Assembly: GCA_025055255.1 (NCBI GenBank)
Contig: JANWYI010000006.1
Coordinates: forward strand, 3,361-67,360
Length of the DNA stretch: 64,000 nucleotides
Direction of reading: 5' to 3'
DNA from: Anaerolineae bacterium
Lineage (GTDB): Bacteria > Chloroflexota > Anaerolineae > Aggregatilineales > UBA2796
Below, piece after piece: positions 1 to 64,000 of this stretch; positions within the stretch are counted from its first letter, which is position 1; every line of letters starts with the position of its first letter. A model generated the notes under the pieces. It worked only from the letters and a program-made list of their open reading frames with translations, did no database searches and was not told the DNA's origin. The position numbers were made by a program, and so were the translations under genes.

Positions 1-1
1 T

Positions 2-433
2 GTCGGCGGCAACGTGACGCAGGCGCTGCGGCGTCGCTTTGGCGAGCAATTGGCAGTTGGCGGCGTCCTATTGGCGTTAGTTGTGGCAGTTCTGCAGTTT
101 TTTATCTCGGTCTACGGCGGCTTTTTCGGCGGCGGTATCGGTATTTTGATGTTGGCGGCACTGGCACTGGCAGGCATGACCAACATTCATACCATGAACG
201 GCTTGAAAGTGCTGTTAGCGACGTTGATCAACGGCGTGGCAGTGCTGCGCTTTGTGATCGCGGGCACAATCTTCTGGCAGTACGCTGTTGTGATGATCAT
301 CGGCGCAATTTTAGGCGGCTACGGCGGCGCCGCATATGCGCAGCGCCTTGATCCGAAAATTGTGCGCCGCTTTGTGATCGTCGTCGGCGTGGCAATGACG
401 GTCTACTTCTTTGTCCGTGAATACGCCGCCTAA
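2..433 (+). CDS. TSUP (TauE/SafE) family membrane permease, C-terminal part; truncated at the window start
   Basis: Frame is open to the window edge; hydrophobic protein with [29 protein letters not shown]...[10 protein letters not shown] typical of TSUP C-terminal half. Confidence 0.8.
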
Positions 434-3066
434 GCTGCGCCTTTCGACTTTGACTTCGGCTTGCGCGGCTTTTCGCTCGGCACGTCAACTTTGGTGGCGC
501 GCTGAGGCGACTTCACTTTCGGCTTGCCATTTGACTCGCCTTTGGCGGCTAAGAGCTGGACAGCTTGCGCTAACGTAAGCGTCTCAGGCTTGATCTCAGG
601 CGGCAATTTGACGTTCGTCTTGCCGTGCTTGATGTATAGACCATACGGACCGTCCATCAGCGCAATCGGCGCTTTATCCTCAGGATGTGCGCCGAGCTCG
701 CGCAACGGCGCTGCTCGCTTGCGCGCCTTAGACGCGCCTTTCGGCTGATTGAGCAGCTCTAGAGCGCGCTCTAAAGTGATGGTCAGCACGTTGTCAGCAG
801 CGGTCAGCGAACGAAACTCATCACCATGCCGCACGTAAGCGCCGAAGCGTCCGACGCCTGCGCTGATCGGCTTGCCTGTCTGCGGATGCAAGCCGAGCTC
901 TCGCGGCAAGCTGAGCAAGCCGAGCGCTACCTCTAGCGTCACGTCCTCAGCGCGCATGCCTTTCAAGAGTGAGGCACGCTTTGGCTTGGACTCTTCGTCG
1001 CCTTCACCAAGTTGCACGTATTTGCCATAAGGTCCTTCTAACAGGTAGATTGGCTCGCCTGTCTGCGGATGATAGCCGAGCAGGTTGCCGCCGCTCAGCT
1101 TCTGTTGCAACAGGCGCCGCGCCGTGACCTCGTTCAGCTCAGCAGGCGGCAGATCAGGCGGCAGCGTAGCGCGCAGCGGCTCAGGATCAGCAGATTGTTC
1201 AAGGTACGCGCCGTACTTGCCAATGCGCACATGCGCCTTGAGCGGCTCAAGGCTGAGCGCATAGAGTTCGCGCGGATCGATGCTTTGAGTCTTGCGCTCA
1301 ACCTGCTTCTCCAGTCCGTTTTCGCCGCAGTAAAAGTTTTTGAGGTAAGGCAGCCAGTCAGCGTTGCCTGTGGCGATGTCGTCTAGCGTCTGCTCCATGC
1401 GCGCTGTGAACTGTGTGTCTACAAGGTCAGGAAAGTGCGCCTCTAGCAGCCGATTGACGCTGTAAGCTGTGAACGTCGGAATCAGTTGGTTTGCCTGCTT
1501 GACCACGTAGCCGCGCTCTTGGATCGTGCTGATGATTGAGGCGTAAGTGCTCGGTCTGCCGATGCCTTCGCGCTCCAGCGTCTGGACAAGCGATGCCTCA
1601 GTGTAGCGCGGCGGCGGCTGAGTCTCGTGCTTGAGCGGCTCAAGCTGGCGGCACTTCAGCAAGTCGCCGATGCGCATGAGCGGCAAGAGCGTCTCACGGT
1701 CTTGCAGAGCGGCGTCAGGATCATCTGAGCCTTCCACATAGGCGCGCAGGAAACCAGGAAAGTCAATGCGGCGACCATTAGCTTGGAAGCGCGCGTCCTC
1801 AACCTGAATGGCGGCTGTGAGCGCTGTGATCTGGGCATCTGCCATTTGGCAGGCAATGGTGCGCATCCAGATCAGCGTATATAGCGCTGCTTCATCGCCG
1901 CGCAGACCGAGCTGCTCAGCTGTGTGCATGTGCGTGCCAGCTGGACGAATGGCTTCATGTGCCTCTTGCGCATTTTTGCTCTTGGTGGTGTACTGACGCG
2001 GCTTAGGACTGAGAAACGCCTCGCCATAGCGCGCGAGAATGGCGCGACGCGCCGCTTGAATGGCTTCCGTTGAAAGGTGAACGGAATCCGTGCGCATGTA
2101 GGTGATGTAGCCTTCTTCATACAGCTTTTGAGCAATCTGCATGGTCTGCTTGGCGGAGAAGCGCAGTTTTCGATTCGCCTCTTGCTGCAGCGTGGATGTG
2201 GTGAACGGAGGCGGCGGCGCTTGGCGCTGTTGGCGCTCAGTCAGCTCTGCCACGCGCCACTCACCCTTGAGCAGACGCTCAGCAAGCGACTTTGCAGCGT
2301 TTTCGTCTAGCAGCAGCACCTTTCTGCCTTTTATCAGCTGACCTGTTCGGTCGTCGAAATCTTTGCCTGTTGCCACACGCACATTGCCGACACTCTGTAA
2401 AGTTGCCTCGAAAGGCAGATCAGGCTGAGACGGCGCGATCAGCGTGGCGCGCAAGTCCCAATAGGTTGCGGCGCGAAACAGACGCCGCTCTTCCTCGCGT
2501 TGCACCAGCAGGCGCACAGCCACAGATTGCACACGCCCAGCTGAGAGCCCTGGCGCGATCTTCTTCCACAGCAATGGCGAAACCGTGTAGCCGACCAAGC
2601 GGTCTAAAATGCGGCGCGTTTCCTGTGCACGCACCAGTTGCATGTCCACTTGGCGCGGATTGCGCAGTGCCTCTTGGATCGCCTCTTTGGTGATCTCGTG
2701 AAAGACCATGCGGCGCACAGGCACCTTCGGCTTCAGCACTTCCAGCAAGTGCCAGCCGATGCTCTCGCCTTCACGGTCTTCATCAGTGGCGAGGATCAGC
2801 TCTTCAGCCTCTTTGAGCGCCTCTTTAAGCTCCTGCACCACTTTGCGCTTGCGCGCTGAGACGACGTACAGCGGCGCAAAGTCGTTTGCCACGTCTACGC
2901 CTAGCCGCGCCCACTCCTTGCTCTTATAGGCAGGCGGAATCTCACTGGCAGACTCAGGCAGATCGCGCACATGACCCATGCTGGCAAGCACCTTATAGCC
3001 TGCAGGCAGAAAGCCGCTGATAGTCTTGGCTTTGGTCGGCGATTCGACGATCACAAGTCGTGTCAT
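430..3066 (-). CDS. topA: DNA topoisomerase I (type IA)
   Basis: [20 protein letters not shown] start, [10 protein letters not shown] active-site motif, C-terminal topo repeat modules; start placed at internal Met 3066. Confidence 0.96.
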
Positions 3067-3169
3067 GCGTTGCCTCGTTCGTTTATGAACGTGGATAAGT
3101 TTCGCAGAAGGCGCATTTTTTGCAAGAGTCATTTGGCGCACAGTACGCTACTACGTAGAATTCTCGACT

Positions 3170-4072
3170 ATGCGCGCCTTTTACTCTGACATTTTTGTCT
3201 TGCCTTTGCCTGAAGGTCATCGCTTCCCAATGGCGAAGTACCGTCTGCTGCGCGAGCGTCTGCTTGAGAGCGGCGTGATTACGCCCGAACAGTTGTACGT
3301 GCCGCACGCTGCCACTGATATCGAGCTGCTGCGCGCACATGACGCGGACTACGTGCGCCGCGTTCAGAGTGGCGCGCTCTCGCCGCAGGAGATACGGCGC
3401 ATTGGTTTCCCTTGGACGCCTGCTATGGTCGAGCGCTCGCGGCGCAGCAGCGGCGCGACCATTGAAGCCTGCTATGCTGCGCTGCAAGACGGCGTCGCTG
3501 TAAACCTAGCTGGCGGCACGCATCACGCCTTTCGAGATCGCGGCGGTGGCTATTGCGTTTTTAACGACGCCGCAATTGCTGCCAAGACGCTGCAGGCGGA
3601 AGGCTTAGCGCATCGCGTTGTGATTATTGACTGCGATGTGCACCAAGGTGACGGCACAGCCGCGATTTTACGCCACGATCCGACCGTCTTCACATTTTCC
3701 ATTCATTGTGAGAGCAACTATCCATTCCATAAGGAACAAAGCGACCTTGACATCGGCTTGCCTGATGGCACAACGGATGACGCTTATCTTGCAGCGCTTG
3801 AGTACGGCTTACGCGAGTCGCTGCGGCGTGCCAACGCGGATTTTGCTATCTACCTTGCCGGCGCTGATCCGTATGAAGGCGATCAATTGGGCAAACTCAA
3901 AGTGAGCATGGCAGGTCTTGCTGCGCGCGATCACATGGTGCTGAACGCTTGCCGCGCTGCGGGCTTGCCTGTGGCAATTGCTATGGCAGGTGGTTATGCC
4001 AAGCGCGTTGAGGAGACCGTGGCAGTTCACTATCAAACGGTCGCTATTGCGGCGCAATATTGCCGTGCTTAG
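3170..4072 (+). CDS. Histone deacetylase family protein (AcuC/HDAC-like)
   Basis: LAGGTHHAFRDRGGGYCVFNDAAIAA, VVIIDCDVHQGDGTA, AGADPYEGDQLG motifs. Confidence 0.94.
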   Translation: MRAFYSDIFVLPLPEGHRFPMAKYRLLRERLLESGVITPEQLYVPHAATDIELLRAHDADYVRRVQSGALSPQEIRRIGFPWTPAMVERSRRSSGATIEACYAALQDGVAVNLAGGTHHAFRDRGGGYCVFNDAAIAAKTLQAEGLAHRVVIIDCDVHQGDGTAAILRHDPTVFTFSIHCESNYPFHKEQSDLDIGLPDGTTDDAYLAALEYGLRESLRRANADFAIYLAGADPYEGDQLGKLKVSMAGLAARDHMVLNACRAAGLPVAIAMAGGYAKRVEETVAVHYQTVAIAAQYCRA

Positions 4073-4176
4073 CAATTTGCCCAGATCGGCGTTTGTCTAC
4101 GCTACATCCTCTCAAGTTTGTGCTATACTTCACGTTAATCTTTGGCTCATCTCCCACAGATTGGAGTCGGCACTCT

Positions 4177-4614
4177 ATGCGTAACTTTCAGACTTTAGAC
4201 GAAGCGAAGGTTGACTCCGCCTCAGAGAGCATGGAAATGTTCCTGAAGGCTACAGACGATGATGAACCACGTCTTGCCATTCGCCGTGAAGGCGGCTATG
4301 TCACGCTCTCTGCCAGTTACGGTCCGCTCGAAATTGCTATGCGTCCGCGCTACGAGGAGCTGGTGCGCGCCATGGCACGTTTGACTGTTGTGGACGGCTT
4401 GTTGACGACACGGCAAGTCGGCACGAGCCATGCTTACCTTGCACTCGGTCTGCACAACGACGGCAGCTTGCTGATGCGCCTAACTATTGTGGCGGATGCG
4501 ACAGGTCATCTCAGCATCAATTTGCGCTTGGTTGAGAGCGTGCGCAAGCAACTCTATGACTGGTTGAACGTGGCAGCTTACAACGGACGTGATGCACGCG
4601 CTACACAAGTCTAG
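4177..4614 (+). CDS. Conserved hypothetical protein (~145 aa)
   Basis: ORF with start at MRNFQTLDEAK; extended -10-like TGCTATACT just upstream (4121-4129); no family recognised. Confidence 0.65.
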   Translation: MRNFQTLDEAKVDSASESMEMFLKATDDDEPRLAIRREGGYVTLSASYGPLEIAMRPRYEELVRAMARLTVVDGLLTTRQVGTSHAYLALGLHNDGSLLMRLTIVADATGHLSINLRLVESVRKQLYDWLNVAAYNGRDARATQV

Positions 4615-4674
4615 GATTGCCTTGCCGCGCCAAAAGCGGTACGATCAGCGCGCACAGGAGGCAACTCGCCGCAT

Positions 4675-5169
4675 ATGGACTTGAAGCTCTCAGTAGTCAC
4701 TATCGAAAAGCCTGAGACGATCAACTTCGTGCTTGGGCAGAGCCACTTCATCAAGACCGTCGAAGATATCCATGAGACACTGGTCAGCACAGTGCCAAGC
4801 ATCCGCTTTGGCTTGGCATTCTGCGAGGCATCCGGCGCCTGCCTTGTCCGTTGGAGCGGCACAGATGACGAGATGATCGCCTTGGCGCAGAAAAATGCCA
4901 TGGCGCTCTCATGCGGACACTGCTTCATCCTCTTTCTTGGACAAGGCTTCTACCCAATCAACGTCCTGAACAGCCTGAAAAGCGTGCCAGAGATCGCGCA
5001 CATTTACTGCGCTACTGCTAATCCAACACAAGTTATTGTGGCAGAGACTGAGCAAGGGCGCGGCATTCTTGGCGTGATTGACGGCTTCAAGAGCAAGGGC
5101 ATTGAAGACGACGAAGGCATCAATTGGCGCAAAGGCTTGCTGCGCAAGATCGGCTATAAGCTCGGCTGA
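4675..5169 (+). CDS. Adenosine-specific kinase family protein
   Basis: MDLKLSVVTIEKPETINFVLGQSHFIKTVEDIHE...FGLAFCEASG...GHCFILFLGQGFYPINVLN...IYCATANP characteristic of the family. Confidence 0.88.
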   Translation: MDLKLSVVTIEKPETINFVLGQSHFIKTVEDIHETLVSTVPSIRFGLAFCEASGACLVRWSGTDDEMIALAQKNAMALSCGHCFILFLGQGFYPINVLNSLKSVPEIAHIYCATANPTQVIVAETEQGRGILGVIDGFKSKGIEDDEGINWRKGLLRKIGYKLG

Positions 5170-5172
5170 GCC

Positions 5173-6420
5173 ATGCGCAAGCTGGCAGGCTTGATACTGG
5201 CGCTCGGCGCACTGACGTGGCTGAGCATCGTCGTCCTTGTGCTGCGCGACCTGTCAGCAGGCGATGCATCGCTTGTACAGCCGACTGCGCTCGTCATGCG
5301 CCGCTCTGCCACGCCAATTCCGCTGATCGCGCCGCCAACTGAGACGGCTACGCCAACTGCCACACCTTCGTTGACGCCAACTGATCTGCCCAGTATCACG
5401 CCAAACTACATTCTGGTCACTGTTACGCCGCGCCTAGAGCTGTCTTCCGCACCGACGCCAACCCAGACGTCTGATAGTGCTGCTTGCATCCCACCTGAAG
5501 GCTGGCAGCCCTACCGTGTGCAGGCAGGCGACACATTGTTCGGCTTTGTGCTTGGCTCAGATGGCGCGCTGACCGTGCAGGCTATTCGCCAAGCCAATTG
5601 CCTAACGAGCGACCTGCTGCGCATCGGACAGATACTGTACCTGCCGCCAAACGTTGGCGAGAAAGCGCCCAAGTTAGACGATCCAAGCGGCGACACCGCG
5701 AACGTGCCGCGTCTGCCACGTTGTCCGTGCCAGATCACTATTCGTGCAGGCACACGCCTTGAGCAAATTGCTGAGCAGCTGGATAAGTTACCGCTCAGCT
5801 TTAGCGGACGCGATTTTCTGGCTGTCACAGCGGCTGGCGCTGCACTGCCTGACTACTGGTTTCTGCGCAGCAAGCCTGTTGATAAAAGTCTGGAAGGCTA
5901 CATGCTGAGCGGCACGTACACCATCACTCCTGAAATGACTGCAGCGCAGTTCCGCGACCTAGTCTTGGCAAACTTCGCCGCGAATGTGTCGGAGACGTAC
6001 GAGAGCATGGCTAACGCGCGCGGTCTGACGTTCTGGCAGGCGCTGACTCTCGCAAGCATTGTGCAGCGCGAGAGTTGGGACGCAAACGATCAACGCATGG
6101 TCGCCGGCGTCTTTCACAATCGGCTTGCGGCAGGTCAGCCGCTCGGCGCCACAGTTACTATGATGTACGCGCTTGGCAGGGCAGGTCAATGGTGGTATCC
6201 CGCAGGCAAGATTGACTTCAATCAAGCGCACCCGTACAATACGCTGCGCAACCGCGGCTTGCCGCCTTCGCCAATCTGCAGTCCGTCACTGAGCGTCCTA
6301 GCTGCGACACTCGATCCTGCACAACATGATTACTACTACTTCAACATCCGCTGTGACGGCAAAGGCAACTTTTACGCGCGCACCTACGCTGAATTCAAAG
6401 CAGGCTTGCAGTGTAAATGA
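5173..6420 (+). CDS. Endolytic transglycosylase MltG-like protein with LysM domain
   Basis: LysM segment YRVQAGDTLFGFVLG..ANCL..LRIGQILYLPP; YceG/MltG motifs LASIVQRES...VAGVFHNRL...YNTLRNRGLPPSPICSPS. Confidence 0.92.
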   Translation: MRKLAGLILALGALTWLSIVVLVLRDLSAGDASLVQPTALVMRRSATPIPLIAPPTETATPTATPSLTPTDLPSITPNYILVTVTPRLELSSAPTPTQTSDSAACIPPEGWQPYRVQAGDTLFGFVLGSDGALTVQAIRQANCLTSDLLRIGQILYLPPNVGEKAPKLDDPSGDTANVPRLPRCPCQITIRAGTRLEQIAEQLDKLPLSFSGRDFLAVTAAGAALPDYWFLRSKPVDKSLEGYMLSGTYTITPEMTAAQFRDLVLANFAANVSETYESMANARGLTFWQALTLASIVQRESWDANDQRMVAGVFHNRLAAGQPLGATVTMMYALGRAGQWWYPAGKIDFNQAHPYNTLRNRGLPPSPICSPSLSVLAATLDPAQHDYYYFNIRCDGKGNFYARTYAEFKAGLQCK

Positions 6421-6834
6421 CTATGCCTGCTCCTGTGGCGTGTCTGTAGGACACTCTGTGCTGTCGCCAGACTGCGCAGCTTCGTTCAGCGCTGCTTCAA
6501 TTGCCTCAATCAGCGCTTGTAAGCTGAACGGCTTAGGCAAAAAGCGCGCTGCACCTGATTCCAATGCCAGTTGCACGGTCTGCGGATCAGCGTCGCCGCT
6601 CATCAGCACAATGCATGCCTCTGGATGCGTCTGGCGCGTCAACTGCAGCACATCGAAGCCTGTACCATCGCCGATGTCCATATCGCTCAGCACGAGATCG
6701 AACTTGTGATGCGTCAGCCGCTTGACTGCCTTACTGTAACTGCGTGCGCCGCGCACTTTGTAGCCCAAGTCGCGCAGCAAGTCGCGCACAGTCTCGCGGA
6801 AGACCGCGTTATCCTCAACAATCAGAATGCGCAT
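6421..6834 (-). CDS. Single-domain response regulator (REC)
   Basis: MRILIVEDNAVFRETVRDLL, DLVLSDMDIGDGTG, FLPKPFSLQ. Confidence 0.92.
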   Translation of the reverse strand: MRILIVEDNAVFRETVRDLLRDLGYKVRGARSYSKAVKRLTHHKFDLVLSDMDIGDGTGFDVLQLTRQTHPEACIVLMSGDADPQTVQLALESGAARFLPKPFSLQALIEAIEAALNEAAQSGDSTECPTDTPQEQA

Positions 6835-7025
6835 GACTTCAGTATCATGTGTGAGGACTCAAAACCATTTTTTGAGCAGTATATCTGAAACTTCGGCTTT
6901 TTCAAGTTCCTACCGAGCAAAGTGAGCGAGGCTTCATCTCGCTCACTACGCCTCTGCAAACAAACTGATCATAACGGAAGTCGCTATCCTGAGACCCCAC
7001 GCTTCCGCTACTTTTGTGGCATCTT

Positions 7026-8240
7026 TCAAGGCACGCACGTGCCAAAGCTCACGCCAAACTGACCGCCAAGCAAGGCAGTCGGCTGGCTCAGATTGACGAG
7101 CGAGGCACTGTAGAAAATGTAGTCGCTGCTGCCGAGCTGATTCGCCACATAGAAGACAGTCTCACCGCAGACCGCGACTGAAAAAACGCTCATGCTTGGA
7201 TCAGGCGTGAGTTGATTGCCGCCGCTGTTCTGGCGCGCCTCTAGGTCGTAGCGGAACAGTCGCACACCAACTGGCACCCCGACTCCAGTGCTAGGGTCTT
7301 GGACAAAGCGCGCTGTTGTGTAATAGAGCGCTTTAGCATCAGTCGCGTAGCTCACGTTCAGAATAGCCTCATCAGCAGGCGCTGTGAGTAGAATGGTATT
7401 CTGCCCTGTACGCACGTCCAGCAAGCCGATGCCTGCGAACGGATCGCCGAAGCCTGCATAGTTAGTCACGACGCGCGTCGGCTCGCTGAAGGTGTAGGCG
7501 ATCAGCGTGCCGTCATCAGAGACGAAGTAGGTCATCTGCGGACGCAGGGCGTTGCGCGCCATGAGCGGACGCAGTGCGGGCAGTTCGTACGGCGTTGCAT
7601 TACCGTAGACATACGGCGCCAGGTCAAGTTCGAACGGCACGGTCTCGGCGCTGTGCGGACCATAGCCGACGAGATAGACGCGCGTGCGATCTGCGTTCCA
7701 GCCGATCACAGCAGGCGTGCCAATCAAATCGCTGCGGTCAAAGACGAGCGGACCGACGAACGTCATGCGTTGATTGCCCGCCAAGTCAAGAATGACCAGC
7801 TCCCAGCGCAAGCGCTCAAAGCTGGTCAGCGTATAGCTCATGTAAGCCGAGTCAGGGCTGAAAATCGGACCGAGTATGCCAAAAGTTGGCTCTGAGGTGA
7901 CCTCAAATGCGGCGCCGCCGATTTGTCCATAGGTCAGCTTGGCACTACCAGTGGTATCCGCGCCGAAAACCGTGACGATCCAGCGACCGTTCGGCGAGAA
8001 GCGCACAGCGCCGTTGCCTTCCACCTCAAGGCGCACGCGCGGCTCAGGCGTGGCAGGCGCAAAAATTGCTGCGTAAGACGTAGGTAATGAAGCAGGTTGT
8101 GTGTAATCGTAGACCTGCACAGAGAGATTCGGGCGCGGCTGAGCTTGCGCAGCACTCGGCAGCGCGACTGCTAAGCAAGCAATTAGCGCGCCCAAGATGA
8201 CAAAACGGCGTAACAAGGGCACAGGCAACACTCCTCGCAA
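7026..8240 (-). CDS. Secreted TolB/PD40-like beta-propeller protein
   Basis: Signal peptide (LRRFVILGALIACLAVALPSAAQAQ) and repeated propeller-like segments (RFSPNGRWIVTVFG, FSPDSAYMSYT). Confidence 0.7.
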   Translation of the reverse strand: MRGVLPVPLLRRFVILGALIACLAVALPSAAQAQPRPNLSVQVYDYTQPASLPTSYAAIFAPATPEPRVRLEVEGNGAVRFSPNGRWIVTVFGADTTGSAKLTYGQIGGAAFEVTSEPTFGILGPIFSPDSAYMSYTLTSFERLRWELVILDLAGNQRMTFVGPLVFDRSDLIGTPAVIGWNADRTRVYLVGYGPHSAETVPFELDLAPYVYGNATPYELPALRPLMARNALRPQMTYFVSDDGTLIAYTFSEPTRVVTNYAGFGDPFAGIGLLDVRTGQNTILLTAPADEAILNVSYATDAKALYYTTARFVQDPSTGVGVPVGVRLFRYDLEARQNSGGNQLTPDPSMSVFSVAVCGETVFYVANQLGSSDYIFYSASLVNLSQPTALLGGQFGVSFGTCVP

Positions 8241-8310
8241 GGCAAATGCGTTTCTGCCAATGATAGACCATTCTGCAGTGGATTGTCTAGTTGCCCGTGC
8301 CAGAGCGTGC

Positions 8311-8733
8311 CTAGAGCGTCTCGATTAGGCGCTGTGCCATAGTGACTAGCTCAGTGACGCTGATCGGCTTGATCAGCAGCAAGTCCGCTTGCTGTGCCTC
8401 AGGATGATCAACCGCTACTGAGTTGCCTGTCACGATGATCACCTTCAGCGTCCGCAGGTAAGGCGTTCGACGGATGTAGGAGAGGACTTCTAAGCCATTT
8501 AGCTGCGGCATGTTGATATCAAGGATCAGGACATCGGGCGAGTTATGTGCCAGCTGATCGAGTGCTTCCATGCCATTCTGCGCTACCTCAACTTGAAAGC
8601 GATAGTGGGCAAAAACACGGCTGAAGATATTGCGCAGATCAGGATTATCCTCGGCGATCAGCACTTTGCAGACGCGCTTTTCTTGAACAGGCTTCACAGG
8701 TTGTTCTTGCATAGGAGACAGTACAGCTGACAT
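8311..8733 (-). CDS. Single-domain response regulator (REC)
   Basis: CKVLIAEDNPDLRNIFSRVF, DVLILDINMPQLNGLEVL, LLIKPISVTEL. Confidence 0.92.
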   Translation of the reverse strand: MSAVLSPMQEQPVKPVQEKRVCKVLIAEDNPDLRNIFSRVFAHYRFQVEVAQNGMEALDQLAHNSPDVLILDINMPQLNGLEVLSYIRRTPYLRTLKVIIVTGNSVAVDHPEAQQADLLLIKPISVTELVTMAQRLIETL

Positions 8734-8952
8734 GATTTTCGGAACGCCTCACTTGCTTTGCTTCATAAGCCGATCCTACGTTGCTACAGAAAGTGTATGA
8801 CAACCTTGTGATAGCACGTACTGTCTTCGGGCGTGTTTTGCAGGCTAGACTTTGCCTAGTCACTTGGCTAGGTCAGTCTCTTGCCGAAAGGTGCGCTGCT
8901 GCGCTACGCTCATCAGCGCCTCAGCAACTCTCACGGAAGAAAGAACGCAAAT

Positions 8953-10164
8953 ATGGCTACCACACACACTCTGACTGAACTTGCTGCTGCGATCAAGCCA
9001 CGCGTCGCTGCTCAGCGCGAGGCGATCATTCAGTTCTTGCGCGATCTGTGCGCTATACCTAGCTACGATAGCCAGATCAAGGCTGTTGGTGAGCGCGCTG
9101 CAGCTGAGATGCAAGCGCTTGGCTTTGATCAAGTTTTCTTTGACCGCATGGGCAATATCGTGGGACGAATTGGGAATGGCGAGCGCAAACTGCTCTACGA
9201 TAGCCACATTGACACGGTCGGCGTCGGCGACCCAAGCGCTTGGGACTGGGATCCGTTCAAAGGCAAGATTGAAGATGGCATCTTGTATGCGCGCGGCGCC
9301 TGCGACGAAAAAGGTAGCACGCCGGGCATGATCTACGGCTTGGCGCTGGCACGCGACCTGGGTCTGCTGGAAGGCTACACGGCGTACTACTTCGGCAACA
9401 TGGAAGAGTGGTGCGACGGCATTGCACCGCACGCTCTGGTCGAGGTCGAAGGCATTCGTCCTGACTTTGTGGTGATTGGCGAGCCAACGCGTATGCAAGT
9501 CTATCGCGGGCATAAAGGGCGCGTTGAAATGCGGATCGTTGCCAAAGGTCGGAGCGCACACGCCGCCAGTAACCATCTGGGCGATAACGCGATTTATAAG
9601 CTCTTGCCGATCATTGAGCGCATCAGCCAGATGGAGCCTGAGCTTGGCGACGATCCGTTTCTAGGACACGGCAAAATCACAGTCAGCGACATGAAGGTCA
9701 GCACAGCTTCAATCAACGCCGTGCCTGATGAGGCAATCATTTACATTGATCGGCGCATGACCTTCGGCGAGACGCCTGAGCAGGTCTTAGCGCAGCTGCG
9801 CGCTGTAGTCGGCGAGCGTCCTGATATCACGCTAGAGCTGTTGCACTACGCTGAGCCAAGCTACACAGGCTTCGTCTTCCCTGTGGAGAAAATTTTCCCG
9901 TCATGGGCGCTTGACGAGGCACATCCGCTTGTGCAAGCTGGGCAGAAGACGCTCATGGCTCTGAACGGTAGCGCGCCGCCAACAGGCAAGTGGAACTTCA
10001 GCACGAACGGTACATACTGGATGGGCAAGGCAGGCATTCCGAGCATCGGTTTCGGTCCGGGCGATGAAATCCATGCACACACCACGCTCGATCAGGTGCG
10101 CCTTGACGACGTGGTAGATGCTACAGCTTTCTACGCGCTGTTGCCAGCGGCGCTCAAAGCATGA
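8953..10164 (+). CDS. M20 family metallopeptidase/deacylase (YgeY-like selenium-metabolism hydrolase family)
   Basis: LLYDSHIDTVGVGDPSAW, YARGACDEKGSTPGMIYGL, GHKGRVEMRIVAKGRSAHAA, TNGTYWMGKAGIPSIGFGPGDE. Confidence 0.88.
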   Translation: MATTHTLTELAAAIKPRVAAQREAIIQFLRDLCAIPSYDSQIKAVGERAAAEMQALGFDQVFFDRMGNIVGRIGNGERKLLYDSHIDTVGVGDPSAWDWDPFKGKIEDGILYARGACDEKGSTPGMIYGLALARDLGLLEGYTAYYFGNMEEWCDGIAPHALVEVEGIRPDFVVIGEPTRMQVYRGHKGRVEMRIVAKGRSAHAASNHLGDNAIYKLLPIIERISQMEPELGDDPFLGHGKITVSDMKVSTASINAVPDEAIIYIDRRMTFGETPEQVLAQLRAVVGERPDITLELLHYAEPSYTGFVFPVEKIFPSWALDEAHPLVQAGQKTLMALNGSAPPTGKWNFSTNGTYWMGKAGIPSIGFGPGDEIHAHTTLDQVRLDDVVDATAFYALLPAALKA

Positions 10165-10198
10165 CGCCGCGCTCTGCACCAGAATTTGCATTGAAGAT

Positions 10199-10228
10199 GG
10201 ACGGCGCCTTTCGGCGCTGTCCGTTTTC
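10199..10228 (+). terminator. Rho-independent terminator after the M20 peptidase gene
   Basis: GGACGGCGCC-TTTC-GGCGCTGTCC followed by GTTTTCGTTG. Confidence 0.7.
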
Positions 10229-10304
10229 GTTGAAGTCTTCTTTAAGAACGTGACCTGCCAGCAGATTGCTCCGTAAAAGCATACAGCTGAGGAGGTATAG
10301 TCCG

Positions 10305-11579
10305 ATGATTGAGCGTTACCTTGAGCAATTGAACAGCCCTAATGTCGCACAGCGCCGCGAGGCAATCCTTGCGCTGGGCAAGCTGCGCGATCCGCGCGCA
10401 TTACCGCACCTTGCACAACGCTACAAGATTGAGCCAGATGTTGAGCTGCGCGATCTCATCATCAAAGCAGGCAAGTACATCCAGCAAGCAGCGGCAGAAC
10501 GTCAGCCTGAGAGCCAAGTACCAACGCAGACACCATCTGCCGTGCCAATCACACCATCAAGTCCTGTGTCAGGACAGCAGACCTCAGTCCGTCCTGCGCA
10601 GTCATCCATTGACGACTTGCCCGATCCAGACCCTGAGCTTTTCGCGCCACTGCCAGGCGAGCGTCCCTCGCGCGCCGTTACTCCGTTGACGCAGCAGTCT
10701 AAACGCCTGCCAGAGCGAGCGCCAAAGCCTGTATCCGAACCTCAGCCTGTCAAAAAGCCTGTGACAGAGCGTCAACGCACACGCGCCAAAGAGCATCTGC
10801 AGCGCGCTTACGGTTATCAAGCGAATGGCGACTCTGCCAGAGCAACGATTATGTTAGCGCGCGCGCTGCGCACTGATCCTGAACTGAAGTACCAGCCGGG
10901 CGTACAAGGCTTAGCCATGAGTTTGGTCGGCAGTGATGGCAGGAACGCCACTGAGCTTGTCTTAGAAGCAGCGCAGCAGCTCAAGGTCAAGGCGCCGATG
11001 TTCGACCAAGAGCTGATTGACGTTGTGTTAGCGGCGATTGGGCTGTTCGTGATGATCGTCGTTTTTAGCGTCGCCACTTTCTATGGGACGAGCATCCTCG
11101 GTCTCAGGATTGCCTCGATGTTCTTCGGCGAGACTTTTGATCCTGTGAGTATTCAGCGTGAGTTGGCTGCTTACACGCTGCAGACCCTCTTGCCAGAGAC
11201 AGCGCGCAACACCTCTGTGACGTTGCTTGGCACGGTCTTCAACTTGATGATTGTTTACTGGGTCGGCACATGGATGGGCGGCTCTGGCTCAGTGGTGCGC
11301 TACCTAAAGGTCATGCTGAGCCTGTATATTGTTTTTTACCTGCTGCTTTCTATTAGTTTAGGCTTAATGGTCTTCGGCGTCTTCAATCTGTCTACGGCGG
11401 AAGACCTGATTCCTGTTGGCTTGCTCTCACTAGTCGGCTCAGTGCTGGCTTTTATTGTCGGGCAAGTTTATCTAACTAGCCGTGTCCAAGAGTTCAGCTT
11501 TGTCCATGCCGCTGTCAGTGTGATCGCAGGCGGTCTCGTGGCAGGCTTCATAATCAACTTGTTGAGCTTGCCATTTTAG
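10305..11579 (+). CDS. HEAT-repeat N-terminus plus Yip1-like membrane domain protein
   Basis: MIERYLEQLNSPNVAQRREAILALGKLRDPRALPHL HEAT repeat; Pro/Gln-rich linker; C-terminal multi-TM Yip1-like region. Confidence 0.75.
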   Translation: MIERYLEQLNSPNVAQRREAILALGKLRDPRALPHLAQRYKIEPDVELRDLIIKAGKYIQQAAAERQPESQVPTQTPSAVPITPSSPVSGQQTSVRPAQSSIDDLPDPDPELFAPLPGERPSRAVTPLTQQSKRLPERAPKPVSEPQPVKKPVTERQRTRAKEHLQRAYGYQANGDSARATIMLARALRTDPELKYQPGVQGLAMSLVGSDGRNATELVLEAAQQLKVKAPMFDQELIDVVLAAIGLFVMIVVFSVATFYGTSILGLRIASMFFGETFDPVSIQRELAAYTLQTLLPETARNTSVTLLGTVFNLMIVYWVGTWMGGSGSVVRYLKVMLSLYIVFYLLLSISLGLMVFGVFNLSTAEDLIPVGLLSLVGSVLAFIVGQVYLTSRVQEFSFVHAAVSVIAGGLVAGFIINLLSLPF

Positions 11580-11585
11580 ACGTGC

Positions 11586-12188
11586 TTAGCGCTGCTCAGC
11601 TGTGTCAGACGCTGAAGCAGGCGGCAAGTTACGGAACAGCTCTGCCAAGCTCAGACGGAAGCCGCTCAGCACGTCGCCGCCTTCCAAAACGCCGTCTGCT
11701 TCAATCGGCTGCAAGTTTAAGCTGCCGTCATGTGCCAGACGGCAAGCGTCAGCTGCTTTTTCTGCAGGATAGATCAGCCAGACGAGCGCTGTGCCTGCCT
11801 TCAGGTAGCGCAATGCCTTGCGCTGTGCCTGTCTGACCGAGTCTGTTGGCGAGAGCACCTCGACTGCCACGTCAGGCGCAAAAGGAAAGTAGCGCAACGG
11901 CATAACGCTCAACCGCGCCTTGCTGATGAAAGCGACATTAGGCACGTAGACCGTGTGCGCGTCAAGCGCAAAAGTGCCATCAGCGCCTGTCACATAGCCG
12001 AGATCGCGCGCCTTGACAAACGTCATCAAAGCCCAAGCGAACTCAGCGGCGACTAGCGATGACAAGGCACTTGTCGGCGACACCAGGACGATCTCTCCAT
12101 CATGCAGCTCAAAGTCCTGCTCGGCATACTGTTGGCGCAACACTTCGAGATTGTCAGCCGTGTAGCGCAGCTGCGCTTGCACGCTCAT
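11586..12188 (-). CDS. Uma2 family (DUF820) putative endonuclease
   Basis: FELHDGEIVLVSPTS...YVPNVAFISKARL...PFAPDVAVEVLSPTDS..AQRKALRYLKAGTALVWLIYP. Confidence 0.9.
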   Translation of the reverse strand: MSVQAQLRYTADNLEVLRQQYAEQDFELHDGEIVLVSPTSALSSLVAAEFAWALMTFVKARDLGYVTGADGTFALDAHTVYVPNVAFISKARLSVMPLRYFPFAPDVAVEVLSPTDSVRQAQRKALRYLKAGTALVWLIYPAEKAADACRLAHDGSLNLQPIEADGVLEGGDVLSGFRLSLAELFRNLPPASASDTAEQR

Positions 12189-12191
12189 GAG

Positions 12192-13649
12192 TCACTGTCC
12201 TTGACAACGCCTTCTCAAGTGTTCGGTCAAGAGCGCGTTAGTCAGCTCAGCAGGAAACTTGCCGCGTCCTTCGCGCATGACCTGCCCGATTAAAAATTTC
12301 AACACTTTTTCTTCGCCATTGCAGAAGCGCGTTACCTCAGCAGCGTTAGCCTCTAGCACTCTGAGAATTGCCGCTTCGATCAGCGATGTGTCTTGCGTCT
12401 GCTCTAAGCCTAGCTGCTGGACAAGCTCAGCAGGCACGCCACCGCGCTCAAACAGCACGTCCAGCACTTTTTTAGCAGCGTTATTGTTGATCGTACCGCG
12501 ATCTACTAGCGCAATCAGCTCAGCAAGCGCTACAGGCGTGACGCGCGTCTCGGCAATGCTCTCACTCGGCAAAGCTGCTTTATTCATGCGCGCAAACAGC
12601 TCATTGATGACCCAGATAGCTGCTTTTTTTGGCTCTGCGCCGCTAGTGACCACTGCCTCGAAGTAGTCGGCAACGGCGCGATCGGCGACCAAGACAGATG
12701 CCTCGTAAGCGCTCAGACCGAGTTCCATCAAGCGATTGCGCTTGGCATCGGGCAACTCAGGCAGGCTGCGCCGAATTTCCTCGATCCATTCACGGCTGAT
12801 GACCAGTGGCGGCAAGTCTGGCTCTGGGAAGTAGCGATAATCGTGCGCCGACTCTTTCTCACGTTGCATCACGAGCGTGCCGCGCGTCTCGTCCCAGCCG
12901 AGCGTCGCCTGAGTGACTGTGCCGCCGCTCTCATAAATCTTGATTTGACGCTCAATCTCAACGGCACAAGCGCGCGCCAGACTGCGAATGCTGTTCAGGT
13001 TTTTGACCTCTGTGCGCGTGCGCAGCTCGTTACTGCCCACAGGACGCACGCTGATGTTCGGCTCCATGCGCAGCACACCTTTGGACATATCGCCGCTATT
13101 GACGCCCAAGTATTGCAGAATGGCGCGCAATTTGCGTCCGTACGCCTCAGCTTCTTCAGCGCTGCGGATGTCAGGCTCAGTTACAATTTCCAAGAGCGGC
13201 ACGCCTGAGCGATTGAAGTCAATCAAGCTGCTTCCGCCGACGTGAATTGACTTGCCAGTGTCTTCCTCTAGGTGTGCGCGCCGAATGCCGATGCGCTTTG
13301 TCCTGCCGTCAGGCAAATCGATCTCAAGCCAGCCATTGACGGCTAACGGCAGCTCGTATTGGCTGATCTGGTAGCCTTTGGGCAGGTCAGGATAGAAGTA
13401 GCTCTTACGCGCGAAGACGTTGGTCTCTGCAATTCGGCAATTAAGCGCCAAGCCGACGCGAATGGCGAACTCAACGGCGCGGCGATTGATCACAGGCAGG
13501 ACGCCAGGCATTCCTAGGCAAATCGGACAGACGACTGTATTCGGATCAGCCGTTGTGCTATCCACAACAGCGCAGCCACAGAACATTTTGCTCTCAGTCA
13601 GCAACTCGGCATGGACTTCCAAGCCGATCACAGCTTCATAGGCAGTCAT
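12192..13649 (-). CDS. gatB: Aspartyl/glutamyl-tRNA amidotransferase subunit B
   Basis: [63 protein letters not shown]. Confidence 0.97.
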
Positions 13650-13661
13650 GGTACCTACCAT

Positions 13662-14813
13662 TCACAAATTTGCACTTAGCACGCTGTTACGCGCCATGAG
13701 CTCTTCTGCTAACTTTGCCATTTGCGTTGCCACGATTGAAGTCGGCTGTAGCAGCACAATCGGTGTGCCTACCTCAGCTGCTTGCGCGGCTAACTCAGGC
13801 GCAGGCGTCACAAGGGCAAGAATTTCATGTCCAAGCGTGCGTTCCACCTCTTGCCAAGAGACGTGCGTCTGCGAAGGCGTGCGGTTGACCACAACTACGC
13901 CAATGCGCCCACGTCCTAAGCCCAGACCTTCTAACTCGCCCAGCAACTCGCGCGTCATCTGGAGCGCAATGCGGCTCGGTTCGGTCACTAGCACAACTTG
14001 ATCTACCTCGCGCACAAGGCGCGCAGTCAGGCGCGTTAGTCCGCTGCCCAAATCTACGACAATGTGACGTGCTAGACTGCGCAGGCTTTTCAGCGTTGCC
14101 ACGACCGAGTCGACGTTGACGTTGAGCAAGCTATCCTTCGGACGTGCTGAGCTGAGCAAGAGCTTCAAGCCGCTGGCATGTGCAGTCAGCTCTGCTTCAA
14201 CGGCACGTGGCATGATCTCTGTAGGCGCTCGTCCGAGCAAGTTCATCATGCCAGCAGCGCGCGGCGCATTCAGCACCAAACCTAGGCTGCCTTGCCCAGG
14301 TCGGATGTCAGCAAGGATGCTGGCAGCTTTCTGTTGCATGGCTGCAGCAATGTTCGCCGCTAACGTCGTCGTGCCAACACCACCTTTTGCACCTAGCAAG
14401 GCAATGATCGAGCCACCTTCAGCAGCTGTGCGCCGCTGCGCCGCGCTGCGCAGCAAGAGCGCCTTGACGCGCGAGGCGAGTTCAGCAGGATGTGTCGGCT
14501 TGGCAAGGTAGTCGTCGGCGCCAGCCTCAAAGCCTTGAACTTTGTCGTCAATCAATGTTTTGGCAGTGAACATGATGATGGGAATCGGCTGTGTGACGGG
14601 ATTGGCGCGCAGCCGACGGCAAATCTCATAGCCGTCTACGTCGGGCATCATAATATCAAGGATGATCAGGTCAGGGCGATCAGCCGCTGCACGGGCGAGA
14701 GCCTGCGCGCCATTGCTGGCTGCTATGACATCGTAACCTTGCCGCTGCAGCATCAAGCCGATCAGCTTCAGGCTGTCAAGATCGTCATCAACAATTAAGA
14801 TTTTCTCAGCCAT
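13662..14813 (-). CDS. Response-regulator receiver domain fused to CpaE/MinD-like ATPase
   Basis: N-terminal REC (KILIVDDDLDSLKLIG, LIILDIMMPDVDGYE, LAKPTHP), then deviant Walker A IIALLGAKGGVGTTTLAANIAAAM. Confidence 0.92.
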   Translation of the reverse strand: MAEKILIVDDDLDSLKLIGLMLQRQGYDVIAASNGAQALARAAADRPDLIILDIMMPDVDGYEICRRLRANPVTQPIPIIMFTAKTLIDDKVQGFEAGADDYLAKPTHPAELASRVKALLLRSAAQRRTAAEGGSIIALLGAKGGVGTTTLAANIAAAMQQKAASILADIRPGQGSLGLVLNAPRAAGMMNLLGRAPTEIMPRAVEAELTAHASGLKLLLSSARPKDSLLNVNVDSVVATLKSLRSLARHIVVDLGSGLTRLTARLVREVDQVVLVTEPSRIALQMTRELLGELEGLGLGRGRIGVVVVNRTPSQTHVSWQEVERTLGHEILALVTPAPELAAQAAEVGTPIVLLQPTSIVATQMAKLAEELMARNSVLSANL

Positions 14814-14931
14814 GCTCGATTTCCCTTACTGGTGCATTCTAACTTTGCAGTTTAGCATGAGGTACGCCTGTGTGCAATCCAGCACCACGAAAGGTACGTG
14901 AACATGTTGTAAAGGCAGTGTAAAGAGCGCG

Positions 14932-16026
14932 TTAGAGTCCTTGAGCGCCTTGTATGAGCGATGCAAAGGCGTCATCGTAAGCCGTGATCACATTGCGCCA
15001 ATCAAATTGGACAATGTAGGCGCGCAACGCCTCAGGCGCTGGCGTGTGTAGCGTCCGCAGCAGCGCCGCGACCAGCTCACCTTCGTTGTATAGGCACAGG
15101 TCATGATAAGCACTGGGCAGCAGCGCAGGATAGTTCAGGCGACGCGGCATGATTGGCAAAGCGCCGCAGTAGATTGCCTCTACCATGCTCACACCGAAAA
15201 AGTCTTGGTTTGCGCAGCTGACAGCGTGCGTTGCTTGCCAGAGTAGGCGTGCGTAGTCCTCGAAGCGTTCAGCGTAGCCATAGTGCAGCAAACGGTCGCC
15301 TAGTTTTTTGCGCAGTGGCGCAAAGACGCCCTCGCTGAAGCCAATTGGCTCACCAGCTAGGATAACGCGGAAATCCACGCCAAGTGCCAACAGTTTCTCC
15401 AGAGCGCGCGCGAACACTTCGGGCTGTTTGTCGTAGTCCCAGCGATGATTCCACAGCAGAACTGGCACGCTGTAGTCCTTCGGCACCGCGTGAGCGTCAT
15501 AAGCGGCGAAGTCAATGCCAACAGGCAAGACGTGCGCCTTTGCCGCAATCTGCTCAACAGTGTGTAGCTCGTTATGATCAGGATAGTGCTTGAGCAAGCG
15601 CGGCAACTCATCCAGAAAGTCGCGCTTGTGGAAATCGCTGTTGAAAAAGACAGCATCAGCGGCAAGCGCACTAGCATAATTGATGAACGCCAGCTTGAGG
15701 TCGTGCTTGATGCGCGTACTAGGTGGATAGGTTAGCTGATTCTCATGAAAATACACTGCACATGGCACGTGCGCCGTGCGGCGGCGCGTCAAGGCGAGGA
15801 AAACAGGTAAGTTGAGCATGTCTGAAGCGACGATCAAGTCAGGCGTGAAATCGCTCTGGTTAAAGAGGCGCGCTAGAGTCACAGCGCCGCCTTGCATCCG
15901 CCATTGCCAGTAGCTACCTTTCAAGGTGAGCGTGACAATCGTGTGTCTGCTGAAGCGTTGTAAGTCACGCAACCAGACCGCATGCGATCCTGTACTGTAA
16001 GGCTCTAGCAGCAGGATGTTTGCCAT
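14932..16026 (-). CDS. DUF3524-containing glycosyltransferase, tRNA-queuosine alpha-mannosyltransferase (QTMAN/GTDC1) family
   Basis: MANILLLEPYSTGSHAVWLRDLQRFSRHTIVTLTLKGSYWQWRMQGGAVTLARL N-terminal signature, PCAVYFHENQLTYP, VLLWNHRWDYDKQPEVF. Confidence 0.85.
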   Translation of the reverse strand: MANILLLEPYSTGSHAVWLRDLQRFSRHTIVTLTLKGSYWQWRMQGGAVTLARLFNQSDFTPDLIVASDMLNLPVFLALTRRRTAHVPCAVYFHENQLTYPPSTRIKHDLKLAFINYASALAADAVFFNSDFHKRDFLDELPRLLKHYPDHNELHTVEQIAAKAHVLPVGIDFAAYDAHAVPKDYSVPVLLWNHRWDYDKQPEVFARALEKLLALGVDFRVILAGEPIGFSEGVFAPLRKKLGDRLLHYGYAERFEDYARLLWQATHAVSCANQDFFGVSMVEAIYCGALPIMPRRLNYPALLPSAYHDLCLYNEGELVAALLRTLHTPAPEALRAYIVQFDWRNVITAYDDAFASLIQGAQGL

Positions 16027-16076
16027 TGTGGCAGACTGCGCCGCAGGGAATTGGCGCGGCGCAGCGCAAGAGAGGC

Positions 16077-16388
16077 TTACTCAGAAGGCGGATAGGTGGT
16101 CACAACTGAGTTATCGCCGCTGAACGGATTCGGCACATATTTGTCCGCGTTCCAGTCGTTATGCCACACTGTGCCGTTGACCAAATAGCGGTATTGAAAC
16201 TCACGATTGAGCGGCAAATCCATCACCAGTGTGAAGCGTCCGTCCTTCTTCTTCTCCATCGGATGAGACGTCTCATTCCAGTCATTGAAGTCGCCGACGA
16301 GGTGGACTGTCTCAGCACCGTCTGCAATGGCGCGCGGCGCCTCAAAGGTGACCTTGCACTTTGTTTTCAGGAAGCTCTTCTTGATCAT
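16077..16388 (-). CDS. Small stand-alone E-set/CBM48 (isoamylase N-terminal-like) protein
   Basis: VTFEAPRAIADGAETVHLVGDFNDWNETSHPMEKKKDGRFTLVMDLPLNREFQYRYLVNGTVWHNDWNADKYVPNPF. Confidence 0.88.
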   Translation of the reverse strand: MIKKSFLKTKCKVTFEAPRAIADGAETVHLVGDFNDWNETSHPMEKKKDGRFTLVMDLPLNREFQYRYLVNGTVWHNDWNADKYVPNPFSGDNSVVTTYPPSE

Positions 16389-16497
16389 CGCTTCGCAATC
16401 CTTCCTGCGTGAGCGTGTTCCCTACGTTCATTTTATCACATACGTGGCTATTCCTCATAGATGGAAATGCCGCAGTGCGCTCTACATGCCACATTCA

Positions 16498-16526
16498 TTG
16501 ACGCGCACGCCTGCCCGTGCTACACT
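16498..16526 (+). promoter_or_regulatory. Sigma70-type promoter for nurA
   Basis: TTGACG - 17 bp - TACACT; SD-like GAGGAG and GTG start downstream. Confidence 0.6.
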
Positions 16527-16554
16527 TCTTGCCCAGCTGAGGAGACTCTGGCGC

Positions 16555-17760
16555 GTGACACTGCAGTTTGAGAAGTTGGAAGACCAAATTGTCCAGCTCG
16601 GTCTGACTTTAGCAGAGCGCAGCCACTCTGCAGCTGAGGAACTGCGCGCTGCAGCAGACCTACTCAGCCAGTTGGACGATCTCGACGCCATTTGGGAACA
16701 AATTAAGATCGCCCGTCAAAACGATGCAGGCTTTCGCGGTGCCGCGCCGTTCGATGAACCGATCAATCAGCCGATTCCGTTGCCAGAGTTGCCGCCGCGC
16801 GCTACACTCTTTGCCGCAGACGGCTCGCAGATTTACCCTGATGTCCACGCGCCTATACCTTACTGGCTGACCAATATCGGCGTCTTCATCTACCATCACG
16901 GCACTGATGACTTGCCTGAGATGCTCAGCGAGCCGCAGTTGTTCTTCCGCGATGAAGACGTGCGCCTGTCTGATGGTCAGCTTTTGCCCAACAACGTGAT
17001 CAACGCGCGCCGCACGGTCTACGAAATGCAGTTCTTGGCGCGCGTCGTCACTGAGCGGCAAACCAGTGCGCCGCCATTAGTCGCCTTCTGTGACGGTCCG
17101 CTGCTGCACATGCCTTTCGGCAAAGAAATCCCTGATGCTAGGCAGCTTGAGGCAGATTATCACGAAGCCTTCGACTTTTTCATGGACGCAGGCGCCGCGT
17201 TGCTCGGCTATGTAGATCGTCCAACAAGCCGTTTCGTGCTGTACACGCTTTATTTGATGACCTTGACGCCTGAAGAGATCACAGTCGCCAATCTCGGCGC
17301 GCTGCGCTTAGACGGCATGACTGACGCCGATCTATACAAGCCACTTCTACCGCCTGGCGCGCGCTCTGGCATGATGGTGCAACAGAGTCCGCTCAATAAA
17401 GACTACAAGGATCGCTTCAGTCCTGCGCACGAGATTGTGTTCTTCTATTTGAACACGGCTGCGCACGGACAAGCGCCATATCTTGCGCGCGTCGAGATTC
17501 CGCAGTGGGTTGCGCGTGACAAGGCAATGGTGAATGCTGTCCACGCGCTTGTCTACGATCAGTGTCAGATTATAGACCGTTATCCGTATGTGCTTACGCG
17601 CGCTGATGAGATCGCTGTTGTGCAGCCGACGGATAAGCGCGCTCTGGATGAGCGAATTGCGATTGAGTTGCTGCGGCACAGTCAGCCAATTGAGACTTCT
17701 CAAAAGCTGAGCCTGAAGTGGACAGCGCGGCACGGCAGGCGTCAGCACGAGGGCGTGTGA
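16555..17760 (+). CDS. nurA: NurA-domain nuclease (double-strand break repair)
   Basis: LFAADGSQIYPDVHAPIPYWLTNIGVFIYHHG, AFCDGPLLHMPFG, LLGYVDRP...; start assigned to GTG at 16555 (VTLQFEKLEDQ) based on SD and promoter. Confidence 0.85.
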   Translation: MTLQFEKLEDQIVQLGLTLAERSHSAAEELRAAADLLSQLDDLDAIWEQIKIARQNDAGFRGAAPFDEPINQPIPLPELPPRATLFAADGSQIYPDVHAPIPYWLTNIGVFIYHHGTDDLPEMLSEPQLFFRDEDVRLSDGQLLPNNVINARRTVYEMQFLARVVTERQTSAPPLVAFCDGPLLHMPFGKEIPDARQLEADYHEAFDFFMDAGAALLGYVDRPTSRFVLYTLYLMTLTPEEITVANLGALRLDGMTDADLYKPLLPPGARSGMMVQQSPLNKDYKDRFSPAHEIVFFYLNTAAHGQAPYLARVEIPQWVARDKAMVNAVHALVYDQCQIIDRYPYVLTRADEIAVVQPTDKRALDERIAIELLRHSQPIETSQKLSLKWTARHGRRQHEGV

Positions 17761-17761
17761 T

Positions 17762-18367
17762 ATGGAACTGTTGACCGATGTGCCAATGATCGGGCGCGTT
17801 TTGCGCGCCAGCACTACAGGTTTTGAGTGTGGCACGCGCAGCAGCGACCTCAGTGAGCCGCGCTTTGGCGCCTTTGTGCAGGCGCGCCGCCGCAACGACT
17901 CGACCATCATCATCGGCTTGATCTATGCCATTCGCGTGGACGATGATCCGCTTGTGCGTCAATTAATCATGGCAAACAACCTTAACGCCGCTACAATCCG
18001 CGACCAACGCGAAAATCGCATGGTGCCAGTTGAGATCAGCGTGATTACCGTTGGCGGCATGGAAGATAACATGCCAATCTACACGCTGCCGCCGCGTCCG
18101 CCGCTCAGCCTCGATCCTGTCTACTTGTGCGATGATGAGATGGTCTACACTTTCACGGAGCGCTTTGACTTTTTCCGCCTTGTGCTACAAGCCGCTCAAG
18201 TGCCAAGCGAGGAGCTACTTGCGGCGGCGCTACGCTTCGCTGCGGCTGTGCGTCCGCGTAACGAGCAGGCAGATTATTTGATCCGTGCCGGACGGCGTCT
18301 CGCACAGTTGCTCAGCGCCGATTTGCCGCGCCTACACCACCTGCTGCGCCTGATCCGTCCTACCTGA
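17762..18367 (+). CDS. Stand-alone HAS-barrel-like protein (HerA N-terminal-domain-like), no ATPase domain
   Basis: MIGRVLRASTTGFECGTRSSDLSEPRFGAFVQARRRNDSTIIIGLIYAIRVDDDPLVRQL resembles a HAS barrel; starts 1 bp after the nurA stop; no Walker motifs. Confidence 0.65.
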   Translation: MELLTDVPMIGRVLRASTTGFECGTRSSDLSEPRFGAFVQARRRNDSTIIIGLIYAIRVDDDPLVRQLIMANNLNAATIRDQRENRMVPVEISVITVGGMEDNMPIYTLPPRPPLSLDPVYLCDDEMVYTFTERFDFFRLVLQAAQVPSEELLAAALRFAAAVRPRNEQADYLIRAGRRLAQLLSADLPRLHHLLRLIRPT

Positions 18368-18387
18368 ACGGATTGTCGTGAGCTGCG

Positions 18388-20526
18388 ATGTTGACGCGCC
18401 TATTACGCCTGACTGACAAGTTGATCGCTGCGCTGCTGCGCGTCGTCAGCTGGTGCTTTGAGCAAGTTGCTCGCCAGCTATATCTGTGGCGCATTTCAAT
18501 TGTTGGCATCCTTGCGCTCTTGACAAGCATAGCGCTCTACATTCTGCGAGGCGGACGCGCGCTCTACGCTGCAACGGCTGAGCGCAGCCGTGCCATGATG
18601 GCGCGCCGCGCTGAGCAAATTGCAGCACAAGGCATGGACAAGCGCGTGCTGCGCGAGGATCCGCTCAAAATGCAGAACCGCGCGCTCAGCCTATTCACTG
18701 TTGTACTATTGGTCGCCCTGATCGGTCTGATCGTGTGGACGACCTCAGGTGGTAGCGCGACGCGCTCAGTAGCAGGCAATTTTGGCGGTAGTTTGCAGCT
18801 CATCCCAACACAGCCGACGCCGACGCCTGTGCCGCCAACACCTACTCCGCTGCCTACCTTCACACCTGTGCCTGATCCGCTGCGCATCAGCGGCAGCTTG
18901 GTCTACTCGGCGCGCCTAAACGGGCGCGAAAATCTCTGGGCGCTCGGCATTGGGCAGAGTCAGCCAATTCGACTGACTAACACGCCAACTGATGACCGTG
19001 ACCCTGCTTGGAGTCCTGACGGGACGCGCGTTGCTTTTGCCAGTCGGCGTGGCGGCAACTGGAATTTGTACCTGTTAGAGATCGCCACAGGCGCGATCAC
19101 TCAGTTGACCTACACAGCAGGCTACGTCGGCGCGCCGTCATGGAGCCCTGATGGACAGTTCATCGCTTATGAGGCGTACGAAGGCGGCAATCTGGATATC
19201 TATGTCGTGGCGAGCGATGGCTCTAGCCCGCCGGCGCGCCTGACCTATCATCCTGCGCCTGATTTCTCGCCTGCTTGGAATCCAGGCGGCACACCTGTGC
19301 CAGGACGCCAAATTGCTTACGTCAGCCTGCGCGACGGCAACCCTGAGATTTACGTGATTGACCTTGACCGTCCACTGGAAGAAGAAGCGTTGCGCCTGAC
19401 CAATACGCCTGAACTTGAAGAGCAGTATCCAACTTGGAATCCGCAAGGCACGCAAATTGCCTACCATGCGCGCGTCAACGGCATTGACTTGGTGTTAGTG
19501 CGCAGCCTCGCGCAGCCAAGCGCGGAGCCGCTGATCATCGGGCGTGGTCGCGCGCCGAGTTGGTCGCCCAGCGGCAACATTTTGCTCTTCGCGCTAGAGA
19601 GTGGCACAAATACAACGATTGTGAGCAGTCTAGTTACTGGTAGCGGCGCGGCAGCCACAGCGATCAGTGTGACCGGTCGCGTGGAGCGCATGAGTTGGAC
19701 AGCGCAGCCGTTGCCAGAGGCGCTCTTGCTCAGCGGCGGCGCGCCTGAGGATGAGCGTCCGCTGTACGTGGAGAGCGTTGAAGGTAAACGCGATAGTCCG
19801 CCATACTACCAAGTGCGCGCTCTGAGCGGCGTCTCAGCAGCGACTTTGGCGGCGCTCTCAGATCGCGTAGACGACTCGTTCATTGCGCTGCGCGAGGCAG
19901 TTTTGCGGCAGAGCGGCGTAGATTTTCTTGGCGCGCTGCAGGACGCGCTCTGGACGTTAGATCGCCTGCCAGAGCCCGGTCAGCCGCGCCAAAGTTGGCA
20001 TTACGCTGGACGCGCTTTCTCCTTCGACCGCAACTTGGTCTTCAATACGCCGATTCCGCCAATTGAAGTTGTGCGCGAGGAAGTCGGTGCAAACGTCATG
20101 TGGCGAGTCTACCTGCGCGTGGCAGAGACAGCGCAGAATGGTCAGCTGGGTGAGCCGCTCAAGCGCCTGCCATGGGACTTTGCCAGTCGTGCCATTGGCG
20201 ATCCGCAAATCTTTGAGCAAGGCGGACGTCCGAAACCTGTTGTGCCATCAGGCTATTACATTGACCTGACTCGTCTTGCTGAAGATTACGGCTGGCAGCG
20301 CGTGCCGGCTGGTCGTGACTGGCGCAGCAACTTCCCAAGCATCCTTTATTGGCAATTTGAGCGCCGTGACGGACTGACGTGGGACGAAGCTATGCTTGAG
20401 CTCTACACACAGGCACAGATTGACGCTTTCCTGTTCGGCGTCCGTCTGCAGCCGACCGCCACGCCGACAGCTACAGCATCGCAGCGCCGCACGCCGACGC
20501 CGCGTCCGCCTGACTTGGGGAACTGA
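18388..20526 (+). CDS. Membrane-anchored TolB/PD40 beta-propeller protein
   Basis: N-terminal TM segments, TPTP linker, then repeated PAWSPDGTRVAFASRRGGNWNLYLLE type blades. Confidence 0.85.
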   Translation: MLTRLLRLTDKLIAALLRVVSWCFEQVARQLYLWRISIVGILALLTSIALYILRGGRALYAATAERSRAMMARRAEQIAAQGMDKRVLREDPLKMQNRALSLFTVVLLVALIGLIVWTTSGGSATRSVAGNFGGSLQLIPTQPTPTPVPPTPTPLPTFTPVPDPLRISGSLVYSARLNGRENLWALGIGQSQPIRLTNTPTDDRDPAWSPDGTRVAFASRRGGNWNLYLLEIATGAITQLTYTAGYVGAPSWSPDGQFIAYEAYEGGNLDIYVVASDGSSPPARLTYHPAPDFSPAWNPGGTPVPGRQIAYVSLRDGNPEIYVIDLDRPLEEEALRLTNTPELEEQYPTWNPQGTQIAYHARVNGIDLVLVRSLAQPSAEPLIIGRGRAPSWSPSGNILLFALESGTNTTIVSSLVTGSGAAATAISVTGRVERMSWTAQPLPEALLLSGGAPEDERPLYVESVEGKRDSPPYYQVRALSGVSAATLAALSDRVDDSFIALREAVLRQSGVDFLGALQDALWTLDRLPEPGQPRQSWHYAGRAFSFDRNLVFNTPIPPIEVVREEVGANVMWRVYLRVAETAQNGQLGEPLKRLPWDFASRAIGDPQIFEQGGRPKPVVPSGYYIDLTRLAEDYGWQRVPAGRDWRSNFPSILYWQFERRDGLTWDEAMLELYTQAQIDAFLFGVRLQPTATPTATASQRRTPTPRPPDLGN

Positions 20527-20538
20527 TGAGGAAACGAC

Positions 20539-21783
20539 GTGCGCAAGGTCATCGGCGCTCTCACTGTGCTAGTCTTGGTGACTGTTGCTTCAGTCATAAC
20601 GCTCTGGCTTGCCAGACCGCGCGCCGATGTGCCTGAAGTCATGCCGACACAAGCTGCTCTCTTGCCTGATCCAACAGCTACGCCGCGCAGCCGCGCTTGG
20701 GAAGCTGTGATTCAAGGCGAGTTGATGGTCGAGCGCACGGCGCCGCCGCCAAGTCCGACGCCTGCGCCAACACACACGCCGACGCCGCCTTTGCGCTGGC
20801 AACACACGCCGACGCCTGTTCGCCTGCGCCCAGAGCGCCCAACTGTGCCGCCGCCAACGGCTGTCAGCAGCCCGCGCGAGCCAACAGTCGCGCGCTATAA
20901 TGACCCGCGCCGTGGCGAGTTCTCGCCGCCGCCTGAGCAAGTGCCTCTCTCACTCGATCCCCGCGATCACTTCTGGTTTCGCCGTCCTGTGGATTCCTCT
21001 GCCAACAGCGCTGCGCTGTTCTCTTACGCCTACGGCTCAGACGGACCGAATGGCGAGTGGCGCATCCACCACGGTATTGACCTGCCCAATCCAATCGGCA
21101 AAGAAGTGCGCGCCTCAGCGGCTGGGCGCGTGATCTGGGCAGGCGATAACTACGTCTGGTATGAAAACGGACGCTACGTTGAGTCAGCGTATAGCTACGG
21201 CAACGTGGTTATCATCGAGCATAACTTCGGCTTTCAGGGCAAGCGGCTCTACACCCTTTACGCGCACCTGCAGCTGATCCTCGTCTATGCTGGGCAAGAC
21301 GTGCAAACAGGCGAGATCATCGGCCTGAGCGGACGCAGCGGCGTGGTCAGCGGACCGCACGTCCACTTTGAGGTACGCGTTGGACGTAACAGCTATTATG
21401 AGACGCGCAATCCGTTGCTGTGGATGGCGCCTTACGAAAATCACGGCGTGGTGGCAGGGCGCGTCACTTTGCCTGATGGTTCACTGGCACAAGATGTGAC
21501 CGTTATGCTGATGAAAGGCGGTCGTGTGATAGATACCACAACGACATACGTCAATCCGCGCCAGCCCAATAGCCGCACATGGAACGTCAATAGTGATGAA
21601 GTGTGGCGCGAGAACTTTGTGATCGGCGACGTGCCAGTCGGCGTTTACCAAGTCGTAGTCTTGTTGAATGGCAGACGCCTTATCCGCGACGTGACCGTGC
21701 GCCCTGCCACAACGTCGTTTGTGGACTTCACGGAGCTCGAAGTGATGCCGCTCCCGACTCCCTCGCCTACTCCAGCAGGATGA
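20539..21783 (+). CDS. M23 family metallopeptidase
   Basis: HHGIDLPNPIGKEVRASAAGRVIWAGDN...YGNVVIIEHNFG...LYTLYAHLQ...SGPHVHFEVRVG; signal/TM and TP-rich linker. Confidence 0.93.
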   Translation: MRKVIGALTVLVLVTVASVITLWLARPRADVPEVMPTQAALLPDPTATPRSRAWEAVIQGELMVERTAPPPSPTPAPTHTPTPPLRWQHTPTPVRLRPERPTVPPPTAVSSPREPTVARYNDPRRGEFSPPPEQVPLSLDPRDHFWFRRPVDSSANSAALFSYAYGSDGPNGEWRIHHGIDLPNPIGKEVRASAAGRVIWAGDNYVWYENGRYVESAYSYGNVVIIEHNFGFQGKRLYTLYAHLQLILVYAGQDVQTGEIIGLSGRSGVVSGPHVHFEVRVGRNSYYETRNPLLWMAPYENHGVVAGRVTLPDGSLAQDVTVMLMKGGRVIDTTTTYVNPRQPNSRTWNVNSDEVWRENFVIGDVPVGVYQVVVLLNGRRLIRDVTVRPATTSFVDFTELEVMPLPTPSPTPAG

Positions 21784-21789
21784 AAGCCG

Positions 21790-22491
21790 ATGATACGTCT
21801 GATACTTGTGGTAATTGCCCTGAGCCTGGTCCTTTCCGCCTTGATTAATACAGCGCGCTCTTCTGGCAGTTCGCAACCTTTAACGCTCGATCAGCTTTTC
21901 ACTGGCGCCAATGGCGAAGCCTGCGCGTCGCTATGCATGTTAGGCGTGACGCCAAGCCAGACGTCTTTTGTGGATGCTAACCGTCTCGTGCGCCAACATC
22001 CGCTCGTGCGCGGTCAGTTGCTGACCGAGCGCGTAAACGGCAACTTAGTCGAACTGATTGGCGTGGACATCACAGTGGTGCTGCTGCGCGGTAGACGTAA
22101 CGAACTCGCCCTGATCAGCATCCATACTGAGCCGTTCAACACGGTCATCTTGCCTGCTGAGCGCTTCAGTCAGAATTATGTGCGAGTCGACTCGCTTGGC
22201 ACACTGGGCGACGTCCTAGCGCGCTTCGGCACGCCTGCGCGTGTACTGGTGCCGCGCCGCAGCACTAACATGATGCGTCTGTTCTATCCGCAGCACAGCA
22301 TGGTTATCACCAGCCAAATTGCCAGCAGGTCAGGTGAGACGCACGTGCGCACAAGCGATCAAGTGCAGTACATCGGCATCAGCGCACTGGAGCAGTACCG
22401 CGACGCATGGCAGGGACTAACTCTATCCGCGACCGCATGGCATGGCTTCAGCCGCGCTGTGCGCTATTTGCAGACATCGCGCCAACCGTGA
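21790..22491 (+). CDS. Secreted hypothetical protein with ANGEACASLCMLGVTPSQT motif (paralog of next ORF)
   Basis: Signal peptide; shares C-x3-C-x-LGV motif and overall layout with 22492..23073. Confidence 0.7.
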   Translation: MIRLILVVIALSLVLSALINTARSSGSSQPLTLDQLFTGANGEACASLCMLGVTPSQTSFVDANRLVRQHPLVRGQLLTERVNGNLVELIGVDITVVLLRGRRNELALISIHTEPFNTVILPAERFSQNYVRVDSLGTLGDVLARFGTPARVLVPRRSTNMMRLFYPQHSMVITSQIASRSGETHVRTSDQVQYIGISALEQYRDAWQGLTLSATAWHGFSRAVRYLQTSRQP

Positions 22492-23073
22492 ATGAAGCGC
22501 CTATTGTGCTTGCTGAGCATCTGTAGCGCATTGCTCACAGCGCTGAGCCTAGCTGCGCGCGCACTTGGCACACAGCAAGTTTCACCTTACATAGCTTATT
22601 TCAGCGCCGCAGACGGCACATCTTGTGCCACGCCGTGTCTGTTCGGCGTGCAGCCGACGCATCTAGCGCTCAGACCAATCATCAAGCTCTTACAGGCGCA
22701 TCCGTTGACGGCACAAGGCGATCAAGGGCTGTTCAATAACGATCTCGCCGTCTTCGGCACGGATCAGTTCACTGTCATCGTCAGTCAGGCAAGTGACCCT
22801 GTCATGTTCGTCACCTTTATCGAGCCGTTGCCGCTTGGCGAAGTTTTGGCTGCTTTCGGCGCACCTAAACTCAGCTTTTTTCAGCGCACGCGGCACGGAC
22901 TGAGCCAGACGTTGCTCTTCGCTGAAGGACAGCTCTTGGCGGAAGTGTGGCACGCACCAGCAGCGACGCACAGCAGTCTGCGAGCAGCGGTTGTGCGGTT
23001 AGGCGTGGCGACGCGCGGCTTCAATCAGCGCGGCGCTTCACTGTGGCGCGGCTTGAGCGCGCTCAAGCCTTGA
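22492..23073 (+). CDS. Secreted hypothetical protein with ADGTSCATPCLFGVQPTHL motif (paralog of previous ORF)
   Basis: Signal peptide; adjacent to upstream paralog (starts right after its stop). Confidence 0.7.
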   Translation: MKRLLCLLSICSALLTALSLAARALGTQQVSPYIAYFSAADGTSCATPCLFGVQPTHLALRPIIKLLQAHPLTAQGDQGLFNNDLAVFGTDQFTVIVSQASDPVMFVTFIEPLPLGEVLAAFGAPKLSFFQRTRHGLSQTLLFAEGQLLAEVWHAPAATHSSLRAAVVRLGVATRGFNQRGASLWRGLSALKP

Positions 23074-24148
23074 TGCGCTTGTGACGACGCCGCGCAAAGT
23101 AGCGGCGGCGCGGCTTGGCGGACTCAGTCGGCGCGCCGTGCTGACTGATGTAGCGCGCCATGCCTTCCCGAATTGCCTCAATCAGGTTGCCTTCCACAGC
23201 GCGGCGCGCCTGCAAAATGGCATTCTTGATACCTTTGGCGTTCGAACGTCCATGACCGATGATCACCACGCCGTTCACGCCGAGCAGAGGCGCGCCGCCG
23301 ATCTCAAACGGGTCAACTTGCTTGTAGATTTTGCGCAACACTGGGCTGATCAAAAAGCCGCCGAGAATGCGCAACGGATTGCTCAACAGCTCGCGGCGTA
23401 TTACGCGGAAAAATGCCTCACCAACGGCTTCCATTGCCTTGAGCATGATGTTGCCGACAAATCCATCGGCGACGACAACATCAGCAGCGCCTTTCAGCAC
23501 TTCCTTCGGCTCAACGTTGCCGATAAAATTCAAGCCTGAGTTAGCAAAGAGCGCTGCGCTCTGACGGACAACTTGGTTGCCCTTGCCTTCCTCTTCACCA
23601 TTTGAGAGCAATGCTACGCGCGGACGAGTTTGCCCGAGCACATGCTGCGCATACAGGCTGCCCATGACGCCGAACTGGAACATCCACTCAGGTTGCGCGT
23701 CAGGATTAGCGCCTAGGTCTGCCATGACGACCAGCTGATTATTCTCTACGCGCATGAGCGACGTGAGCGCTGGACGGCGCACGCCGCGAATGCGCTGCAG
23801 CGTGTGCAGCGTCGCCAACGTTAGAGCGGCGCCTGTGTTGCCTGCTGTCACAATCGCGTCTGCGTAGCCGTCGCGCACTAGCCGCATGCCAACTAGCATG
23901 GACGAGTCGGGCTTTTGGCGCGCCGTCTGAGTTGGATTATCGCCCATCTCGACCGATTGACTAGCGTGGACAATCTCGATAGGTAGGTTAGCGGTATCGT
24001 ACTTGCTCAGCTCCTGAGCGATACGGGCTTGGTCGCCAACAAGGATGAGACGATCTTGTGGGCTGAATTCGCGGGCTGCCATCACGGCGCCTTCCACATC
24101 AGGCACGGGACAATGATCGCTGCCCATTGCATCAACTACGATTCGCAT
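23063..24148 (-). CDS. plsX: Phosphate acyltransferase PlsX
   Basis: MRIVVDAMGSDHCPVPDVEGAV, SVEMGDNPTQTARQKPDSSM, AIVTAGNTGAALTLATL, VADGFVGNIMLKAMEAVGE; start placed at internal Met 24148. Confidence 0.96.
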   Translation of the reverse strand: MRIVVDAMGSDHCPVPDVEGAVMAAREFSPQDRLILVGDQARIAQELSKYDTANLPIEIVHASQSVEMGDNPTQTARQKPDSSMLVGMRLVRDGYADAIVTAGNTGAALTLATLHTLQRIRGVRRPALTSLMRVENNQLVVMADLGANPDAQPEWMFQFGVMGSLYAQHVLGQTRPRVALLSNGEEEGKGNQVVRQSAALFANSGLNFIGNVEPKEVLKGAADVVVADGFVGNIMLKAMEAVGEAFFRVIRRELLSNPLRILGGFLISPVLRKIYKQVDPFEIGGAPLLGVNGVVIIGHGRSNAKGIKNAILQARRAVEGNLIEAIREGMARYISQHGAPTESAKPRRRYFARRRHKRIKA

Positions 24149-24303
24149 AAATGTGCTCCAACTTGGCAAGGACTTTCCTATGAGCCGCATGGGCAACCGC
24201 GATTCTACACCACAACTTGACAGGGCGCATATGAGCGAATACCATAAGCCGCGTTGCCACACGCGACTTTGATAACACTTGTTAGGAAATTGCGATACGC
24301 GCC

Positions 24304-26334
24304 ATGCAGACTTACCGACGTGACCTGTTTCACTTGCTGGAGTCGGCGCTTGTGGCGCTTTTTTTCGTGCAAAGTGTCCGCTTCCTATACAGCACGCTCT
24401 ACGCACACTTCAGCAGCGCGAACTTGGTGGCGCTGACTGTAGATGGCGCCGCGCTAATCGGTCAGAGCGGCGTGGTGACGCCTGAGATGTTGCAAAATGA
24501 GCTGATTGCGCTTGGCGTAGCGCTAACTTTGCCATTTTTGGCACCACTCTTGGGCAGGCTCTGGTTTGGCGGGCTAATTGCAGCGGCGCTTGTGGCAGCT
24601 GGGCGCGTTTTCATGACGGCGAATGGCGGCGTGTTCCTGGGCGTGGCAGGCGCGGCAATCGCCGTTGGAGCAGCGTTGCTGCACATGGCAATTGGGATTG
24701 TCAAGCGCCCGAACGTTTTTCCGCTGAGCATGGCACTTGCCTTCGCCGCTGACGGTCTGATTCGCCTGATCGATCACACAGCGGATTTCACATGGCAGGC
24801 TGCTTACCTTGACTTGCAGACAGTATTCTCTCTGATCCTGTTCATCTGCGCGCTGCTGGCAACTATTTTCAGTGCTGTGCCGCGCGGAGCGTCTGCGGCG
24901 TACACCTCGCTCAATTTGAGCAGCGCGCTCGCCATTGGCGGCTTGTTTTACCTAGAATTTGCCGTTCTCGGCTTGCCGAACAGCCTTGCGCGGCGCGCTA
25001 ACGTGGAGTACACATTGGCTGCACCATTTCTAGCTGCTGCGACCTTGCTGCCAACCGCGCCGATTGTGCGCGCCGCTGCGCGCAGCTTTATCGGCATGTT
25101 TGACGGGCGTTACCGCGGCTGGGTCTGGGCGCTGACCGTTGCCCTGCTGCTGACCATTGGTTTCCGTTTCGAAGGCGTCGTCGCGCTCTTGGCGCTGTGC
25201 AGCGCGCAGTTCATGCTCGTGCTGCTCTGGTGGTGGACTATTCAGCCTTCGAATGGCACTGGACGCTTTATTTTCGCCGCGCTCAACCTGCTCATCGCCA
25301 TGCTTGTCTTCCTTGCCTTCTCCGCAGCCGACTACCTGACCTTTGAGTATGCCTTTGTGCGCGGCATTCCAGAGCCATTCGGGACTCTTCTGCGCAGCAT
25401 GCGTGGACTCGGTCTAGCAGTGGCAGTTAGCGCGGCGCTAGTTTCAGCTATACCGATGATCGCAGCGCGCAAGCGTGTGGCATGGCGCGGCGGCACCTTT
25501 GCCGAGACGCTCGGCGGCGTGGCGTTGAGCGCGCTCGGTGTAGCGTTAGCGATCAGCCTGCCACGTCCGTTCATTTTACAGATGCCGCTTGATCCGACGT
25601 CGCTGCGCGTCGGCACGCTTAATTTGCATGGCGGCTACAGTTTGTACTTCGGCGCCGACCTGAACGCCACAGCTGCCGCAATTTGGCGCAGCGGCGTGGA
25701 CATCCTGTTGCTGCAGGACGTCGAGACGGGACGGCTGATCAGCGGCGGCGTGGATCAGGTGACGTGGTTAGCACGGACGTTGAACATGAACGCCGTCTAT
25801 GTGCCCACTGTGGAAAGCTTGCAAGGTTTAGCAGTCCTCTCGCGCCTGCCAATTCTGCAAAGCGATAGCGCAGTGCTCTCTGCCAGCAGCAAGGCAACGG
25901 CTGTGCAATTCGCGCGCCTGCTCAAGCCGAATGGCGCTGTGCTGGATATTTACAACACACAGCTCAGCCTGATCTTCCGCAGCGACGCTTTCACGATTGA
26001 GCAGCTTGAGGCAGATCAGGCACGTCAAATCCAAGAGATTCTCGCCTTCATTGAACTGAATCGTAGCGAGCTGAACGCGCTGATTCTTGGTGGGACGTTC
26101 AATCACGCGCCCAAGACCGATGTCTACCTATTTTTAACGCAGCCGCCGCAAAATTTTGTTGATCCTTTCGCCGATTTTCCTGAGGAACGCGCCATGACGC
26201 GCCGTCTGATCAATGAGCCAGCTGTGCGCGTGGACTATCTGTGGCTGCGCCGCGTCCGTCCGTTGGAAGTCGGCATTACGCCTGTGCCATTTTCCAGTCA
26301 CGACATGCCTGTGGTCAAAATCGCCCTAAACTGA
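24304..26334 (+). CDS. Multi-TM protein with C-terminal endonuclease/exonuclease/phosphatase domain
   Basis: About 10 hydrophobic segments, then LRVGTLNLHGGYS...VDILLLQDVETGR...FSSHDMPVV (EEP-like). Confidence 0.8.
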   Translation: MQTYRRDLFHLLESALVALFFVQSVRFLYSTLYAHFSSANLVALTVDGAALIGQSGVVTPEMLQNELIALGVALTLPFLAPLLGRLWFGGLIAAALVAAGRVFMTANGGVFLGVAGAAIAVGAALLHMAIGIVKRPNVFPLSMALAFAADGLIRLIDHTADFTWQAAYLDLQTVFSLILFICALLATIFSAVPRGASAAYTSLNLSSALAIGGLFYLEFAVLGLPNSLARRANVEYTLAAPFLAAATLLPTAPIVRAAARSFIGMFDGRYRGWVWALTVALLLTIGFRFEGVVALLALCSAQFMLVLLWWWTIQPSNGTGRFIFAALNLLIAMLVFLAFSAADYLTFEYAFVRGIPEPFGTLLRSMRGLGLAVAVSAALVSAIPMIAARKRVAWRGGTFAETLGGVALSALGVALAISLPRPFILQMPLDPTSLRVGTLNLHGGYSLYFGADLNATAAAIWRSGVDILLLQDVETGRLISGGVDQVTWLARTLNMNAVYVPTVESLQGLAVLSRLPILQSDSAVLSASSKATAVQFARLLKPNGAVLDIYNTQLSLIFRSDAFTIEQLEADQARQIQEILAFIELNRSELNALILGGTFNHAPKTDVYLFLTQPPQNFVDPFADFPEERAMTRRLINEPAVRVDYLWLRRVRPLEVGITPVPFSSHDMPVVKIALN

Positions 26335-26343
26335 GGAAAAACA

Positions 26344-27471
26344 ATGCGCATTGCGCTCTACACTGAGACCTTCCTGCCTAAAATTGACGGCATTGTGCGC
26401 GTCGTCTGCCTGACTTTGGAACATTTGCAACGGCGCGGCATTCAAGCTGTTGTTGTAGCGCCTGAGCAGGGAATGCGCGAGTATGCAGGCGCACAAGTGA
26501 TCGGTGTGCCGTGCGTGCGCAATCCCGTCTATCCTGAAGGACGCATCGGCATTCCTAGCTGGAGCGTTTACCGCAAGGTCAAGGCGTTTGCACCTGACCT
26601 GATCCACAGCTTTCATCCTGTCAACATCGGCATGATGGGCGTTGTCCATGCGCACTGGCTGCACAAGCCCGTGCTATCGTCCTTTCATCTGGACATCGCA
26701 CACATGGCGGCGCATTACGGCTTGCCGCTCTTCGGCAAATTTCTGCGCGCGTTAGTGACCTACGGCTTCAATCAGAGCGCCTACAGCCTTGCGCCTTCGC
26801 GCCTGATTCAGGCGAAAATGCGCGCTGAAGGCGTGAAGCGAGTCGGCTGGTGGCGGCGCGGCGTGGACGCTGAACAGTTTCATCCGCGTTTTGCACGCTC
26901 GGACGTGCGCAACGCGCTCAGCAATGGACATCCTGAGGACGTGCTGTTGCTGTATGTCGGTCGCCTAGCGCCAGAGAAAAATCTTGAGCAGCTGCGCGCC
27001 GTGCTAGAGCGTGTGCCACACACGCGCCTAGCGCTTGTCGGCGGCGGTCCACAGCGTGAGGCGCTTGAGGCACATTTTGCGGGCTTGCCTGTCCACTTTG
27101 CAGGCTATCGCACAGGGCGCAGCTTAGCAGAGGCGTACGCCAGCGCCGATATTTTCGTCTTTCCCTCTGCCTTCGAGAGCTTCGGCTTGGTCATCCTAGA
27201 GGCAATGGCATCAGGCTTGCCAGTGGTCTCGACGCGCGTCGGCGGCGCTGTTGACATGATCACGGAAGGCGTCACAGGCTACACAGTTGAGGTCGGCGAT
27301 GTAGACGGCTTGGTGGAAGGCGTGCGGCGTCTCGCCTGCGATCCTGAGCGGCTGCGCGCTGCTAAACTTGCCGCGCGCGCGCACGCCGAGCAGTTCGACT
27401 GGTCGGTCATCATGGACGCGCTGATTGAGTGCTACAAGGCAATTATCAACGGCGAGACGCCGCGCTTGTGA
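26344..27471 (+). CDS. GT4 family glycosyltransferase (alpha-mannosyltransferase-like)
   Basis: MRIALYTETFLPKIDGIVRVV, LLYVGRLAPEKNLEQL, FPSAFESFGLVILEAMASGLPVVST. Confidence 0.93.
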   Translation: MRIALYTETFLPKIDGIVRVVCLTLEHLQRRGIQAVVVAPEQGMREYAGAQVIGVPCVRNPVYPEGRIGIPSWSVYRKVKAFAPDLIHSFHPVNIGMMGVVHAHWLHKPVLSSFHLDIAHMAAHYGLPLFGKFLRALVTYGFNQSAYSLAPSRLIQAKMRAEGVKRVGWWRRGVDAEQFHPRFARSDVRNALSNGHPEDVLLLYVGRLAPEKNLEQLRAVLERVPHTRLALVGGGPQREALEAHFAGLPVHFAGYRTGRSLAEAYASADIFVFPSAFESFGLVILEAMASGLPVVSTRVGGAVDMITEGVTGYTVEVGDVDGLVEGVRRLACDPERLRAAKLAARAHAEQFDWSVIMDALIECYKAIINGETPRL

Positions 27472-27483
27472 GCTGTGTTTGAA

Positions 27484-29043
27484 CTATTCCCACTCAATTG
27501 TAGACGGCGGCTTGGTTGTGATGTCGTAGACCACGCGATTGACGCCTTGCACTTCGTTGACGATCCGTTCGCTGATGCGCGCCAAAACGTCGTAAGGCAG
27601 GCGCGCCCAGTGCGCCGTCATAAAGTCTTCCGTGCGCACAGCACGCACGGCAATAGTCTCCTGATAAGTACGCCCATCACCCATCACGCCGACGCTGCGC
27701 GTCGGCAGCAGCACGGCAAAAGCCTGCGATGTCTCACTGCGTAGCAGATTGGCGCGCTCTAGCTCTTCCAGCACAATTGCGTCGGCGGCGCGCAGACGCG
27801 CCACGCGCTCAAAGGTCACCTCGCCCAGACAGCGCACGGCTAAGCCTGGTCCGGGAAACGGCTGCCGCCACACAATCGAATCGGGCAGACCGAGCGCCGT
27901 GCCGATCTGCCTTACCTCGTCTTTGAACAGGTAGCGCAGTGGCTCAACCAGCTCAAAGCCGAGATCAGGCGGCAAACCGCCGACGTTATGATGCTTCTTG
28001 ATCGTGCGCGCTGCTGAGCCTGCGCTGCCGCCTGACTCGATTACATCAGGGTAGATTGTGCCTTGCGCGAGGAATCTGACCTTGCCCAGTTTGCGCGCCG
28101 CTGACTCAAAGGCGCGAATGAATTTCTCGCCAATGATAGCGCGCTTCTGCTCAGGCTCAGTTACGCCTGCCAATGCCTCGAAAAATAGCTCGCTCGCGTC
28201 TACTGCCACAAGGCGCATGCCCATGTGTGCCTGAAAAGTCTGCACGACCTGCTCAGGCTCGCCTTGGCGCAGCAGACCTGTGTTGATGAAAATGCAGGTT
28301 AGCTGGTCGCCTACAGCGCGTTGTAAGAGCGCCGCCGCCACAGCCGAGTCCACGCCGCCGCTCAGCCCAAGAATGACGCGCTCTGAGCCGATCTGCGCAC
28401 GCAGCGCCGCGACGCTCTCATCAATGATTGCCGCAGGCGTCCAGTCAGGCGTGCAACCGCAGATATGCACGGCAAAATTGCGCAAAATGACGGCGCCATG
28501 CGGCGTGTGCGTCACTTCGGGATGAAACTGCACAGCGTAGCGCCGACCTTCAGGATCGCTAATTGCAGCATATGGCGCATTGGACGTGCTGCCAAGCGCA
28601 CGCCAGCCTGCAGGCAAGCGCTCAACGCGGTCGCCGTGACTCATCCAGACAGGCAGTTGATCAGGCAGGTCGCGGAAGAGCGGACACGGCACAATTCGCA
28701 CGTTCGCAGCTCCGTACTCGCGCTGTGCCGCGCTGCTAACCGTGCCGCCAAAGGTATGCGCCAAGAGCTGCATGCCGTAGCAAATGCCGAGCGTCGGCAC
28801 GTCCATTTTGAGCAAGTAAGCAGGCAGCTGCGGCGCATTTGGCTCGTAGACACTGTAAGGGCTGCCGCTGAGGATAATGCCGCGCGGCGCACTGGCAAAG
28901 ACCTGTTCTGCAGGCGCGTCGGGCGCGAAAATTTCGCTGTAAATGCCTTGCTCGCGCAGTCGCCGTGCAATTAGCTGTGTGTACTGCGAGCCGTAGTCTA
29001 AGATAGCAATGCCACCGCTGTGAAAAGCGCGTGAGTTACTCAT
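27484..29043 (-). CDS. guaA: GMP synthase (glutamine-hydrolysing)
   Basis: [55 protein letters not shown]-terminal [13 protein letters not shown]. Confidence 0.98.
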
Positions 29044-29626
29044 CAGCAAAGACGATCTGTCCGTTTTCCATGCTAGTGATCACCACGAGCGACTCAATGC
29101 GCACGCCAAACGGCTCTAGCACTTGCCGACCTTGCTCAAAGGTCTTCTCAACAATGCACGCCACGCCGACGACCGTGCTGCGCGCGCTGCGCACTATGCG
29201 AATCAAGCCTTTGAGCGTACGTCCAGAGGCGAGGAAGTCGTCAATGATCAGCACGCGCTCGTTCGGCGGCAAAAACTCAGCTGAGACCAGCAGATTCACC
29301 TCTACGCCTTTGGTGTGCGAAGGCGCCGTCTCTAGGTAGACTGGTCCGTACATTGTGATAGGCTTCACTTTACGCGCATAGACTAGTGGCACGCCTAGCA
29401 CGTAGGCAGTTGCAAAGGCAGGCGCAATGCCGCTCACTTCCGCTGTCAGGACGCGCGTGACGCCGTCATCGCGGAAGCGCCGCGCGATTTCTTCGCCGCA
29501 GCGCATGATGAGCCGCGTGTCCACTTGGTGGTTGAGCAAGCTGTCAATTTTCAGGATTCCGTCGCCAAGATTTTGTCCTTCGGCACGGATGCGATCTCGC
29601 AGTTCCTTCATAGTGAGTTCTCTCAT
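29036..29626 (-). CDS. xpt: Xanthine phosphoribosyltransferase
   Basis: [47 protein letters not shown]-binding [17 protein letters not shown]; overlaps guaA start. Confidence 0.93.
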
Positions 29627-29757
29627 GCCCAGAGCTGCTTGCGCACGATCTTAAGCCTAGAACAGCGCTCCAGTCAACTGGCAGGTGCGCAAGCGCGTGC
29701 ATTTTGCATAACTTCAGACTACACTATGAAAAAAGTTTCCTCAGAAAGAAAGTTGCT

Positions 29758-30621
29758 ATGCAGAGAGCAGTCCAAGAAGAGCCGACCGCACAAGACGTCG
29801 TCCCTGACCTGCGCATTGTGCCAGTAGAGAGCCTGATACCACATGAAGAACACGATCCGCAGCGCGCCGCGCCGCTGATCGAGCGCATTCGTGCAGCTGG
29901 CACATGGCTGAATCCGCCTGTGGTCGCGCCGCTAGATGCACAGCGCTACGTCATCCTCGACGGTGCCAATCGCCATTACGCGCTCAAGACGCTCGGCTAT
30001 CCGCACATCCTCGTCCAAGTGGTCAATTACGAGAGCAGCGCCGTACAATTAGAGACGTGGCATCACGTGATCAGCGGCATGTCGTGGTTTGAGTTCTTGC
30101 GCAACTTACGCGAGATTAAGACCTTTCAGATTGAGAGCACCGACTTGCTGAGCGCGCGCGCCGCTCTGGCACGCCGTGAGGTGCTCGCCTACACTGTGTT
30201 GAGCGATAACCGCGCCTACACGCTGAACGCGGATGTCAACACACTAGCAGCGCGCACAGCCGTCTTGCGCGAGATGGTGGATACGTACAAGTCGCGTGGC
30301 GTGCTGAACCGCATCAACACAGACTCGATCAGCATGGCGCGTCGCTTGTACCCAGAGGCGGTCGCCATTGTGGTCTTTCCGCGCTATCACCCTGCTGAGA
30401 TCATGGTCGCGGCGCGCGACGGCATTTATTTGCCGCCCGGCATCAGCCGCCATATCATCTACGGACGCGCTATGCGCCTGAACTATCCATTAAGCGCACT
30501 GGCAGAGACAGGCGAGACGCTCGCTGAGAAAAACGAGGCGCTGCGCCGCTGGATACAGCAGCGCGTGGCAGAGCGGCGCGTGCGCTACTACGCTGAGCCA
30601 ACGTATCTTTTTGACGAGTGA
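29758..30621 (+). CDS. ParB-like N-terminal-fold protein (SbnI/SerK free-serine-kinase-like)
   Basis: LRIVPVESLIPHEEHDPQRAAPLIERIRAAGTWLNPPVVAPLDAQRYVILDGANRHYALKTLGYP; no HTH/KorB-type partition domain evident. Confidence 0.7.
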   Translation: MQRAVQEEPTAQDVVPDLRIVPVESLIPHEEHDPQRAAPLIERIRAAGTWLNPPVVAPLDAQRYVILDGANRHYALKTLGYPHILVQVVNYESSAVQLETWHHVISGMSWFEFLRNLREIKTFQIESTDLLSARAALARREVLAYTVLSDNRAYTLNADVNTLAARTAVLREMVDTYKSRGVLNRINTDSISMARRLYPEAVAIVVFPRYHPAEIMVAARDGIYLPPGISRHIIYGRAMRLNYPLSALAETGETLAEKNEALRRWIQQRVAERRVRYYAEPTYLFDE

Positions 30622-30983
30622 TGACGCCGATGAACATCCAATTCGTGGAGCCCAATCAAGTGCCACAGCCGCGCGATAAAGTGCGCATCGAGCGCTTTGA
30701 GGTCAAGCCGTACCCTGATGGCTGGCGCATCAAGCTGAATGTAGACGTGACGCCGTTTCAAGAGCGTCCGAGCTTAGAGCTGCGTGTGCTGCGCTTGCCT
30801 GAGGAGCGCGTCATCGCTGAGCTAACCATCATCGAGACCATGCATCGGCAAATGGAGTTCACAGTGCATGTGCGCGGCGTGAGCTCGCCGAACGGCGACT
30901 ACATTGCGCAGGCTGACCTGTACTACGATGAGCGCACGGCGCCGCAAGATCAGCGTGAGGTGTCGTTCAGCATCAGCGTCTAA
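30618..30983 (+). CDS. Hypothetical protein, translationally coupled to the upstream ParB-fold gene
   Basis: Overlaps the upstream stop by 4 bp; beta-rich 121 aa product, family not recognised. Confidence 0.6.
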   Translation: MMTPMNIQFVEPNQVPQPRDKVRIERFEVKPYPDGWRIKLNVDVTPFQERPSLELRVLRLPEERVIAELTIIETMHRQMEFTVHVRGVSSPNGDYIAQADLYYDERTAPQDQREVSFSISV

Positions 30984-31837
30984 AACTGAGCGTTGTAGAA
31001 CAGCGTCTCAGCTGCTTTGTCTCTCGCCCATATGTACTCTAGGTCTTTGGTGAAAGCGTACTTGGCATAGAAGCGCTCTACCGAATCAGCTGGGCGCAGC
31101 GACGCTAGACGACTCTCGATGCAGCGCACATTTTCTGGATCGATCTCGACGCCAATGGCACGACGTTTCAGCTGTGTAGCGGCAACAAGCGTCGTGCCAG
31201 TGCCAGCAAACGGATCGAAGACCAAGTCATCAGGCTTTGAAGAGGTCAGGATAATGCGCACAAGCAGCTCAAGCGGCGACTGTTGCTTGTGAAAACGTTT
31301 GCCGTGCGCCGTGCGGATTGCCTCATCGCCGGCGAAGTAACCTGAGGTCAGTTCGCGGATGTCATCCCAGACGTCGGTCACATACATGCCTTGCTTGCGC
31401 CGCTGTTTGTAGTTCTCAGGCAGCGGCGGATCAATGCGCAAGCGATGGAACACGCGCGGCTTATGACCTTTTGTGGCGAAGGCGATGATCTGATAGCTCT
31501 TGCCGTAGCGCTGCGCTGAAGGCACGGCTGACGTCTTCTTTTTCCAGACGATCAGATTTTGCAGCGTCCAGCCGCTCTCGCGCAAGCAGCGCAGCGTAAA
31601 TTCAGCGTTTTTCTCGCGCTGCATGAAGTAGATCGCGCCGCCTTGCCGCGTCCGCTCAAAAATCTTGCGGCAGATGTCGCCTAGCCACGCCCAGTACGCC
31701 TCTGAAGGCAGGTTATCCTCACAGTGGGCGTATTCTTTGCCTTGATTGAAAGGCGGATCGAGGAATGTCAGGTCAAAAACGGCGTCAGTCTGCGCTAAAT
31801 AGGCGGCGCAATCGCCCTGAATAACTTGGCACTGCAT
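30980..31837 (-). CDS. Beta-class DNA methyltransferase (N6-A/N4-C type)
   Basis: Motif IV FLDPPFNQGKEY at N-terminus, FDPFAGTGTTLVAATQLKRRAIGVEID at C-terminus; no restriction gene beside it. Confidence 0.92.
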   Translation of the reverse strand: MQCQVIQGDCAAYLAQTDAVFDLTFLDPPFNQGKEYAHCEDNLPSEAYWAWLGDICRKIFERTRQGGAIYFMQREKNAEFTLRCLRESGWTLQNLIVWKKKTSAVPSAQRYGKSYQIIAFATKGHKPRVFHRLRIDPPLPENYKQRRKQGMYVTDVWDDIRELTSGYFAGDEAIRTAHGKRFHKQQSPLELLVRIILTSSKPDDLVFDPFAGTGTTLVAATQLKRRAIGVEIDPENVRCIESRLASLRPADSVERFYAKYAFTKDLEYIWARDKAAETLFYNAQF

Positions 31838-31879
31838 GGCTCAACCTCGCTCAAATGAGTATAGCACATTTGAGCGCAC

Positions 31880-32386
31880 CTAGCTGCCTAGCCAGACCTT
31901 TCGCACTAGCGCAAGCGTCATCAGGCAGTCGCCGAGCGCGCTATGTGCGTTGCACGTCGGAATGCCGTGAGCTGCACATGCTCGGCTCAACTTAACCCAC
32001 CTGCCACCATTCGCGTAGGCGCGCATAGCGCACTGAAAATCGGCAAGTTGTCTGTACGGCAGCACAGATAGCCCATGCATGCAGTCGGACTGCATCATCA
32101 TGCGCAGATCGAACTCAGCGTTGTAAACCACTACAGTCTTGCCTTTGACCAGACGCACAACGTGCCTACGGACGCTCTGCCACGTCGGCTGATCGGCGAC
32201 CAAAGCGTCGGTAATGCCGTGGAGCGCAGCGACCTCATCAGGAATTGGCAAAGTCGGCTTGACCAGCTGATCAAGCAGCACTTGTCCCGTGTGATCTACG
32301 ATAGCAATCTGGCAAATCTCAGCGCAGTCATCTAGACCTGTGGTCTCAGTGTCCAGCACGAGGAAAGGGACGTTGTGTAAGTTCAT
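31880..32386 (-). CDS. 3'-5' exonuclease, DnaQ/RNase T family
   Basis: FLVLDTETTGLDDCAEICQIAIVD, VVYNAEFDLRMM, NAHSALGDCLMTLAL. Confidence 0.92.
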   Translation of the reverse strand: MNLHNVPFLVLDTETTGLDDCAEICQIAIVDHTGQVLLDQLVKPTLPIPDEVAALHGITDALVADQPTWQSVRRHVVRLVKGKTVVVYNAEFDLRMMMQSDCMHGLSVLPYRQLADFQCAMRAYANGGRWVKLSRACAAHGIPTCNAHSALGDCLMTLALVRKVWLGS

Positions 32387-32402
32387 TGTGAGACCTCAAG
32401 AA

Positions 32403-32429
32403 GTAGAGACGGACTCAGTCCGCCTCTAC
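32403..32429 (-). terminator. Hairpin downstream of mdh, likely terminator
   Basis: GTAGAG-AC-GGAC-TCA-GTCC-GC-CTCTAC inverted repeat (one mismatch) just after the mdh stop. Confidence 0.5.
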
Positions 32430-32442
32430 ATGCACAAACGGT

Positions 32443-33390
32443 TTATTTTTTGTAGCCCAGCACGTCTACCACAGCGCGCACAGCTTTGGCGCTGACTTCC
32501 AGCATGGCTTTCTCTTCATCGTTCAAGTCCATGACGATGACGCGCTCCATGCCTTTGGCGCCCAGCACGCACGGCACGCCGATGAACAGGTCATGATAGC
32601 CGTACTCGCCCTGCAGGTAGACCGCGCAAGCGATCACGCGCTTTTTGTCCTTCAGAATTGCCTCGACCATGCTCACCGACGCCGCAGCAGGCGCGTAGTA
32701 AGCGCTGCGTCCCATCAAGCCGACCAACTCGCCGCCGCCTTTGCGCGTGCGCTCGATGATGGCTTGCAACTTCTCCTCGCTCATCAGCTCACGAATTGGA
32801 ATGCCTGCCACTGAGGTATGGCGTGGCAACGGCACCATCTCGTCACCATGACCGCCAAGCACGATGCCGTGAACGTCTTCCACGCTCACGCCTAGCTCCA
32901 TAGCGATGAAAGTCTTGTAGCGGGCTGTGTCAAGCGCGCCTGCCTGACCGATCACGCGCTCGCGTGGGAAGCCGCTGACTTCCTTGACAACGTGACACAT
33001 GGCGTCTAGCGGATTGGTGACCACGATGATGATGCTGTTGGGCGAATACTTGACCAGTTGCTCAGTGATAGGCGCGACCACGTCTTGGTTGATCTTGACC
33101 AGTTCATCGCGGCTTGGGAACTTGCCTGTGACAGGGTCTTTGCGGCGCGGCACGCCCGCTGTGATCAGGATCACGTCTGAGTTGGCAGTTTCTTCATAGC
33201 CGTTCGTGCCGACCAGCTTCAGGTCAAAGCCTTCCACAGGTCCTGACTGCGCTAGGTCTAGCGCAATACCCTGCGGCAAGCCTTGCACCACGTCCACCAA
33301 GACCACGTCAGCCAATTCTTTGCTCACGATCCAGTGCGCAGCAGCCGAGCCGACTGCGCCTGCACCAACAATGGTAACTTTTTTACGCAT
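32443..33390 (-). CDS. mdh: Malate dehydrogenase (LDH-like type)
   Basis: KKVTIVGAGAVGSAAAHWI, LITAGVPRRKD, VVTNPLDAM, GLVLGGHGDEMVPL-like motif (GIVLGGHGDEMVPLPRHT). Confidence 0.95.
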   Translation of the reverse strand: MRKKVTIVGAGAVGSAAAHWIVSKELADVVLVDVVQGLPQGIALDLAQSGPVEGFDLKLVGTNGYEETANSDVILITAGVPRRKDPVTGKFPSRDELVKINQDVVAPITEQLVKYSPNSIIIVVTNPLDAMCHVVKEVSGFPRERVIGQAGALDTARYKTFIAMELGVSVEDVHGIVLGGHGDEMVPLPRHTSVAGIPIRELMSEEKLQAIIERTRKGGGELVGLMGRSAYYAPAAASVSMVEAILKDKKRVIACAVYLQGEYGYHDLFIGVPCVLGAKGMERVIVMDLNDEEKAMLEVSAKAVRAVVDVLGYKK

Positions 33391-33438
33391 TGAGAGCGTC
33401 CTTTCTGAATGGTTACGTTTCCATAGAAGCATAGAATG

Positions 33439-33462
33439 AAGGACAGGTGTTCTCCTGTCCTT
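33439..33462 (-). terminator. Hairpin downstream of the HHH-domain gene
   Basis: AAGGACAGG-TGTTCT-CCTGTCCTT perfect 9-bp stem; no strong U-tract. Confidence 0.4.
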
Positions 33463-33484
33463 GCGGCGCCAAACTTATGATGAA

Positions 33485-34507
33485 TCATTCGTCTGAAGCG
33501 CTGCGTCCAGCAGTTAGCGTCTTTTGATACGCCTTCAGTTCGTCAAATTTACCCTCGGCAGCCAATGCCGCTTGCTTTGCCCATGTCTCTGCTCTGCCGA
33601 CCATGCGCACGCCGGCACCGCGCACGATCTTCTCGATTTCATCGGGCTGCAGCGCGGCAAGTTTGGCGAATGTGTTCACGCCGGCCGCGATCAGCGCAGC
33701 CGAGATTTTCGGTCCGATGCCTTCGATGATGGTCAGGTCATCAGGCTTGGTTGCAGGCGTCTCTGCCATCTCTGGCTGCGGCACAGCTAGTTGAGCGGGC
33801 TGTTCAGCAACTGGCTGTGATGCTTCTGACTCTGCAGGCTGCGGCTCAGCTTGCTCAGGCGTGCGTGCCTCAGGAATTTGCGCGTAGGCAGGCGGCTCAA
33901 CCGCTGCGTAGGCGCTCTGCGGCTCTTCCGTACCCGCCGTCTGCGGTTCAGCCTGCTCAACAGGCTCAGCGACTTGATTGAGCGCGCGCGCCTCAGGAAT
34001 TTGCGCGTAGGCAGGCGGCTCAACCGCTGCGTAGACGCTCTGCGGCTCTTCTGACACCACTGTTTGCGGTTCAGCTTGCTCAACAGGCTGATCAGGCGCA
34101 GCAGTAACGGTTTCCGCAGCCTCTAGGACAGCTGCAATTGACGGCGGAATGTTTGCTGCAGCCGCCAGCTCAGTGGACTCGGCTGCGCTGGCGTGCGCTA
34201 AAGTCTCAACAGACGCCTCAGCATGTTGAACGTGCGGCTCAGCGTGGTGATCATCGTGCTCGTGACCTGTGTAGAGCGGCTCTGACCAGTCGTCATGCGT
34301 CCGCCATGGGCGCGACGTAAACAGCCAGACAGCTATCCCAACGAACAGGAGCAATGCGCCGAGCAGCAAGAACAAATTCAAGCGGCTGACATCTGCGCCG
34401 CCGCTGGCAGCGGCGAGTCCGAAGACCAGCATCAGCAAAATCAAGCCGCCGCCGATCACAAAAGCAATCGTGCTTTCGAACTCTGTGAGCTTCTGACGAA
34501 CTTGCAC
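33485..34507 (-). CDS. Membrane protein with repetitive acidic/Pro linker and C-terminal helix-hairpin-helix domain
   Basis: TM segments, QAEPQT..EEPQS.YAAVEPPAYAQIPEAR repeats, then DDLTIIEGIGPKISAALIAAGVNTFAKLAAL; GTG start proposed at 34507 with AAGGAAG upstream. Confidence 0.8.
   Translation of the reverse strand: MQVRQKLTEFESTIAFVIGGGLILLMLVFGLAAASGGADVSRLNLFLLLGALLLFVGIAVWLFTSRPWRTHDDWSEPLYTGHEHDDHHAEPHVQHAEASVETLAHASAAESTELAAAANIPPSIAAVLEAAETVTAAPDQPVEQAEPQTVVSEEPQSVYAAVEPPAYAQIPEARALNQVAEPVEQAEPQTAGTEEPQSAYAAVEPPAYAQIPEARTPEQAEPQPAESEASQPVAEQPAQLAVPQPEMAETPATKPDDLTIIEGIGPKISAALIAAGVNTFAKLAALQPDEIEKIVRGAGVRMVGRAETWAKQAALAAEGKFDELKAYQKTLTAGRSASDE
33871..34095. repeat. 123-bp (41-aa) in-frame tandem duplication in the HHH-protein linker
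   Basis: CAGGAATTTGCGCGTAGGCAGGCGGCTCAACCGCTGCGTAG at 33871 and again at 33994. Confidence 0.85.
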
Positions 34508-34722
34508 GGAGAACTTCCTTTGCTCAAAACTATCTCTCAGACTGTGCAAGGCACAGACCATCTGAGACAAACTCAAAAATTGCTGTCTGATTATAGCTGA
34601 CAATCTACTAGCCAACAATGCGCAGCATACAGCCGAGAAAGCGCTCAAAGGCTTGCCTTTGCTGAGCGCTGCGCGCTACAATCCCTAGCAACACAAAAGC
34701 CTTTCTTTGAGGATTTTTTGCT

Positions 34723-35439
34723 ATGCATCTTACTGATGAGCAAATGCAGCGCGCCGCTGACTTCGTGCGCAGCTACTTGCGCCGCACTGCCCTAGCCTAC
34801 TCGCCACATAACGCTGAGGCGCGTGCCAAGAACCGCTGGCAACACAGCTTGAATGTCCAGAAGAACATCCGTGCGCTTGCCGACGGCGAAGGCATTCCGT
34901 CGGACGCGCGCGCTGTGTGCGACCTTGCCGCGCTCTTTCACGACATTGATCATTACACTGTAGACTACGAATATCACGGTTTGCGCGGCGCTGAGACGAC
35001 CACGCGCTTCTTGATCAGCGAAGGCTATCCGCCGCAGTTTGTTGAGCGCGTGGCAGAAGCTGTTCGTCGTCACCACAACGAGTTTGATGACGATGTGCCG
35101 CTCGAAGAGCAAATGCGCGCCATTGTTGCCAACGCAAGCCTTGAAGCGCGCCTGCTGATGGATGCCGAGACTCTCGACAAGATCGGCATTAGCAACATTG
35201 TGCAGTCGTTGCTCACGCTTGGCAGATCAGGCAACTTTCAGGTCAACACAGCCGCGCGTGAGCTGGTCAGCGGCTTTCCGCTAGAGCGCGCCCACTTGTG
35301 GTATCAGACGCTCGTCACGCCGACAGGTCGCCGCATCGGCGCACAGCGCTTGGCTTTCTATGAACAAGTTCTGGCACAAATCGAAGCTGAGATCGTCACA
35401 GAAGACCCATACCCTGAACGCGAGCCCCAAGACACCTGA
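34723..35439 (+). CDS. HD domain-containing phosphohydrolase
   Basis: [45 protein letters not shown]. Confidence 0.92.
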
Positions 35440-37174
35440 GCACGCGGCGCACAGCGCGCTCGCCCTTGTCCTGAGCGCGCTCTTCCTTGCTGCGCTCGCT
35501 TGCGATCTGACGCCTGGCATCCCTGTCACGCCGACTCTTGCGCCGACTCTGCTGCTCTCTCCTAGCCCGACTGCAATTGCCTTACAACCTAGCCCGACTG
35601 CCACACCAAGCATCACGCTGACGCCGACTGTCACACCAACAGCCACGCCGACCGTCACGCCGTCACCGACATTCACGCCGACTGCCACACCAAGCGTCAC
35701 GCCGACGCCAACTGTCACACCAACAGCCACACTGACCGTCACGCCGTCACTGACAGCCACGCCGACTGCCACACCAAGCGTTACGCCGACACCAACTAGT
35801 CAACCAACTGTTACACCAACAGCCACGCTGACTGTCACGCCGTCACTGACAGCCACGCCGACTGCCACACCAAGCGTTACGCCGACACTGACTAGTCAAC
35901 CAACTGTCACACCAACAGCCACGCTGACCGCCACAGGCACGTCCACGCCTTCAGCTACGCCAACTTTGGCGCTGACCCTATTTGTGACGCCTGCATCGCC
36001 AACTGCCACAGCCTCGCCAACTGTGCGCATCCTGATTTTGCCGCCGCCGACTCAGCCTGCCACGCGCACGCCTGCGCCAACGATCATCATCTTCCTGCCC
36101 ACTGTAGCGACTGTTGCGCCGCTCAGCACGCAGACGCCGTTGCCGGCGCCTTTCCTGCCAACTGCCACGCCCGTACTGCCTTTGCCAACGCCGTTCATCG
36201 TGGCGATTCGCGGCGGCGCTTTCGCCATCATCGGCGGCGATACGCTCCAAATTCCGCCAAGTGAGCAAGTCCGCGCCTTTGACATCAGTCCAACAGGTCG
36301 AAGTGCCGTGATCGATCAAGATGGACGCCTGTTCATTGACGGCGTGCCGTACGACGGCAACGGCAAGCACGTCAATCAGCGCTTTGTCGCGGCGCGCTGG
36401 TCGCAAGACGGCAGCTATCTCGCCTACATTGTTGAGACACCAAATGCTGAGGCACAGCGCCTCGATCCTGTGCGTGCCAATGATGACGGCGTCTGGGTTG
36501 TTACGCAAGGCGGCGCGCCGCGCCATGTGCTGCGCAACCATTACATCGAAGGCTCAAACGAATATCCTTTCCGCGTAGCGCGCAGTCTAGCTTGGGCAGA
36601 TGATGAAGATGCGATACTTGTCAACGTCACAGTCAGCGGCGGCGCGTCTGCCACCATCTTGACTGGGCGCAGCCGCTTTGCCAATGAACGCATGGACGGC
36701 TTGTTTGACATCTTGCCATTCACTGGCACAGCTTGGCTGCCCAGAGGCGTCGGCTGGATTGCTACGACGTTGCCAACTGAGGCGCGCGGCGTGCAGCTCG
36801 GCATCGTGGATCGCTATACAGCTGCCTTCACGCCGATTTTTGACGGCGCGGCGCTCGGCTTGTGGATGCAAGACGGCGCGCAACTACCTGATGGACGCTA
36901 TGCCTTTCTGGGCAGACCATCACCTGATGGACGCAACCGCGAAGGCGGCAACAACCTGCGGCTCTACGCGGGCTATCCAACTGAGACGCCTTATCCGCTC
37001 AGCGCTCCACTGGAAGGCGAAGTCGTGCGTGCAGAGTGGAGTCCGAGTCGCTTGGCGCTCTACGTCCAAACTAGGCAGGCAGACGGCACAGTGCGTAACT
37101 TTGTGCTGGACGCGCTGAGCGGCGCGCGCCAAGAATTGCCACGCGGCGCTTTGTCCATCACATGGCGCAACTAA
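35360..37174 (+). CDS. Lipoprotein with long Thr/Pro repeat linker and C-terminal propeller-like domain
   Basis: Lipobox LFLAALAC; ~220 aa TPT/TAT repeat; C-terminal [33 protein letters not shown] segments; 5' end overlaps the HD gene by 80 bp. Confidence 0.7.
35721..35930. repeat. 96-bp (32-aa) tandem repeat, two full units plus a partial third
   Basis: CAACAGCCAC(A/G)CTGAC(C/T)GTCACGCCGTCACTGACAGCC... at 35721 and 35817, recurring CAACAGCCACGCTGACCG at 35913. Confidence 0.85.
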
Positions 37175-38349
37175 TCGCCGCTGACGCGCATAGCTGCAAG
37201 GCGCTCTGCTGCGGCTTGCAACGTCTCATCACGCTTGCAGACGGCAAAGCGCGCAAAGTGTGCTGCAAGATGCTTATCTTCAGCGCGGTAGAAGGCGCTC
37301 GGCGGAATGCAGGCTACGCCGACTTCGCGGATCAGCCACTCAGCGAACTGTACATCGTTGCGCACGTATTCAGGCGCGACGCCGCGCCAATCCACCATGA
37401 TGAAGTAGCTACCTTGCGGCGCCAGCGGCTGAAAACCTGCGCTGCGCAACATCTCTAACAACCAATCGCGCTTGCGCTGAAATTCGGCGCGCAGCGACTC
37501 AAAATACGAATCGGGTAAGTTGAGCGCAGTGGCTGCAGCAGCTTGCAGCGGCGTCGCCACTGAATACGTAATGAATTGATGAGCGCGATTGACGCTCTCG
37601 ACTAGCTCAGGCGCGCCAATTGCCCAGCCGACTTTCCAGCCTGTGGCGCTGAAGGTTTTGCCGAGGCTGCTGATGGTCAAAGTGCGATCCGCCATGCCGT
37701 CTAGTGTGGCTAGACGCACATGCTGGACGCCGTCATAAGTGATGTGCTCATAGACTTCGTCGGTAATGGCGATGACATTGTGGCGCAGGCACAGCTCAGC
37801 GATGATCTCCAGCTCATGGCGCGCATAGCACTTGCCTGTTGGATTATGCGGCGTATTGATGATGATCGCCTTTGTGCGCGGCGTGAAAGCAGCAGCTAAC
37901 TCATCAGGATCGAACGTCCAGTCAGGCGGGTAGAGGTTGACGTAGCGCGGCAACACGCCTGCCATGCGCATATTCGGCACGTAGCTATCGTAGACGGGCT
38001 GAAAGACGATGATTTCATCGCCTGGGTCGCTTAGACCGAGAATGGCGGCGAACATCGCCTCTGTGGCGCCAGCTGTGATCAAGACGTGATCAGGCGCGAC
38101 GCGCTGACCGTAAAAGCGCTCAGCATGCCGCGCAATTGCCTCGCGCGCCTCTGGCAGACCAATGTTCGGCGCATACTGGTTCAATTGACTGCATATGGCG
38201 CGGATCGCCGCCTCTAGCACGGGCGACGGAGCGTCGAAGTCGGGCGCGCCTTGCCCAAGATTGATGGCGCCGTGTTGACGGGCAAGGCGATTGATCTCGG
38301 CGAAGATGGTCGTGCCAAACGAGGCAACGCGCTGAGCCATTCGGGACAT
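37171..38349 (-). CDS. Class I/II aminotransferase (PLP-dependent)
   Basis: [56 protein letters not shown]. Confidence 0.95.
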
Positions 38350-38408
38350 ATGCTATTGCGATCCTTGAAAACAGAGCTGAACAGTTCGCAAAGTATAGCG
38401 CAGACGGT

Positions 38409-39467
38409 CTATCGCTGCATCCCGATTTGCCGTCCGCCGCCGAGCGGCGTCGGCGTGACAGTTGGTCTGCCACCTGAGCTTTCACTGGTCGTCCCTGCTG
38501 TCCAAGACGGACTGTAATCATTTGTGCGGCTGCGCGTCAGGTTGCGCAAGCCCGTGCCGTTCACTCGTATGGCATAAATTTCAAGGTAGCCGTCACGATC
38601 TGTAGTGAAGGCGATCCAGCTGCCATCAGGCGACCATGTCGGCGCAAAGTTGCGCGTTTTAGCGGCATTGATCGCTGTGAGGGGCGTAACATCTCTGCCC
38701 TCAGCGGTCATGCTAAAAATTTGCAGGCTGCCACCTTCGCCTTCCGAGACGAAGAGCAGACGTCTGCCGTCAGGCGACCAGCGCGGCGCGCTATCGGCGA
38801 CCGAGTTGTTCGTCAAGCGGCGCGGACTGCCGCCGTCGGCGTTCATGACGTAAATCTCAGGCTTTCCGTCGCGCGCTGAGACGAAAGCGATGCGCCGTCC
38901 ATCAGGCGACCAAGCGGGCTCGCTCTCCGCTGTCCTGGTTTGAGTCAGTCGGCGCACGTCGCTTCCATCAGCGCGCATGACGTAAATTTGCGGCACGCCG
39001 TCACGATCAGAGACAAAAGCGATCTGCCTGCCATTCGGCGACCATGTGGGCGAGTCATCGCGGGCACGATTGCGCGTCAGGCGCACTAGCGCACCAGTCT
39101 CGATGTTCAAGGTGTAAATTTCGCGGTTGCCGTCTCGCGCAGAGACAAAGGCAATCTGTCTGCCATTCGGCGACCATGCAGGCGAGTCATCTATCGCGCT
39201 GTTGCGCGTCAGACGGCGCAGATTGTCGCCGTTGGCGTCCATCACATAAATTTCAGGGTTGCCGTTGCGCTCGGAGACGAAGGCAATGCGTCCGCGCGGC
39301 AGAGTTTGCTGAGCAAGCACGGCTTGTCCACTGAGCCATGCGACTGCGCGCTCAAACAGCTCGGCAGTCGGCGCTAGGACTGCTGCATTGCTCAGCCACA
39401 GCGCAGCTATCACAGCGCACAAAACAAGCCACACTCTGAGAATGCTCCGCTTGCTTGAAAAGCCCAT
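38409..39467 (-). CDS. TolB/PD40 beta-propeller secreted protein
   Basis: Six near-identical ~42-aa blades (GRQIAFVSARDGNREIYTLN...LTRN..DDSPTWSPN); N-terminal TM/signal. Confidence 0.9.
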   Translation of the reverse strand: MGFSSKRSILRVWLVLCAVIAALWLSNAAVLAPTAELFERAVAWLSGQAVLAQQTLPRGRIAFVSERNGNPEIYVMDANGDNLRRLTRNSAIDDSPAWSPNGRQIAFVSARDGNREIYTLNIETGALVRLTRNRARDDSPTWSPNGRQIAFVSDRDGVPQIYVMRADGSDVRRLTQTRTAESEPAWSPDGRRIAFVSARDGKPEIYVMNADGGSPRRLTNNSVADSAPRWSPDGRRLLFVSEGEGGSLQIFSMTAEGRDVTPLTAINAAKTRNFAPTWSPDGSWIAFTTDRDGYLEIYAIRVNGTGLRNLTRSRTNDYSPSWTAGTTSESSGGRPTVTPTPLGGGRQIGMQR

Positions 39468-39695
39468 GTCAACTTTTGCTCGCTCCCTTGCCTCAATTTT
39501 ATGACAACTCAGGCGCAAATGAGAAATGAGCGCCTGCTGAGTAGGTTGCATAATCCAATGAGCTGCGCCACAATCAGCGCTCAGTCGAGTAGAACTCACA
39601 GCGCTTTTAACTCTCTTTTAACATGACTTCGGTCAAGTCTTAAAGCGCAGCTTGTAGAAAAGCGTGCATCGTGTCGTGTGAGCGAGAGGATAGGC

Positions 39696-41645
39696 ATGGC
39701 AACCACTTCCTATGTGGCAAGCGTACGAGCTGAGACAGCCGTCAAGCGCGTTAGCCGCAGCCGTGTACAGCTGAACGAGGCAATTCTCGGTCTGCTTTTC
39801 GTGGCGCCAGTGGCGATTGTTTCCTTTGTCTTTGAGCTGTTTCCAGTCGCCTACGGCTTCTTCATCAGCATGCAAGGCGGAGTCAACGTGCCAGAAGGCT
39901 TCGTTGGCTTGGCAAACTTCGTGCGCATCATCGGTAGCCTTGCCTACATGATCGCGCTGGCTGTTGCTGTTGTCTTTGGTTTGGTCGGCTACAGCATGTA
40001 TCGGCGCGGCGTCGAGGCGACGCGCGCGGGACAGGGCAACTTTTACCGCTATTTGCCCGTTGGCTACTTGACAGCGGTCGCCACGCTGACTTTCTTCGGC
40101 GCGCTGTTCACGCTCGGCTTTGAGTACGCGCTTGTGCCACTCGCGCTCTTGCTAACAGGCGTGCTGCTCTACGCTCTGCTTCAGCCGCGCAACGGCGACC
40201 TTGAGGCTCATAACGGCGCGCACTTCCTGTTTGTGATGAACTCGTGGGGCGTCGGCTTGATGACGCTGAGCGCTGTGCTGCTGACATGGTTCACATTTTA
40301 CGAGCTGCATCGCATCTCGCAGCCGCTGCTAGACGTGCTGAGCCGCGTAGTGACAGATCGGCGCTTCAGTTACGTCTATCCGCTGTTGCCGCAAATCGCT
40401 GCGCTCTTCGGCGTCATAGCAGCCGTGACGGCAATCTTTGTAGCACATCGCGTGCGCTTGAGCGCCGACCCAGACGCACAGCCGCGTAAGTACGGCTTCT
40501 TCGGGATCATCCGCTGGTTGTTCGCCGCTGTGGCGCTCGGCTTGATCATCTACGTGATCGGCGCACAAGACGCGCTTCAGCAAACTCTAGCGCAATTTCA
40601 GCGCGTGCCGCGCGAGACGCTGCGCGAGTTCACGCGCGTGCGCCCTGAGACGCTGATTGATACCGTCTCACAGTGGAATGAAGTCTTCACGATGCTGCTT
40701 GGCATCGGCTTGATCGGCTTGGCGTATTTCTTCTGGAGCCGCGCCAAGTACCGCGAGACGACAAGTGGCATGCTCTCAACATTGATCATCGCCATTGCGC
40801 TGATGGTCGGCGGCTGGATGTTCATCGGCGAGCTGCCGATAGCAGCCGGGCGCGGCGACACGCAATTCTATGACTCAATCATTCGCACGGCGACCTACGC
40901 CTTCCTGACCGTGCCTGTCCAGCTCTCGCTCGGCTTGCTGCTGGCTTACATGCTCTTCTATGAGGTGCGCTTTGGCAAAGGTTTCTACCGCCTGATCTTC
41001 TTCATGCCGTACATCGCGCCGACGGTCGCCACAGCCACTGTTTTCGCTATGCTCTTCTCAAACAGCCCTGACACTGGTCCGATCAACCAGATTTTGAAGG
41101 CGTTTGGCTTGCCGCCGCAAGAGTGGATGCGCAATCCGAAGGGTGTCTTCCAGATCATCGCTGAGATCATCGGCGGACCGAACGTGCGCCTGCCAAACTT
41201 CCTGATCGGACCGAGCTTGCCGTTATTGGCGGCGATCATCTACGCGATCTGGGTCTTCAGCGGCTACAACGCCGTGATTTTCATGAATGGCTTAGGCAAC
41301 GTGCCGAAGGAGATGTTTGAGGCGGCGCAGATTGACGGCGCCGGCCGCTGGCAGACCTTCCGCCATGTGATCTTTCCGCTCATCTCGCCGACCACGTTCT
41401 ACTTGACGTTGCTTGCGATCACGGGCACTTTCCGCACCTTCACGCACGTCTGGGTGCTGCGCACGCCGGATATGCGCGGCGCGCTCGACACAACTACAGT
41501 CTACATCTACGACACGATTCTGACAGCGTCCGCCATCAAGACTCGTCCCTACGCCGCAGCAATGTCCTTCCTGCTGTTCGGCATTATCCTGATCTTGACG
41601 CTTCTGCAAAATCGGCTGACTCGTGACAAGGTGTTCTATGGCTGA
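39696..41645 (+). CDS. ABC sugar transporter permease (MalF-like) with a large N-terminal TM insertion
   Basis: C-terminal permease core incl. EAAQIDGAGRWQTFRHVIFPLISPT; extra ~300 aa of TM segments between the first TM and the core. Confidence 0.9.
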   Translation: MATTSYVASVRAETAVKRVSRSRVQLNEAILGLLFVAPVAIVSFVFELFPVAYGFFISMQGGVNVPEGFVGLANFVRIIGSLAYMIALAVAVVFGLVGYSMYRRGVEATRAGQGNFYRYLPVGYLTAVATLTFFGALFTLGFEYALVPLALLLTGVLLYALLQPRNGDLEAHNGAHFLFVMNSWGVGLMTLSAVLLTWFTFYELHRISQPLLDVLSRVVTDRRFSYVYPLLPQIAALFGVIAAVTAIFVAHRVRLSADPDAQPRKYGFFGIIRWLFAAVALGLIIYVIGAQDALQQTLAQFQRVPRETLREFTRVRPETLIDTVSQWNEVFTMLLGIGLIGLAYFFWSRAKYRETTSGMLSTLIIAIALMVGGWMFIGELPIAAGRGDTQFYDSIIRTATYAFLTVPVQLSLGLLLAYMLFYEVRFGKGFYRLIFFMPYIAPTVATATVFAMLFSNSPDTGPINQILKAFGLPPQEWMRNPKGVFQIIAEIIGGPNVRLPNFLIGPSLPLLAAIIYAIWVFSGYNAVIFMNGLGNVPKEMFEAAQIDGAGRWQTFRHVIFPLISPTTFYLTLLAITGTFRTFTHVWVLRTPDMRGALDTTTVYIYDTILTASAIKTRPYAAAMSFLLFGIILILTLLQNRLTRDKVFYG

Positions 41646-42552
41646 CCTGACGCTTTCCACGCCTGTTGGACGCAAAAAGTCCATCAACACATTTCGCATT
41701 CTTGTGTACGTGGTGCTCAGCTTCGCCGCGCTGATCTACATCTTGCCTTTTGCATACATGCTCGGCAAGTCGCTCCAGACGCCTTTTGAGGCAAACAGCA
41801 CTACGAACATCATCCCGACGCTCGGCATCCGCTTGGAAAACTACCCCGATGTGCTGTTCGGCTCAATGGCAATCGGCGAGTCGCGGCAATTCGGCTTGTT
41901 CCTGTGGAACACAGTGCGCATTGTGTTCCTGTCAGTTGTCGGGCAGACCGTGATCAGCGTCTTGGCAGCCTACGCTTTTGCGCGCATGCGCTTTCCGGGA
42001 CGTGACATCCTGTTCGGCATGTTGCTGATGACGCTGTTCGTGCCGAGCATCATCCTGCTCGTGCCAAACCTGATCGTGGTGACGCGCGTCCATCAGTTCT
42101 TCACCAGCATTCATCCGTCGCTCACATGGATGAATAACTGGCCCTCGTTAGTCATTCCGTTCCTCTCCAATACATTCAGTATCTTCCTGCTGCGGCAATT
42201 CTTTAAGCAGATTCCTAATGAGCTGTGGGAAGCAGCGCGCGTAGACGGCGCTGGGCATTGGCGTTTCCTGACCTCAGTCGTCGTGCCAATCTCTTGGGCG
42301 CCGATTGCCACGACCGTACTTTTCTGCTTTGTCAGCACGTGGAGCGCGCTAGAGTGGCCGCTTCTGGTCACGTCTGACAACACATGGCGTCCGATTGCGG
42401 TAGCGCTCAGCTTTTTCCGCGAAGACGGCGGCACGCGCCTGCATCTGCTGATGGCTGCCTCAGTGGTAGCGCTCCTGCCCGTCATGGTGCTATACTTCTT
42501 CACGCAGAAGCTGTTCACGCAGGGCATCACTACGTCAGGTTTGAAAGGCTAG
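41638..42552 (+). CDS. ABC sugar transporter permease (MalG-like)
   Basis: EAARVDGAGHWRFLTSVVVPISWAPI EAA motif; overlaps upstream gene by 8 bp. Confidence 0.93.
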   Translation: MADLTLSTPVGRKKSINTFRILVYVVLSFAALIYILPFAYMLGKSLQTPFEANSTTNIIPTLGIRLENYPDVLFGSMAIGESRQFGLFLWNTVRIVFLSVVGQTVISVLAAYAFARMRFPGRDILFGMLLMTLFVPSIILLVPNLIVVTRVHQFFTSIHPSLTWMNNWPSLVIPFLSNTFSIFLLRQFFKQIPNELWEAARVDGAGHWRFLTSVVVPISWAPIATTVLFCFVSTWSALEWPLLVTSDNTWRPIAVALSFFREDGGTRLHLLMAASVVALLPVMVLYFFTQKLFTQGITTSGLKG

Positions 42553-43530
42553 TTGGCAGATTTGACCAAGCGTATTCTTGTGACAGGCGGCGCTGGCTTC
42601 ATCGGCAGCCACTTGACCGATGCCCTGATCGCGCGTGGCTATCGCGTTGTTGTGTTGGATAATCTGAGCAGCGGCAAACGCGACTATGTGAATGCCGCTG
42701 CTGACTTTGTGCAAGGCGACGTCACTGAGCCTGCGCACCTTGAGCCAATCTTCGCGCAAGGTGTGGACGCTGTGCTACACCTAGCCGCGCAAGCCTCGAT
42801 CCGCCTCTCTTTTGCCGATCCGTCACATGACTTGCGCACCAACACGCTTGGCACCATCAACATCTTGCAAGCCTGTCTTGCCTACCGCGTACCGCGCTTG
42901 CTCTTTGCTAGCTCAATGACCATCTACGGCAACAGCAACCCTGTGCCAACGGCTGAGAGCGCGCCGCCTGACCCTGCCTCATACTACGCGATCACTAAGT
43001 ATGCCGCTGAGCGCTACGTGCATCTCACAGCAGCGCGCCGCGACCTCGACTTCCAGTTGAACGTGACCTCATTTCGCATGTTCAACGTCTACGGCGAGCG
43101 CCAAAGCCTGACGAACGCCTATCAAGGCGTGCTGGCAATTTTCATCGGCAACGTGCTGCGTGGCGAGCCGATCACAATTCATTCTGATGGCGAGCAGTCG
43201 CGTGACTTCGTGCACATCTCAGACGTTGTCCGCGCTTGGATGGACGCGCTCGAAGAGCCTGCCACTTACGGACAAGTCATCAATCTTGGCACAGGCACGC
43301 CAACAACGGTCAATGCGCTGTGCGACGCTGTGCTGAGCGCCTTTGGCAAGGATCGCAGCAGCTATCCTGTGCGCTACGGACCGGCACAACCCGGCGACAT
43401 GCGCGCCAGCGCTGCTGACATCAGCCGTGCCAAAGCGCTGCTCAACTGGCAGCCGCGCGTATCTTTCGCTGAAGGCATTCAGCACACCATTGCTTGGGCG
43501 CGCGCGCAACTAGCTGCTCCTCGCCGTTGA
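42553..43530 (+). CDS. NAD-dependent epimerase (UDP-glucose 4-epimerase-like SDR)
   Basis: RILVTGGAGFIGSHLTDALIARGY, YYAITKYAAERYV, DFVHISDVVRAW; TTG start directly after the permease stop. Confidence 0.93.
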   Translation: MADLTKRILVTGGAGFIGSHLTDALIARGYRVVVLDNLSSGKRDYVNAAADFVQGDVTEPAHLEPIFAQGVDAVLHLAAQASIRLSFADPSHDLRTNTLGTINILQACLAYRVPRLLFASSMTIYGNSNPVPTAESAPPDPASYYAITKYAAERYVHLTAARRDLDFQLNVTSFRMFNVYGERQSLTNAYQGVLAIFIGNVLRGEPITIHSDGEQSRDFVHISDVVRAWMDALEEPATYGQVINLGTGTPTTVNALCDAVLSAFGKDRSSYPVRYGPAQPGDMRASAADISRAKALLNWQPRVSFAEGIQHTIAWARAQLAAPRR

Positions 43531-43555
43531 CCGCTGCACTGCGAACGGTTATAAT
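43527..43555 (+). promoter_or_regulatory. Sigma70 promoter for tRNA-Ser
   Basis: TTGACC - 17 bp - TATAAT; -35 overlaps the epimerase stop codon. Confidence 0.8.
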
Positions 43556-43568
43556 CCGCATAGTCAAC

Positions 43569-43655
43569 GGAGAGGTCGCATAGTTGGTCTAGTGCGCTCG
43601 CTTGGAAAGCGAGTAGGGTGAACAGCCCTCGTGGGTTCGAATCCCACCCTCTCCG
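43569..43655 (+). tRNA. tRNA-Ser (GGA)
   Basis: Acceptor GGAGAGG/CCTCTCC, anticodon loop TTGGAAA, long variable arm, T-loop GGGTTCGAATCCC. Confidence 0.95.
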
Positions 43656-43688
43656 CACTGCTGAGACTGACTCAAGTGTGCTCCGAGC

Positions 43689-43716
43689 AAAACAGCAGAC
43701 ATCGGTCTGCTGTTTT
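43689..43716 (+). terminator. Rho-independent terminator after tRNA-Ser
   Basis: AAAACAGCAGAC-ATCG-GTCTGCTGTTTTT. Confidence 0.85.
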
Positions 43717-43902
43717 TATTTCGCGCTTACTCTGCTCCCTGACCATGTAAATTCAATTGAATTGCAAATTGCTGTTCAACATTATCTGCAAAGGCAATTT
43801 AGGCAAGCGGCTACTCGACAAACAACTGTGTAGCTTGTGCGAAAATGATTTATACTTATAATTACAGTAAAAAAGGCAGATATGTCAAAAGGATGGCTTC
43901 TG

Positions 43903-44316
43903 ATGAAACGTCTGTCCTTGCTGGTTCTTCTTTTGCTTGTTTTTCCTCTGTCCGCATGCTCAGGCGACTCGCCGGAAGCTGGCATGCGAGAGTGGTTAGA
44001 GGCTTCGTTTCAAATGAAAGGGACAAAGCTCGCTGAGCGCACGTGCAATCGCATGATTCCAATGGTGCAGAACATGGGCGCAATGCTTTCGGGCATAATT
44101 GGCGCAGGACAGCTTATTGCCCGCCAAGACCTGATTCTACAATCTGACCTATCAGGGCTGCGCTTCGAGACGGTCTCCAGTTCGGGCAACTCGGCGCGTG
44201 TGCGCGTGAGAGGTGAGATTCGCGTTGCGATCATGGCAGCTTTTCAGGTCGCACAGATGGATTACACGGCAGATATGGTCTTGGAGGACAATCGCTGGAA
44301 ATGGTGCGGTCCGTAG
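43903..44316 (+). CDS. Small putative lipoprotein, unknown function
   Basis: MKRLSLLVLLLLVFPLSACSGDS lipobox. Confidence 0.7.
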   Translation: MKRLSLLVLLLLVFPLSACSGDSPEAGMREWLEASFQMKGTKLAERTCNRMIPMVQNMGAMLSGIIGAGQLIARQDLILQSDLSGLRFETVSSSGNSARVRVRGEIRVAIMAAFQVAQMDYTADMVLEDNRWKWCGP

Positions 44317-44340
44317 TAACTATGCGACACAGCTAAACAA

Positions 44341-44363
44341 AAACGCCCTTTTACAGGGCGTTT
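44341..44363. terminator. Bidirectional terminator hairpin between convergent genes
   Basis: AAACGCCCT-TTTAC-AGGGCGTTT with flanking A and T runs. Confidence 0.75.
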
Positions 44364-44368
44364 TGCGC

Positions 44369-45574
44369 TTAAAAGTGCTTGCGGATGTACTCAAGCGCCG
44401 CTTCCAAGATTGGATCGCCTTGCAGACGGCTGCTGCTCGGCAACTCAACCTGTATATCAGGTTGTAAGCCGCTCTGCGCGCTGCCGTGCTGCTCAATGGG
44501 CGTCTCGTTAGGTGTGTACCACGCGCCTTGCGTCACGCGCAGCTGTGAGCCATCGCTGAGCGTGAAAAGGCGCTGAACTGAGCCTTTGCCGAAGGTGCGC
44601 TCGCCAATCAGCACAGCTCGACCGCGGTCGCGCAGCGCGCCTGCCACAAGCTCGCTCGCGCTTGCGCTGCGCCGATTGACCAAGACGACAAGCGGGACGT
44701 CCTCGGCAAAGTCGCCGTTGCGTGAGCTAAAGCGCCGCGTCTGACCGCTCGCATTTTTCTCTATGGCGATAGTGCCTTCGCCCAAGAAGAAATCAGCAAT
44801 TTGAATTGCCTCATCAAGGAAGCCGCCGCCGTTGTCACGCAGGTCAAGGATCAGCGCGCGTGGCTGCTGCGCTAAAAGCGGCTCTAGCTGTACTTTGATC
44901 TCATTTGGCGCTGTGCTGGTGAACTGTGTGAAAGTCAAGTAGGCGATCTGACCGTCTAGCATCTCACTGTAGACGTTGATCTGCTGGCGCGTGACAGTCA
45001 GCGTGAGCGGCTCAGGCGCGCCGCTGCGCCGCACGGTTAGCCTGACCTGCGTGCCAAGTGCGCCGCGCACGCGCTCGATCAGCTGATTGAACGTCCACTC
45101 AGCCGTTGACTCGCCATCTACGGCGATGATTTCGTCGCCGACTCGTCCGCCTGCCTGCTCATATGCCCAGCCGCGCCGCACTTCCGCCACGATAAAGCGC
45201 CTATCTTCGGTCTGTGCCACCACAATGCCGACGCCGCCTTGCTGCCCGCTCATGACGGCGCGCTCGCGCTCAGCGCGTTCAGGCGGCAAGAAAATTGTGT
45301 TCGGGTCTTGAAAAGTGGCAAGCAGACCGTTGATCGCGCCATAGAGCCGTTCCTGTGCGCTCGGCTTTTGGTAGTAAAAGTGACGGTCGGTCAGTTGCCA
45401 CACTTCCTCAGCAAGGCGCAAGTTGCCCTGACTGCCGCTGAGCGCCACAACATAGCCTGCTACGAAAGCGCTGAAAGCGGTCACTAAGAGCGCAGCCAGT
45501 ACAACTATCAGCTGTGTGCTGCGCAGCGGCGTCTGCAGCCACGGACGCTTTTCATCTCGCTCAGACCAAAACAT
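44369..45574 (-). CDS. S41 family C-terminal processing peptidase (PDZ + protease)
   Basis: ADGS-like PDZ GGVGIVVAQTEDRRF...GDEIIAVDGEST, ALILDLRDNGGGFLDEA, VLVNRRSASASELVAGALRDRGRAVLIGERTFGKGSVQ. Confidence 0.93.
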   Translation of the reverse strand: MFWSERDEKRPWLQTPLRSTQLIVVLAALLVTAFSAFVAGYVVALSGSQGNLRLAEEVWQLTDRHFYYQKPSAQERLYGAINGLLATFQDPNTIFLPPERAERERAVMSGQQGGVGIVVAQTEDRRFIVAEVRRGWAYEQAGGRVGDEIIAVDGESTAEWTFNQLIERVRGALGTQVRLTVRRSGAPEPLTLTVTRQQINVYSEMLDGQIAYLTFTQFTSTAPNEIKVQLEPLLAQQPRALILDLRDNGGGFLDEAIQIADFFLGEGTIAIEKNASGQTRRFSSRNGDFAEDVPLVVLVNRRSASASELVAGALRDRGRAVLIGERTFGKGSVQRLFTLSDGSQLRVTQGAWYTPNETPIEQHGSAQSGLQPDIQVELPSSSRLQGDPILEAALEYIRKHF

Positions 45575-45755
45575 AGGCGTCTACGTCCCACAACAACTAA
45601 CAAGTGCCAAAAGGATAGCCGTGTTGCGGCGCGTTTTCAATGGCGCATCTGATGAGGAAAGTCTGAGCGCGTCCGCTCAGTCAAATAGGCTTGCCAGAAA
45701 AAGCACTAGCGCAGTGGCAAAAAGTATGCTAGACTTGATCGCGTTCGTGAAGCAT

Positions 45756-45828
45756 GGTGGCCGTGGTGGAGGGGTACCACGTCTGGTTGTGGCCCAGAAG
45801 GTCGAGGGTTCGAAACCCTCCGGTCACC
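45756..45828 (+). tRNA. tRNA-His (GTG)
   Basis: G-1 plus GTGGCCG/CGGTCAC acceptor, C73, anticodon loop TTGTGGC, T-arm GAGGGTTCGAAACCCTC. Confidence 0.93.
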
Positions 45829-45835
45829 CAAGCAG

Positions 45836-45864
45836 CGCCGACTTCACGCTGAGTCGGCGTTTTT
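45836..45864 (+). terminator. Rho-independent terminator after tRNA-His
   Basis: CGCCGAC-TTCACGCTGA-GTCGGCG-TTTTT; overlaps the 3' end of the convergent btuD ORF. Confidence 0.8.
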
Positions 45865-46839
45865 GCTCCTCAGGGCAGTGATCAACGCCTCAAGCGAGCT
45901 GTAGGACGCTCCGTGCCAGTGCCAGCTGCTCTCAGTGACCTGCACGATGTCTGCAGCTTGTTCAGAGATGACGAATCCTGCGCGCTCTAGCGCCCGTTGC
46001 GTCCAAAAAGCGCGCAGACCGTTGCCCTGCACGTCTAAAGCGCCTTTTACCTCTGCGCATAGCTTGAATGTGCCACTTGTCACGTCAAAGGCAACGCCTT
46101 CACTGGCAAAGGTGCGCGCAAAAGCGCCGTTCAGCACCAAATCTTCAGGCGCGCCTGCTTGTAACCCGCCTTCGCCGTCCAGCAGCCAAATGCGATCTGC
46201 GCTGCGCAGCGCCAAATCAAGGTCATGCGTTGAGAGCAGCACAGCGCGTCCTGTCCGATGTGCCAAGCGACGCAACAGTGCCATAATCTCAACGCGACGT
46301 GGCAAGTCGAGAAACGCCGTTGGCTCATCAAGGAAAATCAGCGGCGTCTCCTGTGCCAGAGCGCGCCCGATCATCACTTTTTGACGCTCGCCATCGCTTA
46401 GCTCGCTAATTGGACGCTCTGCAAGTGCTGTTGCGCCGACCGACTCTAGCGCCCATTCCACAATTGCGCGATCTGCGGCGCTCAGACGACCTGTCCAATC
46501 TGTGTACGGCAATCTGCCGAGTGCCACCAGCTCGTATACGCTGAGCAGACTTGTCTGCGCGCGCTCAGTCAGCACAATGCTGATCAAGCGTGCCAGACGG
46601 CTGATCGGCAGGCGATGAATATCTTCAGCGCCAACACAAACTGTGCCTGCCAGTGGCTTTTGGACTGCGGCAAGCGTGCGCATCAGCGTAGACTTGCCTG
46701 CGCCATTTTGTCCAAGCAGGCAGACTAATGTGCCGCGCTCAAGCTGCAATGTCAGGTCGTGCAGCACAACTTTCGGCGATCTGCGCCCTGTCCGATAGCC
46801 AACGGTCAGGCGTTGCGCCGTGAGAATGGTCTGGCTCAT
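45844..46839 (-). CDS. btuD: ABC transporter ATP-binding protein, probable vitamin B12 importer
   Basis: CLLGQNGAGKSTLMRTLA Walker A, ELSDGERQKVMIGRALAQETPLIFLDEPTAFLDL; operon under a cobalamin riboswitch. Confidence 0.85.
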   Translation of the reverse strand: MSQTILTAQRLTVGYRTGRRSPKVVLHDLTLQLERGTLVCLLGQNGAGKSTLMRTLAAVQKPLAGTVCVGAEDIHRLPISRLARLISIVLTERAQTSLLSVYELVALGRLPYTDWTGRLSAADRAIVEWALESVGATALAERPISELSDGERQKVMIGRALAQETPLIFLDEPTAFLDLPRRVEIMALLRRLAHRTGRAVLLSTHDLDLALRSADRIWLLDGEGGLQAGAPEDLVLNGAFARTFASEGVAFDVTSGTFKLCAEVKGALDVQGNGLRAFWTQRALERAGFVISEQAADIVQVTESSWHWHGASYSSLEALITALRSKNADSA

Positions 46840-47930
46840 GCACTGAAGGCGTCGCGCAGACGGCGCTGACTTAGCACAATCAGCAGGACAATAGGTGCGC
46901 CGATCAAAGCAGTGATTGCATTCAGTGGCAAGATGATCTGCCTGCCCGGCACTTGCGCAACCAAGTCGGCGAGCATGGCGATCAAAGCGCCGAGCAGCAT
47001 CGCCGTTGGCAAGAGCCAGCGATGGTCAGCCGTGCGGATGAGAATACGGCTTATGTGTGGCACAGCAATGCCTAAAAAACCTATCGGTCCGCAGAAAGCG
47101 GTCACAGCGCCTGCCAACAGCGACGTGCTCAGGATGACACCTATGCGCGCACGCCGTAGATCAATGCCCATGCTCTGCGCATACGCCTCGCCAAGCAGCA
47201 GCGCGTTGAGCGGCTTGATCAGCGCTAGGCTCAGCGCTAAGCCGACGCCGATGATCGGCGCAAGAATCGGCAATTGGCGCCATGTGACGCCGCCGAAGCT
47301 GCCAAACGTCCAGTTAACGTACGCCTGAATGCGCTCTGGCACGCTGAAGTAGAGCAACAAGCTGACCATGGCGCTCACAGCGTAGCCGAGCATCAAGCCG
47401 ACGATCAAAAGCGATAGGACGCTGCGCGCGCGTTGCGCTACGCCAAGCACAAGGCTCAACATCAGTGCAGCACCTACGCTGGCTGCTGCAGCCAAACCGA
47501 AGTCGCCCAGCAAGCCAATGCCGACTAGGACAGTTGCGCCTGTGGTACCGACCGCTAAAACCACGAGCGCTACGCCTAAGCTAGCGCCGGCGCTGATGCC
47601 CAGCACGAATGGATCGGTCAGCGGATTGCGGAAGAGAGTCTGCATTTGCACGCCGCCTACAGCCAGTGCCGCGCCTGCCAAGAGCGCCGTCAGCGCGCGC
47701 GGCATGCGGAACTGTGTCACAATCGTGGCATAGGCAGGCTGACTGGTTGCCTGTCCAAGCAAGGCGCGCAGCACGTCTTCTAGCGGCACACTGACCGAGC
47801 CAACTGCTAAGACGAGGCAAAACATGCCGATCAAGGCGATAAGCAAGGCTATGAGGACAGCGCTCCGTCTGCTCAAGCCTGTGGCAAGGCGCGCCGATTG
47901 CCAAACCTGCGCTTCAGAGTGCGTCGCCAT
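46836..47930 (-). CDS. btuC: FecCD/BtuC-family ABC permease, probable vitamin B12 importer
   Basis: FRMPRALTALLAGAALAVGGVQMQTLFRNPLTDPFVLGISAGASLG, GPIGFLGIAVPHISR; riboswitch-linked operon. Confidence 0.87.
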   Translation of the reverse strand: MATHSEAQVWQSARLATGLSRRSAVLIALLIALIGMFCLVLAVGSVSVPLEDVLRALLGQATSQPAYATIVTQFRMPRALTALLAGAALAVGGVQMQTLFRNPLTDPFVLGISAGASLGVALVVLAVGTTGATVLVGIGLLGDFGLAAAASVGAALMLSLVLGVAQRARSVLSLLIVGLMLGYAVSAMVSLLLYFSVPERIQAYVNWTFGSFGGVTWRQLPILAPIIGVGLALSLALIKPLNALLLGEAYAQSMGIDLRRARIGVILSTSLLAGAVTAFCGPIGFLGIAVPHISRILIRTADHRWLLPTAMLLGALIAMLADLVAQVPGRQIILPLNAITALIGAPIVLLIVLSQRRLRDAFSA

Positions 47931-47945
47931 AGCCTTGCACCTCGC

Positions 47946-49136
47946 TCACTTCAGCTGCCGATAGTAGACCAGTTCATGGTCAGGCAGCAGCTCAGGATGG
48001 AAAATCTTGATCAAGTCGGCAAGGATCACGTGCGGACGGATCACGCCGCTCTCGAAGTAGTCGTTGCCGAAGTTCTCATTGGTGCGCTTATCGTTGTTGA
48101 AGACCTTGCCGTTTTTGAAGGCAGCGAACTGAGCGAAGCGTGCGTCCGCAGCTTCAAGGTCTTTCAATGAGCCGAAGAAGCCGACGTTGACCCAAAACTC
48201 AGCGTTGCCTGCCTTGGCAAAGACGTCTTCAATGCTCAGCGGCAAGCTACCTGTGGACTCGTCATCTGCCCATGCATAGCTGGCGCCAGCATCGAGCAAG
48301 AAGCGCGCTGCAAAGCTCTTGCCGCCAGGAATGTACCAGACATCTTGGAAGGGTGTGTTGATCAAGACGCTTGGGCGCGTGCTGACGCGCTCAGTCAATG
48401 CTACAAGCCGCTGATACTCCTTTACAACACCCTCAAAGTAGGCATTCGCACGTGCCTCAGCGTTGAAGAAGAGCGCTGTGAACTTGATCCACTCAGCGCG
48501 ACCAAGCGGCGTATTTTCGGCAAACTCGCCGTTCAGCGCGACCTTGTAACCTGCCTCGATCAGCTTGGGATGCGCGTCGTAGTCAGGGAAGCCGCTACCA
48601 TAGGTCATGATCAGGTCAGGCGCGATCAGTGCAACCTGTTCCACGTTGACTTGCGCGCCGCTGCCAATCTCGGTCAGCTTGCCTGCTTTGCCAAGTGCAA
48701 CGATCTCAGGCGTTGAGACGTATTGCAGCGTGTCTACGCCGACTAGAGCGTCCAAGACGTTCAGCTCGACCAAGTGCGGCAAGTACGTCGTGGACATGCT
48801 GATAAGTTTTCTTATCGGAACTTCGACCACTGTGGCGTCTTTGAGCTGCTCATCCTTTGGCGTTGGCGCGCCGCACTGAACCAGCACGTAGGTGAAGCCG
48901 CGCTCAGCGCCTGCCCATGGTCGCGTCACACGCACGACCTTATAGTGCTTGTTGTACTGGACGCTGAAGCCAGTGGCAAAGGCGATCTCAGTCTTCTGCG
49001 GGAAATAGTCTACATTTGGGTCAAAGTTGGTGATGCATTGCGTTGGATTCGTGTCTTGTCCGCGCGCAATAGGTGCGCTGCTCAGAGCAACTGCCAAGAC
49101 AAGGGCGATTACAAGGCTGAATTTGGCGATTTTCAT
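47946..49136 (-). CDS. btuF: ABC transporter substrate-binding protein, probable cobalamin binding
   Basis: Signal peptide, periplasmic-binding fold (VEVPIRKLISMSTTYLPHLVELNVLDALVGVDTLQY); first gene after the cobalamin riboswitch. Confidence 0.8.
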   Translation of the reverse strand: MKIAKFSLVIALVLAVALSSAPIARGQDTNPTQCITNFDPNVDYFPQKTEIAFATGFSVQYNKHYKVVRVTRPWAGAERGFTYVLVQCGAPTPKDEQLKDATVVEVPIRKLISMSTTYLPHLVELNVLDALVGVDTLQYVSTPEIVALGKAGKLTEIGSGAQVNVEQVALIAPDLIMTYGSGFPDYDAHPKLIEAGYKVALNGEFAENTPLGRAEWIKFTALFFNAEARANAYFEGVVKEYQRLVALTERVSTRPSVLINTPFQDVWYIPGGKSFAARFLLDAGASYAWADDESTGSLPLSIEDVFAKAGNAEFWVNVGFFGSLKDLEAADARFAQFAAFKNGKVFNNDKRTNENFGNDYFESGVIRPHVILADLIKIFHPELLPDHELVYYRQLK

Positions 49137-49218
49137 CGGTCAAACATCCTTTCCCAGAGCAATTAGCGAACGAGTTGGGCAAAGGATGCACGCGCCATGC
49201 TGTTTGGCGCGCCGACTA

Positions 49219-49243
49219 CAAAAAAACCCGCCAAAGGGCGGGC
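49219..49243 (-). terminator. Terminator of the cobalamin-riboswitch expression platform
   Basis: Minus strand: CCCGCC-CTTT-GGCGGG-TTTTTTTG. Confidence 0.85.
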
Positions 49244-49264
49244 AAGACAGCATGGAGGTATGAA

Positions 49265-49441
49265 CATCCACACGCGCTCCCCTTTGTCCACGAAGGTGAA
49301 ACACGATCTTCAGTCAAAGTGGGCATTCGGGCTTCGCCTCAGCGGCGTTACCGTTGCGGGAACAGCGTCGGACTTACACCGATCTTCCCCCGAAGGTCTG
49401 CCAGACCTTGCGCCGTACATCCGGGTAGCGGCGCCCTTTGA
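49265..49441 (-). ncRNA. Cobalamin (B12) riboswitch
   Basis: Minus strand core GGGGGAAGATCGGTGTAAGTCCGACGCTGTTCCCGCAACGGTAACG, B12-box-like AGCCCGAATGCCCACTTTGACTG; upstream of btuFCD. Confidence 0.92.
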
Positions 49442-49452
49442 CCATGTGCAAC

Positions 49453-49481
49453 AGTCTAACGCACTTTGAACAGTGAGTCAA
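49453..49481 (-). promoter_or_regulatory. Sigma70 promoter for the riboswitch-btuFCD transcript
   Basis: Minus strand TTGACT - 17 bp - TAGACT, a few nt upstream of the aptamer. Confidence 0.75.
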
Positions 49482-49626
49482 ATCTTGGATTTCTGTCTGA
49501 GCCCAAAACGTCCAAGCGCAGAATGATAGGCGAGGCAAGTGACAAGACAAATCTCACTCCTGCCTCTGCCCAACTTGGGCTACATTTTCAGGCAAGGTTA
49601 TGTAAAATATATTAAGCAATCATTAA

Positions 49627-50607
49627 GTGAGCGAGGTTTTGCCAAAAGTTGTGGAAAAGACGAGCCTTCCTGTGACCTTTGAGGCGACTGAGCGTCCGAA
49701 TTTGCAGCCTGATGACTTGATGAGCGAAGGCGGACGCAAAGTCCTTGCCTTCCATTTTGGGAAGATGCTGGCGCGGCAAGCTGAGGTGTTGGCGAGCGAA
49801 GACATTGAAGCTGTCCACCAAATGCGCGTGGCGACGCGCCGTCTCCGCAGCACGCTGCGCATTTTTCGTCCATACTACCGTCAAAATGCTTTGAAGCCGT
49901 TACGTGCCGCCTTGAAGCACACAGCCGAGCTGCTCGGCAACGTACGTGATCTGGACGTTTACCGCGAGCATCTCATGCGCTATGCTAAAGAGCAGCCTAG
50001 CGCCAAGCGCCGCGATTTGCGCTTGATCAATGACCAACTTGGCAAGCGGCATGCTGAGCTGCGTTCACACTTGTATGAGCATCTCAATAGCGCAGCTTAC
50101 GCCGCATTTTTGCGCGATTTTGCCGCCTTCTTGCAAACGCCTTATGCTGCTGCGCGCACAGTGCCAGACGATGAACCAATTCCATGCCGTGTGCGTGAGG
50201 TTGCGCCGCGCTTGATCTACGAACAGTACGGCGTAGTCCGCGCCTATGAGCCATATCTGGAAAAGGCGAGTGCTGAGCGTTTGCACGCCTTGCGCATTGA
50301 AGTGAAACGGCTGCGCTACCTGATTGAAGCCTTCAGCGAGTTGCTTGGATCACAAGCCGAAGTGGTCATCAGTGCCTGCAAGCAATTACAGGATTTTCTA
50401 GGCGAGTTACAGGATGCTAAGGTCGCAGCCCAGCTAAGCGCAACATATTTGCCTGATTTACGGCGCGGCAAGCGCGCATTGGAGCGCTACCTAGAGGCGC
50501 GCCAAGCCGATCAGGAACGTCTACGTGCCTCGCTATGGGAACAGTGGTCGGCTTTCAACGCGCCGAGCGTGCGTGAGGCATTAGGATTAGCTGTATCTGC
50601 GCTATGA
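49627..50607 (+). CDS. CHAD domain-containing protein
   Basis: IEAVHQMRVATRRLRSTLRIFRPYY, LGNVRDLDVYREHL, LHALRIEVKRLRYLIEAF. Confidence 0.93.
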   Translation: MSEVLPKVVEKTSLPVTFEATERPNLQPDDLMSEGGRKVLAFHFGKMLARQAEVLASEDIEAVHQMRVATRRLRSTLRIFRPYYRQNALKPLRAALKHTAELLGNVRDLDVYREHLMRYAKEQPSAKRRDLRLINDQLGKRHAELRSHLYEHLNSAAYAAFLRDFAAFLQTPYAAARTVPDDEPIPCRVREVAPRLIYEQYGVVRAYEPYLEKASAERLHALRIEVKRLRYLIEAFSELLGSQAEVVISACKQLQDFLGELQDAKVAAQLSATYLPDLRRGKRALERYLEARQADQERLRASLWEQWSAFNAPSVREALGLAVSAL

Positions 50608-50610
50608 GAC

Positions 50611-51252
50611 CTAGAAGCGCACGCGAATTCTCAGGCGTCCTAACCGAATTTCGTCGCCGCTGCGCAGCAAACGGTCGCCTTCTGGAATGAGACGGCGTCC
50701 ATTCAAGTAGGTGTGATTGGTGCTGTGTAAGTCAGTGACGTAGATTAGGCTGCCGCGCCGCTTTAACTGCAAATGGCGGCGCGAGACGCCATGTTCCTCG
50801 GCGCCAAATGGTGATAAGTCTACATCTGGCGCTTGCTCGCCAGCAGCGCGCCGTCCGACAATTAGCGTCTCTTTGATCGTTAGATTCAAAACCTTGCCGT
50901 CTACTTCGAAAACAATCGGCTTTTCTTCGTTAACAATTGCCTCGCCTGTTTGCTGCGGACCTGTAGGCACAACGTTGCCTGCATCGTCAATCCGATGGGT
51001 CTCGCCTGAGGAAACCATTGCTAGACCGCAGTTCGGACAAACTAGCTCGCCGACGCGCACGGTTTGTCCACAGCGCGTGCAGATCAGCTCTCTCGGCTTG
51101 GTTTCTACCCCGTCGTCCATGTTACCTTCAGGAGCACCTGATTGGAACAGTGGCTCTGCACCTGTGCTCTGCTCCACCTCAGCGCCTTCGTTTGGACTTG
51201 CCATAGCTTTTTCCTGTCCAGTACCCTGCGTATTTACAAAATTCGTTTTCAT
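50611..51252 (-). CDS. Zinc-ribbon plus FHA domain protein
   Basis: ICTRCGQTVRVGELVCPNCGLAM zinc ribbon; VGRRAAGEQAPDVDLSPFGAEEHGVSRRHLQLKR...DLHSTNHTYLNGRRL FHA. Confidence 0.92.
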   Translation of the reverse strand: MKTNFVNTQGTGQEKAMASPNEGAEVEQSTGAEPLFQSGAPEGNMDDGVETKPRELICTRCGQTVRVGELVCPNCGLAMVSSGETHRIDDAGNVVPTGPQQTGEAIVNEEKPIVFEVDGKVLNLTIKETLIVGRRAAGEQAPDVDLSPFGAEEHGVSRRHLQLKRRGSLIYVTDLHSTNHTYLNGRRLIPEGDRLLRSGDEIRLGRLRIRVRF

Positions 51253-51521
51253 TGTAACATGCTTCGCTTGAATGCAACGGACTCAAACGCAATTAAAACG
51301 AATAAAGGCTTGCGTTCGCACAGAGACAGGCAAAGCGCAGTTGTCTGCGCCGATCAGCACGCCAGTGCCGAGCCTGCTGCAAAAATTGTATATAGCGTTA
51401 TCGAATTGTGTGCTATTCCTGCCTAAAGTGCGGTATACTCAAAGAAAGATCGGTTTAGAGCGCTTTACAGGCTTCTGAAAACTTTGATAGGCTAACTAAA
51501 GAATAGGAGTACCTCATCAAT

Positions 51522-52811
51522 ATGGTTGCTCAAGCAGTTCCTCCCGCCATTGTCACCACGGATCCGACCTACCAAACGGCATTGCGTCAATATGACCGCG
51601 CAGTGGAATACTTGCCACACTTGCCGACTGGTGTCGTGGAATTCCTGAAGTGGCCGCGCCGCGAGCTGACCGTTCACTTTCCGGCGCGCATGGAAAATGG
51701 CGAGGTCAGAATTTTCACAGGCTATCGCGTCCATCACAACACTGTTCTAGGTCCCTCTAAAGGCGGCATTCGCTACAGCCCGCACGTCAGCCTTGACGAG
51801 GTACGCGCCCTAGCCATGTGGATGACATGGAAGTGCGCACTCGTTAACTTGCCCTACGGCGGTGCCAAAGGCGGTGTGGTCGTTGATCCTTTCAAACACA
51901 CTCAAAGTGAGCTTGAGGCGATCACACGGCGCTTCACTTCAGAGATCATCTTGCTGATCGGGCCCAAGATTGATATCCCAGCGCCTGACATGGGCACTAA
52001 CGCTCAAACAATGGCGTGGATAATGGACACCTACAGCATGACCGTTGGCTACTCAGTGCCAGCCGTTGTGACGGGCAAGCCGCTGAACATCGGTGGGTCA
52101 CTAGGGCGTGAAGAGGCGACCGGGCGCGGCGCTATCGTCTGCATGTTAGAAGCGCTGCGCCAACTGGAGATCACGAAGAGTCCGCAGGATATTTCAGTTG
52201 TGGTGCAAGGCTTTGGCAATGTCGGCTCGCATGCGGCGCGGCGTGCTCATGAGCTGGGCTTCAAAGTGATCGCCGTGAGCGACATCACAGGCGGCTACTA
52301 TAACAGCAAGGGCTTGAACATCCCTGAGCTATACAGCTACGTGCGCCAAAACCGTACTCTCGCAGGCTACAAAGGCGAGGCAGAGCCAATCACGAACGCT
52401 GAGCTGCTCGAATTGCCATGCGATGTGCTAATTCCAGCAGCCCTAGAAAATCAGCTGACAGGTGAAAATGCGCCGCGTGTCAAGGCAAAGCTGATTGTGG
52501 AAGGCGCGAACGGTCCGACGACACCTGAGGCTGATGATATCTTCGATGATCGCGGCATTCTGGTCGTGCCGGATATCCTCGCCAATGCAGGCGGCGTGAC
52601 AGTGTCCTACTTTGAGTGGGTACAAGGCTTGCAAGAGTACTTCTGGGACGAAGATGAAGTCTATCGCCGCTTAGAACGTATCCTTGTGCGCGCTTACGAT
52701 GAAGTAGTGACAACTGCTGAGCGCTTTCGCGTCAATATGCGTTTAGCGGCAAACATCACGGCGATCAACCGCGTGGCACAAGCTATGATGACACGCGGCT
52801 TCTATCCCTGA
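51522..52811 (+). CDS. gdhA: Glutamate dehydrogenase (Glu/Leu/Phe/Val DH family)
   Basis: GYRVHHNTVLGPSKGGIRYSPHV, WKCALVNLPYGGAKGGVVVDP, VVVQGFGNVGSHAARRAHE, VEGANGPTTPEAD. Confidence 0.96.
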   Translation: MVAQAVPPAIVTTDPTYQTALRQYDRAVEYLPHLPTGVVEFLKWPRRELTVHFPARMENGEVRIFTGYRVHHNTVLGPSKGGIRYSPHVSLDEVRALAMWMTWKCALVNLPYGGAKGGVVVDPFKHTQSELEAITRRFTSEIILLIGPKIDIPAPDMGTNAQTMAWIMDTYSMTVGYSVPAVVTGKPLNIGGSLGREEATGRGAIVCMLEALRQLEITKSPQDISVVVQGFGNVGSHAARRAHELGFKVIAVSDITGGYYNSKGLNIPELYSYVRQNRTLAGYKGEAEPITNAELLELPCDVLIPAALENQLTGENAPRVKAKLIVEGANGPTTPEADDIFDDRGILVVPDILANAGGVTVSYFEWVQGLQEYFWDEDEVYRRLERILVRAYDEVVTTAERFRVNMRLAANITAINRVAQAMMTRGFYP

Positions 52812-52850
52812 TCCTTGCTCAGCCAACTCAGCGCCTGCGTGCGCACTGCT

Positions 52851-52880
52851 CAGCGACGTGACGCTCACGTCGCTGGCTTT
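52851..52880 (+). terminator. Rho-independent terminator after gdhA
   Basis: CAGCGACGTGA-CGC-TCACGTCGCTG-GCTTTTTCT. Confidence 0.85.
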
Positions 52881-52964
52881 TTCTAGGCGCATTGCACATT
52901 CAAAGCGCCTGTGATATGCTCTGCGCAATCCTAGTCAAGTGCCTGAAAGTAGTTCAGCTGGACG

Positions 52965-53387
52965 ATGCACATTCACACTGTGATTTATACTGATCACTTG
53001 CCTGAGGTCGAAACGTTCTATCGCCGCGCTTTTCCAACTGTGCCCTTTGACGCACAGGAAGGCATGTTCACTGTGCGCTGGGCATCCAACGGCTGGCTGC
53101 ACTTCGTGCGCGCCGATGAGACACATCCGCCTAGCCCTGTGGCACTGATACGCATCCACTTGCCACACACTGACCTTGAGCATGAGCGTCTGACCGCGCT
53201 TGGCATTGCCTGCGGCGCGTTGACTGTAGAGTCGTGGGGCAGATGGTACGGCAACAACGTTCGCTACTTCGAAGTAATCGATCCAACAGGCACGCGCCTG
53301 CACTTCTATGAGCCGCACTTCGGCGAGAAGCGCCAACTGATGACAACTGGCGACGGCACAGATACGCGCAAAGTCCATCACCACTGA
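52965..53387 (+). CDS. VOC (glyoxalase/bleomycin-resistance-like) family protein
   Basis: MHIHTVIYTDHLPEVETFYRRAF...RYFEVIDPTGTRLHFYEPH. Confidence 0.82.
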   Translation: MHIHTVIYTDHLPEVETFYRRAFPTVPFDAQEGMFTVRWASNGWLHFVRADETHPPSPVALIRIHLPHTDLEHERLTALGIACGALTVESWGRWYGNNVRYFEVIDPTGTRLHFYEPHFGEKRQLMTTGDGTDTRKVHHH

Positions 53388-53393
53388 GCCGAC

Positions 53394-55046
53394 ATGCAAT
53401 CAACAGTTAAACTGTTCCTCGTGCTGTGTCTCACTTGGACAGCGCTCTCGCCGAGTGCCTTGAGCGCAGCACAGAGCGCTACAGTGCGCGTCATATTGCC
53501 GCCTTTTGGGACGCTCGATCCTGTCGCGCTCTCGCCTGCTGACCAGACAGGACGCGATCTGGTCGAGAATCTTTTTGCAGGTCTGACGCGCTACGATCCG
53601 CTCACCAAACAGATCGTCCCGGCATTGGCTGAGTCATGGTCGGTCAGTCCTGACGGCTTGGAGTGGACGTTTAGGTTGCGGGACGCACAATGGGTGCGCG
53701 TCCAGAATGGAGTCGTTGTGCCTGTGCGCCCAATCGTAGCAGGTGACTTCGTCTTCGCTTTGCGCCGCGCTTGTGACGCACCGCCGCCGAATCCTGCTGC
53801 TAAGACAGTGTTTGTCATCAGCGGCTGCCGCAAAATTGCCACGACTAATCCGCTGTTGGTAGATGACCTGTTTATTGCACGTGAGCTGGGAGTGCGCGTT
53901 GTCAATCTGCGTACGTTAGCCTTGCGCCTTGAGTTTCCTGCGCCAATGTTGCCTTTCATGCTCGCCCTGCCAGAGTTTCGCCCTGTGCCACGCGAATCGG
54001 TCAGTTTAGCCGCTGAGAACAGCGACTGGGCTGTGCCGAGCGCAATGCTCTCCAGCGGCGCTTACGCACTGGCTGAGCGCGACGCGCAGAGCCTAACCTT
54101 GCTGCGCAATCCATTTTGGCATGATCGGACAGGCAACATAGAGCAAGTGACGGTCGCTTTTGCTCCGTCTGAGTCAGCTGCAGACCTTTTCATCTCGCAA
54201 AGTGCTGATTTCGCCCGCCTGAGCCGAGAGAGTGCGACACAACTTGCTATGAGCGCGCCTGAGTCGCTCATCAGTATGCCTAGCGCAGCTGTGATCCTGC
54301 TCGGCTTTGCCGCTGAGCGTCCAGTGACAATGCGAGAGGAGCTGAGACGCGCTTTGGCGCTCTCAATTGACCGTAACGCGCTCGCTCAGCAACTCAGTGG
54401 CACAGTGCCGACATGGCGGCTGACCACGCCTGCAGTCGCTGCAGTGGCGCTACAGTCTGAAGCAGGCATTTTCTCACCACAAGCAGCCAAAGCACAGCTG
54501 ATCGCAGCAGGCTATGCTGCTTGCCGCCTGCCTGAGCGCCTTGAACTGGTCATTGAAGATACGCCGCGCATGGAAGCCTTAGCGAACGCGCTCTTTGCGC
54601 AGTGGCAGGCAAATCTAGGCTGTAACGCCCAGAACTTCCGTTTGACCAAGCGCAGCACTGAAGTTGTGCGCCGCCTTGCCGATGGCACCTTCAGCACCAT
54701 TCGCACCACTGATCCAATTCGCCCGCATATGTGGCTGTTCACATGGTCGCCTGATTACTTGGATGTCACGGCGTGGACGGGCGACGGCGCGCATTGTCGC
54801 TACGGCTTTCTGAAGAGCTACGTGCCATGCGGCGAGGCAGATCAGTTAGTGAACGCGGCATTGCTGGAGAGCGACTTAGCGCGCCGCGCTGAGCTAGTCG
54901 AGCAGGCAGAGCGGCGCTACTTTGGTGAGAATGGCACTTTTCCTGTAGTGCCACTGCTGACTGAGCTGCGTTTCGCTGCACGCCGACCCAACTTGCAAGG
55001 CGTCAGCGCTGCAGCGCCGCTTTGGTTTGCGGCTTGGTCGCGTTAG
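53394..55046 (+). CDS. Family 5 ABC transporter substrate-binding protein (peptide/oligopeptide type)
   Basis: LDPVALSPADQTGRDLVENLFAGLTRYDPLTKQIVPALAESWSVSPDGLEWTFRLRD; LRRALALSIDRNAL. Confidence 0.93.
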   Translation: MQSTVKLFLVLCLTWTALSPSALSAAQSATVRVILPPFGTLDPVALSPADQTGRDLVENLFAGLTRYDPLTKQIVPALAESWSVSPDGLEWTFRLRDAQWVRVQNGVVVPVRPIVAGDFVFALRRACDAPPPNPAAKTVFVISGCRKIATTNPLLVDDLFIARELGVRVVNLRTLALRLEFPAPMLPFMLALPEFRPVPRESVSLAAENSDWAVPSAMLSSGAYALAERDAQSLTLLRNPFWHDRTGNIEQVTVAFAPSESAADLFISQSADFARLSRESATQLAMSAPESLISMPSAAVILLGFAAERPVTMREELRRALALSIDRNALAQQLSGTVPTWRLTTPAVAAVALQSEAGIFSPQAAKAQLIAAGYAACRLPERLELVIEDTPRMEALANALFAQWQANLGCNAQNFRLTKRSTEVVRRLADGTFSTIRTTDPIRPHMWLFTWSPDYLDVTAWTGDGAHCRYGFLKSYVPCGEADQLVNAALLESDLARRAELVEQAERRYFGENGTFPVVPLLTELRFAARRPNLQGVSAAAPLWFAAWSR

Positions 55047-55049
55047 ACG

Positions 55050-55078
55050 TTACAAGCATACTCGAAATCTTGTAGAAT
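55050..55078 (+). promoter_or_regulatory. Putative sigma70 promoter for the isochorismatase-family gene
   Basis: TTACAA - 17 bp - TAGAAT; SD AAAGGAG and GTG start downstream. Confidence 0.5.
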
Positions 55079-55110
55079 CATGGGTAACGCTTCAATGAAA
55101 GGAGCTACCC

Positions 55111-56028
55111 GTGACCTTTCCGTCTTTCTACGATCCCGAAACAGTTGGACAAATTTACGAGCCTGATCTGCAGCGTGCCTACGCTGAAGGTGCTGCAGCC
55201 TTTCAAACGCCTGCCAGCAGCGACCAGCAGCGTGTCTTGCTCTGGCTGATTGATATGCAGAACGACTTCATCCTGCCTGCACCGCTCGGTCGTTTGCCCG
55301 TGCCAAATGCCGTGCAGGATGCACAGCGCACTATTGAATGGCTCTATCGCAACGTCCATCAAGTTACGCACATCGCTGCCTCGCTCGACACACACACGCC
55401 GTTTCAAATTTTCTATCCAACGTGGTGGAAAAATGCCAAAGGCGAGCGTCCTGCGCCGTACACTGTCATTAGTGCTGAGGACGTCGCTAAACAGATTTGG
55501 CTGCCCGATCTAGAGCCTGAGTGGTCAGCTTATTACGTAGAAGAGCTAGAAAAGGTCGGCAAGAAACAGCTGATGATCTGGCCTTTCCATTGCATGGAAG
55601 GCACAGCCGGACGCGCCCTGTTGCCTGCGCTCTCAGAGGCAATCATGTATCACAGCGGCGCACGCGCAGCACAGCCTACTTACCTGACCAAGGGCACAAT
55701 TCCGCACACTGAGTTCTACTCAGTGGTCGAGCCAGAGGTGAAATATCCGCGGCGTCCTGACGGAGGCTTAAACACAGCCTTTCTGGACATGATTGCCAGC
55801 TACGACCTAGTTTATGTGGCAGGTGAGGCACGCAGTCACTGCGTGCTGGCAACGCTAGACTCAACACTGCGCTACTTCGCCAATCAGCCTGAGGTGATCG
55901 CTAAGCTGCGCTTCTTGGACGACTGCACGTCCTCTATTCCTGGCTTTGAGCAGGCTACTGAAGAGCGACTGGGCGCAATGGCAGCGCAAGGGCTGCGTTT
56001 CGTGAACTCAACTGATCCAATCGGCTGA
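55111..56028 (+). CDS. Isochorismatase/nicotinamidase-like cysteine hydrolase
   Basis: LLWLIDMQNDFILP, IWPFHCMEGTAGRALLP, VYVAGEARSHCVLATLD. Confidence 0.85.
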   Translation: MTFPSFYDPETVGQIYEPDLQRAYAEGAAAFQTPASSDQQRVLLWLIDMQNDFILPAPLGRLPVPNAVQDAQRTIEWLYRNVHQVTHIAASLDTHTPFQIFYPTWWKNAKGERPAPYTVISAEDVAKQIWLPDLEPEWSAYYVEELEKVGKKQLMIWPFHCMEGTAGRALLPALSEAIMYHSGARAAQPTYLTKGTIPHTEFYSVVEPEVKYPRRPDGGLNTAFLDMIASYDLVYVAGEARSHCVLATLDSTLRYFANQPEVIAKLRFLDDCTSSIPGFEQATEERLGAMAAQGLRFVNSTDPIG

Positions 56029-56101
56029 GCCTCGCAACCTCTGAGCGTCAGCTGCGTAGTATACGATTAGACATATATCAATGCTGCAAAAGGTGGAGGC
56101 T

Positions 56102-56566
56102 ATGAGCAGTGGATTCAAGCACGATGAACATGGCTGGTACTACGCAGGTGACTGGCTCAAACCTGCACTTGGGATTTTCGTGTTTTTGGTGATCGTCAGT
56201 CTGGTCTTCAAGCTCGTCTTGTCGCTGCTCCCTGTTGTGATTGTTGGTGCGCTGATTCTCTTCAGCGTCAGGTTGCTTGGTCAGAATGGCTTAGAGCGAG
56301 AGCGCTGGGAAGCGTGGAGCGAGCGACTCGGCGAGCGCATCAAGCGCTGGGCAGAACAAGTTAGCCAGCGCGCTGAAGATTGGGCGAAGCAGTTTGAATA
56401 TCAAACAACAGGTCGCTCAAGGGCGCAGGAAAGCGCACGAGGGACTTTTGAGGAGCATCCGCGCAAGCGCAAGAACGACGAAGAGGTGCTGGAGATCGAA
56501 TACGAGGAAGTTTCCACAGTGCATGGCAAAGCGAAACGTCGCTCTGAAGATGTAGAATATCTCTAA
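56102..56566 (+). CDS. Hypothetical membrane protein with charged C-terminal tail
   Basis: Two adjacent TM segments followed by a Trp/Glu/Arg-rich coiled region; no family recognised. Confidence 0.65.
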   Translation: MSSGFKHDEHGWYYAGDWLKPALGIFVFLVIVSLVFKLVLSLLPVVIVGALILFSVRLLGQNGLERERWEAWSERLGERIKRWAEQVSQRAEDWAKQFEYQTTGRSRAQESARGTFEEHPRKRKNDEEVLEIEYEEVSTVHGKAKRRSEDVEYL

Positions 56567-56575
56567 GCAGCTAGG

Positions 56576-56605
56576 CACGCCTCTCAGCGGTGAGAGGCGT
56601 GTTTG
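56576..56605 (+). terminator. Terminator hairpin after 56102..56566
   Basis: CACGCCTCTCA-GCGG-TGAGAGGCGTG-TTTGTT. Confidence 0.7.
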
Positions 56606-56606
56606 T

Positions 56607-57596
56607 TCAGCGCACTGAGACTTCAGTCTGCCTACCTGTGAGAACGACGGCTTCTATGCGCTGTTCAGGTGTGTTACCGCGCCGCACGAAGAACGTCCAC
56701 GTGCCCGGCGCAGCGATCACGGGTTCATCCAGCACGATCTGCCATGCGTTCTCGCTCTCTGCTACGCGCAGGACAATTTGATTGCTGAGCGAGGCAGTTA
56801 CGTTCTGAGTGGAGAGGCGGAAGACGACCTCGCCAAAAGTGAAAGCTAATGTGACGGGCTGCTCAGCGGATAGGCGCAGACCTTCAACAATGTAAGGAAT
56901 AGCCGTCTGAGCAACGACGCGGTAAGTCTCCGATGGCACGCTGACGACTTGCCCAGTGGTAAACCTGAAAGTGATGCCTTGCGAGTCAGTCAAGTGAAGC
57001 GGCAAAGCGAGCGGCGTGCCATCTAAACGATAGGCAGCAGCGCGCAAAACCGCCCACTCAGTTTGTGCTGCGCGCCCATCAGCAGTTAGTTGCACACCTT
57101 GCCGCGCTTGGAGCATTAGAGCCTCAGCATTGTTCGGCTGCACGCGCGCACTTCCTTCCGTGACGCCGAAGAGCAAGTCGCCGTTCGGCAAGCCATAGGC
57201 AACGAAAGCACCTTCGCCTGTCATCTCCACGCTACCGCCGACTGCCAGCAAGCTGAAGCGATAGGCGATGCCTCTGGGCTGTAAGCGACCATTGGCTTGC
57301 CCTTCGAAGAGCGCCACAGCCACTTGCCAGCCGTTGATCGGCGAGGCGTGATGTCGCCTGAGCGCTAGGCGCGTGCCATTGCTCAGATCGAGCTGAGCGT
57401 GAGCAAGGTGTAGCCTTGCTGCATCGCCGAGCGTGAGCGACGTGCCGTCAGGCGGCACGCGCTCCTGCCGATCAGAATCAGAATAGACCAGCACAGCAGC
57501 AGGCGGCTGCGTCTCTGCCGAGATGAGGCTGCCGAGTCCGATGCCTGCCAATGCAAACAACGCCAAGATCACCGTGAGAATTACGCGCCGAATCAC
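56607..57596 (-). CDS. FecR-like domain protein, membrane anchored
   Basis: N-terminal TM; FecR-like [29 protein letters not shown]...[13 protein letters not shown]...[32 protein letters not shown]. Confidence 0.7.
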
Positions 57597-59257
57597 AGGT
57601 AGTCCCTCAGATGACGACTGCGCGTCGGATGACGCAGCTTGCGCAGCGCTTTTGCCTCGATTTGGCGAATACGTTCGCGCGTCACGCCAAAATGCTTACC
57701 GACCTCTTCCAGAGTATGCTCCTGACCATCTTGCAAGCCGAAGCGCATAATCAACACCTCGCGCTCACGCTCGTTCAGCACGGCGAGTGCGCTGCGCACT
57801 TGCTCCTTCAGCAATTGGCGCGCTGCGGCGTCTACAGGCCCAATAACCTTGTCGTCCTCGATGAAATCGCCCAGAAAGCTAGAATCCTCCTCGCCAACGG
57901 GCATTTCAAGTGACATCGGCTCTTGGGCGAGGCGCTGAATGCGGCGGACCTTAGCAGCAGCACGCCGCAGCTTACGGCTCAGAGCATGGTCGAGCTTCTC
58001 GCCTGACTCTAGCGCAGCGCGAATCTGTCGTGTGTCTTCTGCTGAGAGGAAATTCATTTCTAAGGCAAGCTGCTCAGCCGTTGGCTCAGTGCCGAGCTGC
58101 TGCACTAACTCACGGTAAATGCGCGTAAGACGGTTGAGCGTCTCAGACATGTGGACAGGAATGCGAATGGTGCGCCCTTGATCAGCAATAGCGCGGCTGA
58201 TTGCCTGCCTGATCCACCAAGTAGCATAGGTGCTGAACTTGAAGCCTTTGGTGTGGTCGAACTTTTCGACAGCGCGCAACAAGCCGATGTTGCCTTCCTG
58301 AATCAGGTCGAGGAAGCTAATACCACGCATCATGTAGCGCTTTGCTACGCTGACGACAAGACGCAGGTTAGCGCGCGTGAGCGCCTCAGCAGCTGCATTG
58401 GCACGCTGACGCACGCCGTCATAGTAGTTTGCCAGAGCTTGGTCATCGCATAACTGAGTGAGCCATGCCTCAAAGTCGGCGCGTGGCGGCAGGGTGTTGT
58501 GTTGACGGACATACTCACTAAACACAGGCTCAAGGCAGTTTGGAATCAGGTACAGCCCTTGAAAGACTTCAAAAAGATGGCGTGCCAGCAACGTCCATGT
58601 CTCATCGCGTCCCCAGTCGCCTTGCTCAAGGTAAGTACGGATGTAAGACGGCTTAGATGGATCGAGTGGCTCGCATAGGCGGCGTGCCTCGCTCAGGAAT
58701 GCTGAGAGATCGGGCATGGCGAGGCTGTAATCAGCAGCCTTTGACCGTACGCTCTCCCAAAATTGGAGCATGTCATCGTACAAAATCTGAAGCGCCTCAC
58801 GATAGCTACGCTGATCGCCTGTCTGAGTGTTTGTGCAAGCGGCGCGTAATAACGAGAGCGCTGCCATCTGTGAAGAGAGCCATGTCTCGCTATTTGGATC
58901 AAGTAGCGGCACTTGCCCGATCTCTTTCAGATACATGCGCACGGGATCATCAGCAGCAAGCGCGCTACTTAGCTGCACGTCATCCAGGTCAGTTTCGTCG
59001 AGATAATCTAGCTCTTCCTCATCAGAGTCTCGGAAAGTGACAGGTACTTGATATTCAGAGAGGCTGTTGACATCAATGCCAATCTCGCCGAGCTCTTCTT
59101 GCACTGAGCGCGGTGACTCATCCAGCTCATACAGATAGGCAAAATCCGTCTCAGTGTCAGGCAGCATAGCATCTGCGCTGAGATCGTCGGCTGTGTAGCG
59201 ACTTGACTCTCCAGAATAGCTCGTTGTGCGTTGTTTTCGGCTTGTTCGCTTTGCCAT
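57593..59257 (-). CDS. rpoD: Primary RNA polymerase sigma factor
   Basis: [103 protein letters not shown]. Confidence 0.96.
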
Positions 59258-59272
59258 ACTCAGACGCTCACC

Positions 59273-61321
59273 TCACGAGAATGACTGACTGTTTAAGATC
59301 GGTTGGGCATGCATAGCTTGGCTGAGAGCGCGAATGGCATGTAGATAGACCGTGCTGAGCCGCAAATAGTCTCTCAAACGCACTTCGTCTGCCTCTTGCA
59401 TTAGATGGCTCAACTCAGCGCTCTCACGGCGCAGCCGTGCTAGGCGCAGCAAAAGCACGTGATGCAGAAGCGCAGTGCGATGACGAACTGTATCAGAGTG
59501 CAGTGAAACTTGCTCTCTCAACGTCGCTACATCTTTACTTAACGCACGCGGATACAGCTCAGTTGCACTCCGCAAGCGCTGTTCGTAGGCTTCTAGATGC
59601 GCCACTAACAACTGCTCAAGCACAGGTTGCAGCTCAGCAGGCAAGTGCGCTTCAAGGTAAGCAAGCCAATCTTCCTCGTACTGAGCGCGCGCGCGCACGA
59701 AGACCTCAAAAATGGCGCGCAAATCGGGACGTGTGAAATCAGCGGCACATAACGGCTGCAGAGCTGACTCAGCGGCTGCATTTTCGTTGATCAATTGGCG
59801 GAAAACGCGCTGTACGTCCGCTAACAAGTTTGGATGCTGCAACAAAGCAGCCAAGCAATACTCTTGGAGTGCCTCGCCGTGCGCTGTGAGCGTTAGTGCC
59901 GCTTGACCTGTGTTCGGTTGAGCAGGCGCGCTCGGCTTGCCGTCAGCTGCAGGACGATCTATGCGCTTCAGGCGCTGCTGTTGCGCCGCCCACTCTAAAA
60001 GCGCCTTGCCGCTGCCCAAGCGCAGCTTGTACGCTAAGTGCTGCACGTTTGCCTGCTGCTGCAGATTGTTTTCAGTCGCCATGAGCAGCGGCAACAGCTC
60101 ACGGGCGACTTTTTCACGCTCAGCTAGTGTAGCATTAGCAGGTAAACGGGCTGCTGCCGTGTTGATCACATACTCTGCCACGCCTTGCGCCTCAGCAACC
60201 AAGTTGCGCCATGCTTGCGGATCATCGCGGATCAAATCATCGGGGTCTTTGCCGACTGGCAAAGTGACCACTTGTAATTCAAGGTTCAAGCGGCTCGATT
60301 CGCGCAGCGCGCCGTTTGGGTCAACAAAGACGCGCTCAACTGAAGCCGCTTGACGCGCCGCCTCAAGACCGCGCAGGGTTGCGCGTGCGCCTGCTTCATC
60401 AGCGTCAAGAGCGAGGATCAAGCGGCGCGCAAAGCGGCTCAGCGTCTTGAGTTGCGCTTGAGTCAGCGCCGTGCCCATCTGCGCAACCACATTGGTGAAG
60501 CCGTGCTGGTGCGCTTGGATAGCATCCATGTAGCCTTCCACGATCACGGCTGTCTCGCTCTCGCGAATGCTACGGCGCGCATGGTGCAAGGCAAACAAGA
60601 CGGCGCTCTTATCGAAGAGTGGTGTCTGCGGCGAGTTGAGATATTTCGGTTGCGCCTCAGGTTTGAGTGCGCGCGCGCCGAAGCCAATCACTTGACCGCG
60701 CTCATCACAAATCGGGATCATCAGTCTATCGCGGAAGCGGTCGTAGACACGCTCAGAGTCGTCATGGCGCGTTAAAATGCCCGCTTCCAGCATATCTCGC
60801 TCAGTGTAGCCGATCTGCTTCAGGCGATCTAGCACTGTGCTCCAGCTATCAGGCGCGTAGCCAATCTGAAACTGGACAAGCGTTGCCTCGCTTAAGCCGC
60901 GCCGCGCTACATAGGCGCGCGCTTCAGCTGCATCGGGCGCGTTCAGCAAGCGCTGATGGTAAAAACGCGCTACTTCGTTGAGCAGGCTGCGCAATTTGTC
61001 GAGATGAGCCTCGCGTTGGCGTTGTTCAGGTGTGCGCGGCTGCAGCTGGACACCTGCTTTTTCCGCTAAGATGCGCAGCGCCTCAGCAAAATCCACGTTT
61101 TCGCGGCGCTGCACAAAGGTGAAAATATCGCCACCTGTGCTGCAGGCGCCAAAGCAATGCCACGTTTGGGTCTCAGGAAAGACGACAAAAGAAGGCGTTT
61201 TTTCGCTGTGGAACGGACAGCACGCAGTGAAGTAGCGTCCTGCTTTGCGCAGCGGGACGCCACTCTGCGAAATGTATTGCACCAGATCGAGTTTTGCTCG
61301 AATCTCTTGGGTGATGGACAA
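59273..61321 (-). CDS. dnaG: DNA primase
   Basis: Zinc motif CPFHSEKTPSFVVFPETQTWHCFGACSTGGD, toprim VIVEGYMDAIQAHQHG, LILALDADEAGARAT. Confidence 0.96.
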   Translation of the reverse strand: MSITQEIRAKLDLVQYISQSGVPLRKAGRYFTACCPFHSEKTPSFVVFPETQTWHCFGACSTGGDIFTFVQRRENVDFAEALRILAEKAGVQLQPRTPEQRQREAHLDKLRSLLNEVARFYHQRLLNAPDAAEARAYVARRGLSEATLVQFQIGYAPDSWSTVLDRLKQIGYTERDMLEAGILTRHDDSERVYDRFRDRLMIPICDERGQVIGFGARALKPEAQPKYLNSPQTPLFDKSAVLFALHHARRSIRESETAVIVEGYMDAIQAHQHGFTNVVAQMGTALTQAQLKTLSRFARRLILALDADEAGARATLRGLEAARQAASVERVFVDPNGALRESSRLNLELQVVTLPVGKDPDDLIRDDPQAWRNLVAEAQGVAEYVINTAAARLPANATLAEREKVARELLPLLMATENNLQQQANVQHLAYKLRLGSGKALLEWAAQQQRLKRIDRPAADGKPSAPAQPNTGQAALTLTAHGEALQEYCLAALLQHPNLLADVQRVFRQLINENAAAESALQPLCAADFTRPDLRAIFEVFVRARAQYEEDWLAYLEAHLPAELQPVLEQLLVAHLEAYEQRLRSATELYPRALSKDVATLREQVSLHSDTVRHRTALLHHVLLLRLARLRRESAELSHLMQEADEVRLRDYLRLSTVYLHAIRALSQAMHAQPILNSQSFS

Positions 61322-61736
61322 CGTGCCGCCTCCGCTGAACGCTTTTGAATTATAACGACAGCAAAAGGGCTAAGCAAGGCGTTTATTACCGTACTAAGTT
61401 TTCTGGATAGCACATTTCGCAAGGATCAAACAGCGGAGCAATGGTCACTGGCAAGTTTTGAGTGCATTCCTTGAGGCTTGTCCTTAGACCATTAGTTCTG
61501 GCAAGGACAGTGCTGCGCCTGTTTGAGTTCCGCTCAAAAGAACGATTTTTCAGCAATGACATCAAATAAAGTGCTTTTTCGGAGCTTAGAAGTCCCTAAA
61601 GACTGCTTATCAGCTGCACAAATATGTGTCATGCTTAGACAAAGCTGCTACAATATGAAAAAGCGCCACACAGTTTGTCAAATTGAGCGCAGCGGCTTGT
61701 CAAAGCACATGAGTCGCCGCTCTAGAGATAGGACAG

Positions 61737-62840
61737 ATGGATATGCGAATCGTTGTCATTACGTCTTGGGCGACTGATGTCATCAGCGGCAGTGGCACAG
61801 CTGTCTTTTTCAATGCGTTTCTAGCAGGGCTGCGCCAGCGCGGCTACACAGTTGAGGTGATTGCGCCAAACTTTGACACGAGCGATTATATCGAGGCGAC
61901 GCTCAAGCGCTTCCAGTTCAACACAGAGCTGCGCACTGATCCACGCCTGCGCAACGCTGATGTGATCATTGGCTTTGACTACGACGGCTACGGTCTCGAT
62001 CCTGCGCAACGTCCGCCGCTGATCGCCTCTGCTCATGCAATCTTTGGCGACCTTTGCCGCTGGGAACGTGAGCCGATCCGCACAGTGGTCTATGCGCAGG
62101 CATTTTTTGACCGCCTGAACATGCAGCAAGCTGACTTGGTGACGGCAGGTAGTCAGTACGCCAAAGAGCGGATTGTGGCGCTTTACGGCGTGCCAGCGGA
62201 GAAAGTGCAAGTTATTCCGCACGGCATGCTCACACCAAATTGGTTGCCGCTCGTAGATGCTGAGCCACGCCAAGCTAATGATCATCCAATCGTGCTGGCA
62301 GTCGGCAAGTTTTACCCACGCAAGCGAGTAGATGTGCTGCTGCGTGCTGTGCCGCTGCTGGTTGAGGAGTTTCCAGACCTAGAGGTGCGGATTGTCGGCA
62401 ACGGCTTGGAGTGGGACGTGCTGCATGCGCTCGCTGATGAGCTGAAGATTAACGCTCATGTGACGTGGCTCTCACACATTGCTGATGACGCCGCTTTTGC
62501 TCGTGAGTGGCGACAAGCCGATGTCTTCTGTCATCCAAGCTGTCAGGAAAGTTTTGGCTACGTTTACCTTGAAGCGATGACGCTTGGTAAGCCAATTGTG
62601 GCAGCAAATGCCAGTGCAGCACCTGAAGTTGTCGGCGAGGCAGGTCTGTTAGTCGAGCCCGAAAACCCTGCAGCACTGGCAGAAGGCATTAGGCGACTCT
62701 TGCGCGATGAGTCTTTGCGCGCCGAGTGCAGCCGTCGTGGGCGCGCACGTGCGGCACAATTCAGCGTAGCGCGCATGATTGACGGCTATGAAGCAGCAAT
62801 TCAGCGTGTTCTTGCACCAGTTCCAGTGGTTGTGCGCTGA
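61737..62840 (+). CDS. GT4 family glycosyltransferase
   Basis: VLAVGKFYPRKRVDVLLRAVPLL, CHPSCQESFGYVYLEAMTLGKPIVAANASAAPEVVGEAGLLVEP. Confidence 0.94.
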   Translation: MDMRIVVITSWATDVISGSGTAVFFNAFLAGLRQRGYTVEVIAPNFDTSDYIEATLKRFQFNTELRTDPRLRNADVIIGFDYDGYGLDPAQRPPLIASAHAIFGDLCRWEREPIRTVVYAQAFFDRLNMQQADLVTAGSQYAKERIVALYGVPAEKVQVIPHGMLTPNWLPLVDAEPRQANDHPIVLAVGKFYPRKRVDVLLRAVPLLVEEFPDLEVRIVGNGLEWDVLHALADELKINAHVTWLSHIADDAAFAREWRQADVFCHPSCQESFGYVYLEAMTLGKPIVAANASAAPEVVGEAGLLVEPENPAALAEGIRRLLRDESLRAECSRRGRARAAQFSVARMIDGYEAAIQRVLAPVPVVVR

Positions 62841-62875
62841 CATATTTTCGCGCTGTGCCTCACGCTCGTGTTAAA

Positions 62876-62898
62876 CGGGTAGCTCTTGGAGCTACCCG
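62876..62898. terminator. Hairpin between convergent genes, likely bidirectional terminator
   Basis: CGGGTAGCT-CTTGG-AGCTACCCG. Confidence 0.55.
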
Positions 62899-62911
62899 CC
62901 TCTGTTGCAGA

Positions 62912-63916
62912 TTAGCGACGAATTTCTAACCAGTACTCTGTGGCGTCGCCCTCAGCTGCCCAGCCTTCTAGGTTTTTCTTCAGCCACAGCACCTTGTACC
63001 ACGCTAGATTGTCAGCGCAAACCGGTCCTTCTAGGATGACAATGTCGTCACCTGTACGCATCAGGTCAAGGTTAGTGGAACGACGCACCGGCGCACGCTT
63101 AAGCGCAACTAGGTCGCTGATCACGCGCGCTTGATCGTTCGGCTTCAAGCGTGAGGGCTGCGTGCCACGGCACTTGACATCCTTTGGCGGCTCGGCGCTG
63201 CCAGCAGTGACTGGCTCAATCCAGTACTCGCGCGCGTCACCTTCGGCTGCCCAGCCTTCCAAGTTTTTCTTCGTCCACAGCAGCCGATACCAAGCCAGAT
63301 TATCGGCGCACAGCGGACCTTCAAGGATCACTACGTCGTCACCAGTGCGCATTAGGTCAAGGTTGACCGCAGAACGGCGCGGACTGCGCTTGATGGCAGT
63401 CAGGTCGCTGACAATGCGCGCAAAGTCGCCCGGCTTCAAGCGCGAGACCTGTGTACCTTGACATTGCACTGGACCTTCTGGTGCAGTTGTATCTAGCACC
63501 TGCTTTTCCATCCAGTACTCGCGCGCGTCGCCTTCAGCCGCCCAGCCTTCCAGATTCTTCTTTGTCCACAGCACCTTGTACCAAGCGAGGTTCTCAGCGC
63601 ACACTGGACCTTCGAGAATAACAACCGTATCACCAGTACGCATTAGGTCGAGGTTAGTAGCGGCGCGGCGCGGCTCGCGCTTGATAGCAACTAGATCACT
63701 GACGATACGCGCTAGATCGTCGGGTTGCAAGCGTGAGACTTGAGTGCCGCGGCAGCGGACAGGAGTCGGCTCAGGTGTAGGCGTTGGATCACCTTGAAAG
63801 AGAGCAAAGGAAGTCGTAGCAATGCTACCAGCCTGTACGTTCAGGGAAATGCCGAAGAGTGCTGCCATGATCAGCGCAACCAGAGAAAGCGTCCAAATAG
63901 GGCGGAAGAGTCGCAT
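62912..63916 (-). CDS. Secreted protein with three tandem ~95-aa SH3-like repeats
   Basis: Three copies of RGTQVSRL.P.D.ARIVSDL.A.KR.PRR...NLDLMRTGD.VVILEGP.CA.NLAWYKVLW.KKNLEGWAAEGDA.EYW; signal peptide after MRLFRPIW. Confidence 0.88.
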   Translation of the reverse strand: MRLFRPIWTLSLVALIMAALFGISLNVQAGSIATTSFALFQGDPTPTPEPTPVRCRGTQVSRLQPDDLARIVSDLVAIKREPRRAATNLDLMRTGDTVVILEGPVCAENLAWYKVLWTKKNLEGWAAEGDAREYWMEKQVLDTTAPEGPVQCQGTQVSRLKPGDFARIVSDLTAIKRSPRRSAVNLDLMRTGDDVVILEGPLCADNLAWYRLLWTKKNLEGWAAEGDAREYWIEPVTAGSAEPPKDVKCRGTQPSRLKPNDQARVISDLVALKRAPVRRSTNLDLMRTGDDIVILEGPVCADNLAWYKVLWLKKNLEGWAAEGDATEYWLEIRR

Positions 63917-64000
63917 GGGTTCCTCTTTCTGTGAGAAGATTTCCACTTGCAATTCTCAAAGCTACCGCAAGATTTGCAGACGCGCTATACAGAGCGTATC

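Follow-up and report, generated by a model that had tools for sequence, protein, structure and literature searches.

The known NurA-HerA systems, in Deinococcus, Sulfolobus, and Thermococcus, are described with two components: the nuclease NurA, and HerA, which has a HAS barrel, a DUF87 motor and Walker motifs. The papers that we found treat them as a two-protein machine. A dimer of NurA sits on the HerA HAS barrels in Deinococcus and Thermococcus, with two NurA to six HerA, and in the solved complexes the HAS domain mediates NurA binding (PMC9960219, PMC12977600), as had been assumed in an earlier, sequence-only reading of the locus described here. A 2026 paper named Deinococcus-Thermus as the bacterial phylum holding the NurA-HerA operon and argued for a possible role of the archaeal HerA-NurA in the destruction of foreign DNA (PMC12977600). 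The archaeal genes are clustered with mre11-rad50, as are some of those described below. No third component of NurA-HerA was described in the open-access papers that we searched. Iyer et al. 2004, reportedly the survey that defined the HAS barrel, is outside the scope of that search and could hold a prior mention.

We analyzed a window of 64,000 nucleotides from an Anaerolineae bacterium (Chloroflexota) in which nurA is followed by a gene for a 201-amino acid protein, for which we use the working name HASX (Table 1). NurA-HerA is widespread in Chloroflexota and is accompanied there by this conserved third gene, whose predicted product is a free HAS barrel followed by a helical tail. The HASX family is probably an unrecognized third part of the NurA-HerA machine and not half of a broken motor.

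The nurA-hasX locus

The first gene of the pair encodes a NurA-domain nuclease, as originally read. The protein matched PF09376 with 80.3 bits (E = 2e-22), over the curated cut-off of 21, and it is the only NurA in the source genome. Residues D89-G90-S91, E157, and D180 are conserved in the family. D89, E157, and D180, putative catalytic acidic residues of the active site, are kept in 51 or more of the 54 sequences compared. GTG was the best start codon, and the starts of most homologues fall at the same position of the alignment. No NCBIfam model matched the NurA or the HASX of the window at E ≤ 5, and HerA was the only protein matched by PADLOC models.

The hasX start codon (ATG at 17762) lies 1 bp past the nurA stop codon (TGA at 17758-17760), and the gene after hasX encodes a PD40/WD40-like propeller protein; both had been noted from the sequence. 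The promoter match upstream of nurA had been called clear. The site is present, but four further sites with equally many consensus bases (9/12) lie within 2.7 kb, compared to 1.0 ± 1.0 in shuffled sequence, and "clear" is therefore an overstatement.

Table 1. Features of the nurA-hasX locus, in window coordinates.
Feature	Position	Strand	Support
sigma-70-like promoter match, TTGACG-17-TACACT, extended -10 TG	16498..16526	+	9/12 consensus bases, putative
nurA, 401 aa, GTG start	16555..17760	+	PF09376 match, family-conserved columns, start placement
hasX, 201 aa, stand-alone HAS-barrel-like	17762..18367	+	weak PF09378 match, AlphaFold2 model, Foldseek, synteny

Elsewhere in the window, a stand-alone CBM48/AMPK-type glycogen-binding module of 103 amino acids is encoded at 16077-16388 (minus strand), divergent from nurA, and a ParA/MinD-like ATPase fused to a response regulator receiver domain at 13662-14813 (minus strand). 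Two consecutive, similar-looking open reading frames without a Pfam match (233 and 193 amino acids) lie at 21790-23073 (plus strand); each carries a C-x3-C motif and, at its N-terminus, a hydrophobic segment, and they are possibly a duplicated secreted family.

Sequence and predicted fold of HASX

HASX is not a HerA. The protein has no DUF87 ATPase and no Walker A or Walker B motif, and the absence of G-x4-GK[ST] agrees with the original observation that it lacks Walker motifs. Residues 10-59 matched PF09378, the Pfam family of the HerA N-terminal HAS barrel, with 13.3 bits (E = 0.09), short of the Pfam cut-off of 25.2. Fifteen of 47 family members matched PF09378 at E ≤ 0.1 (best E = 3.5e-5), and most members scored under the cut-off. 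The best sequence-profile match in the PDB was the N-terminus of TdpA, which is related to HerA (residues 34-138 of HASX, E = 0.16).

The HASX sequences fall into two groups, which joined at E = 7e-13 in an independent profile comparison with no members in common. Group 1 matched the N-terminus of the HerA-2 subfamily over 107 columns with P = 0.0012, a stronger signal than that between the HerA-1 and HerA-2 subfamilies (P = 0.012). The same type of comparison gave no signal between group 2 and the HerA-2 N-terminus; the profile link to HerA therefore rests on group 1 together with the fold.

The predicted fold of HASX resembles HerA-family translocases. As proposed in the sequence-only reading, we built an AlphaFold2 model of HASX (mean pLDDT 77.3, pTM 0.75); its input was six sequences, of which five shared more than 80% similarity. 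The model has strands at residues 9-16, 20-27, 38-43, 49-59, and 88-101; the barrel and linker take up about residues 9-122, and the tail, at residues 125-198, is helical. When the model was compared to the PDB with Foldseek, all 50 of the matches listed were HerA-family chains, 27 of them at E ≤ 0.001, and the best had E = 1.4e-5 (probability 1.00). TM-scores normalized by query length were modest (mostly 0.37-0.46), and the lack of any counterpart to the helical tail accounts for at least part of this. An orthologue with 52% identity gave a weaker model (pLDDT 66.8), for which HerA-family chains occupied ranks 1-28. The match appears to fall on the N-terminal barrel of HerA, to which the strand pattern and the TdpA and Pfam alignments point.

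The resemblance had been placed in the first ~70 residues of HASX. The Pfam match, weak as it is, the PF09378 matches of relatives, and the predicted fold are all consistent with a HAS barrel; the extent was too short, given the span of the modeled barrel and linker. As in HerA, a PP linker and then a strand come after the barrel of HASX, but in HASX a predicted helical bundle takes the place of the ATPase domain. The top fold matches included the HerA chains of the SIR2-HerA and DUF4297-HerA defence complexes, and TdpA of TdpAB. Those two defence complexes have two components, a full-length HerA and a partner other than NurA, and no stand-alone barrel. TdpA, unlike HASX, is a full translocase, and we saw no phosphorothioation genes adjoining hasX.

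Distribution and gene order

The source genome (3.6 Mb in 230 contigs, 92% complete) encodes one full-length HerA, on a contig other than that of nurA. This HerA of 570 amino acids has its own HAS barrel and DUF87 domain, with Walker A (GKSGTGKS) and Walker B (LLITIEEAH) motifs, and is the best DUF87 match of the genome. The gene after herA encodes an unrelated protein of 386 amino acids. Several other genomes of the same taxonomic order likewise have herA on a contig separate from nurA-hasX. In relatives, nurA and herA are neighbors. The claim that no HerA ATPase stands beside the pair thus holds locally but not in relatives, where herA is the next gene, and its absence at the window is therefore a displacement in this lineage. 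It had also been held that a canonical full-length HerA elsewhere, pairing with this NurA, would refute the proposal. A full-length HerA is encoded elsewhere in the genome, but HASX is conserved along with it, and so the coupling of nurA and hasX still needs explaining.

The order of the three genes is fixed. In all 50 of the Chloroflexota loci we fetched that have nurA, hasX, and herA on one stretch, the genes occur in that order on one strand. A single-sequence search found HASX in 101 of 150 genomes of the class. Of these 101, 78 had nurA near hasX (39 also with herA, 38 without herA, and one with herA at a looser distance), 52 had herA near hasX, and 39 had all three in a row, such that 38 had nurA-hasX only versus 12 with hasX-herA only. 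We also considered that HASX might be missing from part of the class. This was rejected for the nurA-herA-linked loci that the single-sequence search had missed and that we fetched: in 16 of 16, a profile search placed a diverged HASX right between the two genes.

HASX and NurA occur together across the phylum. Among 301 Chloroflexota genomes, HASX was found in 173 and NurA in 187, with both in 170, HASX only in three, NurA only in 17, and neither in 111 (Fisher's test, 2e-59, a value uncorrected for phylogeny, related genomes being non-independent). Outside the class set, 75 of 109 placed HASX/NurA pairs were directly adjacent. In Dehalococcoidia-like loci (L153-L159), other genes part nurA from hasX, and hasX overlaps or touches herA. 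These counts, with the fixed gene order, bear out conservation of the pair across the phylum, a further check proposed in the original reading.

The gene trio is also found on haloarchaeal plasmids. A group-2 HASX query matched four such plasmids, with E-values from 1e-11 to 1e-21 and identities of 26.6-36.1%. Three of the four carry mre11-rad50-nurA-hasX-herA, in that order and with hasX annotated as "hypothetical protein", and in the fourth the nurA match is just past the origin of the record. Searches of plasmids with the HASX of the window, the NurA of the window, and another group-1 HASX gave no matches. The same five genes are present in four Chloroflexota group-2 loci (L188/L161, L189/L065, L190/L075, and L191/L162); in group 1, hasX remains together with nurA and herA, and mre11-rad50 does not adjoin them. 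The NurA, HASX, and HerA trees, built from 53 loci, had an identical basal bipartition, in which the haloarchaea always fell with group 2. Separately, a "DES-1 beta-lactamase" call on one haloarchaeal plasmid (L174, 2710-2871) overlaps the end of the ATP-binding (HerA) gene and is probably a spurious annotation.

HASX is part of one NurA-HerA lineage and not of all. Three loci (L184, L186, and L187) have a second, different nurA-like gene with herA directly after it and no hasX; the genomes concerned carry the hasX lineage as well. Five loci (L175-L177, L179, and L180) have rad50-nurA without hasX, and likewise none was seen at L077-L080. In some large-genome Chloroflexota (L177, L179, L180, and L192), a CPCG zinc-finger-like protein of ~220-226 amino acids is conserved after nurA in place of hasX.

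Possible roles of HASX

We favor the view, with somewhat better than even confidence, that HASX serves one NurA-HerA lineage as a dedicated third component, docking on NurA, the HerA ring, or both. The predicted fold, synteny, and co-occurrence uphold the earlier reading of HASX as a HAS-barrel-like protein that stands alone and is coupled to NurA. HASX would be a motor-less barrel like the N-terminal docking domain of HerA, extended at the C-terminus by a helical bundle of its own. In the known complexes NurA is held by the HerA HAS barrels, and the simplest reading is that a free barrel encoded between the two partners binds there as well. Most likely, HASX would bind where the HerA HAS ring meets NurA, contacting NurA, the HAS ring, or both, and would adapt or regulate how DNA passes from the ring into the nuclease, with a possible effect on resection or degradation. 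In the source genome, the HerA motor would be supplied in trans from the other contig. HASX may act as a bridge, a regulator, or a chaperone, and DNA repair and defence are equally open as roles of the system. A more specific proposal, for which we judge the chances to be even, is that throughout this lineage, in Chloroflexota and on haloarchaeal plasmids, HASX sits as a free HAS barrel between nuclease dimer and hexameric motor and is an obligatory third subunit, sometimes encoded within a five-gene operon.

HASX could instead be a brake or chaperone that mimics the docking domain of HerA and caps NurA in the absence of a HerA ring, keeping it inactive or stable until HerA displaces HASX. This is possible, if rather unlikely. 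It draws on the same fold and synteny, and the 1-bp gap between nurA and hasX suggests coupled synthesis. The many genomes with nurA-hasX adjacent and no herA next door (38 versus 12 with hasX-herA only) also fit. However, the joining of hasX to herA, apart from nurA, in the Dehalococcoidia-like loci suggests that HASX works with HerA too, and other NurA-HerA pairs manage without HASX.

It is unlikely that HASX merely shares the operon and acts on another target, such as Mre11-Rad50 or a replication protein. The mre11-rad50 genes are present at some hasX loci, but in group 1 hasX stays beside nurA and herA where mre11-rad50 is not a neighbor, and 170 of the 173 genomes with HASX have NurA. Less probable still is that HASX is a motor-less subunit mixed into the HerA ring, like the non-catalytic subunits of other rings. 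The two proteins have a barrel fold in common, but the HerA ring forms at the junctions of the ATPase domain, which HASX lacks, and HerA retains its Walker motifs and, in the source genome, a full barrel.

Finally, for the source genome we dismiss the suggestion of a split HerA, with HASX as its barrel half and the ATPase half elsewhere: no ATPase adjoins HASX in the window, but the best DUF87 match of the genome is a full-length HerA with its own barrel and Walker motifs, so HASX is not a missing half, and in relatives HASX and a full HerA are neighbors. Once this is set aside, an adaptor or regulator is what survives of the original proposals.

If HASX is a subunit of the NurA-HerA machine, then it would offer a handle on how a nuclease with two-fold symmetry fits a motor with six-fold symmetry, and on the switch between resection and full degradation of DNA. 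Its role is testable with the three genes of one operon.
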